The notes below the pieces were generated by a model. It was given only the letters and a program-made list of their open reading frames with translations, was not told the origin of the DNA and searched no databases. Shown here piece by piece: positions 1-64,000 of a stretch of DNA of 64,000 bases. Numbering within the stretch: the stretch's first letter is position 1; each line of letters opens with the position of its first letter. The position numbers and the translations under genes are program-made. Source of the stretch: Selaginella tamariscina. Its lineage: Eukaryota; Streptophyta; Lycopodiopsida; Selaginellales; Selaginellaceae. The stretch is from positions 62,001 through 126,000 of the forward strand of contig PUQB01000096.1 in NCBI GenBank assembly GCA_003024785.1, in the 5' to 3' direction.

Positions 1-1309
1 CACTCGAGAAACAACACCTGCTGTTACAGAAGGGCTAAGCTCTACAAAAACAAAGTAATTAATATATATCCAAGTATTTAGTTATATACTAAAATGTACG
101 TATATATAAATTAAAGTTTTTTCTTTTGTAAAACACATAAATATAAGCAAGTTTTAAACAACACACACACACCTGAGCGAGGACCAAAAAGTCCATGACC
201 AATAACGAACGCTGGAGAACCAGGAACAGGTTCCATTTCTTGCACCATTATTGGTCGAATCGACGATGCAGGGTGACTGATTTGCAAAATAGCAACATCC
301 AACGGTCCTCGCGATACAAACACCACGTCAGCACCATGCCACGTATTCTCCACGCGGACGCGGATCATTGGCCTTCGCTTATCTGCTCTTTGTCCATCTT
401 GATCTATCACTTAATACGTTTTATTTAAAAGTGACATATATCAAGTGATATATTAATATATATATATTTTTAAATATCAAAGATATGCTCATAGTTTCTT
501 AATTAACTTTATGAATTTATCTATATGCTTAATATTTCATATTCAAATACTAAATCGTTAGTAATTAGAAATGTAAATACTTACTATATGGTTTAGGTTT
601 GCCAAACCTCCAGGGCTCAACAAGATGTGCATTTGTTAAAATAAGACCGCTTTTTGTTAACACAACTCCTGAGGCCCATGCTCCATCTCCAACTGTTTAA
701 TTAAATCGTAGCAAATTAATAATTCGGTAAATTAATTAAATAGTAATAATTTAGTAAAAGTTAATGAATTAGTTAAATAGTAATAGCTAATTGAAGTTAC
801 CTGTTATAAGAACCACTGATAACCTTGTTTGCTGCATACATTCTTCATTTGCATGAGGTAAGGTTACCACCTTTGCTAATGGGAGTTTCACTGATGGCAA
901 TAAGTTTATTATGGATGCTTCTTTTAAAGCCGAGAGTAAAACACTTGCTGTCAATATAAGCTGCATCGAATATAATATTAATCATTTATAAACTTAATTA
1001 ATTAATATTTATCTATTAACATTATTATACCTGTACTTCCGCTCCAGAGTTACGTTGACGAAGAGGTCTTAGAAGAATACCAACTAAGTCCCCTTGTTTA
1101 TTGAACACTGGTCCTCCCTCCATTCCTATGTATATATATAACACCACAGGTATCTAATATATATCAATTATATTTTAATTATATATTACATAAATAACTA
1201 TTTACTTACCAGGGAGACAGCGAATATCAGCCATTAGAATTACATAAGAAGACGTAGGCCAGCAGTTGGAGACCACACCAACTGAAACACTGGCAAAAAA
1301 TAAATAAAC

Positions 1310-1358
<49 letters not shown>

Positions 1359-2240
1359 CCTGTTAAAGAAATGAAGAGGTGATAAAACTCCGAAGGGCGA
1401 TCCAATGGTCCTTATAGTATCCCCTGGTTTGCAAGGCTTTGAAAGCCTCAACTCATGCTTAAACTCAAACTAGATGAAAATAAGTAAATGAAATTAAAAT
1501 AAACCAAATAATAAATACATACATTTGAATAAATAGACGAGCGTAACACACACACGCACACGCACACACACACCTTATTGTTGAAACTGAAAACAGCCAG
1601 CCTTGTACATGCAGCTGCAATATCAGCAGTAGTTTTAACAAGACCTTCCAGTGCAACCTCTTTATTATTGCCCGCCCATATTCCTAAATCCTTATAAAGT
1701 AAAACAAATAAAAATTACTAAATAAAAAATAGATCAATTTATTTCATTCCAGTTAATCATATTAATTTCATAAGATAAAATAATTAAATATAAAAAAATA
1801 TTACTTTATCTTAACCTTTGTTCTATTTTGTGAAATTAAATCTGCACTAAGCTGATTATCCTCAAATTTAGATAATGTCCAGCCTATTTCCCAAACGCCT
1901 TCACTCCCTTGTGCATCCAGCAAACCTTTTAATGCTTCTGTTGCGTTATAAACATCCACCTAAACATATACATAAAGCATGTGTATTATTTACACATGCA
2001 TATATTGGATCCATACCTATATACATATATTTTAAAATATGAACATGCAAATCAATAAAAAACAATAATGGTTGTGATTAGTTGTGTGTGTGTGCGTGAA
2101 ACTACTGATAAGATATATATGTCTCAGTACCAGTTTCAGAAGTCGAGCTGGCAACCAGGTTGGCTTCTCAGCAGACACCTACACGGGTCACAAAAACTCT
2201 GTGTGCGTGTGCGTGTGTCATGTGGTGCGTGCGTGCGTGC

Positions 2241-2273
<33 letters not shown>

Positions 2274-2370
2274 TCCTGTGTATTAAGGGAAACTTACCTC
2301 TATGAGTACTTCTAGTTCCGTCCCATGAACAAGTGAATAATCCTCCTGGGCAGTAGACTACTTAATAAAC

Positions 2371-2403
<33 letters not shown>

Positions 2404-2453
2404 AGAGAGATTATACAGCTCTATAATATAGATAAATATATGTATATACTTCC

Positions 2454-2492
<39 letters not shown>

Positions 2493-2920
2493 TTATAATT
2501 ATAATTATATTGCATAAATATAAGAAATCATTTACCGCTTGTGGTCTAGAAGAAAGAAAAGGCTCCACAAGCGATGCACAAGTCACCACGACAGCCGAAT
2601 ATTCTGTTTCACTCCAGAACAAGGTACCTGACGCTGAGAGTGTAGTATCCCCCGAACTGTAGTTTAATAAATACAGTATATATATACGCGTATATGTATT
2701 ATTATAAATAAATATTTATTTATATACTATAATTTGTTAGAACATACTCCATAGAGTAGAAAGCATGCTGCCGTATTTCCTGCCTTTGGGGTCCTAAAAT
2801 GTAGTAAGAAATTTAAATAAATAAATAAATAATATCGCAAAAATTATCAAAATTAAGAGAACTTACAGGACCGTGTACGCGCACCATAACAGCGAGCGGT
2901 AGAGATTCGATCTCCGCCAT
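1..2920 (-). CDS. DEG15: DEG15 peroxisomal (glyoxysomal) processing protease, 3' part outside the window
   Basis: Trypsin-like serine protease of plant peroxisomes; in the known family it removes the PTS2 presequence of imported enzymes. Exons I can place, in gene order: 2867-2920 (start [18 protein letters not shown]), 2748-2793, 2536-2656, 2298-2357, 2131-2178, 1816-1959, 1574-1690, 1360-1469, 1210-1289, 1031-1125, 801-960, 585-692, 173-409 and 1-41 (continuing off the edge). Family marks: [30 protein letters not shown] followed by [12 protein letters not shown], the catalytic-His block [11 protein letters not shown], a probable catalytic-Asp block [11 protein letters not shown] and [11 protein letters not shown]. 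The block with the catalytic Ser lies outside. Splice sites are GT-AG. At the exon 2/exon 3 joint (2748/2656) the frame is one base off with the obvious sites, so that joint is uncertain. Identity is sure from the order of conserved blocks. Confidence 0.93.
1311..1358. repeat. GA/CT microsatellite at an intron donor of DEG15
   Basis: A nearly pure GA run. Read on the gene's strand it is a CT run that begins at the GT of the 5' splice site (donor at 1358-1359). Confidence 0.9.
2365..2485. repeat. TG, GA and TA microsatellites in a DEG15 intron
   Basis: Compound run of TG, then GA, then after a short gap TA, between the exons at 2298-2357 and 2536-2656. Confidence 0.85.
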
Positions 2921-3517
2921 TCTGGAATTGAATTGCTACGTGTCAAGTAGGAGTATAGTACCGAAGCGCCCATGGAGCTCTGTTCTTCATGATCGCCATT
3001 GCTCTGTTGTTGCCTAGCAGAAGTGATCCTTAGACCTTATTACTGGAATATTCTCTTCTTCTGTGCGTCGTCAGTCAGTTAGGGTTTAGGGTTTTCACCA
3101 CCTGTCACGTCAGTTTAAGTGACATGGCAGGTGACGTAGAAGGCAGTGACATGGCAGGTATATTGTTTTAAATTACATGAAAGTTTAAAAATTACCAAAA
3201 TAAATATATTAATTATCATATTAATTTGCATCAATTTTATTTGTTTTTATATAAAATTTACATGTGTTTGTTATTTGTGGGTGTATGTAATAACAAAACA
3301 AGTAAAGTTTCATATAAATTAATTTAAACTTGACTCAACAATTTACCAGGATAGAATAACCACCCGCTAATGGAAAGTGTAGCAGGTGGTTATTTGGTCC
3401 ATGGTAAACTAAAAAAATGTCATGTCATTAATAGTAATTACCACTGTAGTTTTACATTGGAATGGTTTATTAAATTAAAAATTAAACTACCATTGAATAA
3501 TTTTTTTTAATTGTGAT
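2921..3517. other. Intergenic, DEG15 promoter side
   Basis: Upstream flank of DEG15. The first 200 bases are GC-balanced and probably hold its promoter and 5' leader. The rest is AT-rich. No gene or strong element seen. Confidence 0.6.
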
Positions 3518-3718
3518 TGTAAGATACTGTATATATGTAACATACTATATATACGCATGTGTATACACACATGCGTAGTGACACATGGGTGGTGATTTGG
3601 CTCCCATGTGTCAGTGCCACGTGTCGCATGTGTGCCACGTGGCAGAGGGCCTCCTATATATAAGCAGGGTTTTGTAGCTGAATACATCTGACGTTTTCTG
3701 AATATATCTGCTCTTTCA
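3518..3718 (+). repeat. 5' LTR of the 3.5-6.5 kb element
   Basis: Direct repeat partner of 6370-6534. It holds a TATATATAAG box near 3653-3662 and two CACGTGGC/CCACGTG words. Confidence 0.88.
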
Positions 3719-6369
3719 TTGGTGGAGAAGTTGGGTATTCCTTTCTTTCGCCTTTTCCTTTTCTTGTTTCCATGACAATGAACATGGAGACGGCTTTTAA
3801 CATTATTGCTACTGCTATTGATGCACAAATTAAGTTGTTGGAGCGCTTTGTTGAGGGTTCGTCCTTCTCTTCCCCGCCTGAGCCTCATGCCGGGGGATCT
3901 GCTCCTTCATCTTCTTCACAGGCCACAAATCCAAGGGTTCGACCCCGATCTTTTGTGGTGATCCAGGAGATAATGTATACTATTGGTTTGATCATTTCCA
4001 AGTCATTGTTCATTACCATGGTTGGGATGAGGCCCATGCTCTCAGAGAATTCCCTACATGTTTGGAAGGCCCTACGCTCAAGTGGTATAATGGATTGGTT
4101 GCAGAGATTCAAGCCAATAGTAATTGGTTGACGAAATGCCTCAAACATACGTTTGGCAAAGTTGAGGATTCAGATGATGCTTTCCAACAACTGCATGCGA
4201 TACGACAACATCCTGGTGAGTTGTGATGCGGTTCAGTATTAGGTTCGGGGATTTAGTTCGGCGTGCATATCCTAACATGCCTGAGCCTATTAAGCTCGGT
4301 ATGTTATGGCCAACTATGCGACCCGAACTTGTTCGATTCGTTCGGGCTCTTCGTCCTACCACATTGGAGGAAGCTTTTGCACTAGCTCAACATTTTGAGT
4401 TGGTGCCTGGTGAAGGCCATGGTCCCCTTGGGTTACCTGCTCCTCTTGTTCAGCGTGCTGATCCAATGGAGGTTGATGCTGCTGCATATGTGCCTGCATG
4501 GCAAGCCTTTCGTGGTCGACCTCGGGGCCCACCCCATGGACCACCTCCACGAAATCATCCTGCACCTGCTCCAGTACCTGCCCGTGGTGGTCAAAATCCA
4601 CGAATTCGTGACAGGAGGAATCGGAACAATGCAGGTCGACCCAATCAAGTTCATTGTTGGGCATGTTGGGTGCCTGGACATACTTGACGGGCATGCGATG
4701 TGTATCCTGATTGGCGTCCACCACATCCAGGCTGGCGACCATATGTTCCGGATGGTGTGCATATGGCGGCCATTATGTCTGATGATGAGCTTCCAAATGA
4801 CGAAGCCTCTCTTGCAGATGGATCTGTTGCAAAAACTAGTAATCGTACGGGCGATGGAGGGATCCCGTGCATGGAGACTTCACCTCCATGCTTTTTCGCT
4901 ATGCATATCAAGGTTTGCAAGTTCCACCAGATCATCCAGTTTTCACATTTTCTGCACAAGTGAATGATCTTTCAGTCACAGTGCTTGTGGATATAGGATC
5001 CAGTATGTCTTCCATAACTACTTCTCTAGCGCATCAGTGCTCGTTACCTTTAAGACGTGCAGATAAGGTTTTGCACATTTTATATGGTAATGGGCAGTCT
5101 CGTGCAGTATCACAGTACACCACTTCGACTATGCTGGTTTTGAGTGACAATCGTAAGTTTCCCTCTGGGTCTCTTAGGGTTGTCCCTTCCCAGGTCTTTG
5201 ACATTATTCTGGGATGTGATTGGTTGAAGCAGTCGAAAGGTAGTGTGATTTTTCACTCTCTCCTCCTGTATTACGCTTGGAGTCTGTGTCTCTGCAGTTT
5301 GTTCCTTTACGTCTAGAGAAGCTTGTTGAAGGTATATTCAAAGCTGTCCCACTTGTCAAACTCGGAATTCCTCTACGACTCAGGCCATGGGGGTGTTGGA
5401 ATCCATTAATGTCTCTCGCCCTTTTGAGTTAATTGCAGTGGATTTAATGGGACCTTTTCCACGTTCTTCTCACGGTAACCAGTACATCATTGTTATATCC
5501 GATTATTTAACTCGATGGGTGGAGGTTGGTGCTCTTCCAGATGCAACTGCCATGTCAACAGCTTTATTTCTGTTCGATAATGTGGTTTTGTAGCATTCTT
5601 GTCCAGAGCGGATGTTATCAGACAATGGCCCCGCTTTCATTGCAGAGGTATTCCGAGTGTTGTGTGAGAGGTTAGGGGTAAAACATTCATTTGCCTCTCC
5701 GTATCATTCCACAAACTGATGGTTTGGTGGAGCGATTGAATCGGACCTTCAAGGGTATGATCTCGAAGTATGTGAACTTCAATCACACGGACTGGGATTG
5801 GTATTTGCGATGTTTGAGATTTGCTTATGTAACAGGCATTCAGAGTTCGATTGGTATCTCTCCATTTAAGACATTGTATGGATATGATCCTAAGTTGCCT
5901 AGTGAATTGGGGTTATCATCGAATCTGCCACGTGCTGAGGATGCAAGATGTGGGCTCGACATTTGGATGCTGTTTTGCCTCTTCTGCGTGCAGAGTCTAT
6001 TGAACATCTTGGTCGAGCTCAAATGCGGCAACAATCTTTTTACAATGCACGACATCAAATTCCACCAGATTTTGCTGACGGTGACTTAGTCCTGGTACGT
6101 TTTCCCAAGCTGCCTGCACCTAGGCTTGCAACTGGTTTATTACATAAGTGGCTTGGTCCCTACCGAGTACTCCGAAAGGTTGGTCCTCAGGTATATCAAG
6201 TATAGTTGGTGGGATTCATGAGGTTGAGATAGTTCACGTGGTTCGAATGAAACGGTTTGTCGTTCGAGACTTGTTGAGTACATTTGGTCATACCTTAGAT
6301 GGCCCAGCTCACACAGATCCAGGACCATCAGATCCATCACCATCTACACAGCCGCAGAGGGGAGGATAA

Positions 6370-6534
6370 TGTAAGATACTGTATATATGTAACATACTGT
6401 ATATACGCATGTGTATATACATACATGCGTAGTGACACATGGGTGGTGATCTGGCTCCCATGAGTCAGCACCATGTGTCGCATGTGTGCCACGTGGCAGA
6501 GGGCCGACGTTTTCTGAATATATCTGCTCTTTCA
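6370..6534 (+). repeat. 3' LTR of the 3.5-6.5 kb element
   Basis: Matches 3518-3718 with few differences and is shorter. Confidence 0.88.
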
Positions 6535-6968
6535 TGATTAAGAAAGTTTTTTTAATTAACTATAATTTAGGTAGATTTGCACTTAGGAGAGGCTTGGCAG
6601 CATTTGGTTATGGATTTTAGGCATAAAAATGAACCGTAAATAACTCATTCGAAATTATAATTGCGATTATGATTTTTTCATTTAAGATATGTTAAAAGAA
6701 ACTATTAACATCATATGTATGTTAGAATTGAGTTACTTCTTAAAGCATTTGAATTGACCATTAGATACGATGGCATAGCAAGGTGGAATTCTCCATTTAT
6801 TTGAATGTATGATATGCCTAATGTGTATGTTGAAAGAACACTTCTTGTTTTTATAATGATGTTATGTTCAAGTTAAGGATGCATATATCACGAGATACCT
6901 TCTTATTTTTATGTATAGAATTTGTTCCATACTTACAACGGCATGACACTCATTTATGACAAGTCATT
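6535..6968. other. AT-rich intergenic
   Basis: No gene seen. It may be the eroded 5' side of the Harbinger relic that follows. Confidence 0.5.
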
Positions 6969-7760
6969 CCACTCGAGAAGAGACTGTGTTGCCCTTACCA
7001 TGTTATGCACCAGTAATCTCATTAAAGATGTTGCGAATAAGTACGGTATTAAAATGAAAATGGTGCACAAGATAATTAAGGAGTTTTTTTAATGCAATAA
7101 AAATAAAATTTTGAAATAAATGTATTATTTGTCCATCACCACAAAGGTTAAGAAAATTATCTAAAGAGTTTGAGAGGATCAGAGGCATTTCTAGTGTTGT
7201 TGGAGTTATTAATGAAAGTTATTTACAAGTGATTGCATCAAAACTTTATCCATAAGATTATTATAACAGGAAGATTTTCATTCTATTATACTTCAGTTGA
7301 TTGTTTTAACAAAGAAATATATATGGGATTATAACATTAAATAGGTAGGTAATTTACACGATTCTAATGTTTTTAATAGGTCAATAGTTGGTTTGAGAAT
7401 TAAGAAAGAATATCTTAGATTATATTGTTTAGTTGGAGATGTTGCATATACTATTAAACTTTAGATTACAAAGGAAGTAAATAAAGTTTAAATTGAACGA
7501 AGTATTATTGGAACTTTATTCAATATAGCACTCGTATGTCAGTAAAGTGTGTAATTGATGAATTAAAAGCTCATTTCAGAATTCTTATGAAGTAACAAGT
7601 TAAAGTATGTGCATGATCAAGTGGTTACATATTGTGTTTTTTACAACTTATGTCTTCTACATAGTGATAATTTTAATGATGCTTGGATGACTGAAGCTGA
7701 AAAACAGTTGGAAGTTACAATAAAAGTGAGGAGGAGAGTTCTTGGAAGGATGAGAAATAC
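6969..7760 (+). mobile_element. Decayed PIF/Harbinger (HARBI1-type) transposase
   Basis: DNA transposon relic. Conceptual reading of plus near 7165-7480 gives FERIRGISSVVGVI, then NRKIFHSIILQLIV, VGNLHDSNVFNRS and LVGDVAYTIK. These correspond in order to the DDE nuclease blocks of HARBI1-like transposases (normally GAIDGT, NRKGFHSIN, PGSVHDSRVF, LLGDSGYP). In-frame stops occur between the blocks (for example after KLYP and after DYNIK), and the first catalytic Asp position reads N, so it is inactive. I did not find terminal inverted repeats or a TTA/TAA target duplication. Confidence 0.6.
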
Positions 7761-7764
7761 ATGT

Positions 7765-8530
7765 TGGCAATTCGGTTAAAATTATAACAATGTGTTTTAA
7801 GGACTTTAATAATGTTTGTAAAAGTTAAATAATAATTAGTGAGTCTATTATTTAATTTCGCTTTTATATATATTATGTATCTTCGGAACGCTATATGCTT
7901 TTATAGTATTTAATGTAATTTATATGTATATAACTTTGTGAGGCTTGTCTATGAGAATAGAATGTTAAAACATGAGCAGCTTCTTAAAGAACTCTCTCTT
8001 TCGTATCCATGGTCACCTACAATTTGCCCATGTACGTTGAAAATCTATATGGAAACACCCCCTATGTAATCATCAATATAACAGATTATTTTAATAGTCT
8101 TATTTACATATTTACCCCGGAAGTTTAAAATTTACTCTTTAAACCGAGAAAGCTTAATTCAAAACTTCATAATATTTCAAATTTTTAAAGTATAATTAAT
8201 TTATAGTAAATTTAAATGAAATAGAGTGATTTATAAATACCAGAATATTTTAAATATCTCAATATATATATATTTAATTAGTTGTGTTTTGAAGCTTAAT
8301 ATCATAAATTACAAATTAATTACTGTTTTCCATAATATATACTTGTAAATGAAGGTAGAAGGTATATACTTCTAAATGAGTGACATAAATACCATAATAA
8401 AAAAATATAATTTATATATTTATGTCCGATTTTCAACAAAGACAGCCGTGGTTCTATATATAATTTAATAAAAACATTATTTTATCAAATGTACCTGCAT
8501 ATGTTCATGTATACAAAGGTATGCTTATCA
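7765..8530. other. AT-rich intergenic
   Basis: No coding signal, no recognisable repeat ends. Confidence 0.5.
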
Positions 8531-8534
8531 GCTA

Positions 8535-9805
8535 CCTGACATGATGCAGTTCCATGTTCAATCCACACTGTTGCGTCGTCCGGCGGTGCATTGAAAACAA
8601 CCACTATAATCCGATAATTGCAAAAATTTATAATTAAAAAAAAAAACAATTATGTGTAACAGTCTACACACATGCATGTTTGTGTGTGTATACACACACT
8701 TACTTGGAGTTTATCTTAAAGGCTCGTTACAATGACACCAGGAACACTTGAAGGACCTGCGTTGTGAAACTCCACCTTGCCTGTATATACATTATTATTA
8801 TTATTATTATTAAATTAGAGATATTATATTATTAGTCTTTTACCAGTGACTCTATTTCTGTTAAACACCCACACACACACACACACACACATATACAGCA
8901 TTTACACTAGAAGAGAATCTGATGTTTAAAGATCTTCAAAGTTCGCCACAGATACGAGAATATGACTTTGGCACACACATTGGCCATTTTTCTCCATTCT
9001 TGCTCTTTGGTGGTAAACCAACACCCCAATTGTTTGTTTCGGATGAGATATCAAGCCTGTCAGATAAAATATTATAGTTTTTATAATATAATAATAGAGC
9101 AAATATTATAGCCGAGACATACTTGATCTGCACAGAGAAGAGTAATTAATCAGTTAATAATGACAATGTCACACACACACACATACGGACGGACGTAGCA
9201 TGTACATGTAAATGTACAAAGGCAACAAAAAGATTATCGTACTGTTTCAATTGGTGCCGCAGCATATGCAACAGGTTTGCCATCGTGTGTAAGAACTTCT
9301 GCACCTTTCATCTGCAAATGTACACGTACACACATATTATACATGTTGATATACATATATCATATGTATGTATATACACATGTATATTTCTTTGAAATTG
9401 ACAAACACGTTCAGGTTTCCCACCAATCCAAGCTGGAAAGCAACGTTAGTATACACAAATAATCACATAGACATACATATACATACACAAATATATACAC
9501 ACTGGTAAAACATAATATACAATATACGTATATATACACACTTACAATAACTCTATCTTTTCCGAAGGATAGATTTCTAGCCATGGTTTCCTCGTCCCCT
9601 TGTGGCAGACTGTTTGGCTAAATAATACAAAAAGAATAGTTAGTTTCTCTCCCTGGTCTGTGTGTGTGTTTGTTGTGTGTGGGCACGCACGTGTACTTGA
9701 ACAAGGGATGCTTACAAGACTTTATTCACAGGTATGTTAAACACCTGGGTTACCAAAAGGTGATCCACCAATCGATGAGTCCCGCATTCGATCGTTAAAA
9801 CACTC
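8535..9805 (-). pseudogene. Pullulanase/limit dextrinase, decayed C-terminal exons
   Basis: Starch-debranching enzyme relic on minus. Exon-like pieces appear in the order of the plant enzyme: FNDRMRDSSIGGSPFGNPG (about 9805-9745), a piece ending LSFGKDRVIV (about 9617-9545), LGLVGNL (near 9430), MKGAEVLTHDGKPVAYAAAP (about 9318-9250), RLDISSETNNWGVGLPPKSK followed by WPMCVPKS (about 9060-8935), VEFHNAGPSSVPGVIV (about 8785-8725) and VVFNAPPDDATVWIEHG (about 8605-8540). The family reads FNDRVRD..GGSPFG, HDG.PVAYA, TNN.GVGLPP and RFHN.GPS.VPGVIVM. Expected stretches between these are absent (for example YVSAHDNETL), and stops follow CGEL and VIVTSL. The N-terminal catalytic half is not found. 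A pseudogene is most likely. Confidence 0.75.
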
Positions 9806-11620
9806 TCTCTCTCTCTCACACACACACATTATGGGATATTATATCATATGTCATATATCATAATATATGTTTGTGTATGTATGTAGGCATGAATGTACAT
9901 ATATGTATGTATAACGTGTGTGTATATATATATATTTAATCATATACCAATAGTGTCTGCAAAATAAAGTGTGTGTCCAAATACATGCATTACAAAACAA
10001 AGTACAATTTTACAGCTTGTTCACAAGCTGCTGTAGAATCTCCTCAAGACAGTCCAGAACATCCCATTGGTTAACTGTGTTTAAAATGAAAGTCCTTGTT
10101 AGTTTGGAAGCTTTATTTCCTTGTCCTTTCTTTATCTCTTGTGCATCTTCATTAGTCCTAAGTAGTCCAATGCCTTCATTGTCAATAGCACCACCATGGA
10201 CTTCCCTTGATTACATGGGCCTGTTACTCATGAACTTATTAATAAGATAATACTATTTGTTTGTTTCCATGTTGTTGCTAGATACTTCATTATATACCTT
10301 CAGCTTTTTATATTTTGTATACTTTGCTTTCCACTTACTACCACATGCCTCTACATCCTTTTTTAAAATCTAGAGATTGTGCTATACAAAATTTAATATT
10401 AAAAAGGTTTAAAAAATAACAAAAATTACTTATTAACAATTTTTGTTTGCACAATTTGTCACAAATTGATACCTTGTTTTGAGGGGTTTATTAAATTCTT
10501 CTAGCATTTTTTAAAACAAATGAGGAGCTCCATATGTTTATCCTTCTATCTTGATGTCTTTATTTTATTAGGATTTTTCTTTGCCTTCTTGAACCTTGAG
10601 AGGATTACTACGCCTTTTTCCTAATGTTTATAAAAAAAGAAGTAATAAAAATAGAAAAGAGAGCACCTGCACAACAAAGGAGATCGATTGATAACCACCA
10701 CAAGCAGTACCATCAGTAACTCTAGAGAAGTCTTTACATGATCATGCACCTCCGCAAATGTTGCATCCATTCTAATGATTAAGGAAAGCCGAATAATAAC
10801 CTGCAGGTTAAATTATTATACACATGTTATCATTTTATGCATAGTAGCTATATAACTAGGCAAAATTGCTTGGTTATTTGGCTACCACTGAAAAAGCCAT
10901 GAAGCACCACATAGGTGCCATGTGGATCTTAAATTTTAAATAACTTACAAGTGGAAATTCAAAATGTTGGTAGAATAAATAATTTATTAAAATTTAATTG
11001 GTCAAGGCAATTAATCACCAGCTAGTGGAAAATAAGGATATGTTTTTTTTTGTAATTTTTGAACTTAAAAGTCTATTTAAAAACATATATATGCTAATTG
11101 GATTTAATTAAACTTCAAAATTTACTTTAAAAAATATTAATTATAAAAATATCTTATAATATCTTGGATATAAATATCGATATATGCAATTTCAACATTA
11201 GAGTTGATTTCAAAAATAAAAAGATACTATAGTTTAAACATATATTTTCATTGGACATATTTAATTTCATTTAAAGATTTAAGTTTGATTGAACCCAAAC
11301 TATATTTTAAAATTGTTTCGTACAAAAGCAAAAATGTTCATTCATAATATAAATATTTGTGTCATTTATAAATGAATGTGTTTAATATATAATGTATGTT
11401 AAAATGAAACTAAATTATGTATTATTTAAAGTTTTAATATAATATATATAATATATACATAAATTTTATTAAAAATAATAATTATATAAAATCACAATAT
11501 TTTACAATATCTTCTTCAATGTATTACACCATATATATAAGTCTAAGTACATGTAAAACATATTGCTTTTAATTAACTTGTTTATAATTATTATTTACTT
11601 TAAGTTACTAAACTACATAT
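9806..11620. other. Intergenic, AT-rich
   Basis: Contains CT/CA microsatellites near 9800-9830 and TA/TG words near 9900-9940. Open stretches near 9970-10250 look like chance ORFs. No gene recognised. Confidence 0.5.
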
Positions 11621-11839
11621 TGTCACGACCCGATACAAAATATAGGATTCCGGATACAGGACATGGGTTGCAGGACTTTCCTACAGGATTCCGGATACAG
11701 GATATGGGTTGCAGGATTTTCCTACAGGATATTCCTACCAGGATTCCGGACACAGGATTCGGTTGCAGGATATTCCTACAGGATATGCCACAGGATATGC
11801 CTAGAGGATAAGGGACATGTGGACTCATCTTAGCCTCTG

Positions 11840-11887
11840 CATGCATGCAAACACTTTTGCATGCATGCAACCACTTTTGCATGCATG
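11840..11887 (+). promoter_or_regulatory. Triple RY (CATGCATG) array in the U3 of copy A
   Basis: CATGCATG occurs at 11840, 11860 and 11880, exactly 20 bp apart, ending 26 bp upstream of the TATA-like box. RY words are known targets of plant B3 factors (ABI3/FUS3 type). The 3' LTR keeps most of it. Copies B and C have a different sequence here. Confidence 0.6.
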
Positions 11888-11913
11888 CCTAGATTAGCTC
11901 TTGGAGTTGTGAG

Positions 11914-11921
11914 CATAAAAG
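11914..11921 (+). promoter_or_regulatory. TATA-like box of the copy A LTR
   Basis: CATAAAAG inside GAGC...GCTC, kept in all LTRs of the family. A start about 30 bp downstream would fall at 11944-11946. Confidence 0.6.
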
Positions 11922-11944
11922 CTCCGACCTAATTGTTGTACAAT

Positions 11945-11957
11945 CAGTTACTATCAA
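11945..11957 (+). other. Predicted 5' transcript end, self-primer segment of copy A
   Basis: CAGTTACTATCAA, 29 nt downstream of the TATA-like box. It is the exact reverse complement of 12240-12252. Confidence 0.6.
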
Positions 11958-12239
11958 CACCAGTCTTACTACGATCAATTTCGTCTTGTCTTGTTCTTCT
12001 TGTTTCCTGTCCTGTTCCTGTCTCGCTCCTGTTTCCTGTCCTGCCCTGGATCCTATCCTGCTCCGGGATCCTGTCCTGTTCCTGTCTCGCTCCCGGATCC
12101 TATCCTGATCCTGTCTTGCTCTTAGATCCGTCCTGTTCCTATTCCAGTTCCTGTCCTGCTCTCGGTCCTGTTCCTGAGTCAAGCCTTCATGTCCTTGGAA
12201 TCCTGTTCCTTCCTGGTTCCTGGATCGTGGCTTGACAGT

Positions 12240-12252
12240 TTGATAGTAACTG
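12240..12252 (+). other. Putative self-complementary primer-binding site of copy A
   Basis: TTGATAGTAACTG, starting two bases after the 5' LTR. It does not begin with TGG, as a tRNA-type site would, and pairs over 13 nt without mismatch with 11945-11957. Confidence 0.6.
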
Positions 12253-15200
12253 CTTCATAGTTCTCGTTTTCCAGCTACCTTTTTCTTGATTCCTTTCCTT
12301 CATTTTCCTCCTTTTTCTTTCCTAGATCATGGCTGATTTTGAGCGTTTCAACACGAGCACCAAATGCTACTTCATGAGCTGGCCACTTTGCGCCAAGTGG
12401 TCACCGACCTGCAAGGTTCCACCACTGCGGCACATGCAGCTGCTGATGCATCCTCCAAGGCTGCTGCGCAGGCTCTCTCCCAGGCATCGGTGGTTCCCTC
12501 TTCATCAAACTTTTCTTCGGAGCCGAAGGTTAGCATGCCAGAGAAGTTCAGTGGCAATCGTGCCGATTTCCAAGGTTTCCTGAATCAGATCCGGCTCTTG
12601 ATCCGTATGCAACCACGGCGCTACTCGACTGATGCTCAAAAGGTGGGTCTTTTGGCATCCTTACTAAGTGGATCTCCACGGGCTTGGGTTGCCCCCTTGC
12701 TGGAGCGTGACGATCCATTGATGGAAGACTTTGAAGGTTTCGTGGCTGCCTTTGAAGCCTGTTTTGGAGATCCTGATAAGTACCGTTCTGCATGCACGAA
12801 GTTACGGAAGCTCACTCAAGGATCCCGACCAGCTTCCGTCTATGCATCCGAATTTCAGCAACTTTGCACGAACATTCCATGGGACGAGACTGCATTGATC
12901 GAACACTTCCGTTTTGGGTTGAGGGACGACGTGAAGGACCTTCTCCTTACGTTACCGGATGCCCAAACATTAGCGGAGATCATGCAACAAGCTGTTCGTT
13001 GCGACAACCGTTTGTTCGAGCGTCGTCAGGAAAGATCCCGTCAGCAGTTCCTGCAAACCAATCCTGCAGCTGTGGTACATGTTCCTGCACCACCTTCTGG
13101 AGTAGTTCCTATGGAGGTTGAGAAATCCAAGCGTGGCTCTCTTTCCGCTGCGAGAAGCAACGTCGTCGCAGTGAGAACCTGTGCTTGTATTGTGGTGGAG
13201 CAGGACACAAGGTGGCAGATTGTCCTATTAAAGCCAGGAACTTCAAGACGCGTGAAGTTGAAGCTGAAGTTCAGTCGGAAAACTCCAATGTCCACTTCGT
13301 CTAGGAGCCGCGAAGTTGGACGTAGGTGCAGGCTCCATTGGTGCTGCTCATACCATCCCATCACTTAAGTTTCCTGTACACATTCATCTTAATAATCGAG
13401 AGCTCATGGAGTTTGCCTTGTTAGACACTGGTGCAAATGCATGCTTCATGGATGACACGTTTGCAACTCAACATGGCATTTCGGTGGTGAAGTTGAAGCG
13501 TGCAGTTCCTGTAGAGGTGGCCGATGGGCGTCTAATTGCTTCTGGCGCGTTACCCATGCTACCGAACCTCTCTCCTGCAGTTATGGCACATTCAACTGTT
13601 CAATTTCCTTCAACTTGATCAAGACTCGGTCGACTCCCATCATTTTGGGCATGCCATGGTTCGTTGTTGCAAATCCGCAGATCGACTGGAGGTCTAGGAC
13701 GCTCACGTTTTCCTCTCCAACAGCTAGGATCAATCCTGTACCTTCCTGTGTGCAGGATACATCCTTAGTATCTGAGGCAGTACAAGCTACAGGATTGACC
13801 GCCTGTTCCTGTACCAGTGTTGAAGACTCCTCCTCACAGGATTCACCTCATATCAGTTCCTCAGCACATCTGCAGGCTCTCTTCACTCCTGTAAGTTTGC
13901 GGTGTCCTGTACAGGGTTCTTCCAATCCTGTATCAGTGTCGAAGGTTCCTCCTCAACAGGATCCACCTCCTGTTGATTCGCAGCACATTCGCAGGCTTCT
14001 TCCACTCTTGCGCAACCACGGACTCCTGTACAGGATTCTTCCAATCCTGTACACTCATCAACACCACACAGGTTTTTTCCAATCCTGCTTCTTTCTGTTA
14101 CCCTGCTTCTGTTCCATCCCCCAAGATCCTTCCTCTTTTTCAGTCACAGCTCCCTCCTTCTCCTCTCCGAGTTCTTACCACTACCATGCATGAACTCACC
14201 ACTGATCCTGCTCCCTTCCACCTTTTTGCCTTTCAAGTAACTCCTACGTCCTCTTCTACCTTTCCTGTATCCGACTCTTCTTGGACCAGTTTGTGGTGAT
14301 CTACCTCGACGACATCTTGATTTTCTCCAAGGACAGGCGGCACATGACAAGCATGTACGACTAGTTTTAGAGCGGCTTCGCGAGCAATGGCCTGTACGCG
14401 AAGTTGGAGAAGTGTTTTTTCGATAGGGATTCGGTGGAGTTCTTGGGCTACATCGTCTCTCCTGCTAGCGTTTCCATGGATATGCACAAGGTGAAGACCA
14501 TCGTGGAGTGGGAGAGGCCCAAGTCGGTACGAGATGTACAATGTTTCCTTTGGCTTTGCAAACTTCTACAGGCGGTTCATACAGGACTTCTCCAAGCGTG
14601 TACTTCCACTCACAGAACTCACCAAGCGCACAAGACGTTTCTCTTGGTCTGACAAGGCGGAACACGCGTTCACAACACTCAAGGACATTTTTCACGACAG
14701 CTCCGATTTTAGCACATCCTGACCCTCTCATCCTTTCTTCATTGAAGCAGATGCCTCGGATTTTGCAGTAGGATCCGTGCTATCGCAAGTTGGAGAGGAC
14801 AAGTTGCTTCATCCTGTAGCTTTTCACTCTCGTAAGTTCCTGTCGGCGGAGATCAACTACGAGATTCATGACAAGGAACTCAAGGCCATTGTGGATTCGT
14901 TTGAGGAGTGGCGGCATTTCCTGGAAGGCGCTGCAACATCCTGTACAAGTTCTTACGGATCACAAGAACCTGGAGTACTTTCAAACGGCTCGGGTCCTCA
15001 GTCGGCGACAGGCTAGGTGGGCAGAGTTCCTATCACGTTTTGACTTCGTCATCGTCTACAGGCCCGGCTTTCGGATGGCAAGGCGGACGCATTGTCTAGG
15101 CGCTCTTTACCTTGCACCAAGCCCGGGCGATCTTGCATTTGACGGTCAAAGGCAAAGTGTTGTTGGGTCCTGATCGTTTCCGGCTTGCGACATTGCAGGT

Positions 15201-16724
15201 TCATCAGGCTCCAGCAAATTCAACACTCCTACAGGACGTCCGTTCGCAGTTGGCTACAGACGACTTGGCAAAGAATGTGTTCTCACACATTCATCCTGAC
15301 GTTGCAAGTTCCTCTTCCTCCAGTTCCCGTCCAGACTACAACCTGTTCACCATACAGGATGGACTCCTGTACCGGGAAGGTCTCTTGTACGTTCCTGTTG
15401 GTATTTCCAGGACTCGCGTGGTACAGGATTGTCATGATACCCCGGCTACAGGACATTTTGGCGTGGCCAAGACAGTGGAGTTGGTGACTCGCAACTATTG
15501 GTGGCCGGGTTGCGAGGTTTTGTGGAGAGGTTTGTACAGAGTTGTGACACTTGTAGCAGGTCGAAGATGCCTCATCATGCACCCTCTGGTCTTCTTCGTC
15601 CTCTTCCTGTTCCGTCTGCTCCTTGGAGATCCATTTCTATGGATTTCCTCACAGATCTTTCTCCCTTCTCGTGGATTTGATGCAGTTCTTGTGGTTGTTG
15701 ACCGTTTCAACCAAGCAGGTTCATTTCCTACTCTGCAACAAGACAGCTACAGGTCAGACAACTGCCGAGTTGGTGATCCGCGCGAGGTGTTCCGACATCA
15801 TGGTCTTCCTGAGAGCATTGTTTCCGATCGAGGTCCACAATTCATGTCCAAGTTTTGGCGAGAGCTTCTTCGGAGTCTACAGGTCAAAGCAGATCTTCTT
15901 CAGGATATCACCCACAAACCGATGGGCAGTCCGAACGCACAATTCAGACCTTAGAAACAGTATCTTCGTTGCTTCATCAGTTACCAGCAGGATAACTGGT
16001 GGGACCTCCTTCCAATGGCGGAGTTTGCCTACAACAACTCCATCCACGCATCTACAGGACAAACACCCTTCTTTGCTCTTACAGGCCACCATCCACGTTT
16101 GACTTTGCTCCTCCCGCTTCTCCTTCTTCTCGCTCCTGCAGTACATGATCGTCTTCAGCATCTTCGGCAGGTACAGGATGATCTCCAGGTTCATCTTCAA
16201 AGGCACAGGAACGATACAAGCATCATGCTGATGCTCACCGTTAGCCGGCACCTGCATACAAGACTGGTGATCTCGTGTGGCTTCTTCGTCGACACATTCG
16301 CACCAACAGGCCTTCTTCTAAGTTGGATTTTCAACGATTGGGCCCTTATAGAATCGTGGCGGAGGTAAATCCTGTAGCTTTCCGACTCGAGTTACCCCAC
16401 GGTGAAACTTCATCCTGTGTTTCACACCTCTTTGTTGGAGCCGTATCATCCTTCTTCTCTTCCCGGTCGTGTTTCTTCTCCTCCCCCTCCTGTGGTCATT
16501 GACACGGAACCTGAGTACGAAGTCGCAGCCATCCTTGACTCTCGTCTTCATCGTCACCAACTCCAATACTTGGTGGATTGGAAAGGGTACCTGCCTACTG
16601 ATCGCACTTGGGAACCTGCATCCAACTTACTCCATAATTCTTCCAAGGTTGCTGCCTTCCATCGGCATTATCCTGCTAAACCAGGTCCCAAGACTCATGG
16701 AACTCGTCTTTAGGGAGGAGGTGC

Positions 16725-17346
16725 TGTCACGATCCGATACAGAATACATGATTCCGGATACAGGACATGGGTTGCAGGACTTTCCTACAGGATTTTGGAT
16801 ACAGGATATGGGTTGCAGGATTTTCCTACAGGATATTCCTACCAGGATTCCATACACAGGATTCGGTTGCAGGATATTCCTACAGGATATGCCACAGGAT
16901 ATGCCTAGAGGATAAGGGACATGTGGACTCATCTTAGCCTCTGCATGCATGCAAACACTCTTGTATGCATGCAACCACTTTTGCATGCATGCCTAGATTA
17001 GCTCTTGGAGTTGTGAGCATAAAAGCTCCGACCTAATTGTTGTACAATCAGTTACTATCAACACCAGTCTTACTACAATCAATTTCGTCTTGTCTTGTTC
17101 TCGTCTTATTTCCTGTCCTGTTCCTGTCTCGCTCCTGTTTCCTGTCCTGCCCCTGGATCCTATCCTGCTCCGGGATCCTGTCCTGTTCCTGTCTCGCTCC
17201 CGGATCCTATCCTGATCCTGTCTTGCTCTTAGATCCGTCCTGTTCCTATTTCCAGTTCCTGTCCTGCTCTCGGTCCTGTTCCTGAGTCAGGCCTTCCTGT
17301 CCTTGGAATCCTGTTCCCTTCCTGGTTCCTGGATCGTGGCTTGACA
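16725..17346 (+). repeat. 3' LTR, chromovirus copy A
   Basis: Partner of 11621-12237, preceded by a purine-rich tract. Confidence 0.93.
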
Positions 17347-18555
17347 CATATACCTTTTATATATGTGAAATATAATGATGTGTGTTATTATGAGTTTGAT
17401 GTGTTCTTTGAACAATTTAGATCCGTTGTCATAAACCAAGTTAATGCTGATGTTGATGCTGGTATTACCAACACTAGAATATTTTTTAAAAATATTCTAA
17501 ATTGATGTTAATGTTGGCATATGCCAACACTAAAATATTTTAAATTGATGCTAATGTTGGTAAATATATTAATACTAAATATTTTTTTAGAATATTCTAA
17601 GTTGATGCTGATGCTAATATATTTCAATACTAGAATATTCTCTTAAAATATTTTAAGATATAGATTCAATTCAAAACCAAATGTCCAGATTTATATTAGC
17701 GGTCAATAGACACTAGGTCTGAGTATATAAAGGAGGCTAGGATTACAGTTTTAGCATTTCGGTTTAACATTAGTTGTTGGCTGATCTCTTTTAATATTAA
17801 GTAATTAGTATTTTCATGCTTCTTTTTTTATTCGCTAATATGATTCCATTCATATTTTGTTATTGGCTTCGATAATTTGAATCAAAATCCTTTCACGTTA
17901 ATTGCGTCTCAGTCATACTAGGATAATGGTAGAAATCATGCAATAAGAATTATGCACATGTTTTTAAAGTTGCAGCAAAAGAACCAATGACTAACAAATG
18001 AAAATTAATGATTGATGGTGGAAAAACATGAGCTTGTTAGGATTAAGGAATGACAAATGAACATTGTAACTAAAATGGGAATGTTTATGGTCCCATTTTT
18101 TTAATAATTAGCAATTTTAATTATTTAATTAGCATTTTTTAATATAAAAATAATTTTTAGAAAATATATGTTTAAAGAAAGAATATTCTTTAAAATGTAT
18201 GTTTAAAATATTAATAATTAATATGTAAGTATTAATTACATTTTTTTTTATATTCCATTTTCATGTATCATTACCATTTTATCTACAACGTTCATGCAAG
18301 ATTAGGAAGGGCAAAAGCTAGTGTAGCAAGTGATTAAACTCACATGACAAATCCACTATTACAAGGCAACTCTTCGAGCTCATATTCCTCTGTTAGTATG
18401 CCATAAAGGTTTGGTGGCATAAGGTCCCAATTTTGTGAATTCATGAACCAAGTTCGCTTGGTCATTTGGATGAACCATAATCATTACGCAGACGATCACT
18501 CGAAGGTGGGTTTAGTTGGATTATTTACTCATCGGTACTACTCGAGCCTAGTTTG
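17347..18555. other. Intergenic between chromovirus copies A and B
   Basis: At about 17440-17650 there are three degenerate units of about 70 bp, each with a GATGCTRATGTTGG-like stretch followed by an AAATATTCTAA-like stretch. TATATAAAGGAGG at about 17724 looks like a promoter or LTR remnant. No gene seen. Confidence 0.5.
17440..17650. repeat. Degenerate tandem repeat, about three 70-bp units
   Basis: Alternating GC-richer (TTGATGCTGATGTTGG-like) and AT-rich (AGAATATTCT-like) parts. Confidence 0.5.
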
Positions 18556-19057
18556 TGTCAAAGCCACGATCCAGGAACCAGGAAGCAAGTAGGATTCCGA
18601 GAACAGGAAGGCTTGACTCAGGAACAGGACCGAGAGCAGGACAGGAACTAGGAACAGGAACAGGACGGATCCAAGAACAAGACAGGATCCGGGAGCAAGA
18701 CAGGAGCAGGAGGCAAAGAGTAAGACAAGAACAAGACAAGAACAAGGAACAAGAATAATCGTAGAATGACTGGTGTTGATTGTAACTGATTGTACAACAA
18801 TTAGGTCGGAGCTTTTATGCTCACAACTCCAAGCTAATCTGGTCATGAGCCTAATCTAGTCACTAGCCAAAATTGGTCATCCTTATCCTATAGGAATATC
18901 CTGTAGGAATATCCTGCGGGAATATCCGTGAGAATATCCTGCGGAATATCCTGTGGCATATCCTGTGGGAATATCCTGCGGGCCGAAATCCTGTATCGCA
19001 TATCCTGTAGGCTGAATCCTGTATGTCGTATCCTGTATCCTGTATCGGGTCGTGACA
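18556..19057 (-). repeat. 3' LTR, chromovirus copy B
   Basis: Partner of 24137-24651; the inner edge is followed by GCACCTCCTCCC, the complement of the polypurine tract. Confidence 0.93.
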
Positions 19058-22000
19058 GCACCTCCTCCCTAAGGACGAGTTCCACGAGTCTTGGGACCTG
19101 GTTTAGCAGGATAACGCCGATGGAAGCAGCAACTTTGGAAGAAGCATGGAGTAAGTTGGATGCAGGTTCCCAAGTGCGATCGGTAGGCAAATAACCTTTC
19201 CAATCCACCAAGTATTGAAGTTGACGACGATGAAGACGAGAATCAAGGATGGCTGCAACTTCGTACTCAGGTTCACCAGCAATGACCACAGGAGGGGGAG
19301 GAGAAGAAGCACGACCAGGAAGAGAAGAAGGATGATACGGCTCCAACAAGGAGGTGTGAAACACAGGATGAAGTTTCACCGTAGGTGGTAACTCGAGTCG
19401 GAAAGCTACAGGATTTACCTCCGCCACGATCATGTAAGGGCCCAATCGTTGAAAATCCAACTTAGAAGAAGGCCTGTTGGTGCGAATGTGTCGACGAAGA
19501 AGCCACACGAGATCACCAATCTTGTATGCAGGTGCCGGTTGACGGTGAGCATCAGCATGATGCTTGTACCGTTCCTGTGCCTGCTGAAGGTGAACCTGGA
19601 GATCATCCTGTACCTGCCGAAGATGCTGAAGACGATCCTGTACTGCAGGAGCGGAAGAAGGAGAAGCAGGAGAGCAAAGTCAAAACGTGGATGGTGGCCT
19701 GTAAGAGCAAAGAAAGGTGTCTGGCCTGTAGATGCGTGAATGGAGTTGTTGTAGGCAAACTCCGCCATAGGAAGAAGGTCCAACCAATTATCCTGTTGGT
19801 AACTGATGAAGCAACGAAGATATTGCTCCAAGGTCTGGATTGTGCGTTCTGACTGTCCATCAGTTTGCGGGTGATATCCTGAAGAAAGATCCGCTTTAAC
19901 CTGTAGACTCCGAAGAAGCTCTCGCCAAAACTTGGACATGAATTGTGGACCTCGATCGGAAACAATGCTCTCAGGAAGACCATGATGTCGGAACACCTCA
20001 CGGATCACCAATCGGCAGTTGTCTGACCTGTAGCTGTCTTGTTGCAGGGTAGGAAATGAGCCTGCTTGGTGAAACGGTCAACCACCACAAGAACTGCATC
20101 GAATCCACGAGAAGGAGGAAGATCTGTGAGGAAATCCATAGAAATGGATCTCCAAGGAGTAGAAGGAACAGGAAGAGGACGAAGAAGACCAGAAGGTGCA
20201 TGACGAGGCATCTTCGACCTGTTGCAGGTGTCACAACTCCGTACAAACCTTTCCACAAAACCCGCAACCCAGGCCACCAATAGTTGCGAGTCACCAACTC
20301 AACTGTCTTGGCCACACCAAAATGTCCTGTAGCCGGGTATCATGACAATCCTGTACCACACGAGTCCTGCAAACACCAACAGGAACGTACAGGAGACCTT
20401 CCCGGTACAGGAGTCCATCCTGTATGGTGAACAGGTTGTAGTCTGGACGGGAACTGGAGGAAGAGGAACTTGCAACGTCAGGATGAATGTGTGAGAACAC
20501 ATTCTTTGCCAAGTCGTCTGTAGCCAACTGCGAACGGACGTCTTGTAGGAGAGTTGAATTTGCTGGAGCCTGATGAACCTGCAGTGCCGCAAGCCGGAAT
20601 CGATCAGGACCCAACAACACTTGCCTTTGACAGTCAAATGCAGGATCGCCCGGGCTTGGTGCAAGGTAGAGCGCCTAGACAATGCGTCCGCCTTGCCATT
20701 CCGAAAACCGGGCCTGTAGACGATGACGAAGTCAAAACGTGATAGGAACTCCGCCCACCTAGCCTGTCGCCGACTGAGAACTCGAGCCGTTTGAAAGTAC
20801 TCCAGGTTCTTGTGATCCGTAAGAACTTGTACAGGATGTGCAGCACCTTCCAGGAAATGCCGCCACTCCTCAAACGAATCCACAATGGCCTTGAGTTCCT
20901 TGTCATGAATCTCGTAATTGATCTCCGCCGACAGGAATTACGAGAGTGAAAAGCTACAGGATGAAGCAACTTGTCCTCTCCAACTTGCGATAGGACGGAT
21001 CCTACTGCAAAATCCGAGGCATCTGCTTCAACGAAGAAAGGACGAGAAGGATCAGGATGTGCTAAAATCGGAGCTGTCGTGAAGGTGTCCTTGAGTGTTG
21101 TGAATGCATGTTCCGCCTTGTCGGACCAAGAGAAAACCTCTGTGCGCTTGGTGAGTTCCGTGAGTGGAAGTACACGCTTGGAGAAGTCCTGTATGAATCG
21201 CCTGTAGAAGTTTGCAAAGCCAAGGAAACATTGTACATCTCGTACAGACTTGGGCCTCTCCCACTCCACGATGGTCTTCACCTTGTGCATGTCCATGGAA
21301 ACGCCAGCAGGAGAGACGATGTAGCCCAAGAACTCCACAGAATCCCTATCGAAAAAACACTTCTCCAACTTCGCATACAAGCCATGCTCACGAAGCCGCT
21401 GTAGAACCAACCGTACATGCTTGTCATGTGCCGCCTGGTCCTTGGAGAAAATCAAAATGTCGTCGAGGTAGATCACCACAAACTGGTCCAAGAAGTCACG
21501 AAAGATGTCGTTCACCATATGTTGGAACACGGCTGGGGCATTGGTAAGGCCGAAAGGCATCACCGTGTACTCGAAGTGTCCATACCTTGTACGAAAGGCA
21601 GTCTTCCACTCATCGCCGGACGAATCCGTACAAGGTTGTAGGCCCCTCGTAAGTCGATCTTCGTGAACACCTTTGCTCCTCGCAGCCGATCGAGAAGTTC
21701 CGGGATCAATGGCAACGGGTACCGATTCCGAATGGTAGCTTGATTCAAACCCCTGTAGTCCACAACCAAACGTAAGCTCCCATCCTTCTTCTTGACAAAG
21801 AAGATTGGCGCTCCTGCAGGGGACTTTGAGTGACGAATGAAGCCGGATGCCAAGTTGTCCTCGATGTATGGCGAAGAACCTCCAACTCTGTGGGTGACAA
21901 TGCGTAAATCGGTCCGAACGGTGGGTCTTTCCTTCTGCAAGATCAATAGGACAGTCGTAGGACCTGTGAACAGGAAGAACTGTAGCCTTGTGCTTGTCAA

Positions 22001-24136
22001 AAACGTCCTTAAAGTCGTGGTACTTGGATGGTAGAGAAGAAGGAGGAGAAGGAGAAGGAGTAGGTGAAGGAGATTGAAAAACAGGAGAGTCAGACACAGG
22101 AAAGGTAGAAGAGGACGTAGGAGTTACTTGAAAGGCAAAAAGGTGGAAAGGAGCAGGATCAGTGGTAAGTTCATGCATGGTAGTGGTAAGAACTCGGAGA
22201 GGAGCAGGAGGAGCTGTGATTGAAAAAGAGGAAGGATCTTGGGGGGTGGAATAGAAACAGAGTAATGAAAAGAAGCAGGATTGGAAGAAACAGATGTGGA
22301 TGTTGACAAGTGTACAGGATTGGAAGAATCCTGTACAGAAGTCCGTGGATGCACAGGAGTGAGGGAGCCTGTGAATGTGCTGATGATCAACAGGAGGTGG
22401 ATCCTGTTGAGGAGGAACCTTCGACACTGATACAGGATTGGAAGAACCCTGTACAGGACACCGCAAACTTACAGGAGTGGAGAAAGCCTGCGGATGTGCT
22501 GAGGAACTGACATGAGGTGAATCCTGTCGAGCAGGAGTCTTCAACACTGGTACAGGAACAGGCACGGTCAATCCTGTAGCTTGTACTGCCTCAGACACCA
22601 AGGATGTATCCTGCACGCAGGAAGGTACAGGGTTGATCCTGGCTGTTGGAGAGGAAAACGTGAGCGTCCTAGACCTCCAGTCGATCTGCGGATTTGCAAC
22701 AACGAACCATGGCATGCCAAAAATGATGGGAGTCGACCGAGTCTTGATCAAGTTGAAGGAAATCGAACAGTTGAATGCACCATGATTGCAAGAGAGAGGT
22801 GTGGTAGCGTGGGTAACTGCGCCAGAAGCAATCAAACGACCATCGGCCACCTCTACAGGAATTGCATGCTTCAACTTCACCACCGGAATGCCATGCTGAG
22901 CTGCAAAAGTGTCATCCATGAAACATGCATTTGCACCAGTGTCTAACAGGGCAAACTCCTTGAGCTCTCGATTATTGAGGCGAATGTGTACAGGAAACTT
23001 GAGTGATGGAATGGTATGAGCAGCACCAATGGAGCCTGCACCTACGTCCAACTTCGCGGCTCCTAGACGAAGTGGACATTGAAGTTTTCCGACTGAACTT
23101 CAGCTTCGGCTTCACGCGCTTGAACTTCCTGGCTTTATTAGGACATTCCGCCACCTTGTGTCCTGCTGCACCACAATACAAGCATAGGTTCTCACCCCGT
23201 CGACGTTGCTTCTCAGCAGTTGAAAGTGGGCCACGCTTGGAATTGTTAACCTCCATAGGAACTGCTCCAGAAGGTGTCGCAGGAACATGTGCTACGGCTA
23301 CAGGGTTGGCTGGCAGGAACTGCTGACGGAATTTTTCCTGACGGCGCTCGAACAAACGGTTGTCGCAGCGAACGGCCTGTTGCATGATCTCCGCTAACGT
23401 TTGGGCATCCGGTAACGTAAGGAGAAGGTCCTTCACGTCGTCCTCAGCCCAAAACGGAAATGTTCGATCAATGCAGTCTCGTCCCATGGAATGTTCGTGC
23501 ACAATTGCTGGAATTCGGATGCATAAACGGAAGCTGGTCTGGATCCTTGTGTGAGCCTCCGTAACTTTGTGCATGCAGAACGGTACTTATCAGGATCTCC
23601 AAAGCAGGCTTCAAAGGCAGCCACGAAACCTTCAAAGTCTTCCATCAATGGGTCGTCACGCTCCAGCAAGGGAGCAACCCAAGCTCGTGGAGATCCACTT
23701 AGTAAGGATGCCAAAAGGCCAACCTTTTGTGCATCCGTCGAGTAGCGGCGTGGTTGCATGCGGATCAAGAGCCGGATCTGATTCAGGAAACCTTGGAAAT
23801 CGGCACGGTTGCCACTGAACTTCTCTGGCATGCTGATCTTCGGCTCCGGAGAAAAGTTCGATGAAGAAGGAACCACCGATGCCTGAGAGAGAGCCTGCGC
23901 AGCAGCCTTGGAGGATGCATCAGCAGCTGCATGTGCCGCATGGGTGGAGCCTTGTAGATCGGTGACCACTTGGCGCAAAGTGGCCAGCTCATGAAGCAAC
24001 ATTTGGTGCTCGCGTTGAAAGTGCTCAAAATCAGCCATGATCGTATGAAAGAAAGAAAGGAGAAAAACGAAGGAAAAGAATCAAGGAAAAAAAAAGGTAG
24101 CTGGGAAACGAAGAGCTATGAAAGGTTACATCAAAC

Positions 24137-24651
24137 TGTCAAGCCACGATCCAGGAACCAGGAAGCAAGTAGGATTCCGAGAACAGGAAGGCTTGACTCA
24201 GGAACAGGACCGAGAGCAGGACAGGAACTAGGAACAGGAACAGGACGGATCCAAGAACAAGACAGGATCCGGGAGCAAGACAGGAGCAGGAGGCAAAGAG
24301 TAAGACAAGAACAAGACAAGAACAAGGAACAAGAATAATCGTAGAATGACTGGTGTTGATTGTAACTGATTGTACAACAATTAGGTCGGAGCTTTTATGC
24401 TCACAACTCCAAGCTAATCTGGTCATGAGCCTAATCTAGTCACTAGCCAAAATTGGTCATCCTTATCCTATAGGAATATCCTGTAGGAATATCCTGCGGG
24501 AATATCCTGCGGGAATATCCTGTGAGAATATCCTGCGGGAATATCCTGTGGCATATCCTGTGGAATATCCTGCGGGCCGAAATCCTGTATCGCATATCCT
24601 GTAGGCTGAATCCTGTATGTCGTATCCTGTATCCTGTATCGGGTCGTGACA
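24137..24651 (-). repeat. 5' LTR, chromovirus copy B
   Basis: Carries the TATA-like box (CTTTTATG on plus) and the segment at 24356-24368 (TTGATTGTAACTG on plus) that corresponds to the self-primer segment of copy A. The matching primer site just inside the LTR is at about 24125-24135 and pairs with one bulged base. Confidence 0.93.
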
Positions 24652-26608
24652 GTTTGTGCCTTTGTTAGAGAGAGATTCATTGTTGTTGAACAATTTCAAA
24701 TTATTTGTTTTGGAATTTAAGTACTGCTTTGGCAACACCAACAGTGTTTGAACAATAATTAATAGGATTATTTGACTTCAACAAGGTAATCGTCCAACCT
24801 CAGTATATGCATCGGAGTTCTGCCTTTTGACATGCAATGTGCTATGGGATGAGGAAGCCCTAATTGATTAATTTCGTCAAGGGCTTCACAATGATGTCAA
24901 GGACCTCCTTTTAACATTCCATGAAAACCTAATAAGTCTCTCTGAGGCTATTAGTCATGCCGTACAGTGTGACAAAGAAATACACTTACGCTGCAGTAGT
25001 GGCTTCACCTCTAGTAGCACCAATGAGAAACCATGGCCATGCTCTAGCCCCAACTCAAGGACCCATGGAGTGCGAGGTCACCCAAGTTTGATGTTGAGGT
25101 TCCCTAACCCTAGTTGAGAAGCAACATCATAGGGTCCATGGTTGTGTCTTTATTGCAGTGGTCTTGGTCATATTACATTCGCCCTAAGATTGATTACATT
25201 CAATCACATTTGCCCTAAGAGTCCCAAGCCTTTAAGCTGAAGTAATAGTTTCAAAGTTCTTAGCAAGTTAGATAAGGAGTTAATGAGTAGTTTTAGTCAA
25301 AATAGGAATTGTTTGGTTAGATAATTCCAAACATAAAGAGTCACTATAATAACTAGCTTCATTCCGTCGTCTTGAGTGGGAAGGTCATTTGCGACACAAG
25401 TTGAAGTTTGCATGGCCAGGGGTTGCAAGGTCATAAGCATCAACTCTATTGGACTTTGCTTGTTTTTTGGATCACACTTTTGCACATAAACATTTTATTT
25501 TCCTGAGGAAGCTCTCGTACCAAGTTCATGTCTCAGTTGTGGATTCTTGACCTTGTTATTGAGGAGTCTGAGCCCATCTAGGTGACCTTGAGAAATACTT
25601 TTTGTAGGATCTCCTTCAACATGATTAGCAGTCCTGAGTATTCAATTATTTTTTGGTACACTGTGATTTGAAATGCACAATCCGATCATCGATTGGCGTA
25701 AGCGATGTTTCAGTTTGCCAAGGGAGGTTGAAGTCTTCAACCAGACCCAACTTTGGAACCTTTTTGAGTTTACATGATCTTGTTAGATAAATTCATTCAA
25801 GAAGGTAAACAGGGTCCTTTATCCGTTTTTGTTATAGTTATCACCCTAGTACCTGAGTCTAGCTCAAGTAAATCTATAGTCCAGAAGTACAATGAGTTTA
25901 CTAATGTATTTGACAAGGTCAAAGCTAGTAAACTTTTAGAACATTGACCATATGACTATCCCATTGATTTGGTGGAAGGTGCTCCTTGGGGACTGATTTA
26001 TGGGCTCTCTCCAGTGGAGCTTGAGGTGTTACAGACATACATTGAGGAAACCTTCCGACCGGGTTCATCTAACACTCAAAGTCCTCCAACTAGTGCACCC
26101 ATTTTCTTTGTCAAAAATAAAAATAAAAAATGGCTCATTGCATCTAGTAGTGGATTATTGTGGCTTTGATAAGGTATCAGTTGCAAAATCAGTATCCCCC
26201 TACCACTGATATTGAGCTTGTTGTAGCATCTTATAGGGTTAAAAACTTCACCAAGATTGACTTCCGAGGTGCATATAACTTAGTTAGGATCCGCTTAGGG
26301 AATGAGTGAAAGACCGCATTTCACACATGGTATGGACATTTTGAGTACAATGATGCCGTTTGGTCTCATATTATACCTTGATGACATCCTCATATTTCTA
26401 AGACATTGGAGGAGCACGAGGAGTATGTTTGACAGGTGCTGCAAAAATAATGTGTGACCATGGCCTTATGCCAAGCTTGAGAAGTGCAATTTCGAGCAAG
26501 ATCATGTGAAGTTTTTAAGGTACATTGTCTCGCCAAAAGAAGTTTTAATAAATCTTACCAAGGTGAGAATTGTGTTGGATCAGCAAGTCCCATGGCCCAT
26601 TGAGATGG

Positions 26609-27190
26609 TGTTAAACAAGAAAAGGCTCTCTGCCTCACCTTTTCCTATTTAACCTGTTTCCTTCTCACAGACAGGAAATTTCATACAACGTACAGGAAGG
26701 CTACACCCTTTCCTTCCTCAACTCTCAATATATCTGTATATATATCAGACTTCTCCCAGTGCCACTATGACTGGTCTCCAAAGTCAAGGCAAGAAACGGA
26801 TTTTGGCTATTGCCTTGTTAGATCCATTCATTGAGAGTAGACATACACACACAAGATTCTCTAATATGCACCTTTCATTACTACATGAATACAAGAGACA
26901 AAGTGTAGAGAACTCTATCTCCTGCTGAATAACCCATGGAGACCCTTCTCTCCGGTTAGAACTTCTTATGGAGACCCTTCTGGAGACTCCTTCTCCTTTG
27001 CCCTAACTCCCCTTAACTACTCTTCCTCTCGCCACGTCATCCTTTACCTTTTCCTTTTCCTTACTCACCTTTTCCTCTCGGTAAGGATTTTCCTCCTTCA
27101 CAGCCTTTCCTTCCATGCTTACTACAGACTTTCTACCCTTATTCTCTCTACAGTAGGATGTCCTATGCTCCTAATTATTTACCTTTAACA
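26609..27190 (-). repeat. 3' LTR of the nested gag-protease element
   Basis: Partner of 30411-31086, shorter. Confidence 0.9.
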
Positions 27191-30100
27191 CTGCCCCCTC
27201 CTTATTCGTTGCTGTGTCCTCACGGCAACTATCCTATTCCTTCCTTTGGATGTTGATCTTCATGGTACTGTTGATTCTTTCTTTTATACTTCCAAAAGTT
27301 TTCTTCACTTTCCTAAGTTCTTGATTGGAAGTTGATACCTTAAGTTGCAGCACTTGCTTTTCGCATCTTGTTCCTTAGGATCAGAATTTGCTTTCTCTTC
27401 CTGTTCTTGAATATTTTTTCCTTCATGTTCCTTTAACTTCTTTTCTGTGTTTTATATACACTTGCTTTAAAGGATCTGTGTATACACATATGTATACTTT
27501 GAAGGTTGTTCCTGCAAATTAATCTTATACAGGATTGCCTTATAAAACTTTTCATGTAATTCAGGTATGTCGTTTTCCTTCTGCTGAACTGTTTTCTTTC
27601 CTTTTAGCACTACGTGAAGGTCAATATATGTTAAGAACTTTAAATCAGGATATGTTTTCAGGATTTCTACCTCTTTCTGGTCATTTAGCCCATTAAACCA
27701 ATCATATCCTTTTAAAACAAGAGGTCAGAATTTCTTTTTAACATACCTTTTAGTATGATTATAGATCATTGGTTTTCTTTCTCCTTCTTTTACCATCATC
27801 TTTTCTGTTTTTCCAGTTCTGAATAACCTATCAGACTTAATCCATAATCTGGCTAAGAACATAGTATAAACAGTATCCTTTTCTTTTTTTGTAGGACAAG
27901 CAAGGATATCCTATATTTGAATCCTTTTACTGTGATAATGACTCCTTTCATTATGTCTAGTGACCTTACACTTTGTTGATCAGCCATTTTAAAGTTAAAT
28001 GGACCAGGTTGGATTGGTCCTAAACCCATCCTTTTACATTCACCTTCTTCAATAAAATTCACACCTGAACCTCCATCTATTAACACTCTCTTTAACTTAT
28101 TTCTTCCCACATATACTGTGATGCAAGGAACTTGTCCATCATAATCACCTTCATACAGTACTTCCTTATCCATTTTACAGACTGTATATCCTTCATGTGA
28201 AGGTGATATTTGTTTGGACTGAACTTAATACATTTAATATCTGGTTTCTTATGTAAGGAGCTACCTTTATCAACTGTCCAAGCGTAATCTTTATCTCCTG
28301 ATTTAACTTGGTGATACATGGAGTCCATTGTTTTATCATGTAATGGTAATAATGAAAAACTTTGTTCACCTTTATCTATATCACCTTTGTTTATACCTTC
28401 TGTTTCGTTATCAATCTGACCTTTCTGGTCAGGATCCTTCTCCTGCTCGTTTACCTTTTCTTGTAACAAGCTCTCCTTCTTGTTAGGAATATTTTCTACC
28501 TCCCCTTCTCCATAATAAGAGGATTCCTTCTTCTTCTCTTGAAGAGCTATAACTGCCCTTGCAACGGGTGGATACTCATCCTTTTCCTCCTCTATTTTGA
28601 ATAAGCCGTGTTGTAGGCTGTACATTAGTCATTCTGGTGGAAGTAGGAGGTTGTACATTCCGCCTAGGACATTCCCTTGAGAATGTCCTGTTTCACCACA
28701 TGTATAACAAACCTGGGAAAGAAAATTTCCTACCCTGTGGTCCTTGTCTATTGTTGACTTGATTATATTGCTCATTTCTGCCTCTTTGACCTTGATAAGG
28801 TCTTGCTTCTCCTTTATATTGTTTATCATTTCTTTCTATATAGGATCTATCCTTCTGTCGTCCATTATATGACCATTTTTGTCTCCATAATACCTATCCT
28901 CTCTATTTTCGTAAGGAACATCATTCCTTCTCTCATAATATCCATTGTTCTTATTCTGATAAGGAACTTCATTCCTTCTGCTATATATATTGTTCCTGTT
29001 CTCATAAGGAATAGCATTATCATTTCTATCATCCCGCGATTCCTGTTAGGTGGGAACCTTCTAGGAGGTGGACGTTCATCCATTCTCCTTTCTCTCTCTA
29101 TACCAACCACATTCTGGTTCAGGAAATGTCTACAGTTTCGGGCTACATGTCCTTCCTTTCCGCAGATTTGGCATATAGGCAATTGTAGCCTACATTCCTC
29201 CACCGTATGGCCCGGATTGTTACATTTAGTGCACCATACCTTTGCCTTTATCTCTTTCTTAAATGTCATTCCTTTAAGGTTTTCATCATTTGAGCCAATG
29301 CTTTCTCATCTATTGGATATTTACGAACCTTTACTACATCAGCTTCCTCTTCCTCTTCATCAGAGGATTCTTCCTTTCTTCCATATATTTCAACTTTCCT
29401 TCTGCAATCTTTTCTATTTGCCTCCTCTTCTTCTCATATATTTTTAATTGATTAATGAGATCCTCTTTAGCCTTTTCATTGATAGTAAGTGCTAGATCTC
29501 TATATGTTTTAGCAATCCTTGCTTATACCATTGCAGTAAGGCATCCATCTTTACATATGCCTTACACTTTTTCTCATGTTTTCTTAAAACGGTGTGTATA
29601 TCATCTATCTTTTTTGTTTTGCCTTGAAGGATAATCCTTAACTTCTCTAAATGTTTCCTCCGGCAATTCCTCTTTTCTGAAATATTCCTTAAAAGCATCA
29701 GTAACCTTCTGATAATCCTCTCTGACTTCCTTCTTTAAATCATAATACCAGTCAAAGGCATTTCCTTTCAATGTATGTGGAAATATAAGCAGCCTTTCTG
29801 CATCCGTCACCTTATATAGTTTTACTACCTCTTCAAATTGTTGTAAGTGCCTTTTCAGATTTTCTTTCTTTCCTGCAGAGAATGTGGATACATCACTGTA
29901 CCCCAAACATTCCCGAAAAAAGTGCCATATTTATAATAACCCTTTGCTCTGGTGTATTTCCTCTTACACCTTCCTCCCTTCCTCTTCGGGAGTTCTCAGG
30001 AGATCCTTCTCCTTGCAATCTCGGTCTATGAACAGGCACTCCTTCCGTTCCTCTCACAGTCTCCTCTAAACAACTGTTTGATACTGCCTCCAATTCTTTG

Positions 30101-30410
30101 GATCAGCCTCAGATTTCTGTATTGTCTCTGCAATATCCTCTACTATCTTGCCAAGGATATTTTGACGTCTATTTCGTTAGTTTCAGGTTGCTGTTGGGCA
30201 GCCACTCTATTGAGGCGCCTTTGGTTCCTTTGATCAGCTAAGGCTGGATCAGGACGATGGTTCCTCCAAGGTTCCATTCATTCCTTCACCTTTACACATC
30301 CGGCTCTACACCTTCTGAGCCTTTTTTCAAAATGAGAATTCTATCTTTTTAGCCTCTTTTCTCAATGAATACTAACACTGCAATGGCGAAATCCCTCCGT
30401 GGTTGCCAAA

Positions 30411-31086
30411 TGTTAAACAGGAAAACCGGAAACCCCACCTTTTCCTGTTAACTGGGTTTTCCTTTCTCCTAACCTTTAAGAAAGGCTACACACTTTCTTT
30501 GCATCAACTCTCCACACATATATATATCAAAACTCCTTCTCTCAAAGCCACAATGACTAGTCTCCGAAGTCAAGGGCAAGAACGGATTTTGGCTATTGCC
30601 TTGTTAGATCCATTCATTGAGAGTACACACATATACACATAAGATCTTATAATATGCACCTTTCATTACTACATGAATACAAGAGACAAAGTGTAGAGAA
30701 CCTCTATCTCCTGCTGAATAACCCATGGAGACCCTTCTCTCCTGTTAGAACTTCTTGTGGAGACCCTTTTGGAGACCCCTTCTCCTTTGCCCTAACTGCC
30801 CTTAACTACTCTTCCTCTCGCCACGTCATCCTTTACCTTTTCCTTTTCCTTACTCACCTTTTCCTTTCAGTAAGGATTTTCCTCCTTCACAGCCTTTCTT
30901 TCCTTTTCCTTACGCACCTTTTCCTCTTGGTAAGGATTTTCCTCCTTCACAGCCTTTCCTTCCATGCTTACTACAGAACTTCCTACCCTCCTTCACAGCC
31001 TTTCCTTCCATGCTTACTACAGAACTTCCTACCCTTATTCTCTCTACAGTAGGATGTCCTATGCTCCTAATATTTTACCTTTAACA
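30411..31086 (-). repeat. 5' LTR of the nested gag-protease element
   Basis: Longer than its partner. It contains internal duplicates of a CCTTTCCTTCCATGCTTACTAC stretch, each within the limit of a short tandem repeat. Confidence 0.9.
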
Positions 31087-31871
31087 GATGGTCAGTGTTT
31101 TCTCGGCTTTGCCAATTTTTACCGCAAATTTATCATGGACTATTCCAAAATTGTACTACCATTCATCAAAACTCACACAGAAGGATAAGCCATTTGTGTG
31201 TACACTAGAGGTGGAATTTGCCTTTAATGTCACCTTCACGTTTGCTCCAATATTAGCTTATTCGAATCTTAACAAACCTTTTGTCATCGAGGCTGATGCA
31301 TTGGACTTTGCATTGGGTAGCATATTGTCCTAGGTTGGTGAAGATGGTCAACTCCACCCGATAGCATTTTACTTTCACAAGTTTCTCGCACCAAAGATTA
31401 ATTATGAAGTACATGATAATGAGCTTTTTTATTGTAGATTCGTTTGAAGAATAGAGGCACTTTTTGGAGGGTTCTCCACACTAAGTCATAGTCTACAATG
31501 ACCATAAGAATCTCATGTACTTTACTCGCCAAGAGTTTTGAGTCGTCGACAATTTCATTGGGCCTAGTTCTTAGTTAGGTTTAACTTTGTCATTACATAT
31601 TAACTAGGTTCGCAACATGGTAACACAAATGCTCTGTCCCGAGGTCCTACTTGGCTCCTCTTCTTGGTGACCCAACATTTGACCAACAACAGTAGGTTCT
31701 TCTTGGATTAGATCGATTGAAGTTGATGGTTACTGAGAGAGGTAAGCTCCAATGGATTCTATTATTCTTGACATGGTTTGTGTGGCACTACCAACAGATT
31801 TAGTTGCTCAGGATGTTATGAATCATATTGCTTCTGAAAGAGCCTCGAGCTCTTAGACTAGTTCCTAATAT

Positions 31872-32236
31872 TGTCACGTTCCAGGGATTTGAACCCCCTA
31901 CTCTGAGTAGTAGGCGTGACTTTGGACCAAAAGGCCACATTGATCAGGATGACACCTAACCACGCTCCAGACCTAGTACGTGTGTCGTGACACCACCTCC
32001 CCTCGGCCCCTTTCTCGGGTGGAACTACTGGGGATACCAGTAGGCCAGGGGAGGTCAGAATGACCACTAGCCCGGTCAAGGTGTCAACACATACTAGGGC
32101 CCCCAACCCTATTACGAGTTGCCTAGGTTTTGTTGACCTAGGTTATCCTGATCAATCTGTCACGTTCCAGGGATTTGAACCCCCTACCTCTGGAGTAGTA
32201 GGCGTGACTTTGGACCAAAAGGCCACATTGATCAGG
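31872..32236 (-). mobile_element. TRIM-like mini LTR element with tRNA-like LTR sequence
   Basis: Two direct repeats, 31872-31992 (121 bp, TGTCACG...GTGACA on either strand) and 32158-32236 (incomplete), flank about 165 bp of non-coding, GC-rich DNA. Read on minus, a purine tract (GAGGGGAGGTGG) precedes the left repeat, so that is the 3' LTR, and a putative primer site lies just inside the right one. The repeats hold A-box-like (TGGCCTTTTGG) and B-box-like (GGTTCAAATCC) Pol III words on minus. TRIMs are known plant elements with short LTRs, a primer site and a purine tract and no genes. The fit is good, but the right end is cut short by the LTR piece at 32238. Confidence 0.65.
32145..32156 (-). 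other. Putative self-complementary primer site of the mini-element
   Basis: ATCCTGATCAAT on plus, one base from the right repeat. It is the exact reverse complement of 31939-31950 inside the left repeat (the right repeat keeps the first ten bases of that segment). Confidence 0.55.
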
Positions 32237-32237
32237 C

Positions 32238-32410
32238 TGTCACAACCCGATACAGGATACAGGATGCAGGATACAGGTTTCCGGATACAGGATACAGGAT
32301 GCAGGATTTCGGATACAGGATACGGGTTACAGGATATGCATGCAGGATATTCCTACAGGATATCCTATAGGAATATCCTATAGGTATCCTGTATGTATAT
32401 CCTGTATGAC
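32238..32410 (+). repeat. Chromovirus LTR piece, inverted relative to copy C
   Basis: Begins TGTCACAACCCGATAC, the U3 start of the chromovirus LTR, on plus, and runs straight into the left LTR of copy C, which is on minus. It is nearly identical to the complement of about 32820-32990. Confidence 0.85.
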
Positions 32411-32990
32411 TGTCAAGCCACGATCCAGGAACCAGGAAACGAGTAGGATTCCGGGAACAGGAAGGCTTGACTCAGGAACAGGACCGAGAGCAGGAAGGAA
32501 CCAGGAACAGGAATAGGAACAGGACGGATCCAGGAATAGAACAGGACGGATCAGGAACAGGACGGATCCAGGAGCAGGACAGGATCAGGATAGGATCCAG
32601 GAACAAGATAGGAACTAGACAGGATCCAAGAGCAAGACAGGAGCAGGAGGCAAAGAGTAAGACAAGAACAAGACAAGACAAGGAACAAGAATAATCGTAG
32701 AATGACTGGTGTTGATAGTAACTGATTGTACAACAATTAGGTCGGAGCTTTTATGCTCACAACTCCAAGCTAATCTAGTCATGAGCTAATGAGAATAGTG
32801 TCCCTTATCCTCTAGGCATATCCTGTAGCATATCCTATAGGCATATCCTATAGGAATATCCTATAGGTATATCCTGTAGGAATATCCTGCAGGCATATCC
32901 TGTAACCCGTATCCTGTATCCGAAATCCTGCATCCTGTATCCTGTATCCGGAACCTGTATGCATCCTGTATCCTGTATCGGGTTGTGACA
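32411..32990 (-). repeat. 3' LTR, chromovirus copy C
   Basis: Partner of 38057-38630. Confidence 0.93.
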
Positions 32991-35900
32991 GCACCTCCTC
33001 CCTAAGGACGAGTTCCACGAGTCTTAGGACCTGGTTTAGCAGGATAATGCCGATGGAAGGCAGCAACTTTGGAAGAAGCATGGAGTAAGTTGGATGCAGG
33101 TTCCCAAGTGCGATCGGTAGGCAAATAACCTTTCCAATCCACCAAGTATTGAAGTTGGCGGCGATGAAGACGAGAATCAAGGATGGCTGCAACTTCGTAC
33201 TCAGGTTCACCAGCAATGACCACAGGAGGGGAGGAGAAGAAGCACGACCAGGAAGAGAAGAAGGATGATACGGCTCCAACAAGGAGGTGTGAAACACAGG
33301 ATGAAGTTTCACCGTGGATGGTAACTCGAGTCGGAAAGCTACAGGATTTACCTCCGCCACGATCCTGTAAGGGCCCAATCGTTGAAAATCCAACTTAGAA
33401 GAAGGCCTGTTGGTGCGAATGTGTCGACGAAGAAGCCACACGAGATCACCAATCTTGTATGCAGGTGCCGGCTGACGTGAGCATCAGCATGATGCTTGTA
33501 CCGTTCCTGTGCCTGCTGAAGATGAACCGGAGATCATCCTGTACCTGACGAAGATGCTGGAGACGATCCTGTACTGCAGGAGCGGAAGAAGGAGAAGCAG
33601 GAGAGCAAAGTCAAAACGTGGATGGTGGCCTGTAAGAGCAAAGAAAGGTGTCTGGCCTGTAGATGCGTGAATGGAGTTGTTGTAGGCAAACTCCGCCATA
33701 GGAAGAAGGTCCAACCAATTATCCTGTTGGTAACTGATGAAGCAACGAAGATATTGCTCCAAGGTCTGGATTGTGCGTTCTGACTCCATCAGTTTGCGGG
33801 TGATATCCTGAAGAAAGATCCGCTTTAACCTGTAGACTCCGAAGAAGCTCTCGCCAAAACTTGGACATGAATTGTGGACCTCGATCGGAAACAATGCTCT
33901 CAGGAAGACCATGATGTCGGAACACCTCACGGATCACCAACTCGGCAGTTGTCTGACCTGTAGCTGTCTTGTTGCAGGGTAGGAAATGAGCCTGCTTGGT
34001 GAAACGGTCAACCACCACAAGAACTGCATCGAATCCACGAGAAGGAGGAAGATCTGTGAGGAAATCCATAGAAATGGATCTCCAAGGAGCAGAAGGAACA
34101 GGAAGAGGACGAAGAAGACCAGAAGGTGCATGATGAGGCATCTTCGACCTGTTGCAGGTGTCACAACTCCGTACAAACCTTTCCACAAAACCTCGCAACC
34201 CAGGCCACCAATAGTTGCGAGTCACCAACTCAACTGTCTTGGCCACACCAAAATGTCCTGTAGCCGGGGTATCATGACAATCCTGTACCACACGAGTCCT
34301 GCAAACACCAACAGGAACGTACAGGAGACCTTCCCGGTACAGGAGTCCATCCTGTATGGTGAACAGGTTGTAGTCTGGACGGGAACTGGAGGAAGAGGAA
34401 CTTGCAACGTCAGGATGAATGTGTGAGAACACATTCTTTGCCAAGTCGTCTGTAGCCAACTGCGAACGGACGTCCTGTAGGAGTGTTGAATCTGCTGGAG
34501 CCTGATGAACCTGCAGTGCCGCAAGCCGGAATCGATCAGGACCCAACAACACTTGCCTTTGACAGTCAAATGCAGGATCGCCCGGGCTTGGTGCAAGGTA
34601 AGAGCGCCTAGACAATGCGTCCGCCTTGCCATTCCGAAAACCGGGCCTGTAGACGATGACGAAGTCAAAACGTGATAGGAACTCCCCACCTAGCCTGTCG
34701 CCGACTGAGAACTCGAGCCGTTTGAAAGTACTCCAGGTTCTTGTGATCCGTAAGAACTTGTACAGGATGTGCAGCACCTTCCAGGAAATGCCGCCACTCC
34801 TCAAACGAATCCACAATGGCTTGAGTTCCTTGTCATGAATCTCGTAATTGATCTCCGCCGACAGGAACTTACGAGAGTGAAAAGCTACAGGATGAAGCAA
34901 CTTGTCCTCTCCAACTTGCGATAGGACGGATCCTACTGCAAAATCCGAGGCATCTGCTTCAACGAAGAAAGGACGAGAAGGATCAGGATGTGCTAAAATC
35001 GGAGCTGTCGTGAAGGTGTCCTTGAGTGTTGTGAATGCATGTTCCGCCTTGTCGGACCAAGAGAAAACCTCTGTGCGCTTGGTGAGTTCCGTGAGTGGAA
35101 GTACACGCTTGGAGAAGTCCTGTATGAATCGCCTGTAGAAGTTTGCAAAGCCAAGGAAACATTGTACATCTCGTACAGACTTGGGCCTCTCCCACTCCAC
35201 GATGGTCTTCACCTTGTGCATGTCCATGGAAACGCCAGCAGGAGAGACGATGTAGCCCAAGAACTCCACAGAATCCCTATCGAAAAAACACTTCTCCAAC
35301 TTCGCATACAGCCATGCTCACGAAGCCGCTGTAGAACCAACGTACATGCTTGTCATGTGCCGCCTGGTCCTTGGAGAAAATCAAAATGTCGTCGAGGTAG
35401 ATCACCACAAACTGGTCCAAGAAGTCACGAAAGATGTCGTTCACCATGTGTTGGAACACGGCTGGGGCATTGGTAAGGCCGAAAGGCATCACCGTGTACT
35501 CGAAGTGTCCATACCTTGTACGAAAGGCAGTCTTCCACTCATCGCCGGACGAATCCGTACAAGGTTGTAGGCCCCTCGTAAGTCGATCTTCGTGAACACC
35601 TTTGCTCCTCGCAGCCGATCGAGAAGTTCCGGGATCAATGGCAACGGGTACCGATTCCGAATGGTAGCTTGATTCAAACCCCTGTAGTCCACAACCAAAC
35701 GTAAGCTCCCATCCTTCTTCTTGACAAAGAAGATTGGCGCTCCTGCAGGGGACTTTGAGTGACGAATGAAGCCGGATGCCAAGTTGTCCTCGATGTACTG
35801 GCGAAGAACCTCCAACTCTGTGGGTGACAATGCGTAAATCGGTCCGAACGGTGGGTCTTTCCTTCTGCAAGATCAATAGGACAGTCGTAGGACCTGTGAA

Positions 35901-38041
35901 CAGGAAGAACTGTAGCCTTGTGCTTGTCAAAACGTCCTTAAAGTCGTGGTACTTGGATGGTAGAGAAGAAGGAGGAGAAGGAGAAGGAGTAGGCGAAGGA
36001 GATTGAAAAACAGGAGAGTCAGACACAGGAAAGGTAGAAGAGGACGTAGGAGTTACTTGAAAGGCAAAAAGGTGGAAAGGAGCAGGATCAGTGGTAAGTT
36101 CATGCATGGTAGTGGTAAGAACTCGGAGAGGAGCAGGAGGGAGCTGTGACTGAAAAAGAGGAAGGATCTTGGGGGTGGAACAGAGGAAGAGTAACAAAAG
36201 GAGGCAGGATTGGGAGAAACCTGTGTGGATGTTGACGAGTGTACAGGATTGGAAGAATCCTGTACAGAAGTCCGTGGTTGCACAGGAGTGAGGGAGCCTG
36301 TGAGTGTGCTGACGAACCAACAGGAGGTGGATCCTGTTGAGGAGGAACCTTCGACACTGATACAGGATTGGAAGAACCCTGTACAGGAATCCGCAAACTT
36401 ACAGGAGTGGAGAGAACCTGCGGATGTGCTGAGGAACTGATGAGGTGAATCCTGTCGAGGAAGAGTCTTCAACACTGGTACAGGAACAGGCACGGTCAAT
36501 CCTGTAGCTTGTACTGCCTCAGACACCAAGGATGTATCCTGCACGCAGGAAGGTACAGGATTGATCCTGGCTGCTGGAGAGGAAAACGTGAGCGTCCTAG
36601 ACCTCCAGTCGATCTGCGGATTTGCAACAACGAACCATGGCATGCCAAAAATGATGGGAGTCGACCGAGTCTTGATCAAGTTGAAGGAAATTGAACAGTT
36701 GAATGGCCATGACTGCAAGAGAGAGGTGTGGTAGCGTGGGTAACTGCGCCAGAAGCAATCAAACGACCATCGGCCACCTCTACAGGAATGCACGCTTCAA
36801 CTTCACCACCGGAATGCCATGCTGAGCTGCAAAAGTGTCATCCATGAAACATGCATTTGCACCAGTGTCTAACAGGGCAAACTCCTTGAGCTCTCGATTA
36901 TTGAGGCGAATGTGTACAGGAAACTTGAGTGATGGAATGGTATGAGCAGCACCAATGGAGCCTGCACCTACGTCCAACTTCGCGGCTCCTAGACGAAGTG
37001 GACATTGAAGTTTTCCGACTGAACTTCAGCTTCGGCTTCACGCGTCTTGAACTTCTGGCTTTATTAGGACATTCCGCCACCTTGTGTCCTGCTGCACCAC
37101 AATACAAGCATAGGTTCTCACCCGACGACGTTGCTTCTCAGCAGTTGAAAGTGGGCCACGCTTGGATTTGTTAACCTCCATAGGAACTGCTCCAGAAGGT
37201 GTCGTAGGAACATGTGCTACGGCTACAGGATTCGTTGGCAGGAACTGCTGACGGAATTTTTCCTGACGGCGCTCGAACAAACGGTTGTCGCAGCGAACGG
37301 CCTGTTGCATGATCTCCGCTAACGTTTGAGCATCCGGTAATGTAAGGAGAAGGTCCTTCACATCATCCCTCAGCCCAAAACGAAAGTGTTCGATCAATGC
37401 AGTCTCGTCCCATGGAATGTTCGTGCACAATTGCTGGAATTCGGATGCATAAACGGAAGCTGGTCTGGATCCTTGTGTGAGCCTTCCGTAACTTGTGCAT
37501 GCAGAACGGTACTTATCAGGATCTCCAAAACAGGCTTCAAAGGCAGCCACGAAACCTTCAAAGTCTCCATCAATGGGTCGTCACGCTCCAGCAAGGGAGC
37601 AACCCAAGCTCGTGGAGATCCACTTAGTAAGGATGCCAAAAGGCCAACCTTTTGTGCATCCGTCGAGTAGCGGCGTGGTTGCATGCGGATCAAGAGCCGG
37701 ATCTGATTCAGGAAACCTTGGAAATCGGCACGGTTGCCACTGAACTTCTCTGGCATGCTGATCTTCGGCTCCGGAGAAAAGTTCGATGAAGAAGGAACCA
37801 CCGATGCCTGAGAGAGAGCCTGCGCAGCAGCCTTGGAGGATGCATCAGCAGCTGCATGTGCCGCATGGGTGGAGCCTTGCAATCGGTGACCACTTGGCGC
37901 AAAGTGGCCAGCTCATGAAGCAACATTTGGTGCTCGCGTTGAAAGTGCTCAAAATCAGCCATGATCTATGAAAGAAAGGAGAAAAACGAAGGAAAAGAAT
38001 CAAGGAAAAAAAAGTAGCTAGGAAACGAAGAGCTATGAAAG

Positions 38042-38054
38042 CAGTTACTATCAA
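38042..38054 (-). other. Putative self-complementary primer site of copy C
   Basis: CAGTTACTATCAA on plus, two bases from the 5' LTR edge (38057). It is the exact reverse complement of 38334-38346 in the 5' LTR. Confidence 0.6.
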
Positions 38055-38056
38055 AC

Positions 38057-38630
38057 TGTCAAGCCACGATCCAGGAACCAGGAAACGAGTAGGATTCCGG
38101 AACAGGAAGGCTTGACTCAGGAACAGGACCGAGAGCAGGACAGGAACCAGGAACAGGAATAGGAACAGGAGGATCCAGGAACAGGACGGATCCAGGAGCA
38201 GGACAGACAGGATAGGATCCAGGAACAAGATAGGAACTAGACAGGATCCAAGAGCAAGACAGGAGCAGGAGGCAAAGAGTAAGACAAGAACAAGACAAGA
38301 CAAGGAACAAGAATAATCGTAGAATGACTGGTGTTGATAGTAACTGATTGTACAACAATTAGGTCGGAGCTTTTATGCTCACAACTCCAAGCTAATCTAG
38401 TCATGAGTCTAATCTAGTCATGAGCTAAGAATAGTGTCCCTTATCCTCTAGGCATATCCTGTAGCATATCCTATAGGCATATCCTATAGGAATATCCTAT
38501 AGGTATATCCTGTAGGAATATCCTGCAGGCATATCCTGTAACCCGTATCCTGTATCCGAAATCCTGCATCCTGTATCCTGTATCCGGAAACCTGTATCCT
38601 GCATCCTGTATCCTGTATCGGGTTGTGACA
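38057..38630 (-). repeat. 5' LTR, chromovirus copy C
   Basis: Partner of 32411-32990; carries the TATA-like box and the self-primer segment 38334-38346. Confidence 0.93.
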
Positions 38631-39307
38631 GAGCATGCCCAATAACAAGCCAAACTACTCGCAACAAGGGAACAAGAGTTACAGCACTCGCGCAAGCGAG
38701 TACAGGAGCTGGAGGCTTAAGTAAAACACGTGCAAGAATAGTAGGAGGCAGGGTTCTAGAGGGAGCTACATAAGGCTACCAAGCTACATAATGCAAAGAT
38801 CGTAGCCTTGAAGCAGAAGCTAGGCGCAGTGGAAAACGAAGCGCTACCTATTGCGACCACTCGAGCATAGCATAGGTGAAGGGAGCACATGGCCAAAGGA
38901 TGTGCCAATGAATAAGTCCGGGCATCTTGCTGATGGTGGTTTGATCACCGTCAAACTGCCAATCGGCACGAACGAGCGATGGGATAAAGTGCCTAGCAAG
39001 GAAGGTACCGCAAGTACAAATTGACAATGATAGCTATTAGGTGGCACTTAACCAGACGTGGATTCGATCGTCCAAATCAACTATCCAGGGTACTTGGGAC
39101 AGCATGCATAAGGGAGGTGCATAAATGTGACAAGCAGGACTCTACCATGGCGGCAGACCAGTGAGAGAGTGCCACTTGTACCTAGGGTCTAGCGCTAGCT
39201 GACCCACTATATAAGGAGGAAGGCTAGTAGTGGGTCAAGGTCCTTCTAGTCCATTTTTCATCTTGTATCTAGCTCCACCTTCCTGAGGCAGCTTGTGCTC
39301 AGGCAGG

Positions 39308-39365
<58 letters not shown>

Positions 39366-39560
39366 CTTTTGTTCACCATCTCTCCAGTGATTCTCCTCTC
39401 GCTCTGCTCCTAAGCCAACAACGTACTCAGCTATCAAGTGGCAGCATGATTGCTCTAGGAGAACTCCCCCACCCCTGTACACAGACCCTTGCGGCGTCCG
39501 GGTAGAGGCCATTCAACACCTTTTAGTATTCTCGAGGTAAGGCCGGCTTATTGGTGTGGA
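38631..39560 (+). other. Eroded repeat-derived DNA with a coiled-coil-like reading and a TA run
   Basis: The first 250 bases, read on plus, give stretches such as RELHKATKLHNAKIV and LKQKLGAVENEAL between stops. This heptad-like reading resembles a decayed element gag rather than a host gene. 39150-39290 includes ACTATATAAGGAGG and looks promoter- or LTR-like. Origin unresolved. Confidence 0.4.
39310..39363. repeat. TA microsatellite, 54 bp
   Basis: Pure TA run. Confidence 0.95.
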
Positions 39561-39779
39561 CCCCTAGGATTGGAACGCTATATCCACAACATCCTGGGGA
39601 CCATAGAGACTTCATAGCAAGCACGAGAAGTATCAAGTTTGATACCAATTGGGAAATAGTTTGCTTTGATCTCTTTCTGGTTCTAGCTCTTCAAACGAGT
39701 TATAGAGTCCAAATTTTGCTTATGGGAACCGCCTTGCCCCATCAGTGATTGATTCAATTATTGGATGAGCATAGTAGAA

Positions 39780-40170
39780 GGAGAGTGGAAGATCTGTAGT
39801 TGGCTTCGATGAGTCGTGGAAGACTCAAGTGAAGGATGTCATTGATGGCATTGGAAGTCCAGAATGCAGCTTCGGGTATTCCAAACTTGTTAGCAACGTC
39901 TTGAGTCCATCCATTAAAAGTGTTCATGACAATGCAGGCCACCGAGTTCCCCTCATCTAGAAACTTATGGAGAAGTTCTTTAAGGAGAAGTCTCATCCCG
40001 ACTGCAGCTTTGGCAGGCTTCTCTAGGTTTTTACTTGGATGCAGCTTTTGCATGGAGTTGGAATCAACCCCATCTGGGAGCCCCACAACGAATGTCAAGC
40101 TTATTTGAACTTGCCATGAGGTCACAGGTCTTCACCATGAGTTTGTAGTTGTCATGATTGCATGCATAAG
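39780..40170 (-). pseudogene. UDP-glycosyltransferase (family 1), N-terminal fragment
   Basis: UGTs move sugar from UDP-sugars to small molecules. The minus strand reads FVVGLPDGVDSN, then LLKELLHKFLDEG, VACIVMNTFNGWTQDVANKF, then GIPEAAFWTSNAINDILHL. This is the N-terminal acceptor half of plant UGTs (family: CIVSD.F..W..DVA.KFGIPR..FWTSNA). Upstream the frame changes near 40095: KLMVKTCDLMASSNKLDIR is in another frame from FVVGLPDG. The reading stops near 39790 and no PSPG sugar-donor box follows, so this is a truncated, frameshifted pseudogene. Confidence 0.78.
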
Positions 40171-40578
40171 TGATGTTGAATTCACAAGTGTGTGTGTGTG
40201 TTGATACTAATGCATATAATAGGTTTGTGAAGCAATCGGTGCCACTTTTAGATGGGACTATAGATAAATGAGAGTCCCATAGCGTTTACACATAGCAAGA
40301 CACCCTCATGATGAATCTTTGATGACATATAGAGGGCACAAGGTTTTACAAACGTTGATTAGGTGCTATTTCTCTTATGTTGCAAGGTAACACAAAGAGA
40401 CAATTTTTTTATTTTACTTATTTAATCAAATTCTTAAATTTTCGTCCTCCAACACTGCACATAAATATATTTACACAGGCTCTTACAATGGGGATATTTA
40501 CATTTATGATATGGTAAATCATTCTCTCTCCTCTCCCTCTCTCTCTCTATCTCTCCTCTCTTCCTCTCTCCTCTCTTC

Positions 40579-40609
<31 letters not shown>

Positions 40610-43559
40610 AGACATGTATGCACTGTGTAGCTATAACACTATAAAAACTTGGTGTAAGATATAATTCTCTTAAGAGATTGGCATTTCATATATTTGTGGT
40701 TATTTATTAATGTTATATCTTATCTCCCATATACATTGCATTTATAATGAAAATATTTATCCAAGTGAATGGGAGGTAGCTACAAAACTGAGAGGGTGAG
40801 GGATTGCATTTAGAGCTAGAGTTGGCAAGTTCATGCTGGGGAGGTAACTTTAAAGGGAGAATATGCTTGGGATCTATAATTGTAGAATATGATATTACGA
40901 TAACGATGATTAATTATATATAAGCTTTGCTAAGTTGTTAATCTAATTATCAAATGTATGTTTAAAAAAAAAAGTGTTGATGTGGTAAAAATTTAAAACA
41001 AAATATTGATGTGGTAAAATAATGCTAATGTGGCAAAAAAATAAATGTAACATAAAATAATGCTAACATGGCTATACAGTTTAAAAAATAGAATATTATT
41101 TAAATATATCATCCATGTGGAATTTATTTGAAAAACATTAAAATAAACACAAAATGTTCTTAATCAGCTAAAGTATTTTCATATTCCCGATACTTTGAAA
41201 AACATAGAACCCCAATCCTTACTTAGGGTTCGATGGTGAGCCACAAACATAAATGTTTAAAATATCTATGAATGCATTCACAATTAAAAAAGAACATATA
41301 TGCATGGGGTTCATCAACAAACCCCACAATTAAATGCTCATTTCTAAATGCGAATGCATTCATGGATAAAATGAATTACTAGATATAAATGTAAGGATTG
41401 CATACGTATATGTATAACTGTAATGGACATGATGATTTATTATAACAATTTATTCAATAATGGTTTGATTGAATAGAATATAAAAATACAAGTACTAATT
41501 ATTGCTTGAACCAAATGTTTATGCAACTAATAATAAACTATGTATAATGTATAACAACTGTATATGGATAAAGTATGCATGAATATTTTGAAAACATTAT
41601 ATTAAATGTGTGGCAAATGTCACTTAAGATATGAATTTGTGTTGCTGTACACAATACTCATTCGATAGATAGGTTGTCACAGATGATATAAATGATTTCT
41701 AGTTTGAACTAGAAGGTATTTATCAAAGTGAAATCAAAAGGCTAATGTTAATTGCATGATAAATAAAACACGGTTATATATATCATTACGCAAGAAAGAT
41801 GCAGATTTACAATGAGAAAGTGATATATGCAAGGTAATGCGAAAGAAACTCATGTGAGAGACTAATCCTTTCTATGTGTATGCCATTTTTTGATTTCAAG
41901 AGGGAATATTATCAACCAGAAGAAAACAAAAAAACTAACACAAACCATTTTAAATATGGCCCCTAAACATGGAGGCCAAAGCAATTGCATGTTCATGGGG
42001 AAACTACAGAAGATGTGATACATGGTAATTGCTATTAATAAAAGTAAAAAGGATCTTACATGCTGAGGTTCTTATTTGGGCAACTTATCCTCTATTGAAT
42101 CGTTTCATCCCCCTTAATAGCCTTGTCCCCTCTGAATGTAACAACGTCCGTTCAATTATGCAAAGGAAATCTACGTAATTACTGCTAACTTGGCTATTCC
42201 ATTTAATTTAATGTAGGAAACAAATTTGAAATTATAATTAATGTAAGTACACAAATTTGAAATTCTGATTCCGAAAATAGTCCCTCAGATTCTCAAGATA
42301 TTCTCTTTGATATTACTTGACATGCTCTAACGTGTCAAACTTACTTTCAATGATTGCGCCATCATTCAGGTAATATACCCTATAACTATCCATGTCAACT
42401 ACTAACATTATCTTAAATGCATTTAATGAGGGGGCTATCATGCTTTCTCCACTACATGAAATGTACTGTTAAATGTGGTCTGTCAGATTATCCGAGCTAG
42501 AACACAAAGTAACTCCTTAAATACACATAACCCAACATAAATAAATAAATGATAATTCATTGGGGACATGCAACTCTAAAGGATTTTCACTATTAAACAA
42601 TGTGAGCATTTCAAACCATCAAATTTAATGTTTGAATTAGGCAGCGAACAATATTAAATAATCCAAAATGATTAGTTGAAACATTTATTTCGTCATCTTG
42701 CTTATCACGTTCATAAGACAATGGTTTCATTTCTTTTCTTGTTTCTCAATCATACATTTAAAGTAACGGGCCTTACTTAGAGCTTAATGTGATTACAAAA
42801 TTAATGTAGTCATGGTTCTATGCAAAATTAGATATGGCGCTAGTGTCCCAACAGAGTACTGTGGAATTAGCTTGTAAGAATTTTTTCTTTTAAAAATACG
42901 ATCTCGCCATAAGATTCATTTTTCTAGAGTTTGGACCAGATAGCTTCATTGAAAAGACGGTCATTGTTAAATCAATTGTGACAATGCAATGAGAATTGCA
43001 ATAACAACAATGGCATTAATAAAACTAAGTTCAAGGGATCACTGGTCATGCCTCCTACTCCACATGCTATTGCAATTGGGCTACTATGCAAGCATTGCAA
43101 GAAGGCTCCTCTTTGTTTGTCTACATGCCCAATATGGTAGTATTACCTACTTCAAAAACTTGACATGGTCACATGGGAGAGTAGAAGCACCCATTGCCAT
43201 TCAATGGATTTAATTGTAGAGCCTGCCACATGTGGAAAGAAAAGGCTAGGTGCTGCTTAATGATTTCTCTGTCACCCTCAAACGAATCTAACAAAACCTC
43301 TTGAAGGAGCACATCCTTGACGTACTTCTCAAGCTCGAAGACTAAGAAATAAATAATAATGATTTGACAAGCTAATTACTTTCATTAAACATATCAATTC
43401 AACAAGGTAACCAATATCTACACGATATAACTCTTATTAAATGACATTGTAGTTTCCAATATTAAGAACTTGTGCAGATAAGTACAGGTCAATAGGGTCA
43501 TCGAATTATTCAATTGAGCACTTTAACTAGTTAAACTGAATTAATTTGGTACTACTCAG
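40171..43559. other. Long AT-rich intergenic stretch
   Basis: CT/CA microsatellites near 40520-40620. A 74-codon open stretch at 42989-43213 has no recognisable family and is probably chance. No gene supported. Confidence 0.5.
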
Positions 43560-45200
43560 AACTACTCAACCATCAAAGAGGAATGTGTTGTTGTTGTTTG
43601 GGGTTTCGAGCGTCTCTATAAGAGTGAGACACTAATGGAATGTGATCATGCTGCTATTGAAGCGCAAGAACTTAATGGGTTGTGCAACATGATAATCATT
43701 GAAGCATCAAGTTTATAGTTTCAAGGTGGTGCATCAGTCAAGATGAACAATGGTTAATGCTAATGCCCTTTCATAAACACTTCTTCTAAATTTTACCTTA
43801 TCTAGTAATACTTTTATTAAGTTTTGTGTTTGGTGCAAGCCCCCATATGTTTAATGTTGACTTACTGTGTTTTAAAGGTGTTATGAGCTACATAAGAACT
43901 TAATTCATGGCAAGGCATTTATGGGATGGGTTTGGAAGTTCTTCCTCTAACTTAAATAAACTCAGTAGTATCATGCTTAATTCTAACTCATTATACTTTG
44001 TGGGACCAATTAAAAAGATCAATTATGTCGGTAATACCTTTTTATTTATGTTTTTCATTTTCTAAGGTATGTCATGACTCGTCTTTGGACGGGGTCATCT
44101 CGATCATTAATGCGTATTAAAGAAACTCCATTGTGTATTTTATTAACCAAATATGCATGTCAATGTGACTATGTAGATTCAAAGTTGTGGAACTTGTCAG
44201 ACGGAACTCTATAACATGGGTGCTAAAGTCTATTAGTGTCTCTCACCTTTTGAGTTGGTTGTGATTAATTTGATAGGAAATTTTCACATTTTTTTTTAAT
44301 AGAACTAATAAATTATTGTGGTCTCTAATCACGTAATTCATTCATTAGGTAGAGGCTGGTATATCAATGGCATTATTTTTGTTAGATTATGTCATCTTGT
44401 AACACTATCAATACTCTCAAATAATGGTTCAACTTTATTATGCACTTAAGCAGGTGTTAAATACTTGTTCGACTCTTCAAATCATCCACAAACTAATGGT
44501 TTGATATAATGATTGAACTAAACATTCAAATGCATAAGGTTTAAAGATGTGAACTTTTAGGCATACTGATTGGGATTAGTATTTATGGTGTTTGAGGTTT
44601 GTATAAGTATTAAAAGCTCAATTGGCATTGTATGGATATAACCTGAAAAATTGCTTAGTGATTTGGTGTTGTTGTTAAGTTTAGTACATCTTAAGGATGT
44701 CAGGATGTGCTTAACAATTAATTGTTACCCTACATCTTTTGCATGCAGTCTGCTAAACATTTTTGTTATGCTCGTGTGCATCAACAGTCTTTATAATGCA
44801 TGGCATCGAGCCCCACCATAATATGCAGACACTGATTTAATACTTATACATTTTTTAAAGTTGATCAAGCCTTGACAACTAATTTATTACACGAATGCTT
44901 CAAAGGGTTTGGTTCTTAAGTATTTCAAATAGGATTGGTCTCGTAAAGACAGGATTTTCCACACGACTCAAATGAAACAATTCTTGGTTAAAAATAAGAT
45001 GAAAATGTTTGGACCCACCTCAAATGGATTTATTTTATACCAATCCGGAAGTGTAAAGTAGTATATAATATGCATGTGTATATATTGTATGCAATATACA
45101 CACGTGATGGTGACATGACCTCCCCGTGTTACATGTGTGCCACGTGACAAGGGAGACCATATTATTCAAAACCTGGTTAACACTCAAACCAACTCAATGC
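43560..45200 (+). mobile_element. Eroded gypsy relic related to the 3.5-6.5 kb element
   Basis: The stretch near 44220-44290 matches the integrase region of the element at 3518-6534 (GTSTCTCDCCTTTTGAGTT-like). 45040-45170 matches its LTR (ATGTGTATAT..., TACATGTGTGCCACGTG). Upstream, 43560-43800 reads as RNase H-like fragments. Many breaks; much older than its relative. Confidence 0.6.
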
Positions 45201-46022
45201 AAAACCTAGTTGGCATTCTATTTTACGTACGACACAACAATATAATTAGGGTTTCTCCTTACATATACGTCTTAAACATTAAATATTATTATGCTATGTT
45301 AATAGAAAAAAATGTATAATTAAAGTTACATCTTCACTTTTGTAGGTTACATATTCTTTCACTAAAAGATTGTTTGATTATAGTACTAAGTTTAAAGTAA
45401 GAGGCAGAAAATATAAATATTTCTAAAACATTTTGTTTGATTAAACATACATAAGTTACCTTGTACGTGTGGTTACTTTTCAACTGTATTAAATTTATTA
45501 TAATTTTATAATCAGGGCATATTTAAAAATAACTATAAAATGGTTAAAAGTTCTTCAGCACCAGGACTAAACTGCGAGGGCGTACTTGGGCTTGGTTGTG
45601 CTCTTCGGCCGGGGCCGAAGAAGTTTGTCTTTTTAACCACTTGGACCTGTTGACTTTACATGCAAGAGTTGGAAGTTACCCTATATATACAGTTGCTGCG
45701 ACTAATTAGTACATCAAACAGCTATCGTCATATGACATAAGTTTGAATGTATTTACCTTGAGAGACTGAAACTCCTTTATGTACTTACTTAGCAGTAATT
45801 TAATATTAATTAACAAAAACACTGTTTAAATGGAGGCTTCGTCAAGCCCACACTGACTGCGCGCACACCAAACATGAGGGTCTGCCACAAAACATAAACA
45901 AAGTATACCTTTTCTCATGTGTGTTAACATAAATACTCGCGAGTATAAATTAATTTCTGCACGAGTACAATTACAAGCAATTTGTATACTTACGAAGCGC
46001 TAAAAGAACGCTTGAAAATACC

Positions 46023-46448
46023 ATGGGAGAGATGATACAAGGGAGCGCATCCAGCACGGTAGCCGCGCCTATCTGGAGTGCATGGAAGGCTGCGTCGGAC
46101 TTCTACTCGTTGCACGAGTGGGTTCCGAGCGTGATCGAGTGCTACAGAGCGGAGGAGGATGTGAGATACTGTAAGTCGTATCCAGATAGAGAGGGGAATT
46201 TCACATGGGTTAAGGAAAGATTAATAATGATTGATAATGAGAATTATAAGCTGTCCTACCAAATAATCGATGGGAATATGGGACTTGATAACTATACTGC
46301 AACTATGGAGTTTTCCAGAGTGGATGGTTCCAGGTGTTCTATCCAATGGAAGTTTACAATGAGCTCCACGAGCAGTAAAACCAAGGAAGACCAGGAAAAG
46401 TTTCTTGCATATGGCATACAGTGTTTAGAGAAGAGAGCACATGTATAA
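46023..46448 (+). CDS. SRPBCC-fold protein, lachrymatory-factor-synthase/PYR-like
   Basis: Single-exon protein of 141 residues of the polyketide cyclase/START-like (SRPBCC) superfamily, which binds small hydrophobic ligands in a helix-grip pocket. It starts MGEMIQGSASSTVAAPIWSA; the family usually reads V..PI..VW.A..DF..LH.W.P.V. Here that region is APIWSAWKAASDFYSLHEWV, then WVKERLIMIDNENYKLSYQI (the L.E.L..ID...Y.L.Y.I block) and CSIQWKFTM. It is somewhat shorter than the roughly 150-180 residues typical of LFS-like proteins. ACCATGG context favours this start, and AATAAAA at about 46488 suits a poly(A) signal. Which ligand it binds cannot be told. It lacks the gate-loop motifs of true ABA receptors, as far as I can see. 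Confidence 0.8.
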   Translation: MGEMIQGSASSTVAAPIWSAWKAASDFYSLHEWVPSVIECYRAEEDVRYCKSYPDREGNFTWVKERLIMIDNENYKLSYQIIDGNMGLDNYTATMEFSRVDGSRCSIQWKFTMSSTSSKTKEDQEKFLAYGIQCLEKRAHV

Positions 46449-47880
46449 TTATATACATGTGTATTTTGTAAAGGTTTTTAAAGTTTAATAATAAAACTTG
46501 TTCAATCCCGTATTGAAGTTTCATCTTGGGTATAATAGATTGTTATGTCTGGAATTTGAAATGAAATAGAGCAAGAAATGCTTAACAATTTTGATATTTT
46601 ACTCCCCTTTGGAAAGGGAGGAGAGGTCTCTTAACATTCTGTATATAAGTAATGGTTTTCCTGAGCTTAAAGTTCAAGTATTCAATTTAAGTTTTTGTAG
46701 TCAAATAGAGAGTAATTTCAGTATTGTGTGCGCGTGCGTGCGCTTGTGTGTTAAGAAGCTACTGCATACTTTCCTATTGAGTTACGTATCTAACATTGGC
46801 GCTGACGTGGATGTAAAGCTACAACTTAAAATATTATATACAAGATGCTATTTGTTTTATTTTATGATTATTTTATTTGATTATTTAAATAATGTTATAA
46901 TAAGGTGGTGTTATTGTAAATTATTTCAGTTGATATGGCCTTTTAAACTGTCACACGTGCAGTGTATTATTTATATATAGTTTATTTTTAGAGATTATAC
47001 TATATATGTTATATTGTATTAAAATCACATTACTGATATTAAAACTAAATTTTAAGTTTAAGTAGTTTAATTCTAATTTTGAAATTACTAAGGATTTTCA
47101 TTTTTTTCAAAATTAAATTATGCTGCTGATTTAACATTATAATAATATTAAAATTATAAAATTATATTTTAAACTTAAAATTGACAATTAAATTATTAAT
47201 GTTCACTATTTCTTCTAATCTCGTTTTACTTTTCCTATAATGATATTATATTTATAAACCACCATAACATATTAATATTAAAATTATTTAATAATCTATA
47301 AATTTAAATCTTATATAAAAAATAAAATATGTTAAATATTCGCAGTGTTATTAACTTAAAACTTAATAGCCATACTAAGACTTATTATTTTTTACACGTG
47401 CGAACTAATTAGAATATCCGTTGCATACGTGTCAGAAAACTGTAGTTTTGAATAATATCAATACTGTTTCATTATATTATTAAGTTTCTAGAACATATTG
47501 TTTCCTTAGACATACATACATACACCGCGTGTGTGTATACGTTTATAAAATTCAACTGTAGACAAATATCACACTCACTTTTCTAATGAAATATCTAGAA
47601 AACTCAGCACCATGTACGTGTTATCCGTATATAAGACGTGAACAACCACGGAAAAAGCAGAAACACTCAAGTCAGGCAGCCAATGGGAGAGCCGAATCAC
47701 CAAAGATATGCTAAATCCTAAAACCAGCCCCATTGGCCGATTCCTCATCCACGTGGACTCTGAGCTGGCCGTACGACCACATCCCGACCGTCCACGATAA
47801 TATCGGCACTTTTCCCCCAAAAAGCCCAACAAATATCTAGCTTCCGTACTCCCACATGGCTCTCTTCCATTGCACACTCC
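46449..47880. other. Intergenic; right part is the ELF3 promoter region
   Basis: 46500-47560 is AT-rich with no gene. From 47575 it becomes GC-balanced and looks like a promoter and leader for the ELF3-like gene, with a possible leader exon ending at CACAG/GTAAAT near 47933. Confidence 0.5.
47589..47838 (+). promoter_or_regulatory. Evening-element-like and G-box words upstream of ELF3
   Basis: AAATATCT at 47589-47596 and 47831-47838 (eight of the nine bases of the evening element AAAATATCT), and CACGTG at 47750-47755. Such words are known in clock-gene promoters, but short words also occur by chance. Confidence 0.4.
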
Positions 47881-48054
47881 TAACTCTCCACACTTGATTG
47901 TAGAATCCGGTTTGGATCCTTCTCAATCACAGGTAAATTCATTGAGAAAATGTATACATTTTTTTTATATAAATAACTAGGGCATTACATACACACAGAA
48001 TTTTCTGAAAATTGATTCCCATATGCATAGAATTCATACATACATCTTGGTGAG

Positions 48055-49998
48055 ATGACAAGCAAGAGTAAGGGGAGAGCGGCCGAAGCCGGAGCGCCCA
48101 CAGTCACGGTAAGCAACTTGCTGCATCCACAGAGCCTCTGTTTCCTCGGGTCCACGTTAGCGAGACAAGAAACGGGCCTAAGGCGCCTCCACGCAATAAG
48201 ATGGCTCTATACGAGCAGCTCACAATTCCTTCACACCACTTCCTGCAGCCACAACAACAGCCGGTGTGGCCTCCAGTAAATCCATCCCAGGTAATGCTTG
48301 TAGTGAATGACTTAAATCACTTCTTAACTCAATCCACACGGTTTTTAGTACGTTTGAGTCCTGCAGGAGTACCTGATTGTTATCTGCTCGTGATTGCAGG
48401 GAACATGTACTTAAAACTCGTTTGGATATCTTGCAGTATGCCGCCGGGAACTGCTACTACGGTGTGGTAGCCGAGCAGAACAAACCTGAGCAAGAGGTGG
48501 ACAGGGTTACAGAGGGTACCTAAGGTGGTGTTACCATCCGAGGAAGCCCCTGTAACTAAGCCAGCGTCTCAGCAGCCAGTGAGAGCAAGAGAGCTTCCAT
48601 ATAATAACAATAAGAGAGTCCGCAACGAAGATGATTTCGCGGTACCCACCTACAGAGACACCGGGAAGAACGTGGCTAGCACGGCATCTACTAAACACGT
48701 GGAGAAGCGCACTAATAACCAGAATAGCTCGAGTAACATCTGTGGGAGCACGGCAGGTTCTGATAATAATACTGATGCTCATGAGGAACAGATTACAGCG
48801 GTGACTCAAGTGCCTCAATCGTTGATTCGATTCGGAAGATCTCGGCTAGAGATGTTATCGGGGCCGTTGGTGAGAAACAGTTTTGGAAAACACGTAAAAA
48901 TCTACTCAGGTACGACAAAACACACACACACATGTATAGTTTAATGATATTGTTTTTGTTCAGGCAGCAACGAATATTTGCGGCACAGGTTTTTGAATTA
49001 CACCGGGTACTAAAGGTAAGTAACTAGCAGTATATGTACATAATGTATATTCTTCGTATATTGTGTATCAGGTGCAACACTTGCTAGCAAAATCTCCAAA
49101 GCTTCTTCTGGACCCAGACAGCAATCACATACCACTCCTGGAAGCCCCTCAGCCGTCGTCAAGACCGAGCCGAGTACCTTCCCTACCGGTAAGGCAGGAA
49201 AGAACCCGAGTCAGGGCGTCATCGCCGCCACAGCAGAAACCTGGCAGTCAGAACACTGCAAGACAGTCAACCGAACCTTTGAAGGAGAGGTCCCACCAAC
49301 ACACAGTGTCCACGCAGCAGCAGCAACACACAGCGGTGTCCACACAACAGCAGCAGCAGCAGCAGCAGCAGGAAACACCCATGCAGTACCCTCACCCCTT
49401 ACCTGGTGGCTTCCCAGCTCCAGCACCAGCGACCAGTTCATGGGCATACCCCGGAATGAACCAGTGGACAATGGTTCCAGCTTCGCACTATGTACTTCAC
49501 CCCACAGCGTACCAGCCAATCTTTGGTGCACCGAGCGGGTACGAAATGTACCCCATGCCGAGACCGGCAGAAATACCAATGTACTGGCAGCAGCAACAAC
49601 AACAACAGCAAGCTATGTATCACCCTCAGTCACCGGGGTGGTACACTTTGCCACCGCAATACTACAATCCCGCTACCATGAAGGTACCATTGTCCACGGG
49701 TTCCACTGTCATGTCCCCCCCGGGACTGGAAGGTGCACCGGGTTACAAATTTGGTTCGGTCCAGAACAGTGACCTCTCCTCGATCGCACATAGCTCGGAA
49801 CATCAGACACAGACTAAGAAGAACAACAACAACAACAACCACGTCACTGCTGGCTTCTCCTTCCTGAGCCCTCCGTCAGACAGGCACATGCATCATCTGG
49901 AGAGTCGAGGAGGTATGAAGGTTGTACCTCGAGCTGTAATGGCTACACCAGAGTCGGCAGCCGGCATACTTAAGTCGATCCAGCGGGAGAGAAACTGA
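48055..49998 (+). CDS. ELF3: ELF3-like evening complex protein (frame problems; possibly a pseudogene)
   Basis: ELF3 scaffolds the evening complex with ELF4 and LUX in the nucleus. Conserved blocks appear in order: EPLFPRVHV then [17 protein letters not shown] (48132-48230); [13 protein letters not shown] (about 48627-48665); [20 protein letters not shown] then [11 protein letters not shown] (48818-48910); [17 protein letters not shown] (48965-49015); [18 protein letters not shown] (49072 on); and the C-terminal [20 protein letters not shown] then SIQRERN (end 49998). Clean introns: 48291-48436, 48910-48963 (54 bp) and 49016-49071. The last exon has two polyQ runs. Oddities: the N-terminal block is not in frame with the ATG at 48055; the DDF block and the region after intron 1 differ in frame; and the DDF and QFW blocks differ in frame with no obvious intron between. 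Either unrecognised splicing, assembly indels or decay explains this. Family identity is firm, integrity is not. Confidence 0.85.
49312..49371 (+). repeat. CAG/CAA repeat coding polyglutamine in ELF3
   Basis: Reads [21 protein letters not shown] second CAG/CAA run at about 49588-49612 reads QQQQQQQQ. Confidence 0.9.
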
Positions 49999-50499
49999 TA
50001 TGTACTAAGTACTACTTTACGGTGAGTTATATATATATATAGATATCTTTTTTTAAATTATTATTTAAATTGTCACAGATAATGGCATCGTGAGATTCTT
50101 TTCTTCCATAAAGTGGTACTACTTTGGAAGTCTAGGCTGGCGATCGAGACTCAAGCTTGGATTTGATTTTATAATTAACAGTACTAACTTCTTGTTCGAC
50201 TTAATAAAACACTACGATTAACACGTACAAGATGATCGAATTATGATGATGCTTAACTACCCGAGAGAGCAGTGTTAGGAACTGTACATTTCTTGTTAAC
50301 TAAAATAGCCTCTCAAAAACAACAAAAATTAACCACCGGTCACAGTACCTCTATCGATTTGGAAGACGAACCTGAGAAAAACTTTGAAACCTTACCGGGC
50401 CGGGTCCGATATGTAATACGGGAACGAAGCCGGTCACGGTCGCTCCGGTTGCTCTCGGATGCAGCGGAGTTGAAGGAGCGCTCCTTGTGAAATCCCCTG

Positions 50500-51117
50500 T
50501 TAAGGAACTGCTCTGTTTTTCCTGATTCCCACATTCTTCTTTGCGTCGGCCGTGATCGCCGGTCTTGTTACCGGTGGGGTGGATTTCTTCCCGAACAAGC
50601 TCTTCAGGAAACTGGAGGAGGAGGAGGAGGAGGAAGATTTTTGAGAATCGTCGTTCTGGGAGTGACACCGCTTGGTACCACCACCGAAGAAATCCCTGAA
50701 TCGTCTTGAGTTTCTGCCTCTGGGCGGGTAGGAAGAGGATTTCTGTGTGGTACTCGGCTTGGCATTCACCGGATCTATATACGGACTCGGTGGAGCCGAT
50801 CCTCCGCGTCGGAACATTATGTTCAGGTCCTTGACCATGGCCATACGCGAAACCGGCTCCAGTGGCAGCATTTTCCCGTTGTAGAAGAGATCATCGGCGG
50901 GATTCTCGTTGTCTTCGTTCGTGGGCGGTGCGAATTCGAATTCGGACGACGACCTTGCCGGACTGGGACTTCGACTACTACTTACTGCACCTGTATCTCT
51001 CTCCATACCGCCACTATGATGATCTCTCAGGAAATTCGTGAACGACGCGCGGCGTGTCGGATTCGAGCTGCCCAGAAACAAATCCGAATGCTGATTGCGG
51101 AGATCTCCTGTCCCCAT
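50500..51117 (-). CDS. Membrane-associated kinase regulator (MAKR/BKI1-like) protein
   Basis: Single-exon Ser-rich basic protein of 205 residues. MAKR/BKI1 proteins are plasma-membrane-associated regulators of leucine-rich receptor kinases. Supporting motifs: FEFAPP near residue 61, then NPADDLFYNGKMLPLEPVSR at about 72-91 (family: FEF......PADELFY.G.LLPL..P.R). A basic stretch RGRNSRRFRDFF near 133-144 and FLKSLFGKKS near 169-178 could bind membranes, and the C-terminus is basic (KKNVGIRKNRAVP). A polySer run at 159-168 is coded by the GGA-rich tract near 50620. It converges with ELF3, with 500 bp between the stops. The open reading frame is intact. The subfamily is not certain. Confidence 0.6.
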   Translation of the reverse strand: MGTGDLRNQHSDLFLGSSNPTRRASFTNFLRDHHSGGMERDTGAVSSSRSPSPARSSSEFEFAPPTNEDNENPADDLFYNGKMLPLEPVSRMAMVKDLNIMFRRGGSAPPSPYIDPVNAKPSTTQKSSSYPPRGRNSRRFRDFFGGGTKRCHSQNDDSQKSSSSSSSSSFLKSLFGKKSTPPVTRPAITADAKKNVGIRKNRAVP

Positions 51118-53160
51118 TTCTCAGCAATATAAGAAACCTAAGACTTGTACACAAAGTTTCCCCCCCTTCCTCACACAGTCACTCTGTTTGTCTTCGGACA
51201 CACGGTAACTGAGATTCTCTGGAGCTTCTAAGACGATGTACGTGGAAGCTTCGCAATCTTACCCGGTCAGATCGTGCGATCGAATTGACTGCACGTCTCC
51301 GTGTTGCCAACGGTCCAGATGCGGCCACGTTGACAGATATTGCTGTTTATCCACCACATAGTCAATATCGTCGTGAGAAGATATGTATATGTGTGAAGTT
51401 TGAAATATAATTAAAAAGGATACATTTATTTATTATTGTTTCAGTGGTTGGATCTGTCTTTGAGTTGTCAGATTCACACTGATTGACAAGACAATAAAAG
51501 TAACTTTTTGTTTTAATTTATGTTCTATTTAATTAACTAATTATTTAAAACTCAAACCAAGAACAAGCGCAGAGAAATAAACACAGATTTTTTGTTTTAA
51601 TTGTTTCTAATTAACTAATTATTTAAACTCAAACCATAATGACGCCAAGCATAGAAATCCCAATTATAATTAACTTAAACCATGCAGTAAGTTATTTAAT
51701 TAATATGGTTGACTATAACATTAGGTAGTATCCTAGTCTAGCCCATTAGCATGTGATATACAACCTGCATCAAATTGTTTTACATTTAGTTTTCTCAAAG
51801 CAATATTTGCAGATCTACTTATATTATAATATAATATATTATTGAAATCTGCTCATTACAATATCTATATACAGATAGTCCGTGTATATATAATTTAAAT
51901 TTAATAAAGTTATTAAGTGTATAACATTAACCTTGTTAAACATTCTCAATGTTTTATACAGAGAGATTAGATGTTCCAACCAAAAGGGAATAAAACTCAC
52001 GTGGCCCCTGCCACGCCAAGAATAAATGTCCCACCACACGATTGTAAATTAAAAAAAAAAAAATATTTAAAAAAATATTAAAAAAATAATTGTATTTTAC
52101 TCATAAGACAAAAAAAGTCAAATAGAAGATCTGGATCGATCCTCCATCAAAAATAAAAATCACTAAGGTCATGTGTTAAGTAGAAAATAAGAGGTTATTT
52201 TGTATTTAATTCAATTTTTTATTTAATAAAAAATATTTTTTTTGTTTTTAAAACTTCTGCAAGTGGAACACCCTTTTTCCACTAGGACCTTAGTATTTTC
52301 AAAGCATTTGGTAGAAAAGTTGGTACTACACACACGTGGCCCATTGATAAACGCACCCACTGCCTGTCTACAAATATTACTATATAGAATACATATGCAC
52401 ACAGTGTGTGTGGTGTGCGTGAGAAAGGTAAAAGTCGTATACAAAAAGAAAGTTCTGCGGCAAACAAGGTCATAAGACAAAATATGACTTTTAAAAACTT
52501 TTGAATTATTATTTGATTATATACTTAAGTTTTAGATTGAAAATTAATTAAATTAAATTGAAATAAAAAATAATGCTTTCACTCTGAGGTATACAAAGAT
52601 ATAGTACGTTCGTTACAATGTATTTTAACAACTAGATAAGGTTGCATTATAGTTAATAATAACAGTATTAAATGTTTCCGTTAGCGGTGTTAAGGAATCT
52701 TTCAAATAGTTAAGGACACAATTACCGACAACACTTAACGGCGCCGTTATCTCAAGACGCGACTGTCGTCATTCCCGTAGCAGAAAGACCTTATTACGTG
52801 TCATAGCTGCATCGGTCAGATGGGAGTAAATCCTGACCGATGCGTGGAAGAAAAGTTTCCGTTTGGGAATGTCCATGGGGGCTGTAATGTATGTATTTTT
52901 TGTAGCCTCGTGATGCGCTTTTCACCTCTTTTCTTGTTCTTGGATCTGATTCTCGCACGCTGCCAGGAGATTTTCGCATCCGTATTGAAGATTTCTCACA
53001 GATAAGTGTATTTCGATCATGCATTCTTCTGATTGATGATCTACGGCATTGCCCGAAGAAGATTCATACATTTCTAGGGTAGAAATCCATGTTCTTGGAG
53101 CGGATTGCAGCCTGTCCGGAGCTTGATTCATGTTCTTGAGAGAAGCCGAGAAGGTAGAGT
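51118..53160. other. Intergenic between divergent genes
   Basis: Upstream DNA of the MAKR-like gene (minus) and the DUF740-like gene (plus). 51340-52750 is AT-rich. 52790-53160 is GC-richer and probably promoter and leader. Open stretches there on minus look like shadows. Confidence 0.5.
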
Positions 53161-54123
53161 ATGGCGCCAGCTTGCGGAAGGCATCCGGCTCACAACGGAG
53201 TCGGACTATGTGCATGGTGTCTCAGGGAGCGGCTCATGGAGCTCCGCATGGAGGAGTTGAACACTGTTGAGGAGAGGATCTGGTGAAGATATCGACGCTC
53301 ATTGGGTCGGACAAAGATGAACAGGAGTCGACGACCACTTTCGCATCCATACTGCAGCGAACGCATTCTTGGTCCAGCTCCAGGCAGGGATTTCTACACG
53401 AGAACAAGAGGATTGTGAGTGGGAAGGACCTGGAGAATCTGGCGGAAGCTCGAGTCGTCTCCTTCTACAAAGCGGCATTACAAGGCCTCCTCGTGGCCGG
53501 AGATCGAGTCCCAGAAGCAGTCCGATCCCACCAGAGTCGGCTCGTGGTTTGCGTCTCTGTTCAAGGGTAAGAGGCTGTTCGGTCTGGGCAAGAAGAAGAA
53601 ATGTGTGAAGGAGGATGCTTCAGAATTCTCCGAGCAACCAAGCAGTGGTATCTCGGACTTTCAGAGTCCGAACAGGTTCGTGAGCAGCAGGGTTTCCGAC
53701 TACAATCTGGCAAAGCTCAACCGTGTAAGGTCAGTAAACAGCAGGCAGAAGCAGCATCCATCGAAACCATGGAGCTCGACACCACTGAGGAAGTTTATCA
53801 GTAGGAGATCAGAGAATCCCTCGCTCCAGGAGGAGGAGGAGAAGAACACCACCAACAACATATCTTCTCCAAAGAGATTTCATCCGTCACCGGCTTTTCC
53901 TGTAACACACACGCATACGGCGTTCTACAGAGACTACGGCTCCTCGTGGAGTCTCCATTCGAGTCCGATGCCGGGCACCAGCAGTAACTTCAACAAGAGC
54001 ACCAGGTACCAGCCTAACCACCGGTTTCACCTCGGCTCCTCCCCGTTTCACTCCCCCGGAGGCAACACGTGGAATTTCTACCTGACGCCTCTTCGGCCGT
54101 CGAGGACCCGGCATCGGACGTGA
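53161..54123 (+). CDS. OCTOPUS/DUF740-like protein, frame interrupted
   Basis: The start MAPACGRHPAHNGVGLCAWC then LRERLMEL matches the N-terminal Cys/His motif C.RHP....G.C..CLRERL of plant DUF740/OCTOPUS-like proteins, which include polar membrane proteins of phloem precursors. Downstream come FASILQRTHSWSSSRQ (53341 on, another frame), then RVGSWFASLFKGKRLFGLGK, and a basic Ser/Pro-rich tail ending NTWNFYLTPLRPSRTRHRT at 54123. The N-terminal frame meets a stop at 53284, the middle is in the next frame, and the tail returns to the first, so there are two frame changes without clear introns. Possible causes: assembly indels, a short unrecognised intron, or decay. The assignment rests mainly on the N-terminal motif. 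Confidence 0.45.
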
Positions 54124-54786
54124 GGCAATCCGTAGTTCAGTCCGGTGTCATTTTCTGAGGATTCTTCGGCATGGAAAAGGTACGTACGTGGGACAAGTAT
54201 TTGTTTAGCTAAACAACTCAAGTGATTAGTTAATTAACAAACAGGGAGGGAGTTTTTTTGAAGCCGGCCTGTCTTGTATATTCATCCATTTTATAAACTT
54301 TTATAGCATTTAACACAGAATTATACTTTATTAAATATTAATTATTATCTTTTTATTTATATGTGATATTGTCAATGGAACATTAGAATATACACTGAAG
54401 ATTTGTTAAAACATTATTTTTTCTGTTTGAAAAATTCAATCGGTGTCTCTCTCTCTCTCTTCAAATACATATATAAATATACGTGTGCGTACGTCTTATG
54501 TGAAGCTGACCACTGTTGTGTTCCGGACATATCCATACAGGTGTGTGTGGTGTGTGTGCGGATTCGGCCGATTAATAAGTTTGGCAGGGGAAAGGGCAGA
54601 AAGGTTGGACAGTTACGCGTAATCTGCATGACTGTGAAGCATTGAGTGTAGGGGAAAAGGGCAGAATGACAAGGTGCAAAAAGGGTGGTGGGGCATTTTT
54701 GATAACTTACACAAAGAAAAAGGGTGAGCAATCAACGCCTCGTTGAGGGGTCCATGTCTTTGTGCTGATACGGGCAGATTTCAGAG

Positions 54787-54817
<31 letters not shown>

Positions 54818-55290
54818 TATATGACATCAATATTATATTTTTCCCATGTATATGATTGATCATGGTAGCAAATTCTCTCGTACCCACGTAATGAATAACG
54901 GATTGAAGTATTTACATTTTCATCAAAATAAGCATTTAAAATGGAAATTATATTTTTAAACTTTAACTATTTTTAATATATTTTATGAAAGAATAAAAAC
55001 TAAAATTTAAAATATAAGTACAATAATATATCATTTTATTGAAAATATGGTTCATTATATTCTAAGAGTAAAGATAAAGATAAATGTAAATATTTTTAAA
55101 AAAAAAATATTCAGTTTAATTTTAATCTAAAAAATATCTCTTTAGGTTTAAACCTCCGATGCTTGTTTATCATCGAGAATATTCCAGAACATTTAACCCT
55201 AATTTTAAAGTGAATATTCGAAGCATAATTGGTGGTCTATTTTTTTAATTATATAAATAGTCATATGCCTAAAGTTAAAAATTGGTCACA
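54124..55290. other. Intergenic, AT-rich
   Basis: CA microsatellite at 54787-54812. No gene recognised. Confidence 0.5.
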
Positions 55291-55815
55291 ATGGGAAGAA
55301 GCAAGATTGCTATGGAATTTATAGAGGATCCCATCAAAAGAAGGACCACGATAAAGAAACGACTCCAAGGCTTTAAAAAGAAAGCGCAAGAGTTACATAT
55401 ATTAACAGGAGCACGTATACACTTCCGAGCGCTGTACGAGGGCCACGTGTACGAGTACGATAGTGAGCTACCCGAGGAGAATAAACAAGAGGATTATATA
55501 CAACATGAAATAATAAAACGTCATGACAGGGATGGAGAAATTATACGTGGCACAGATGACAGGGATGTAGAAATTATATGTGGCTCAGAGGATTGGGATA
55601 TACATGAAGATGAAGGGGATGAGTCGGATGATGATGAGGACAGTGACATGGATTTTTTTCGATATGCGAATGCTGAGGTGGGAACCAGTGGGCAACTATA
55701 CTCATATGATGCTAATGCTGATGTGGAATTTGCTCCATCTTTTCAGCCTATTCAGAGGTACTATAGCTTTGAATATGAAGATGACGTGGATAGCTACCTG
55801 AATATTCCAGGTTAA
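55291..55815 (+). CDS. Type I (M-gamma-like) MADS-box protein
   Basis: Single-exon, about 174 residues. The MADS domain fills the first 60 or so residues: MGRSKIAMEFIEDPIKRRTT, then IKKRLQGFKKKAQELHILTG. M-gamma genes (AGL80-like) read MGR.K.....I.....R..TF.KR..GL.KK..EL..LC. Here the usual TFxKRxxGL reads TIKKRLQGF and LC reads LT. There is no K domain, as in type I genes. The tail is strongly acidic (about residues 104-125, DEGDESDDDEDSDMDFF) and could act as an activation or histone-binding surface. MGRSK is chosen over an ATG three codons upstream (55282) because the family starts there. Type I genes act mostly in female gametophyte and endosperm in flowering plants. Confidence 0.8.
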   Translation: MGRSKIAMEFIEDPIKRRTTIKKRLQGFKKKAQELHILTGARIHFRALYEGHVYEYDSELPEENKQEDYIQHEIIKRHDRDGEIIRGTDDRDVEIICGSEDWDIHEDEGDESDDDEDSDMDFFRYANAEVGTSGQLYSYDANADVEFAPSFQPIQRYYSFEYEDDVDSYLNIPG

Positions 55816-56004
55816 GCTTGCTTTAATATTTAATTTCATGGCATTTTTTAAATTTCAAATACAGATCGTATATAGCATAATCTATGAATAAATCGAACAG
55901 CTGAGTTTTGTACACGTCAGCGCAACCGTTGGGGAAAGACGCGGGAGAAAAGATTCGAAGGTATGATTCGATTAGGGCTCCTGGGATTAGGTCGGGTGGT
56001 GAGG

Positions 56005-56655
56005 ATGGACGACGACAGCGACGATGAAGATTGCTGGAGCATGAAGATCACAACGCCATTAGACTGCAATGCGAGCTTCACCATAGACGACGCCCACTGT
56101 CACCGTCACCACTGTCACCACTGGAGCCTCGGGCCGTGCCTACCACGGACTTACCACTGCCATTCCCCGCGCTCTTGCTCGCCAGTTAGAATTAGGGTTG
56201 GCGACGACACCACGGTACTGACCAGCCGCTCGCACTCGTCGCCAGCGGTTTCAATACGTGCACGCAGCAGCTCCCCGTGCTCCTCCGACGTGCGGATCAC
56301 CGTCGACTCAGACGACGTAGACTGCAAACTTAGGGCTCTCAAGGACGAGATTGATTGCCAGGTGAACCGTCTCAGGGACCTGGTTGACTGCTGCTGTGAC
56401 GACCACAGATACCACTGCTTACTTCACGAGATTAGCTGCCACCGGATTGAGAGCTGCATAGACTCCGTACTGCGCTGCAGGATGCTGGAGAGTCTCGAGT
56501 GTGGAGCTATATCGAGAATGGATTGCATTCTGGACTCCAAACTCAGGGAGATTAGGGATATTTACGACTGTGCAGTTAATGCCAGAATGCGGGATGTGCT
56601 GGACGGGGTTATGCGGGACCTTCATATGTGCAAGCTTAGGTTACATTGTCATTAA
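56005..56655 (+). CDS. Cys/His/Asp-rich orphan protein
   Basis: Intact single ORF, about 216 residues from the MDDDSDDED start (an in-frame ATG lies 14 codons upstream at 55963). I do not recognise the family. Visible: acidic N-terminus; a His/Cys cluster DAHCHRHHCHHW near residue 30; a Ser/Pro/Arg-rich stretch; then a helical-looking second half with repeated Asp-Cys pairs spaced about 8 to 14 residues apart (EIDCQVNRLRDLVDCCCDD, HEISCHRIESCIDSVLRC, MDCILDSKLREIRDIYDC). It is GC-richer than its surroundings, as the real genes here are. It lies between two type I MADS genes. It could bind metal; that is inference. A chance ORF of this length in AT-rich DNA would be unusual. Confidence 0.5.
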   Translation: MDDDSDDEDCWSMKITTPLDCNASFTIDDAHCHRHHCHHWSLGPCLPRTYHCHSPRSCSPVRIRVGDDTTVLTSRSHSSPAVSIRARSSSPCSSDVRITVDSDDVDCKLRALKDEIDCQVNRLRDLVDCCCDDHRYHCLLHEISCHRIESCIDSVLRCRMLESLECGAISRMDCILDSKLREIRDIYDCAVNARMRDVLDGVMRDLHMCKLRLHCH

Positions 56656-56800
56656 CACAATAGTGTGCAGTACAAAACAAGCAACAAATCATGTTTCTCT
56701 AATCGCGTGCGTGTATACGAAGAAAGTAAAGTAAGTGTTTAGATTAAGTAACAATGTACTTACATTCAATTGATAATTAGATATAACCATATACAAAAAG

Positions 56801-57431
56801 TCAGAAATGTATATAAGAGTTCTTGTTGTCAGATGGAGAGAAATCCCCCCTACCATATTCATCAAACTCCCCACTAGTGTACATACCATCAGTAACATAG
56901 TTAGCCATGTAATTCGACCCGGTAAACTGATCTAAACAATGAGCCTCCTCATTAAGCATGAACTTACCACAAATCTCTTCGTTATTCATATTTAAATACC
57001 CCTTAACCTCGTCCTCAATACAGGTTCCACTACTCCCACTAGTTCCTTCGTCTGAAAATGCGTATTCCCCATAGTGACCATCGCCAATTTTCTCACATTC
57101 CTCATATTGACCGCCATATACACCTTGATACGCTACTATACCAACTTTGTCATCGTGACCCTCGTACACACACCCTTTAGGGTTTGATACATGCAGTCCG
57201 CCAGGGCATTTCGTCGCGTGCTTACTAGGGCACTTGTTACCACTTAAAACGCCATCAATGGTTACCGCGCTTGGTAAGTTCATGGGAGTACCTGGCCTTG
57301 AACAGTAATAGTAGCTCTTCTTATCGTCAAATTTAATCGCTAGATTGACAAAGGCACCACATAAAACTTGCAGCTCAATTGCCTTCCTGAATATACCTGT
57401 ATATAATGTATTGTATATATATATATATATA

Positions 57432-57480
<49 letters not shown>

Positions 57481-57570
57481 CACACACATACCTTCAGTGC
57501 GTTTCCTGAACGTTTGAACACGCATATTCCGCTTCTCAAGGTACTTAATAGCAATTTTTTTCCTCCCCAT
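56801..57570 (-). CDS. Type I MADS-box protein with an intron inside the MADS box
   Basis: Exon 1 is 57492-57570 (MGRKKIAIKYLEKRNMRVQT then FRKRTE plus one base). The intron is 57397-57491 (95 bp, GTATGT...TACAG). Exon 2 is 56801-57396 (IFRKAIELQVLCGAFVNLAI...). The join restores a continuous MADS domain, RTEG-IFRKAIELQVLCGA, with phase 1. Total 224 residues; no K domain; long acidic Gly/Tyr/Glu-rich tail ending DNKNSYIHF. The intron holds TA and GA microsatellites. Type I MADS genes are usually intronless, so this is uncommon. It starts 184 bp from the stop codon of the ferroportin gene on the same strand. Further in-frame ATGs exist upstream (57591, 57609), but MGRKK is the family start. 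Confidence 0.82.
57403..57479. repeat. TA and GA microsatellites in the MADS intron
   Basis: TA run followed by a GA run of about 38 bp; together they fill most of the 95-bp intron. Confidence 0.9.
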
Positions 57571-57754
57571 TCTTGCCTTGGGGGCCTGCATACTAGAAGA
57601 GAAGGACAAAAGAAGTACACTAATTGGGTTAAACCCGTTTTAACTTCTTAAACCTTCTTATACAACCATTTATGGTTGAACCAAGATTCTGGGGAGATCA
57701 TTATTCCATGGAATATTATATTTCAAGCACTAAGTATGTAAATATTAACTTGGT

Positions 57755-59086
57755 TCATAACCATTTTAGCACCTTGTCAAAATGGAACAAGTGTCCACGT
57801 ACATTGTATGTATATACGGAGTATAATAACGCTGCCGTGGTTACCGAACCAAATGAAACCAGTACTAAGTCTCCGAAGTCCTAAAATAACTTAATACATC
57901 AGATACACACACACACACACATACACACACACACACACATATGAGAGAGAGTTAAACTTCTCTTATGTAACTTGAAAAGTATAATTTAAGATAAATTTTA
58001 TTAGGAAAATAAATTAGAAAATCTAAGTTTAAAGAGTAAAGATGCTTTGTAATTAAGTGTAAGTCTATCATAAATTAAATTTCTAATACAGATTTTAGCT
58101 TATATTATACATGAATTGATTCTAAAAATCAATTATTATGTTAATGTATTATGTTAATTAATAACAATAATAATTACTATGTAATACTAATGTAATGTTA
58201 CTTGTGTAAAAAATACCTGTGGACGAGAGGCAATCATAGCCATCACAAAGGAGATCATTTGCATAAATGACTGCAATGAGTTTTGCACACCACCAACAAC
58301 TCCTCGTTCACTTTCAGGAGCAGAGGACTAATAATGAATAAATAAATAATAAACTAAATAATATTAATAATATAATAAAATTAAATGTTTAAATTATATT
58401 ACCTGCATAAGCTGTGTTACGGCTAAATCAAATGACCATAATCCAAAGCGGGATAAAATGACTCCAATAATAAGCATAATTGAAGAATATACTCCATTTT
58501 TAACAAATACAGATGCAACGCAAAGTAGAAGGCAAGACCACTGTTAACAAAATTAAAACTTATTTCACTAACGTAGATGTTTAATTATTTAAAGCTAGTA
58601 TTAAATAAAAAAAGATAATATATATAATTTTTAAAATTATTTACCTGAATCCAACTTGACCATAGTCCAGTTCTAATTGTTTCAAGATATGCGTGCATTT
58701 TTGGATATATAAATGTCGCACCAACACCCACGCACGCAGACATACCGCGTGCTAAACCGATCACAAACGCTGGTACTCCTTTCCATTGCAAAGCTGCAGT
58801 CATTAAAGTACCAAAACTGCAAAAACAAATATATATATTGTTTATTATCTTTAACTAATAAAACTACAATATAAATATTTAATATCTAAATATTAAATGT
58901 TGATTTTATTATTAATTATATAATAAATGATGAATTTATTACCTTAAGATTGTAAAATAGAGGAGTGCAAGTGCAACAGCTGCCAAAAGAGTCTCCTGTT
59001 TGAAATACACAAGCCATCCTTGTTTTAAACCGAATTCTTTCTTTTGTGTCTTCAGCACGACTAGTTTCTGCATTGTGAAGTAACAC

Positions 59087-59162
<76 letters not shown>

Positions 59163-61527
59163 GCATATTATATATGTATATATCAACAAACTAGAATGGA
59201 AATGTGAAATGAAATGCCGTAGATATGTGTGTGTGCACATATACGTATAATACATACATATATATAAATTATATATATATATATATATATAAAGAGAGAG
59301 AGAGAGAGAGACATCAATATGTATATGTGTGTACATAAGTACCTTGCTGAACTCGTTAAAAAATCATTGTTTGAATAACTTAATTTTACACACACACACA
59401 CATATAAGTTGTTTTTTTTTTATATATCTAGATACATAATTTATTTAATATTTAAAATACATGTTTAAAAAATGAAATTCTAAAAATTAAAAGAAAAAAT
59501 AAAAAAACAAATTAAAATAGAGAACACTCAGGGAATGTTTTTAAAATTGTGATTATTTTATACTTAATTATGTTTTGAACTTCTACTTTAACTTAAAAGT
59601 TTAAACTTGAGTAATAGTTACACACACACACACACACCTTGTGATGTGTATAACTCTGGAACAGCTGATAAAGAAGAATGAAGAAGGTAATATTCTGCTC
59701 CAAGAGAAAGAAGATTCCATGCAGCAATCAATATGACGCAGAAGAGAATCGAAACGCTGCTCATTAAAGCACCCACAAAAACCGGAGCTAATAACTTGCA
59801 TGCTAAATCAATCCGTCTCATCATCGTGTTCATTTCCACTAATAAATCCGGTCTTTTAGCAGATATATTAACAACCCTGTATATTAATAATATTATTGAA
59901 AAAGAATATACATAGAATATGCTTGTACATAATAAATATATGAATATGTATAAAGAAAATAAAATCACACACATACATACATATACATATACATAGATAG
60001 ATATATAGAGAGAGATGTACACACACACACACATATATATAACTATGTATGTATGTATGTATTTACATATATGCAGACAAACACACTATACACATAGACA
60101 CACGCACGCAAATACAGATATATACATGTTATACATTAAGTATGCTAATACATTATACTAATTTTAGTCCATGAATAACTAAATACTAAATAAAGAAATA
60201 ATTATAGTGTTAAGTATTGATAATAAAACTTTTAAATTAATAAAACACAACTTGTTTCAATATTTAAGTTTTATTCCAGAGTACTTAGTTATATGACATA
60301 TATACTTAACACACACCCCCACACACGCAAATAAACATACAACGATGTAAACATACGTCAATCACATATATATATATATATAAACTAATTACTTAACAAA
60401 TTTATTAATTTATTAATTTAAGTAAATTATTAATTAATTAATTAATTATAATTACCAGTCACGTTCCAAGAGAATGTTGCAAGCAAGCTCGGCCAGAGAG
60501 CGTGTAGCACCAAATATATCTATTACCGCGATAATAAAAAGAAATAAATAAACCATTTTGCTACGTTGAAGAAGTAAACATATCATTAACAAGGCTGCTA
60601 ACAATACGGATCCGTTTCTCACTGCCACTGATATTCGTATCACCTACAAAATAATAAATAAATAAATAATATATAATTAACATCTTATTGGAAAAGAATA
60701 TTCCTGGCATTTTCAAATTCTCCAAATTAAATAAATATAATTAATAATCTATTTCACATAATTTATAAAATAAATCTTATTTATATTCATTAATTTTTTG
60801 ATAATATATCATTACCTTAATATCATTAGTATTGTCCAGCCATTCACCAACATAAACACCCAGGAGAGCAATACTTAGTGCCTCTACGAGGCCATATACG
60901 GCTGTGAGCAGTAGAGACTCCGGCCATATACTTATCATAAACAAAGCTACATTAAAGTCCCACATCCTGCAAAATATAATTATAAATATATTAATAATTC
61001 AGATTTTTAATAATAAATTAAATTTTCATATATATATATATACACCATTAAAGTTTGTCATATTTACATAAATATAATGCATTTCACAATTAAAAACATA
61101 GTTTTTTTTAAATAATAAAAATTTATGTTTTATTATATTTAACTCCAAAATGCAGCCAGTCAGATATGCTTATTGCAATAATTATATAACGATGTGCCAT
61201 TTCTCGAACATTTGCTACTATGATAATTTTAACATTTAACAATGAAAAAACTTCATTTTATGTCTGTTATGAAATTAAATATACATTCTTAATTAACTAA
61301 TTATAAATTTTAAGTCAAAATACAATTATTCAAGTTTCTCAAGAGTAGTAGATATGTAAATTTAAATAGGTAGATCTGATATATTTTAAGGGTATGTATA
61401 TGTAAAATTTAAAATATATATCTTAATAAACACTTACCCAGCACCCCATCGGGCCAAAAAATGAGCAGCATAAATAAAATTAAGCATCTTTTTATTAACT
61501 GTTTCATTCTCCACTGTAACAAAAACA

Positions 61528-61559
<32 letters not shown>

Positions 61560-61674
61560 ACTATATAATGTACAAATCATTACCTGTTTCTTCATCTTCC
61601 TGTGGAAGAATTAAAGATCTTTCGTCGGATTCATAAGGCTCTATCAAGAGAGGAAGCGTTAAACTTGCATCCAT
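57755..61674 (-). CDS. Ferroportin/IREG iron exporter (SLC40 family), copy 1
   Basis: Multi-pass membrane exporter of Fe2+ and other divalent metals, at the plasma membrane or tonoplast in plants. Exons: 61584-61674, 61438-61513, 60816-60966, 60456-60643, 59638-59876, 58943-59067, 58645-58816, 58403-58540, 58217-58327 and 57755-57880, all GT-AG. Family blocks: [106 protein letters not shown], and [12 protein letters not shown] with [16 protein letters not shown] at the end. Phases agree everywhere except between 59638 and 59067, where a small linker exon (near 59340-59370) or another donor is needed; that loop is variable in the family. About 472 residues plus the linker, near the usual 500. 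Confidence 0.93.
59090..59159. repeat. TA then GA microsatellite in a ferroportin intron
   Basis: TA run of about 26 bp followed by a GA run of about 42 bp; a shorter TA/GA pair lies at 59269-59311 in the same intron. Confidence 0.92.
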
Positions 61675-61963
61675 AGTTAATTAAATGTTTACCAGACCAC
61701 TACTAAACAAATTGTATATTAATACGTATAATAATAATATGTTTTCTAATACAATTTTTATATTCTAATATTTATATTCACACACACACACACACACACA
61801 TATATATACATGTATTATACACAAAAATTAATTCATTAAATTTTTTTTTAAAGGTGTTCTTTTACAGTGATAACTTTTTTTCCGGTGACTGCCGGGAAAA
61901 TAAACAAGTATATATTAATTAATAGATAATTGACATGTGTCACAGTAGCTAATTAAAAAATAA

Positions 61964-61969
61964 CACGTG
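61964..61969. promoter_or_regulatory. CACGTG box upstream of ferroportin copy 1
   Basis: G-box about 290 bp upstream of the start codon. Plant iron-response bHLH factors bind such words; a single box is weak evidence. Confidence 0.3.
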
Positions 61970-62790
61970 GCATAACATTTTACCGGTGGCGGCCGGAAAG
62001 CGCAGTTACATACGACATGCCATCTAGAACAATGATACTTTAATAATAATAGGACCCAGAAAACTACATGTTGCAGATTAAATTTATAAAATATATATTT
62101 ACACTAATCACATTAAATTAATTTGCTATTATTTCAAAATGTATTAAAAAACATGTTAGAACCTTAATTTAACAAAATTCAAAGAAGAGTTTAAACAGGG
62201 AATCAAAATGTCATATTTAAATTATATATAGAATTCAGATAATTAATATTGAACACAAATATATATAAATATTGTAAGCCCACCTTGCACCTGCATCTCT
62301 ATGTCCATGTGCTTCCCCAGATAATTTCTTCCCTACACAATGCCTATTTTTCTTAAACCTCATTAATTCTCAGGTTTAGAGGTGTTTAGGGTTTTCTGCA
62401 ATGAGAACAAGTATTTTAAAAGTTTATTTTCATATATTTTAGTATTTATATACTAATTAATTTAAATTTCAAAATATTTATAAAAACAATGGGTCTATGA
62501 GCGGAGTACAAGAAAAAAGGTCAAAAAAAAGCTTAAAAGTTGGCGTAAGTACTTAATTAGACGTTTCAATTAATTATGAATTAATGTTAATTAATTAAAT
62601 CATTTACTTAAACTAGTTAATTTTAGCGGGCACGGTTTGCAGAAATCAGTATGAAGGTAAACAATATAATAAACTAAATTAATAAGATTATTAAAATATA
62701 TTAATACTTATATAAAGATGGAAAGCAAGCCTGAAGCATGTTGAAGCTGCAAAGTGTTATATACCCAAACTTACACAACATATATTAATA

Positions 62791-62791
62791 G

Positions 62792-62823
<32 letters not shown>

Positions 62824-62827
62824 TGTG

Positions 62828-62865
<38 letters not shown>
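62791..62865. repeat. TG then GA microsatellite
   Basis: TG run followed by a GA run, 75 bp. Confidence 0.92.
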
Positions 62866-62868
<3 letters not shown>

Positions 62869-63035
62869 GTTTTCAGGATGCGATAGTTCTAAGAGTTGAT
62901 ATTTTCTTATATATAAACATTTAATTAATTTTATTAACGAAGAATTTATTTATATTACACGCACACGTTTGTTTGAACACGAAAGAAAAAAAAGTACACT
63001 AATTCACTTAATTGGATTAAACCCGTTTTAGCTTC

Positions 63036-63255
63036 TTAAACCTTGAACCAAGATTCTGGGGAGGCCATTATTCTTTCAAGCACTAAGTATGTAAATTTTA
63101 ACTTGGTTTCTAACCATTTTAGCACCTTGTCAAAATGGAACAAGTGTCCACGTACATTATATGTATATACGGTGTATAACAATGCTGCCATAGTTACCGA
63201 ACCAAATGAAACCAGTACTAAGTCTCCGAAGTCCTAAAAAAAACTTATATATATT

Positions 63256-63316
<61 letters not shown>

Positions 63317-64000
63317 AAAAGTTTGAATTTGTAATGTAAACTTTATTTAAAAAAATAAATTAGAAAATTTAAGTTAAAGAGCCTTTTAAATTATATGGTA
63401 AAGATGTTTGTAATTAAGAAATATTATATATGTCCGTCTAATAAAATATCTACGTTTTCAATTATAAATTAAATTTCTAATACAGTTTTTAGCTTATATT
63501 ATATAGCTTATAAAATGTAATAATTGTCAATCTGGATATAATTTATGTTAAGTCTTACTAATTATGATGTTAATTATTAATATATTATTATTATTATTAC
63601 TTATGTAAAAAATACCTGTGGACGAGAGGCAATCATAGCCATCACAAAGGAGATCATTTGCATGAATGACTGCAATGAGTTTTGCACACCACCAATAACT
63701 CCTCGTTCACTTTCAGGAGCAGAGGACTAATGATAAATAAATAAATAAATAAATAAACTCTAAATATTACTTAATTACACACATACACACATATATATGT
63801 GTATGTATGTATACATATTTAAAAATTAATTAGATTTTTAAATTATATTACCTGCATAAGCTGTGTTACGGCTAAATCAAATGACCATAATCCAAAGCGG
63901 GATAGAATGACTCCAATAATAAGCATTGTTGAAGAATATACTTCATTTTTAACAAATACAGATGCAACGCAAATTAAAAGGCAAGACCACTGTTAAAAAC
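63036..64000 (-). CDS. Ferroportin/IREG, copy 2 (3' exons only in the window)
   Basis: Tandem copy of the gene at 57755-61674. Exons 63852-63989, 63616-63726 and 63036-63233 match copy 1 exons 58403-58540, 58217-58327 and 57755-57880 closely, with the same phases and splice sites. The C-terminus differs: where copy 1 stops after KVLKWL, copy 2 reads on for 24 residues (ETKLKFTYLVLERIMASPES then WFKV) before TAA at 63036. The homology continues through the copy 1 3' flank, so copy 1 probably gained an earlier stop, or copy 2 lost one. The rest lies outside the window. Confidence 0.9.
63256..63313. repeat. TA then GA microsatellite in an intron of ferroportin copy 2
   Basis: Sits just upstream (gene sense) of the last exon. 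Copy 1 has a CA run at about 57905-57940 in the matching place, so the repeat type changed after duplication. Confidence 0.92.

Follow-up and report, generated by a model that had tools for sequence, protein, structure and literature searches.

How an LTR retrotransposon without a recognizable tRNA-type primer site could start its reverse transcription is the question raised by this locus, a 64-kb stretch of DNA (the window) in which self-BLAST and the sequence itself reveal three copies, A, B and C, of one element family. Copy A lies on the plus strand, copies B and C lie on the minus strand, and 5-bp target duplications flank A (catat) and B (gtttg). No target duplication was found at the flanks of copy C, which, with an inverted LTR fragment alongside its 3′ LTR (32236-32384), is a nested or rearranged insertion. 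The main parts of the three copies are as follows.

11621-12237, plus strand: 5′ LTR of copy A (TGTCAC...TTGACA, target duplication catat; self-BLAST, sequence and flanks)
16725-17346, plus strand: 3′ LTR of copy A (self-BLAST, sequence and flanks)
24137-24651, minus strand: 5′ LTR of copy B (target duplication gtttg; self-BLAST, sequence and flanks)
18556-19057, minus strand: 3′ LTR of copy B (self-BLAST and sequence)
38057-38630, minus strand: 5′ LTR of copy C (self-BLAST and sequence)
32411-32990, minus strand: 3′ LTR of copy C (self-BLAST and sequence)
12364-13368, plus strand: gag open reading frame of copy A (Retrotrans_gag, DUF4939 and Ty3_capsid in Pfam)
20634-23051, minus strand: piece of the pol open reading frame of copy B (protease, RT and RNase H in Pfam; frame broken elsewhere)
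16381-16713, plus strand: chromodomain segment of copy A (Pfam; Y, W and Y at the aromatic-cage positions)

Pfam recovers, in pieces, gag (with DUF4939), aspartic protease, RT, RNase H, integrase and a chromodomain, and this set of domains therefore identifies the family as a chromovirus, with pol broken in all three copies and a single open frame in none of them. The chromodomain (PF00385) is found in A, B and C and SH3_Tf2-1 in B; an integrase with a C-terminal chromodomain, a trait of the Tf1/Sushi group, is thus present. The Y, W and Y of the copy A chromodomain align with the Y, W and F/Y of chromodomains of known structure, at positions that we take to be those of the aromatic cage.

The feature that bears on priming is a pair of complementary segments, one inside the LTR and one just after it. 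In copy A, 11945-11957 (CAGTTACTATCAA) is the exact reverse complement of 12240-12252 (TTGATAGTAACTG), and in copy C, on the minus strand, 38334-38346 and 38042-38054 are likewise exact reverse complements. A preliminary description of this DNA had reported both 13-nt pairs, and both hold; it had placed the site two bases inside the 5′ LTR, which is wrong, as LTR A spans 11621-12237 and the site starts 2 nt downstream of its end. With the mRNA 5′ end judged from TATA spacing, position +1 of copy A is likely A11946, 32 nt past the first base (11914) of the TATA-like box CATAAAAG, and the primer is therefore taken to be 12 nt long. Across the 51 of 60 copies from the same genome that align without gaps, this box is conserved at 82-100% per base.

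11914-11921, plus strand: TATA-like box CATAAAAG of copy A (sequence)
11946-11957, plus strand: putative self-primer AGTTACTATCAA of copy A, probable RNA positions +1 to +12 (C11945 also pairs)
12240-12251, plus strand: putative primer-binding site TTGATAGTAACT of copy A, 2 nt after the LTR (G12252 pairs with C11945)
38334-38345, minus strand: putative self-primer AGTTACTATCAA of copy C (sequence and fold)
38043-38054, minus strand: putative primer-binding site TTGATAGTAACT of copy C (sequence and fold)
24356-24367, minus strand: putative self-primer segment AGTTACAATCAA of copy B (T-to-A variant)
24125-24134, minus strand: decayed primer-binding site TTGATGTAAC of copy B (sequence)

When each LTR was compared with the 20 nt that follow it, none of 5,000 dinucleotide shuffles per LTR reached a 13-nt complement for A or for C, and a chance origin of the pair in these two copies is rejected. 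Copy B is the exception: both of its LTRs read CAGTTACAATCAA, its primer site reads TTGATGTAACC, the exact pair is lost, and its longest exact complement of 6 nt is at chance level (3,141 of 5,000 shuffles). A helix of 10 bp with one bulged base remains in this copy.

Minimum free energy folds of the probable RNA 5′ ends place the primer/site helix in all three copies, where it is the closing helix. It is adjoined by a U5-terminal stem, GTCAAGCC with GGCTTGAC in copy A, and the 5′ arm of this stem (AGTCAAGCC) recurs with at most one substitution in 55 of the 60 copies from the same genome.

12178-12185, plus strand: 5′ arm GTCAAGCC of the predicted U5-terminal stem (minimum free energy fold)
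12229-12236, plus strand: 3′ arm GGCTTGAC of the predicted U5-terminal stem, abutting the LTR end (minimum free energy fold)

Relative to shuffled sequences, the folds have z-scores of −2.3 (A), −3.5 (B) and −2.0 (C), with 3 of 100, 0 of 100 and 5 of 200 shuffles, respectively, folding equally well. As the U5-terminal stem stands beside the primer helix, the layout resembles that of Tf1; according to Lin and Levin in 1998, a U5-IR-like structure is reportedly needed by a self-primed element.

Whether the two segments change together is where the family itself is informative. In the assembly (300.7 Mb, 1,391 contigs), the junction pattern GGCTTGACAGTTTG has 1,832 matches and its reversed control none; 60 of 100 listed places were taken by hand, mostly on longer contigs. 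In these, per-base conservation over ungapped columns is 90-100% for the 12-nt site, its first three bases being fixed by the pattern, and 78 and 85% for the two bases after it. Two of the 60 (L182 and L196) combine an A for T in the LTR segment with a T for A in the site. The variant site GACAGTTTGATTGTAAC has 66 matches in the assembly, from which 40 further junctions were added to give 100, all selected by patterns in which part of the site is preset; 7 were set aside because no 12-13-nt primer could be read between their flanking words, and 93 were scored. Their LTR/site states are T-A in 52, A-T in 36, T-T in 4 and A-A in 1 (Fisher 4e-20), which leaves 5 of 93 uncompensated; among the first 60 alone (56 scored) the counts are 52, 2, 1 and 1.

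Because the copies share ancestry, a tree was built from R-U5 and the leader with both paired segments left out. Of the independent tip pairs that differ at the site, 7 of 11 also differ matchingly in the LTR and 4 do not, whereas among control pairs with the same site state 0 of 37 differ in the LTR (p 4.5e-6). An earlier run with 79 copies gave 9 parsimony changes at the LTR position and 11 at the site position. The covariation that the preliminary description had proposed to look for between LTR and site is thus borne out. The R-U5 stretch used for the tree is flanked by the two segments; a simple recombination event would seldom transfer both of them and spare the middle, and copying of the primer into the site, as self-priming implies, would achieve this in a single step.

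The base just after the 12-nt site (site base 13) is G in 64, C in 26 and T in 3 of the 93 junctions. C is usual at LTR position −1, and pairing ends at or near the probable +1 in about one third of the copies. A reading of site base 13 as a cap-templated C was dropped, as this base varies between G, C and T.

A second line of evidence comes from relatives of the element. A profile search of prokaryote genome records returned 27 loci, which we take for eukaryotic contaminants; 11 of them come from a single Trichormus bin (ERR2144891) and L123 comes from another bin. Trichormus (Nostoc) azollae is a symbiont of the fern Azolla, an Azolla metagenome study exists (PMC5901025), and the Trichormus-bin loci may, we assume, be Azolla DNA. 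The stretch before gag was inspected in 13 of the 27 loci, 8 near and 5 distant. The 5′ region is readable in all eight near loci, and seven of these have an exact pair at the same place but with different letters.

L121: primer ACTCTTGATCAA, exact pair
L123: primer CAGTCTCGACAA, exact pair
L124, L126, L135 and L145: primer AAGGCGAACAA, exact pair
L128: primer AAGGTGAACAA, exact pair

The relatives thus hold four further primers, ACTCTTGATCAA, AGTCTCGACAA, AAGGCGAACAA and AAGGTGAACAA, and in every case the exact complement stands downstream of the LTR; in the eighth near locus, L127, the pair matches in part only. No pair was seen in the five distant loci: L130 and L136 have only AT-rich repeats of 9-11 nt, L138 and L142 have nothing, and L139 offers only 66 nt of upstream sequence. 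In all seven paired relatives TGACAG (TAACAG in L145) and one further base precede the site, and CAA closes the primer; CACCAGT or CACAAGT comes next in six of them (not in L123). From the first base of the TATA box to the probable +1 there are 32 nt in A, in C and in six of the seven, and 33 in L121. Over nine short sequences, two of them from the window element's own genome, 95.4% of cells pair, against 27-50% in slid controls, and 9 of the 12 pairs show changes in both partners. Searching for inverted repeats was the way in which the relatives' pairs were located, and this biases the set towards pairing; no such selection applied to their place beside the LTR end or to the TATA spacing. The pair, its position and its covariation are directly observed.

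Some relatives also have a third segment complementary to the primer, in the promoter between the TATA box and the probable +1 (L124, L126, L128, L135, L145, the 3′ copy of L127, and L123). It forms stems of 9 nt, a length reached in at most 13 of 2,000 shuffles, makes a strong palindrome across the start site, and its letters track those of the primer; it is absent from the window family and from L121.

Several sources other than the element's own RNA could in principle supply the primer. The usual chromovirus mode is a tRNA 3′ end, in which case the LTR complement would be a by-product, and most plant chromoviruses are reported as tRNA-Met users in the portion of the literature consulted here (PMC6317226). 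The mark of the tRNA-primed plant lineages (Tekay, Reina, CRM and Galadriel) is a site that begins with TGG and complements a tRNA 3′ end. The window family does not have it: as the preliminary description had noted, its site lacks a TGG start, and in all three copies the 25 nt next to the LTR hold no TGG such as a tRNA-type site requires. An unrelated LTR element in the same window serves as a control, with a TGG-type site, TTTGGCAACCACGG, at that place.

26694-27114 and 30479-30903, minus strand: LTRs of element D (TGTTAA...TTTAACA), with a CCHC zinc knuckle open reading frame between them

The missing TGG in A, B and C, set against TTTGGCAACC in element D, leaves a tRNA primer without its CCA complement and so already largely refutes it. 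The count of TGG in the 60 copies from the same genome, 0, is worthless here because the junction pattern fixes those bases. Site letters, moreover, differ between families and yet complement the family's own LTR in seven of eight near relatives, so that we reject tRNA priming as extremely improbable. Equally improbable is priming by a half-tRNA produced by cleavage, or by some other small RNA of the host with a fortuitous likeness to the LTR segment. Half-tRNA priming has a precedent in plant Ty1/copia elements, in the portion of that survey considered (PMC6317226), but a host RNA would not change in step with a point mutation in this family's own LTR, or with the four additional primers found in the relatives, and it is rejected on covariation both within the family and between families.

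A subtler alternative accepts the pairing and denies the priming: the pair could be a stem in the RNA leader with a role in structure or packaging. Covariation and folding do demonstrate pairing rather than priming, and the fold also contains the U5-terminal stem. Against this, the minus strand has to begin just where one arm stands, 2 nt downstream of the LTR; the other arm lies at the probable +1, no tRNA-type site is visible, and Tf1 and Tj1 are reported to self-prime with the same layout (PMC4600332, as far as the excerpted text goes). We consider a purely structural stem very unlikely. The best explanation, in which we have high confidence, is that the family is a Tf1/Sushi-type Ty3/gypsy chromovirus, present in high copy number, with self-primed reverse transcription. 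That the RNA 5′ end would fold back to prime, in the manner of Tf1 and sushi-type elements, as the preliminary description had proposed, is strongly supported by covariation within and between families and by the fixed TATA spacing.

Modelled on Tf1, transcript start, cleavage, priming and rewriting would proceed as follows. Transcription would start at A11946, 32 nt after the TATA-like box, and the first 12 nt of the RNA, AGTTACTATCAA, would anneal to the site that starts 2 nt downstream of U5, next to the U5-terminal stem. RNase H would then cut the RNA after its CAA and before the conserved CACCAGT, and the new 3′ end would prime minus-strand synthesis into U5, giving a minus-strand strong-stop product in which RNA AGTTACTATCAA is joined to DNA ACTGTCAAGCC. 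The plus strand would later copy the attached primer and thereby rewrite the primer site, which would keep both segments matched. For Tf1, RNase H cleavage and a U5-IR-like structure have reportedly been demonstrated by experiment, in work by Levin in 1996 and by Lin and Levin in 1997 and 1998.

Some copies may hold by-products of such a process. In one of the first 60 junctions (L172, also L236), the site runs on into the reverse complement of U3. A search pattern for such fold-backs has 23 matches and its control none; of the 21 inspected, six are true fold-backs (L172, L258, L267, L270, L272 and L275), all joined at the primer/site pair, and the remaining 15 are normal LTRs seen on the opposite strand, in which the base adjoining the primer varies. 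The six consist of U5 and the site, after which the LTR continues in inverted orientation for 31 to about 337 nt, from primer position 12 onwards; in L275 the inverted part, with a gap, continues into the 3′ internal end. They are possible by-products of self-priming, through extension of a 5′-extended primer or of the primer's 3′ R copy. Alternatively, they could reflect DNA-level template switching at the 12-nt inverted repeat, with no bearing on priming: any such inverted repeat can seed a fold-back, and the junction is not placeable within the 12 nt. This would leave the existence, positions and covariation of the pair unexplained, and we regard it as very unlikely. More tentatively, and with somewhat less than even confidence, we suggest that the genome holds a record of rewriting: as every cycle would copy primer RNA into the new site, a mutation of the LTR primer would carry the site with it and the double change would appear on different R-U5 backgrounds, with the rare fold-backs as captured by-products. 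If true, self-priming could be recognized from genomic fossils of this kind, with no experiment needed.

The placement of the family among known elements is compatible with this mechanism, although the RT tree supports it less firmly than covariation and TATA spacing do. In the RT tree (50 rows, none of them Tf1 or a named Sushi reference), the window element groups with metagenome proteins and two loci of the Trichormus bin (96/85), and a wider group takes in frog proteins (82/81, not starred). The window group stands apart from the chromoviruses of Tanacetum and Closterium (98/96). Its RT is 52-62% identical to three frog proteins (alignments of 227-228 columns), which we take to be of the Sushi type; this identity and the joint group with support 82/81 are the points of likeness to Sushi-type vertebrate elements. 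In the gag tree the window element is on a long branch and its placement is unsure. Among the 120 best of 140 matches in the gag search, the named organisms are the fern Ceratopteris richardii and the fungi Cetraspora, Racocetra and Dentiscutata, the last three presumably Gigasporaceae, and many other matches score higher. A protein scan of viral_contigs found no relative; a 15-mer scan gave matches there, with a word so short that it matches widely.

The mechanism itself is not new, being known from yeast and vertebrate relatives. Self-priming has been described for the Tf1/Sushi group (PMC6317226, portion consulted), and hairpin priming is used by some chromoviruses (PMC3601003, in the excerpt used). 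Closest in layout are Tf1 of Schizosaccharomyces pombe and Tj1 of S. japonicus, whose primer site is complementary to the 5′ end of the element's own mRNA; Tj1, which transposes, has the same arrangement of primer-binding site and self-primer as here (PMC4600332, excerpted text). These belong to another host kingdom, and the present family is known from sequence alone.

The preliminary description was probably right about the mechanism and wrong that no plant family with it had been described. Neumann et al. (2019; PMC6317226), in the portion of their survey considered here, had already put forward self-priming as a prediction for most members of the plant Tcn1 clade, in mosses and club-mosses; they also predicted it for the TAR lineage of Ty1/copia (Houba, Osr-1), plant elements likewise but of another superfamily. 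The same text has Tcn1 elements clustering with Tf1/Sushi and gives an aromatic cage for 95% of plant Tcn1 elements, found among plant chromoviruses in non-seed plants only. Compared by description rather than in a tree, the present family resembles this clade (as named in REXdb) in being a chromovirus with an aromatic-cage chromodomain, no tRNA-type site, predicted self-priming and Tf1/Sushi kinship (PMC6317226), and differs in that it adds natural compensatory changes. Novikova et al. (2010; PMC2864245, in the excerpt consulted) found support for neither mode, tRNA-primed or self-primed, in SM-Tcn1.

In the sources covered, self-priming of plant chromoviruses has so far been a prediction from complementarity, with the explicit negative report for SM-Tcn1, and among the papers brought up by searches on self-priming retrotransposons no title or abstract opening mentions compensatory changes in a plant family. 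Natural double changes, in a family with more than 1,000 junction matches, are strong comparative evidence for self-priming in a plant genome, and the family supplies a test set for it.

Elsewhere in the window, ARAGORN and Rfam gave no match. An ELF3-like motif and a UGT-like fragment are present in our estimation, and Pfam returned no family for either piece. The other genes comprise a ferroportin fragment and two MADS-box (SRF-TF) genes, at 55279-55809 (plus strand), above the Pfam cut-off, and at 56807-57493 (minus strand), below it; with such plant-like genes in the window, a land plant is the probable host. A protein search with the first MADS protein gave 18 candidates, none at E ≤ 0.001. 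Beside these genes lies a stretch of about 1 kb that is repeated, at 57621-58550 and 63009-63999.
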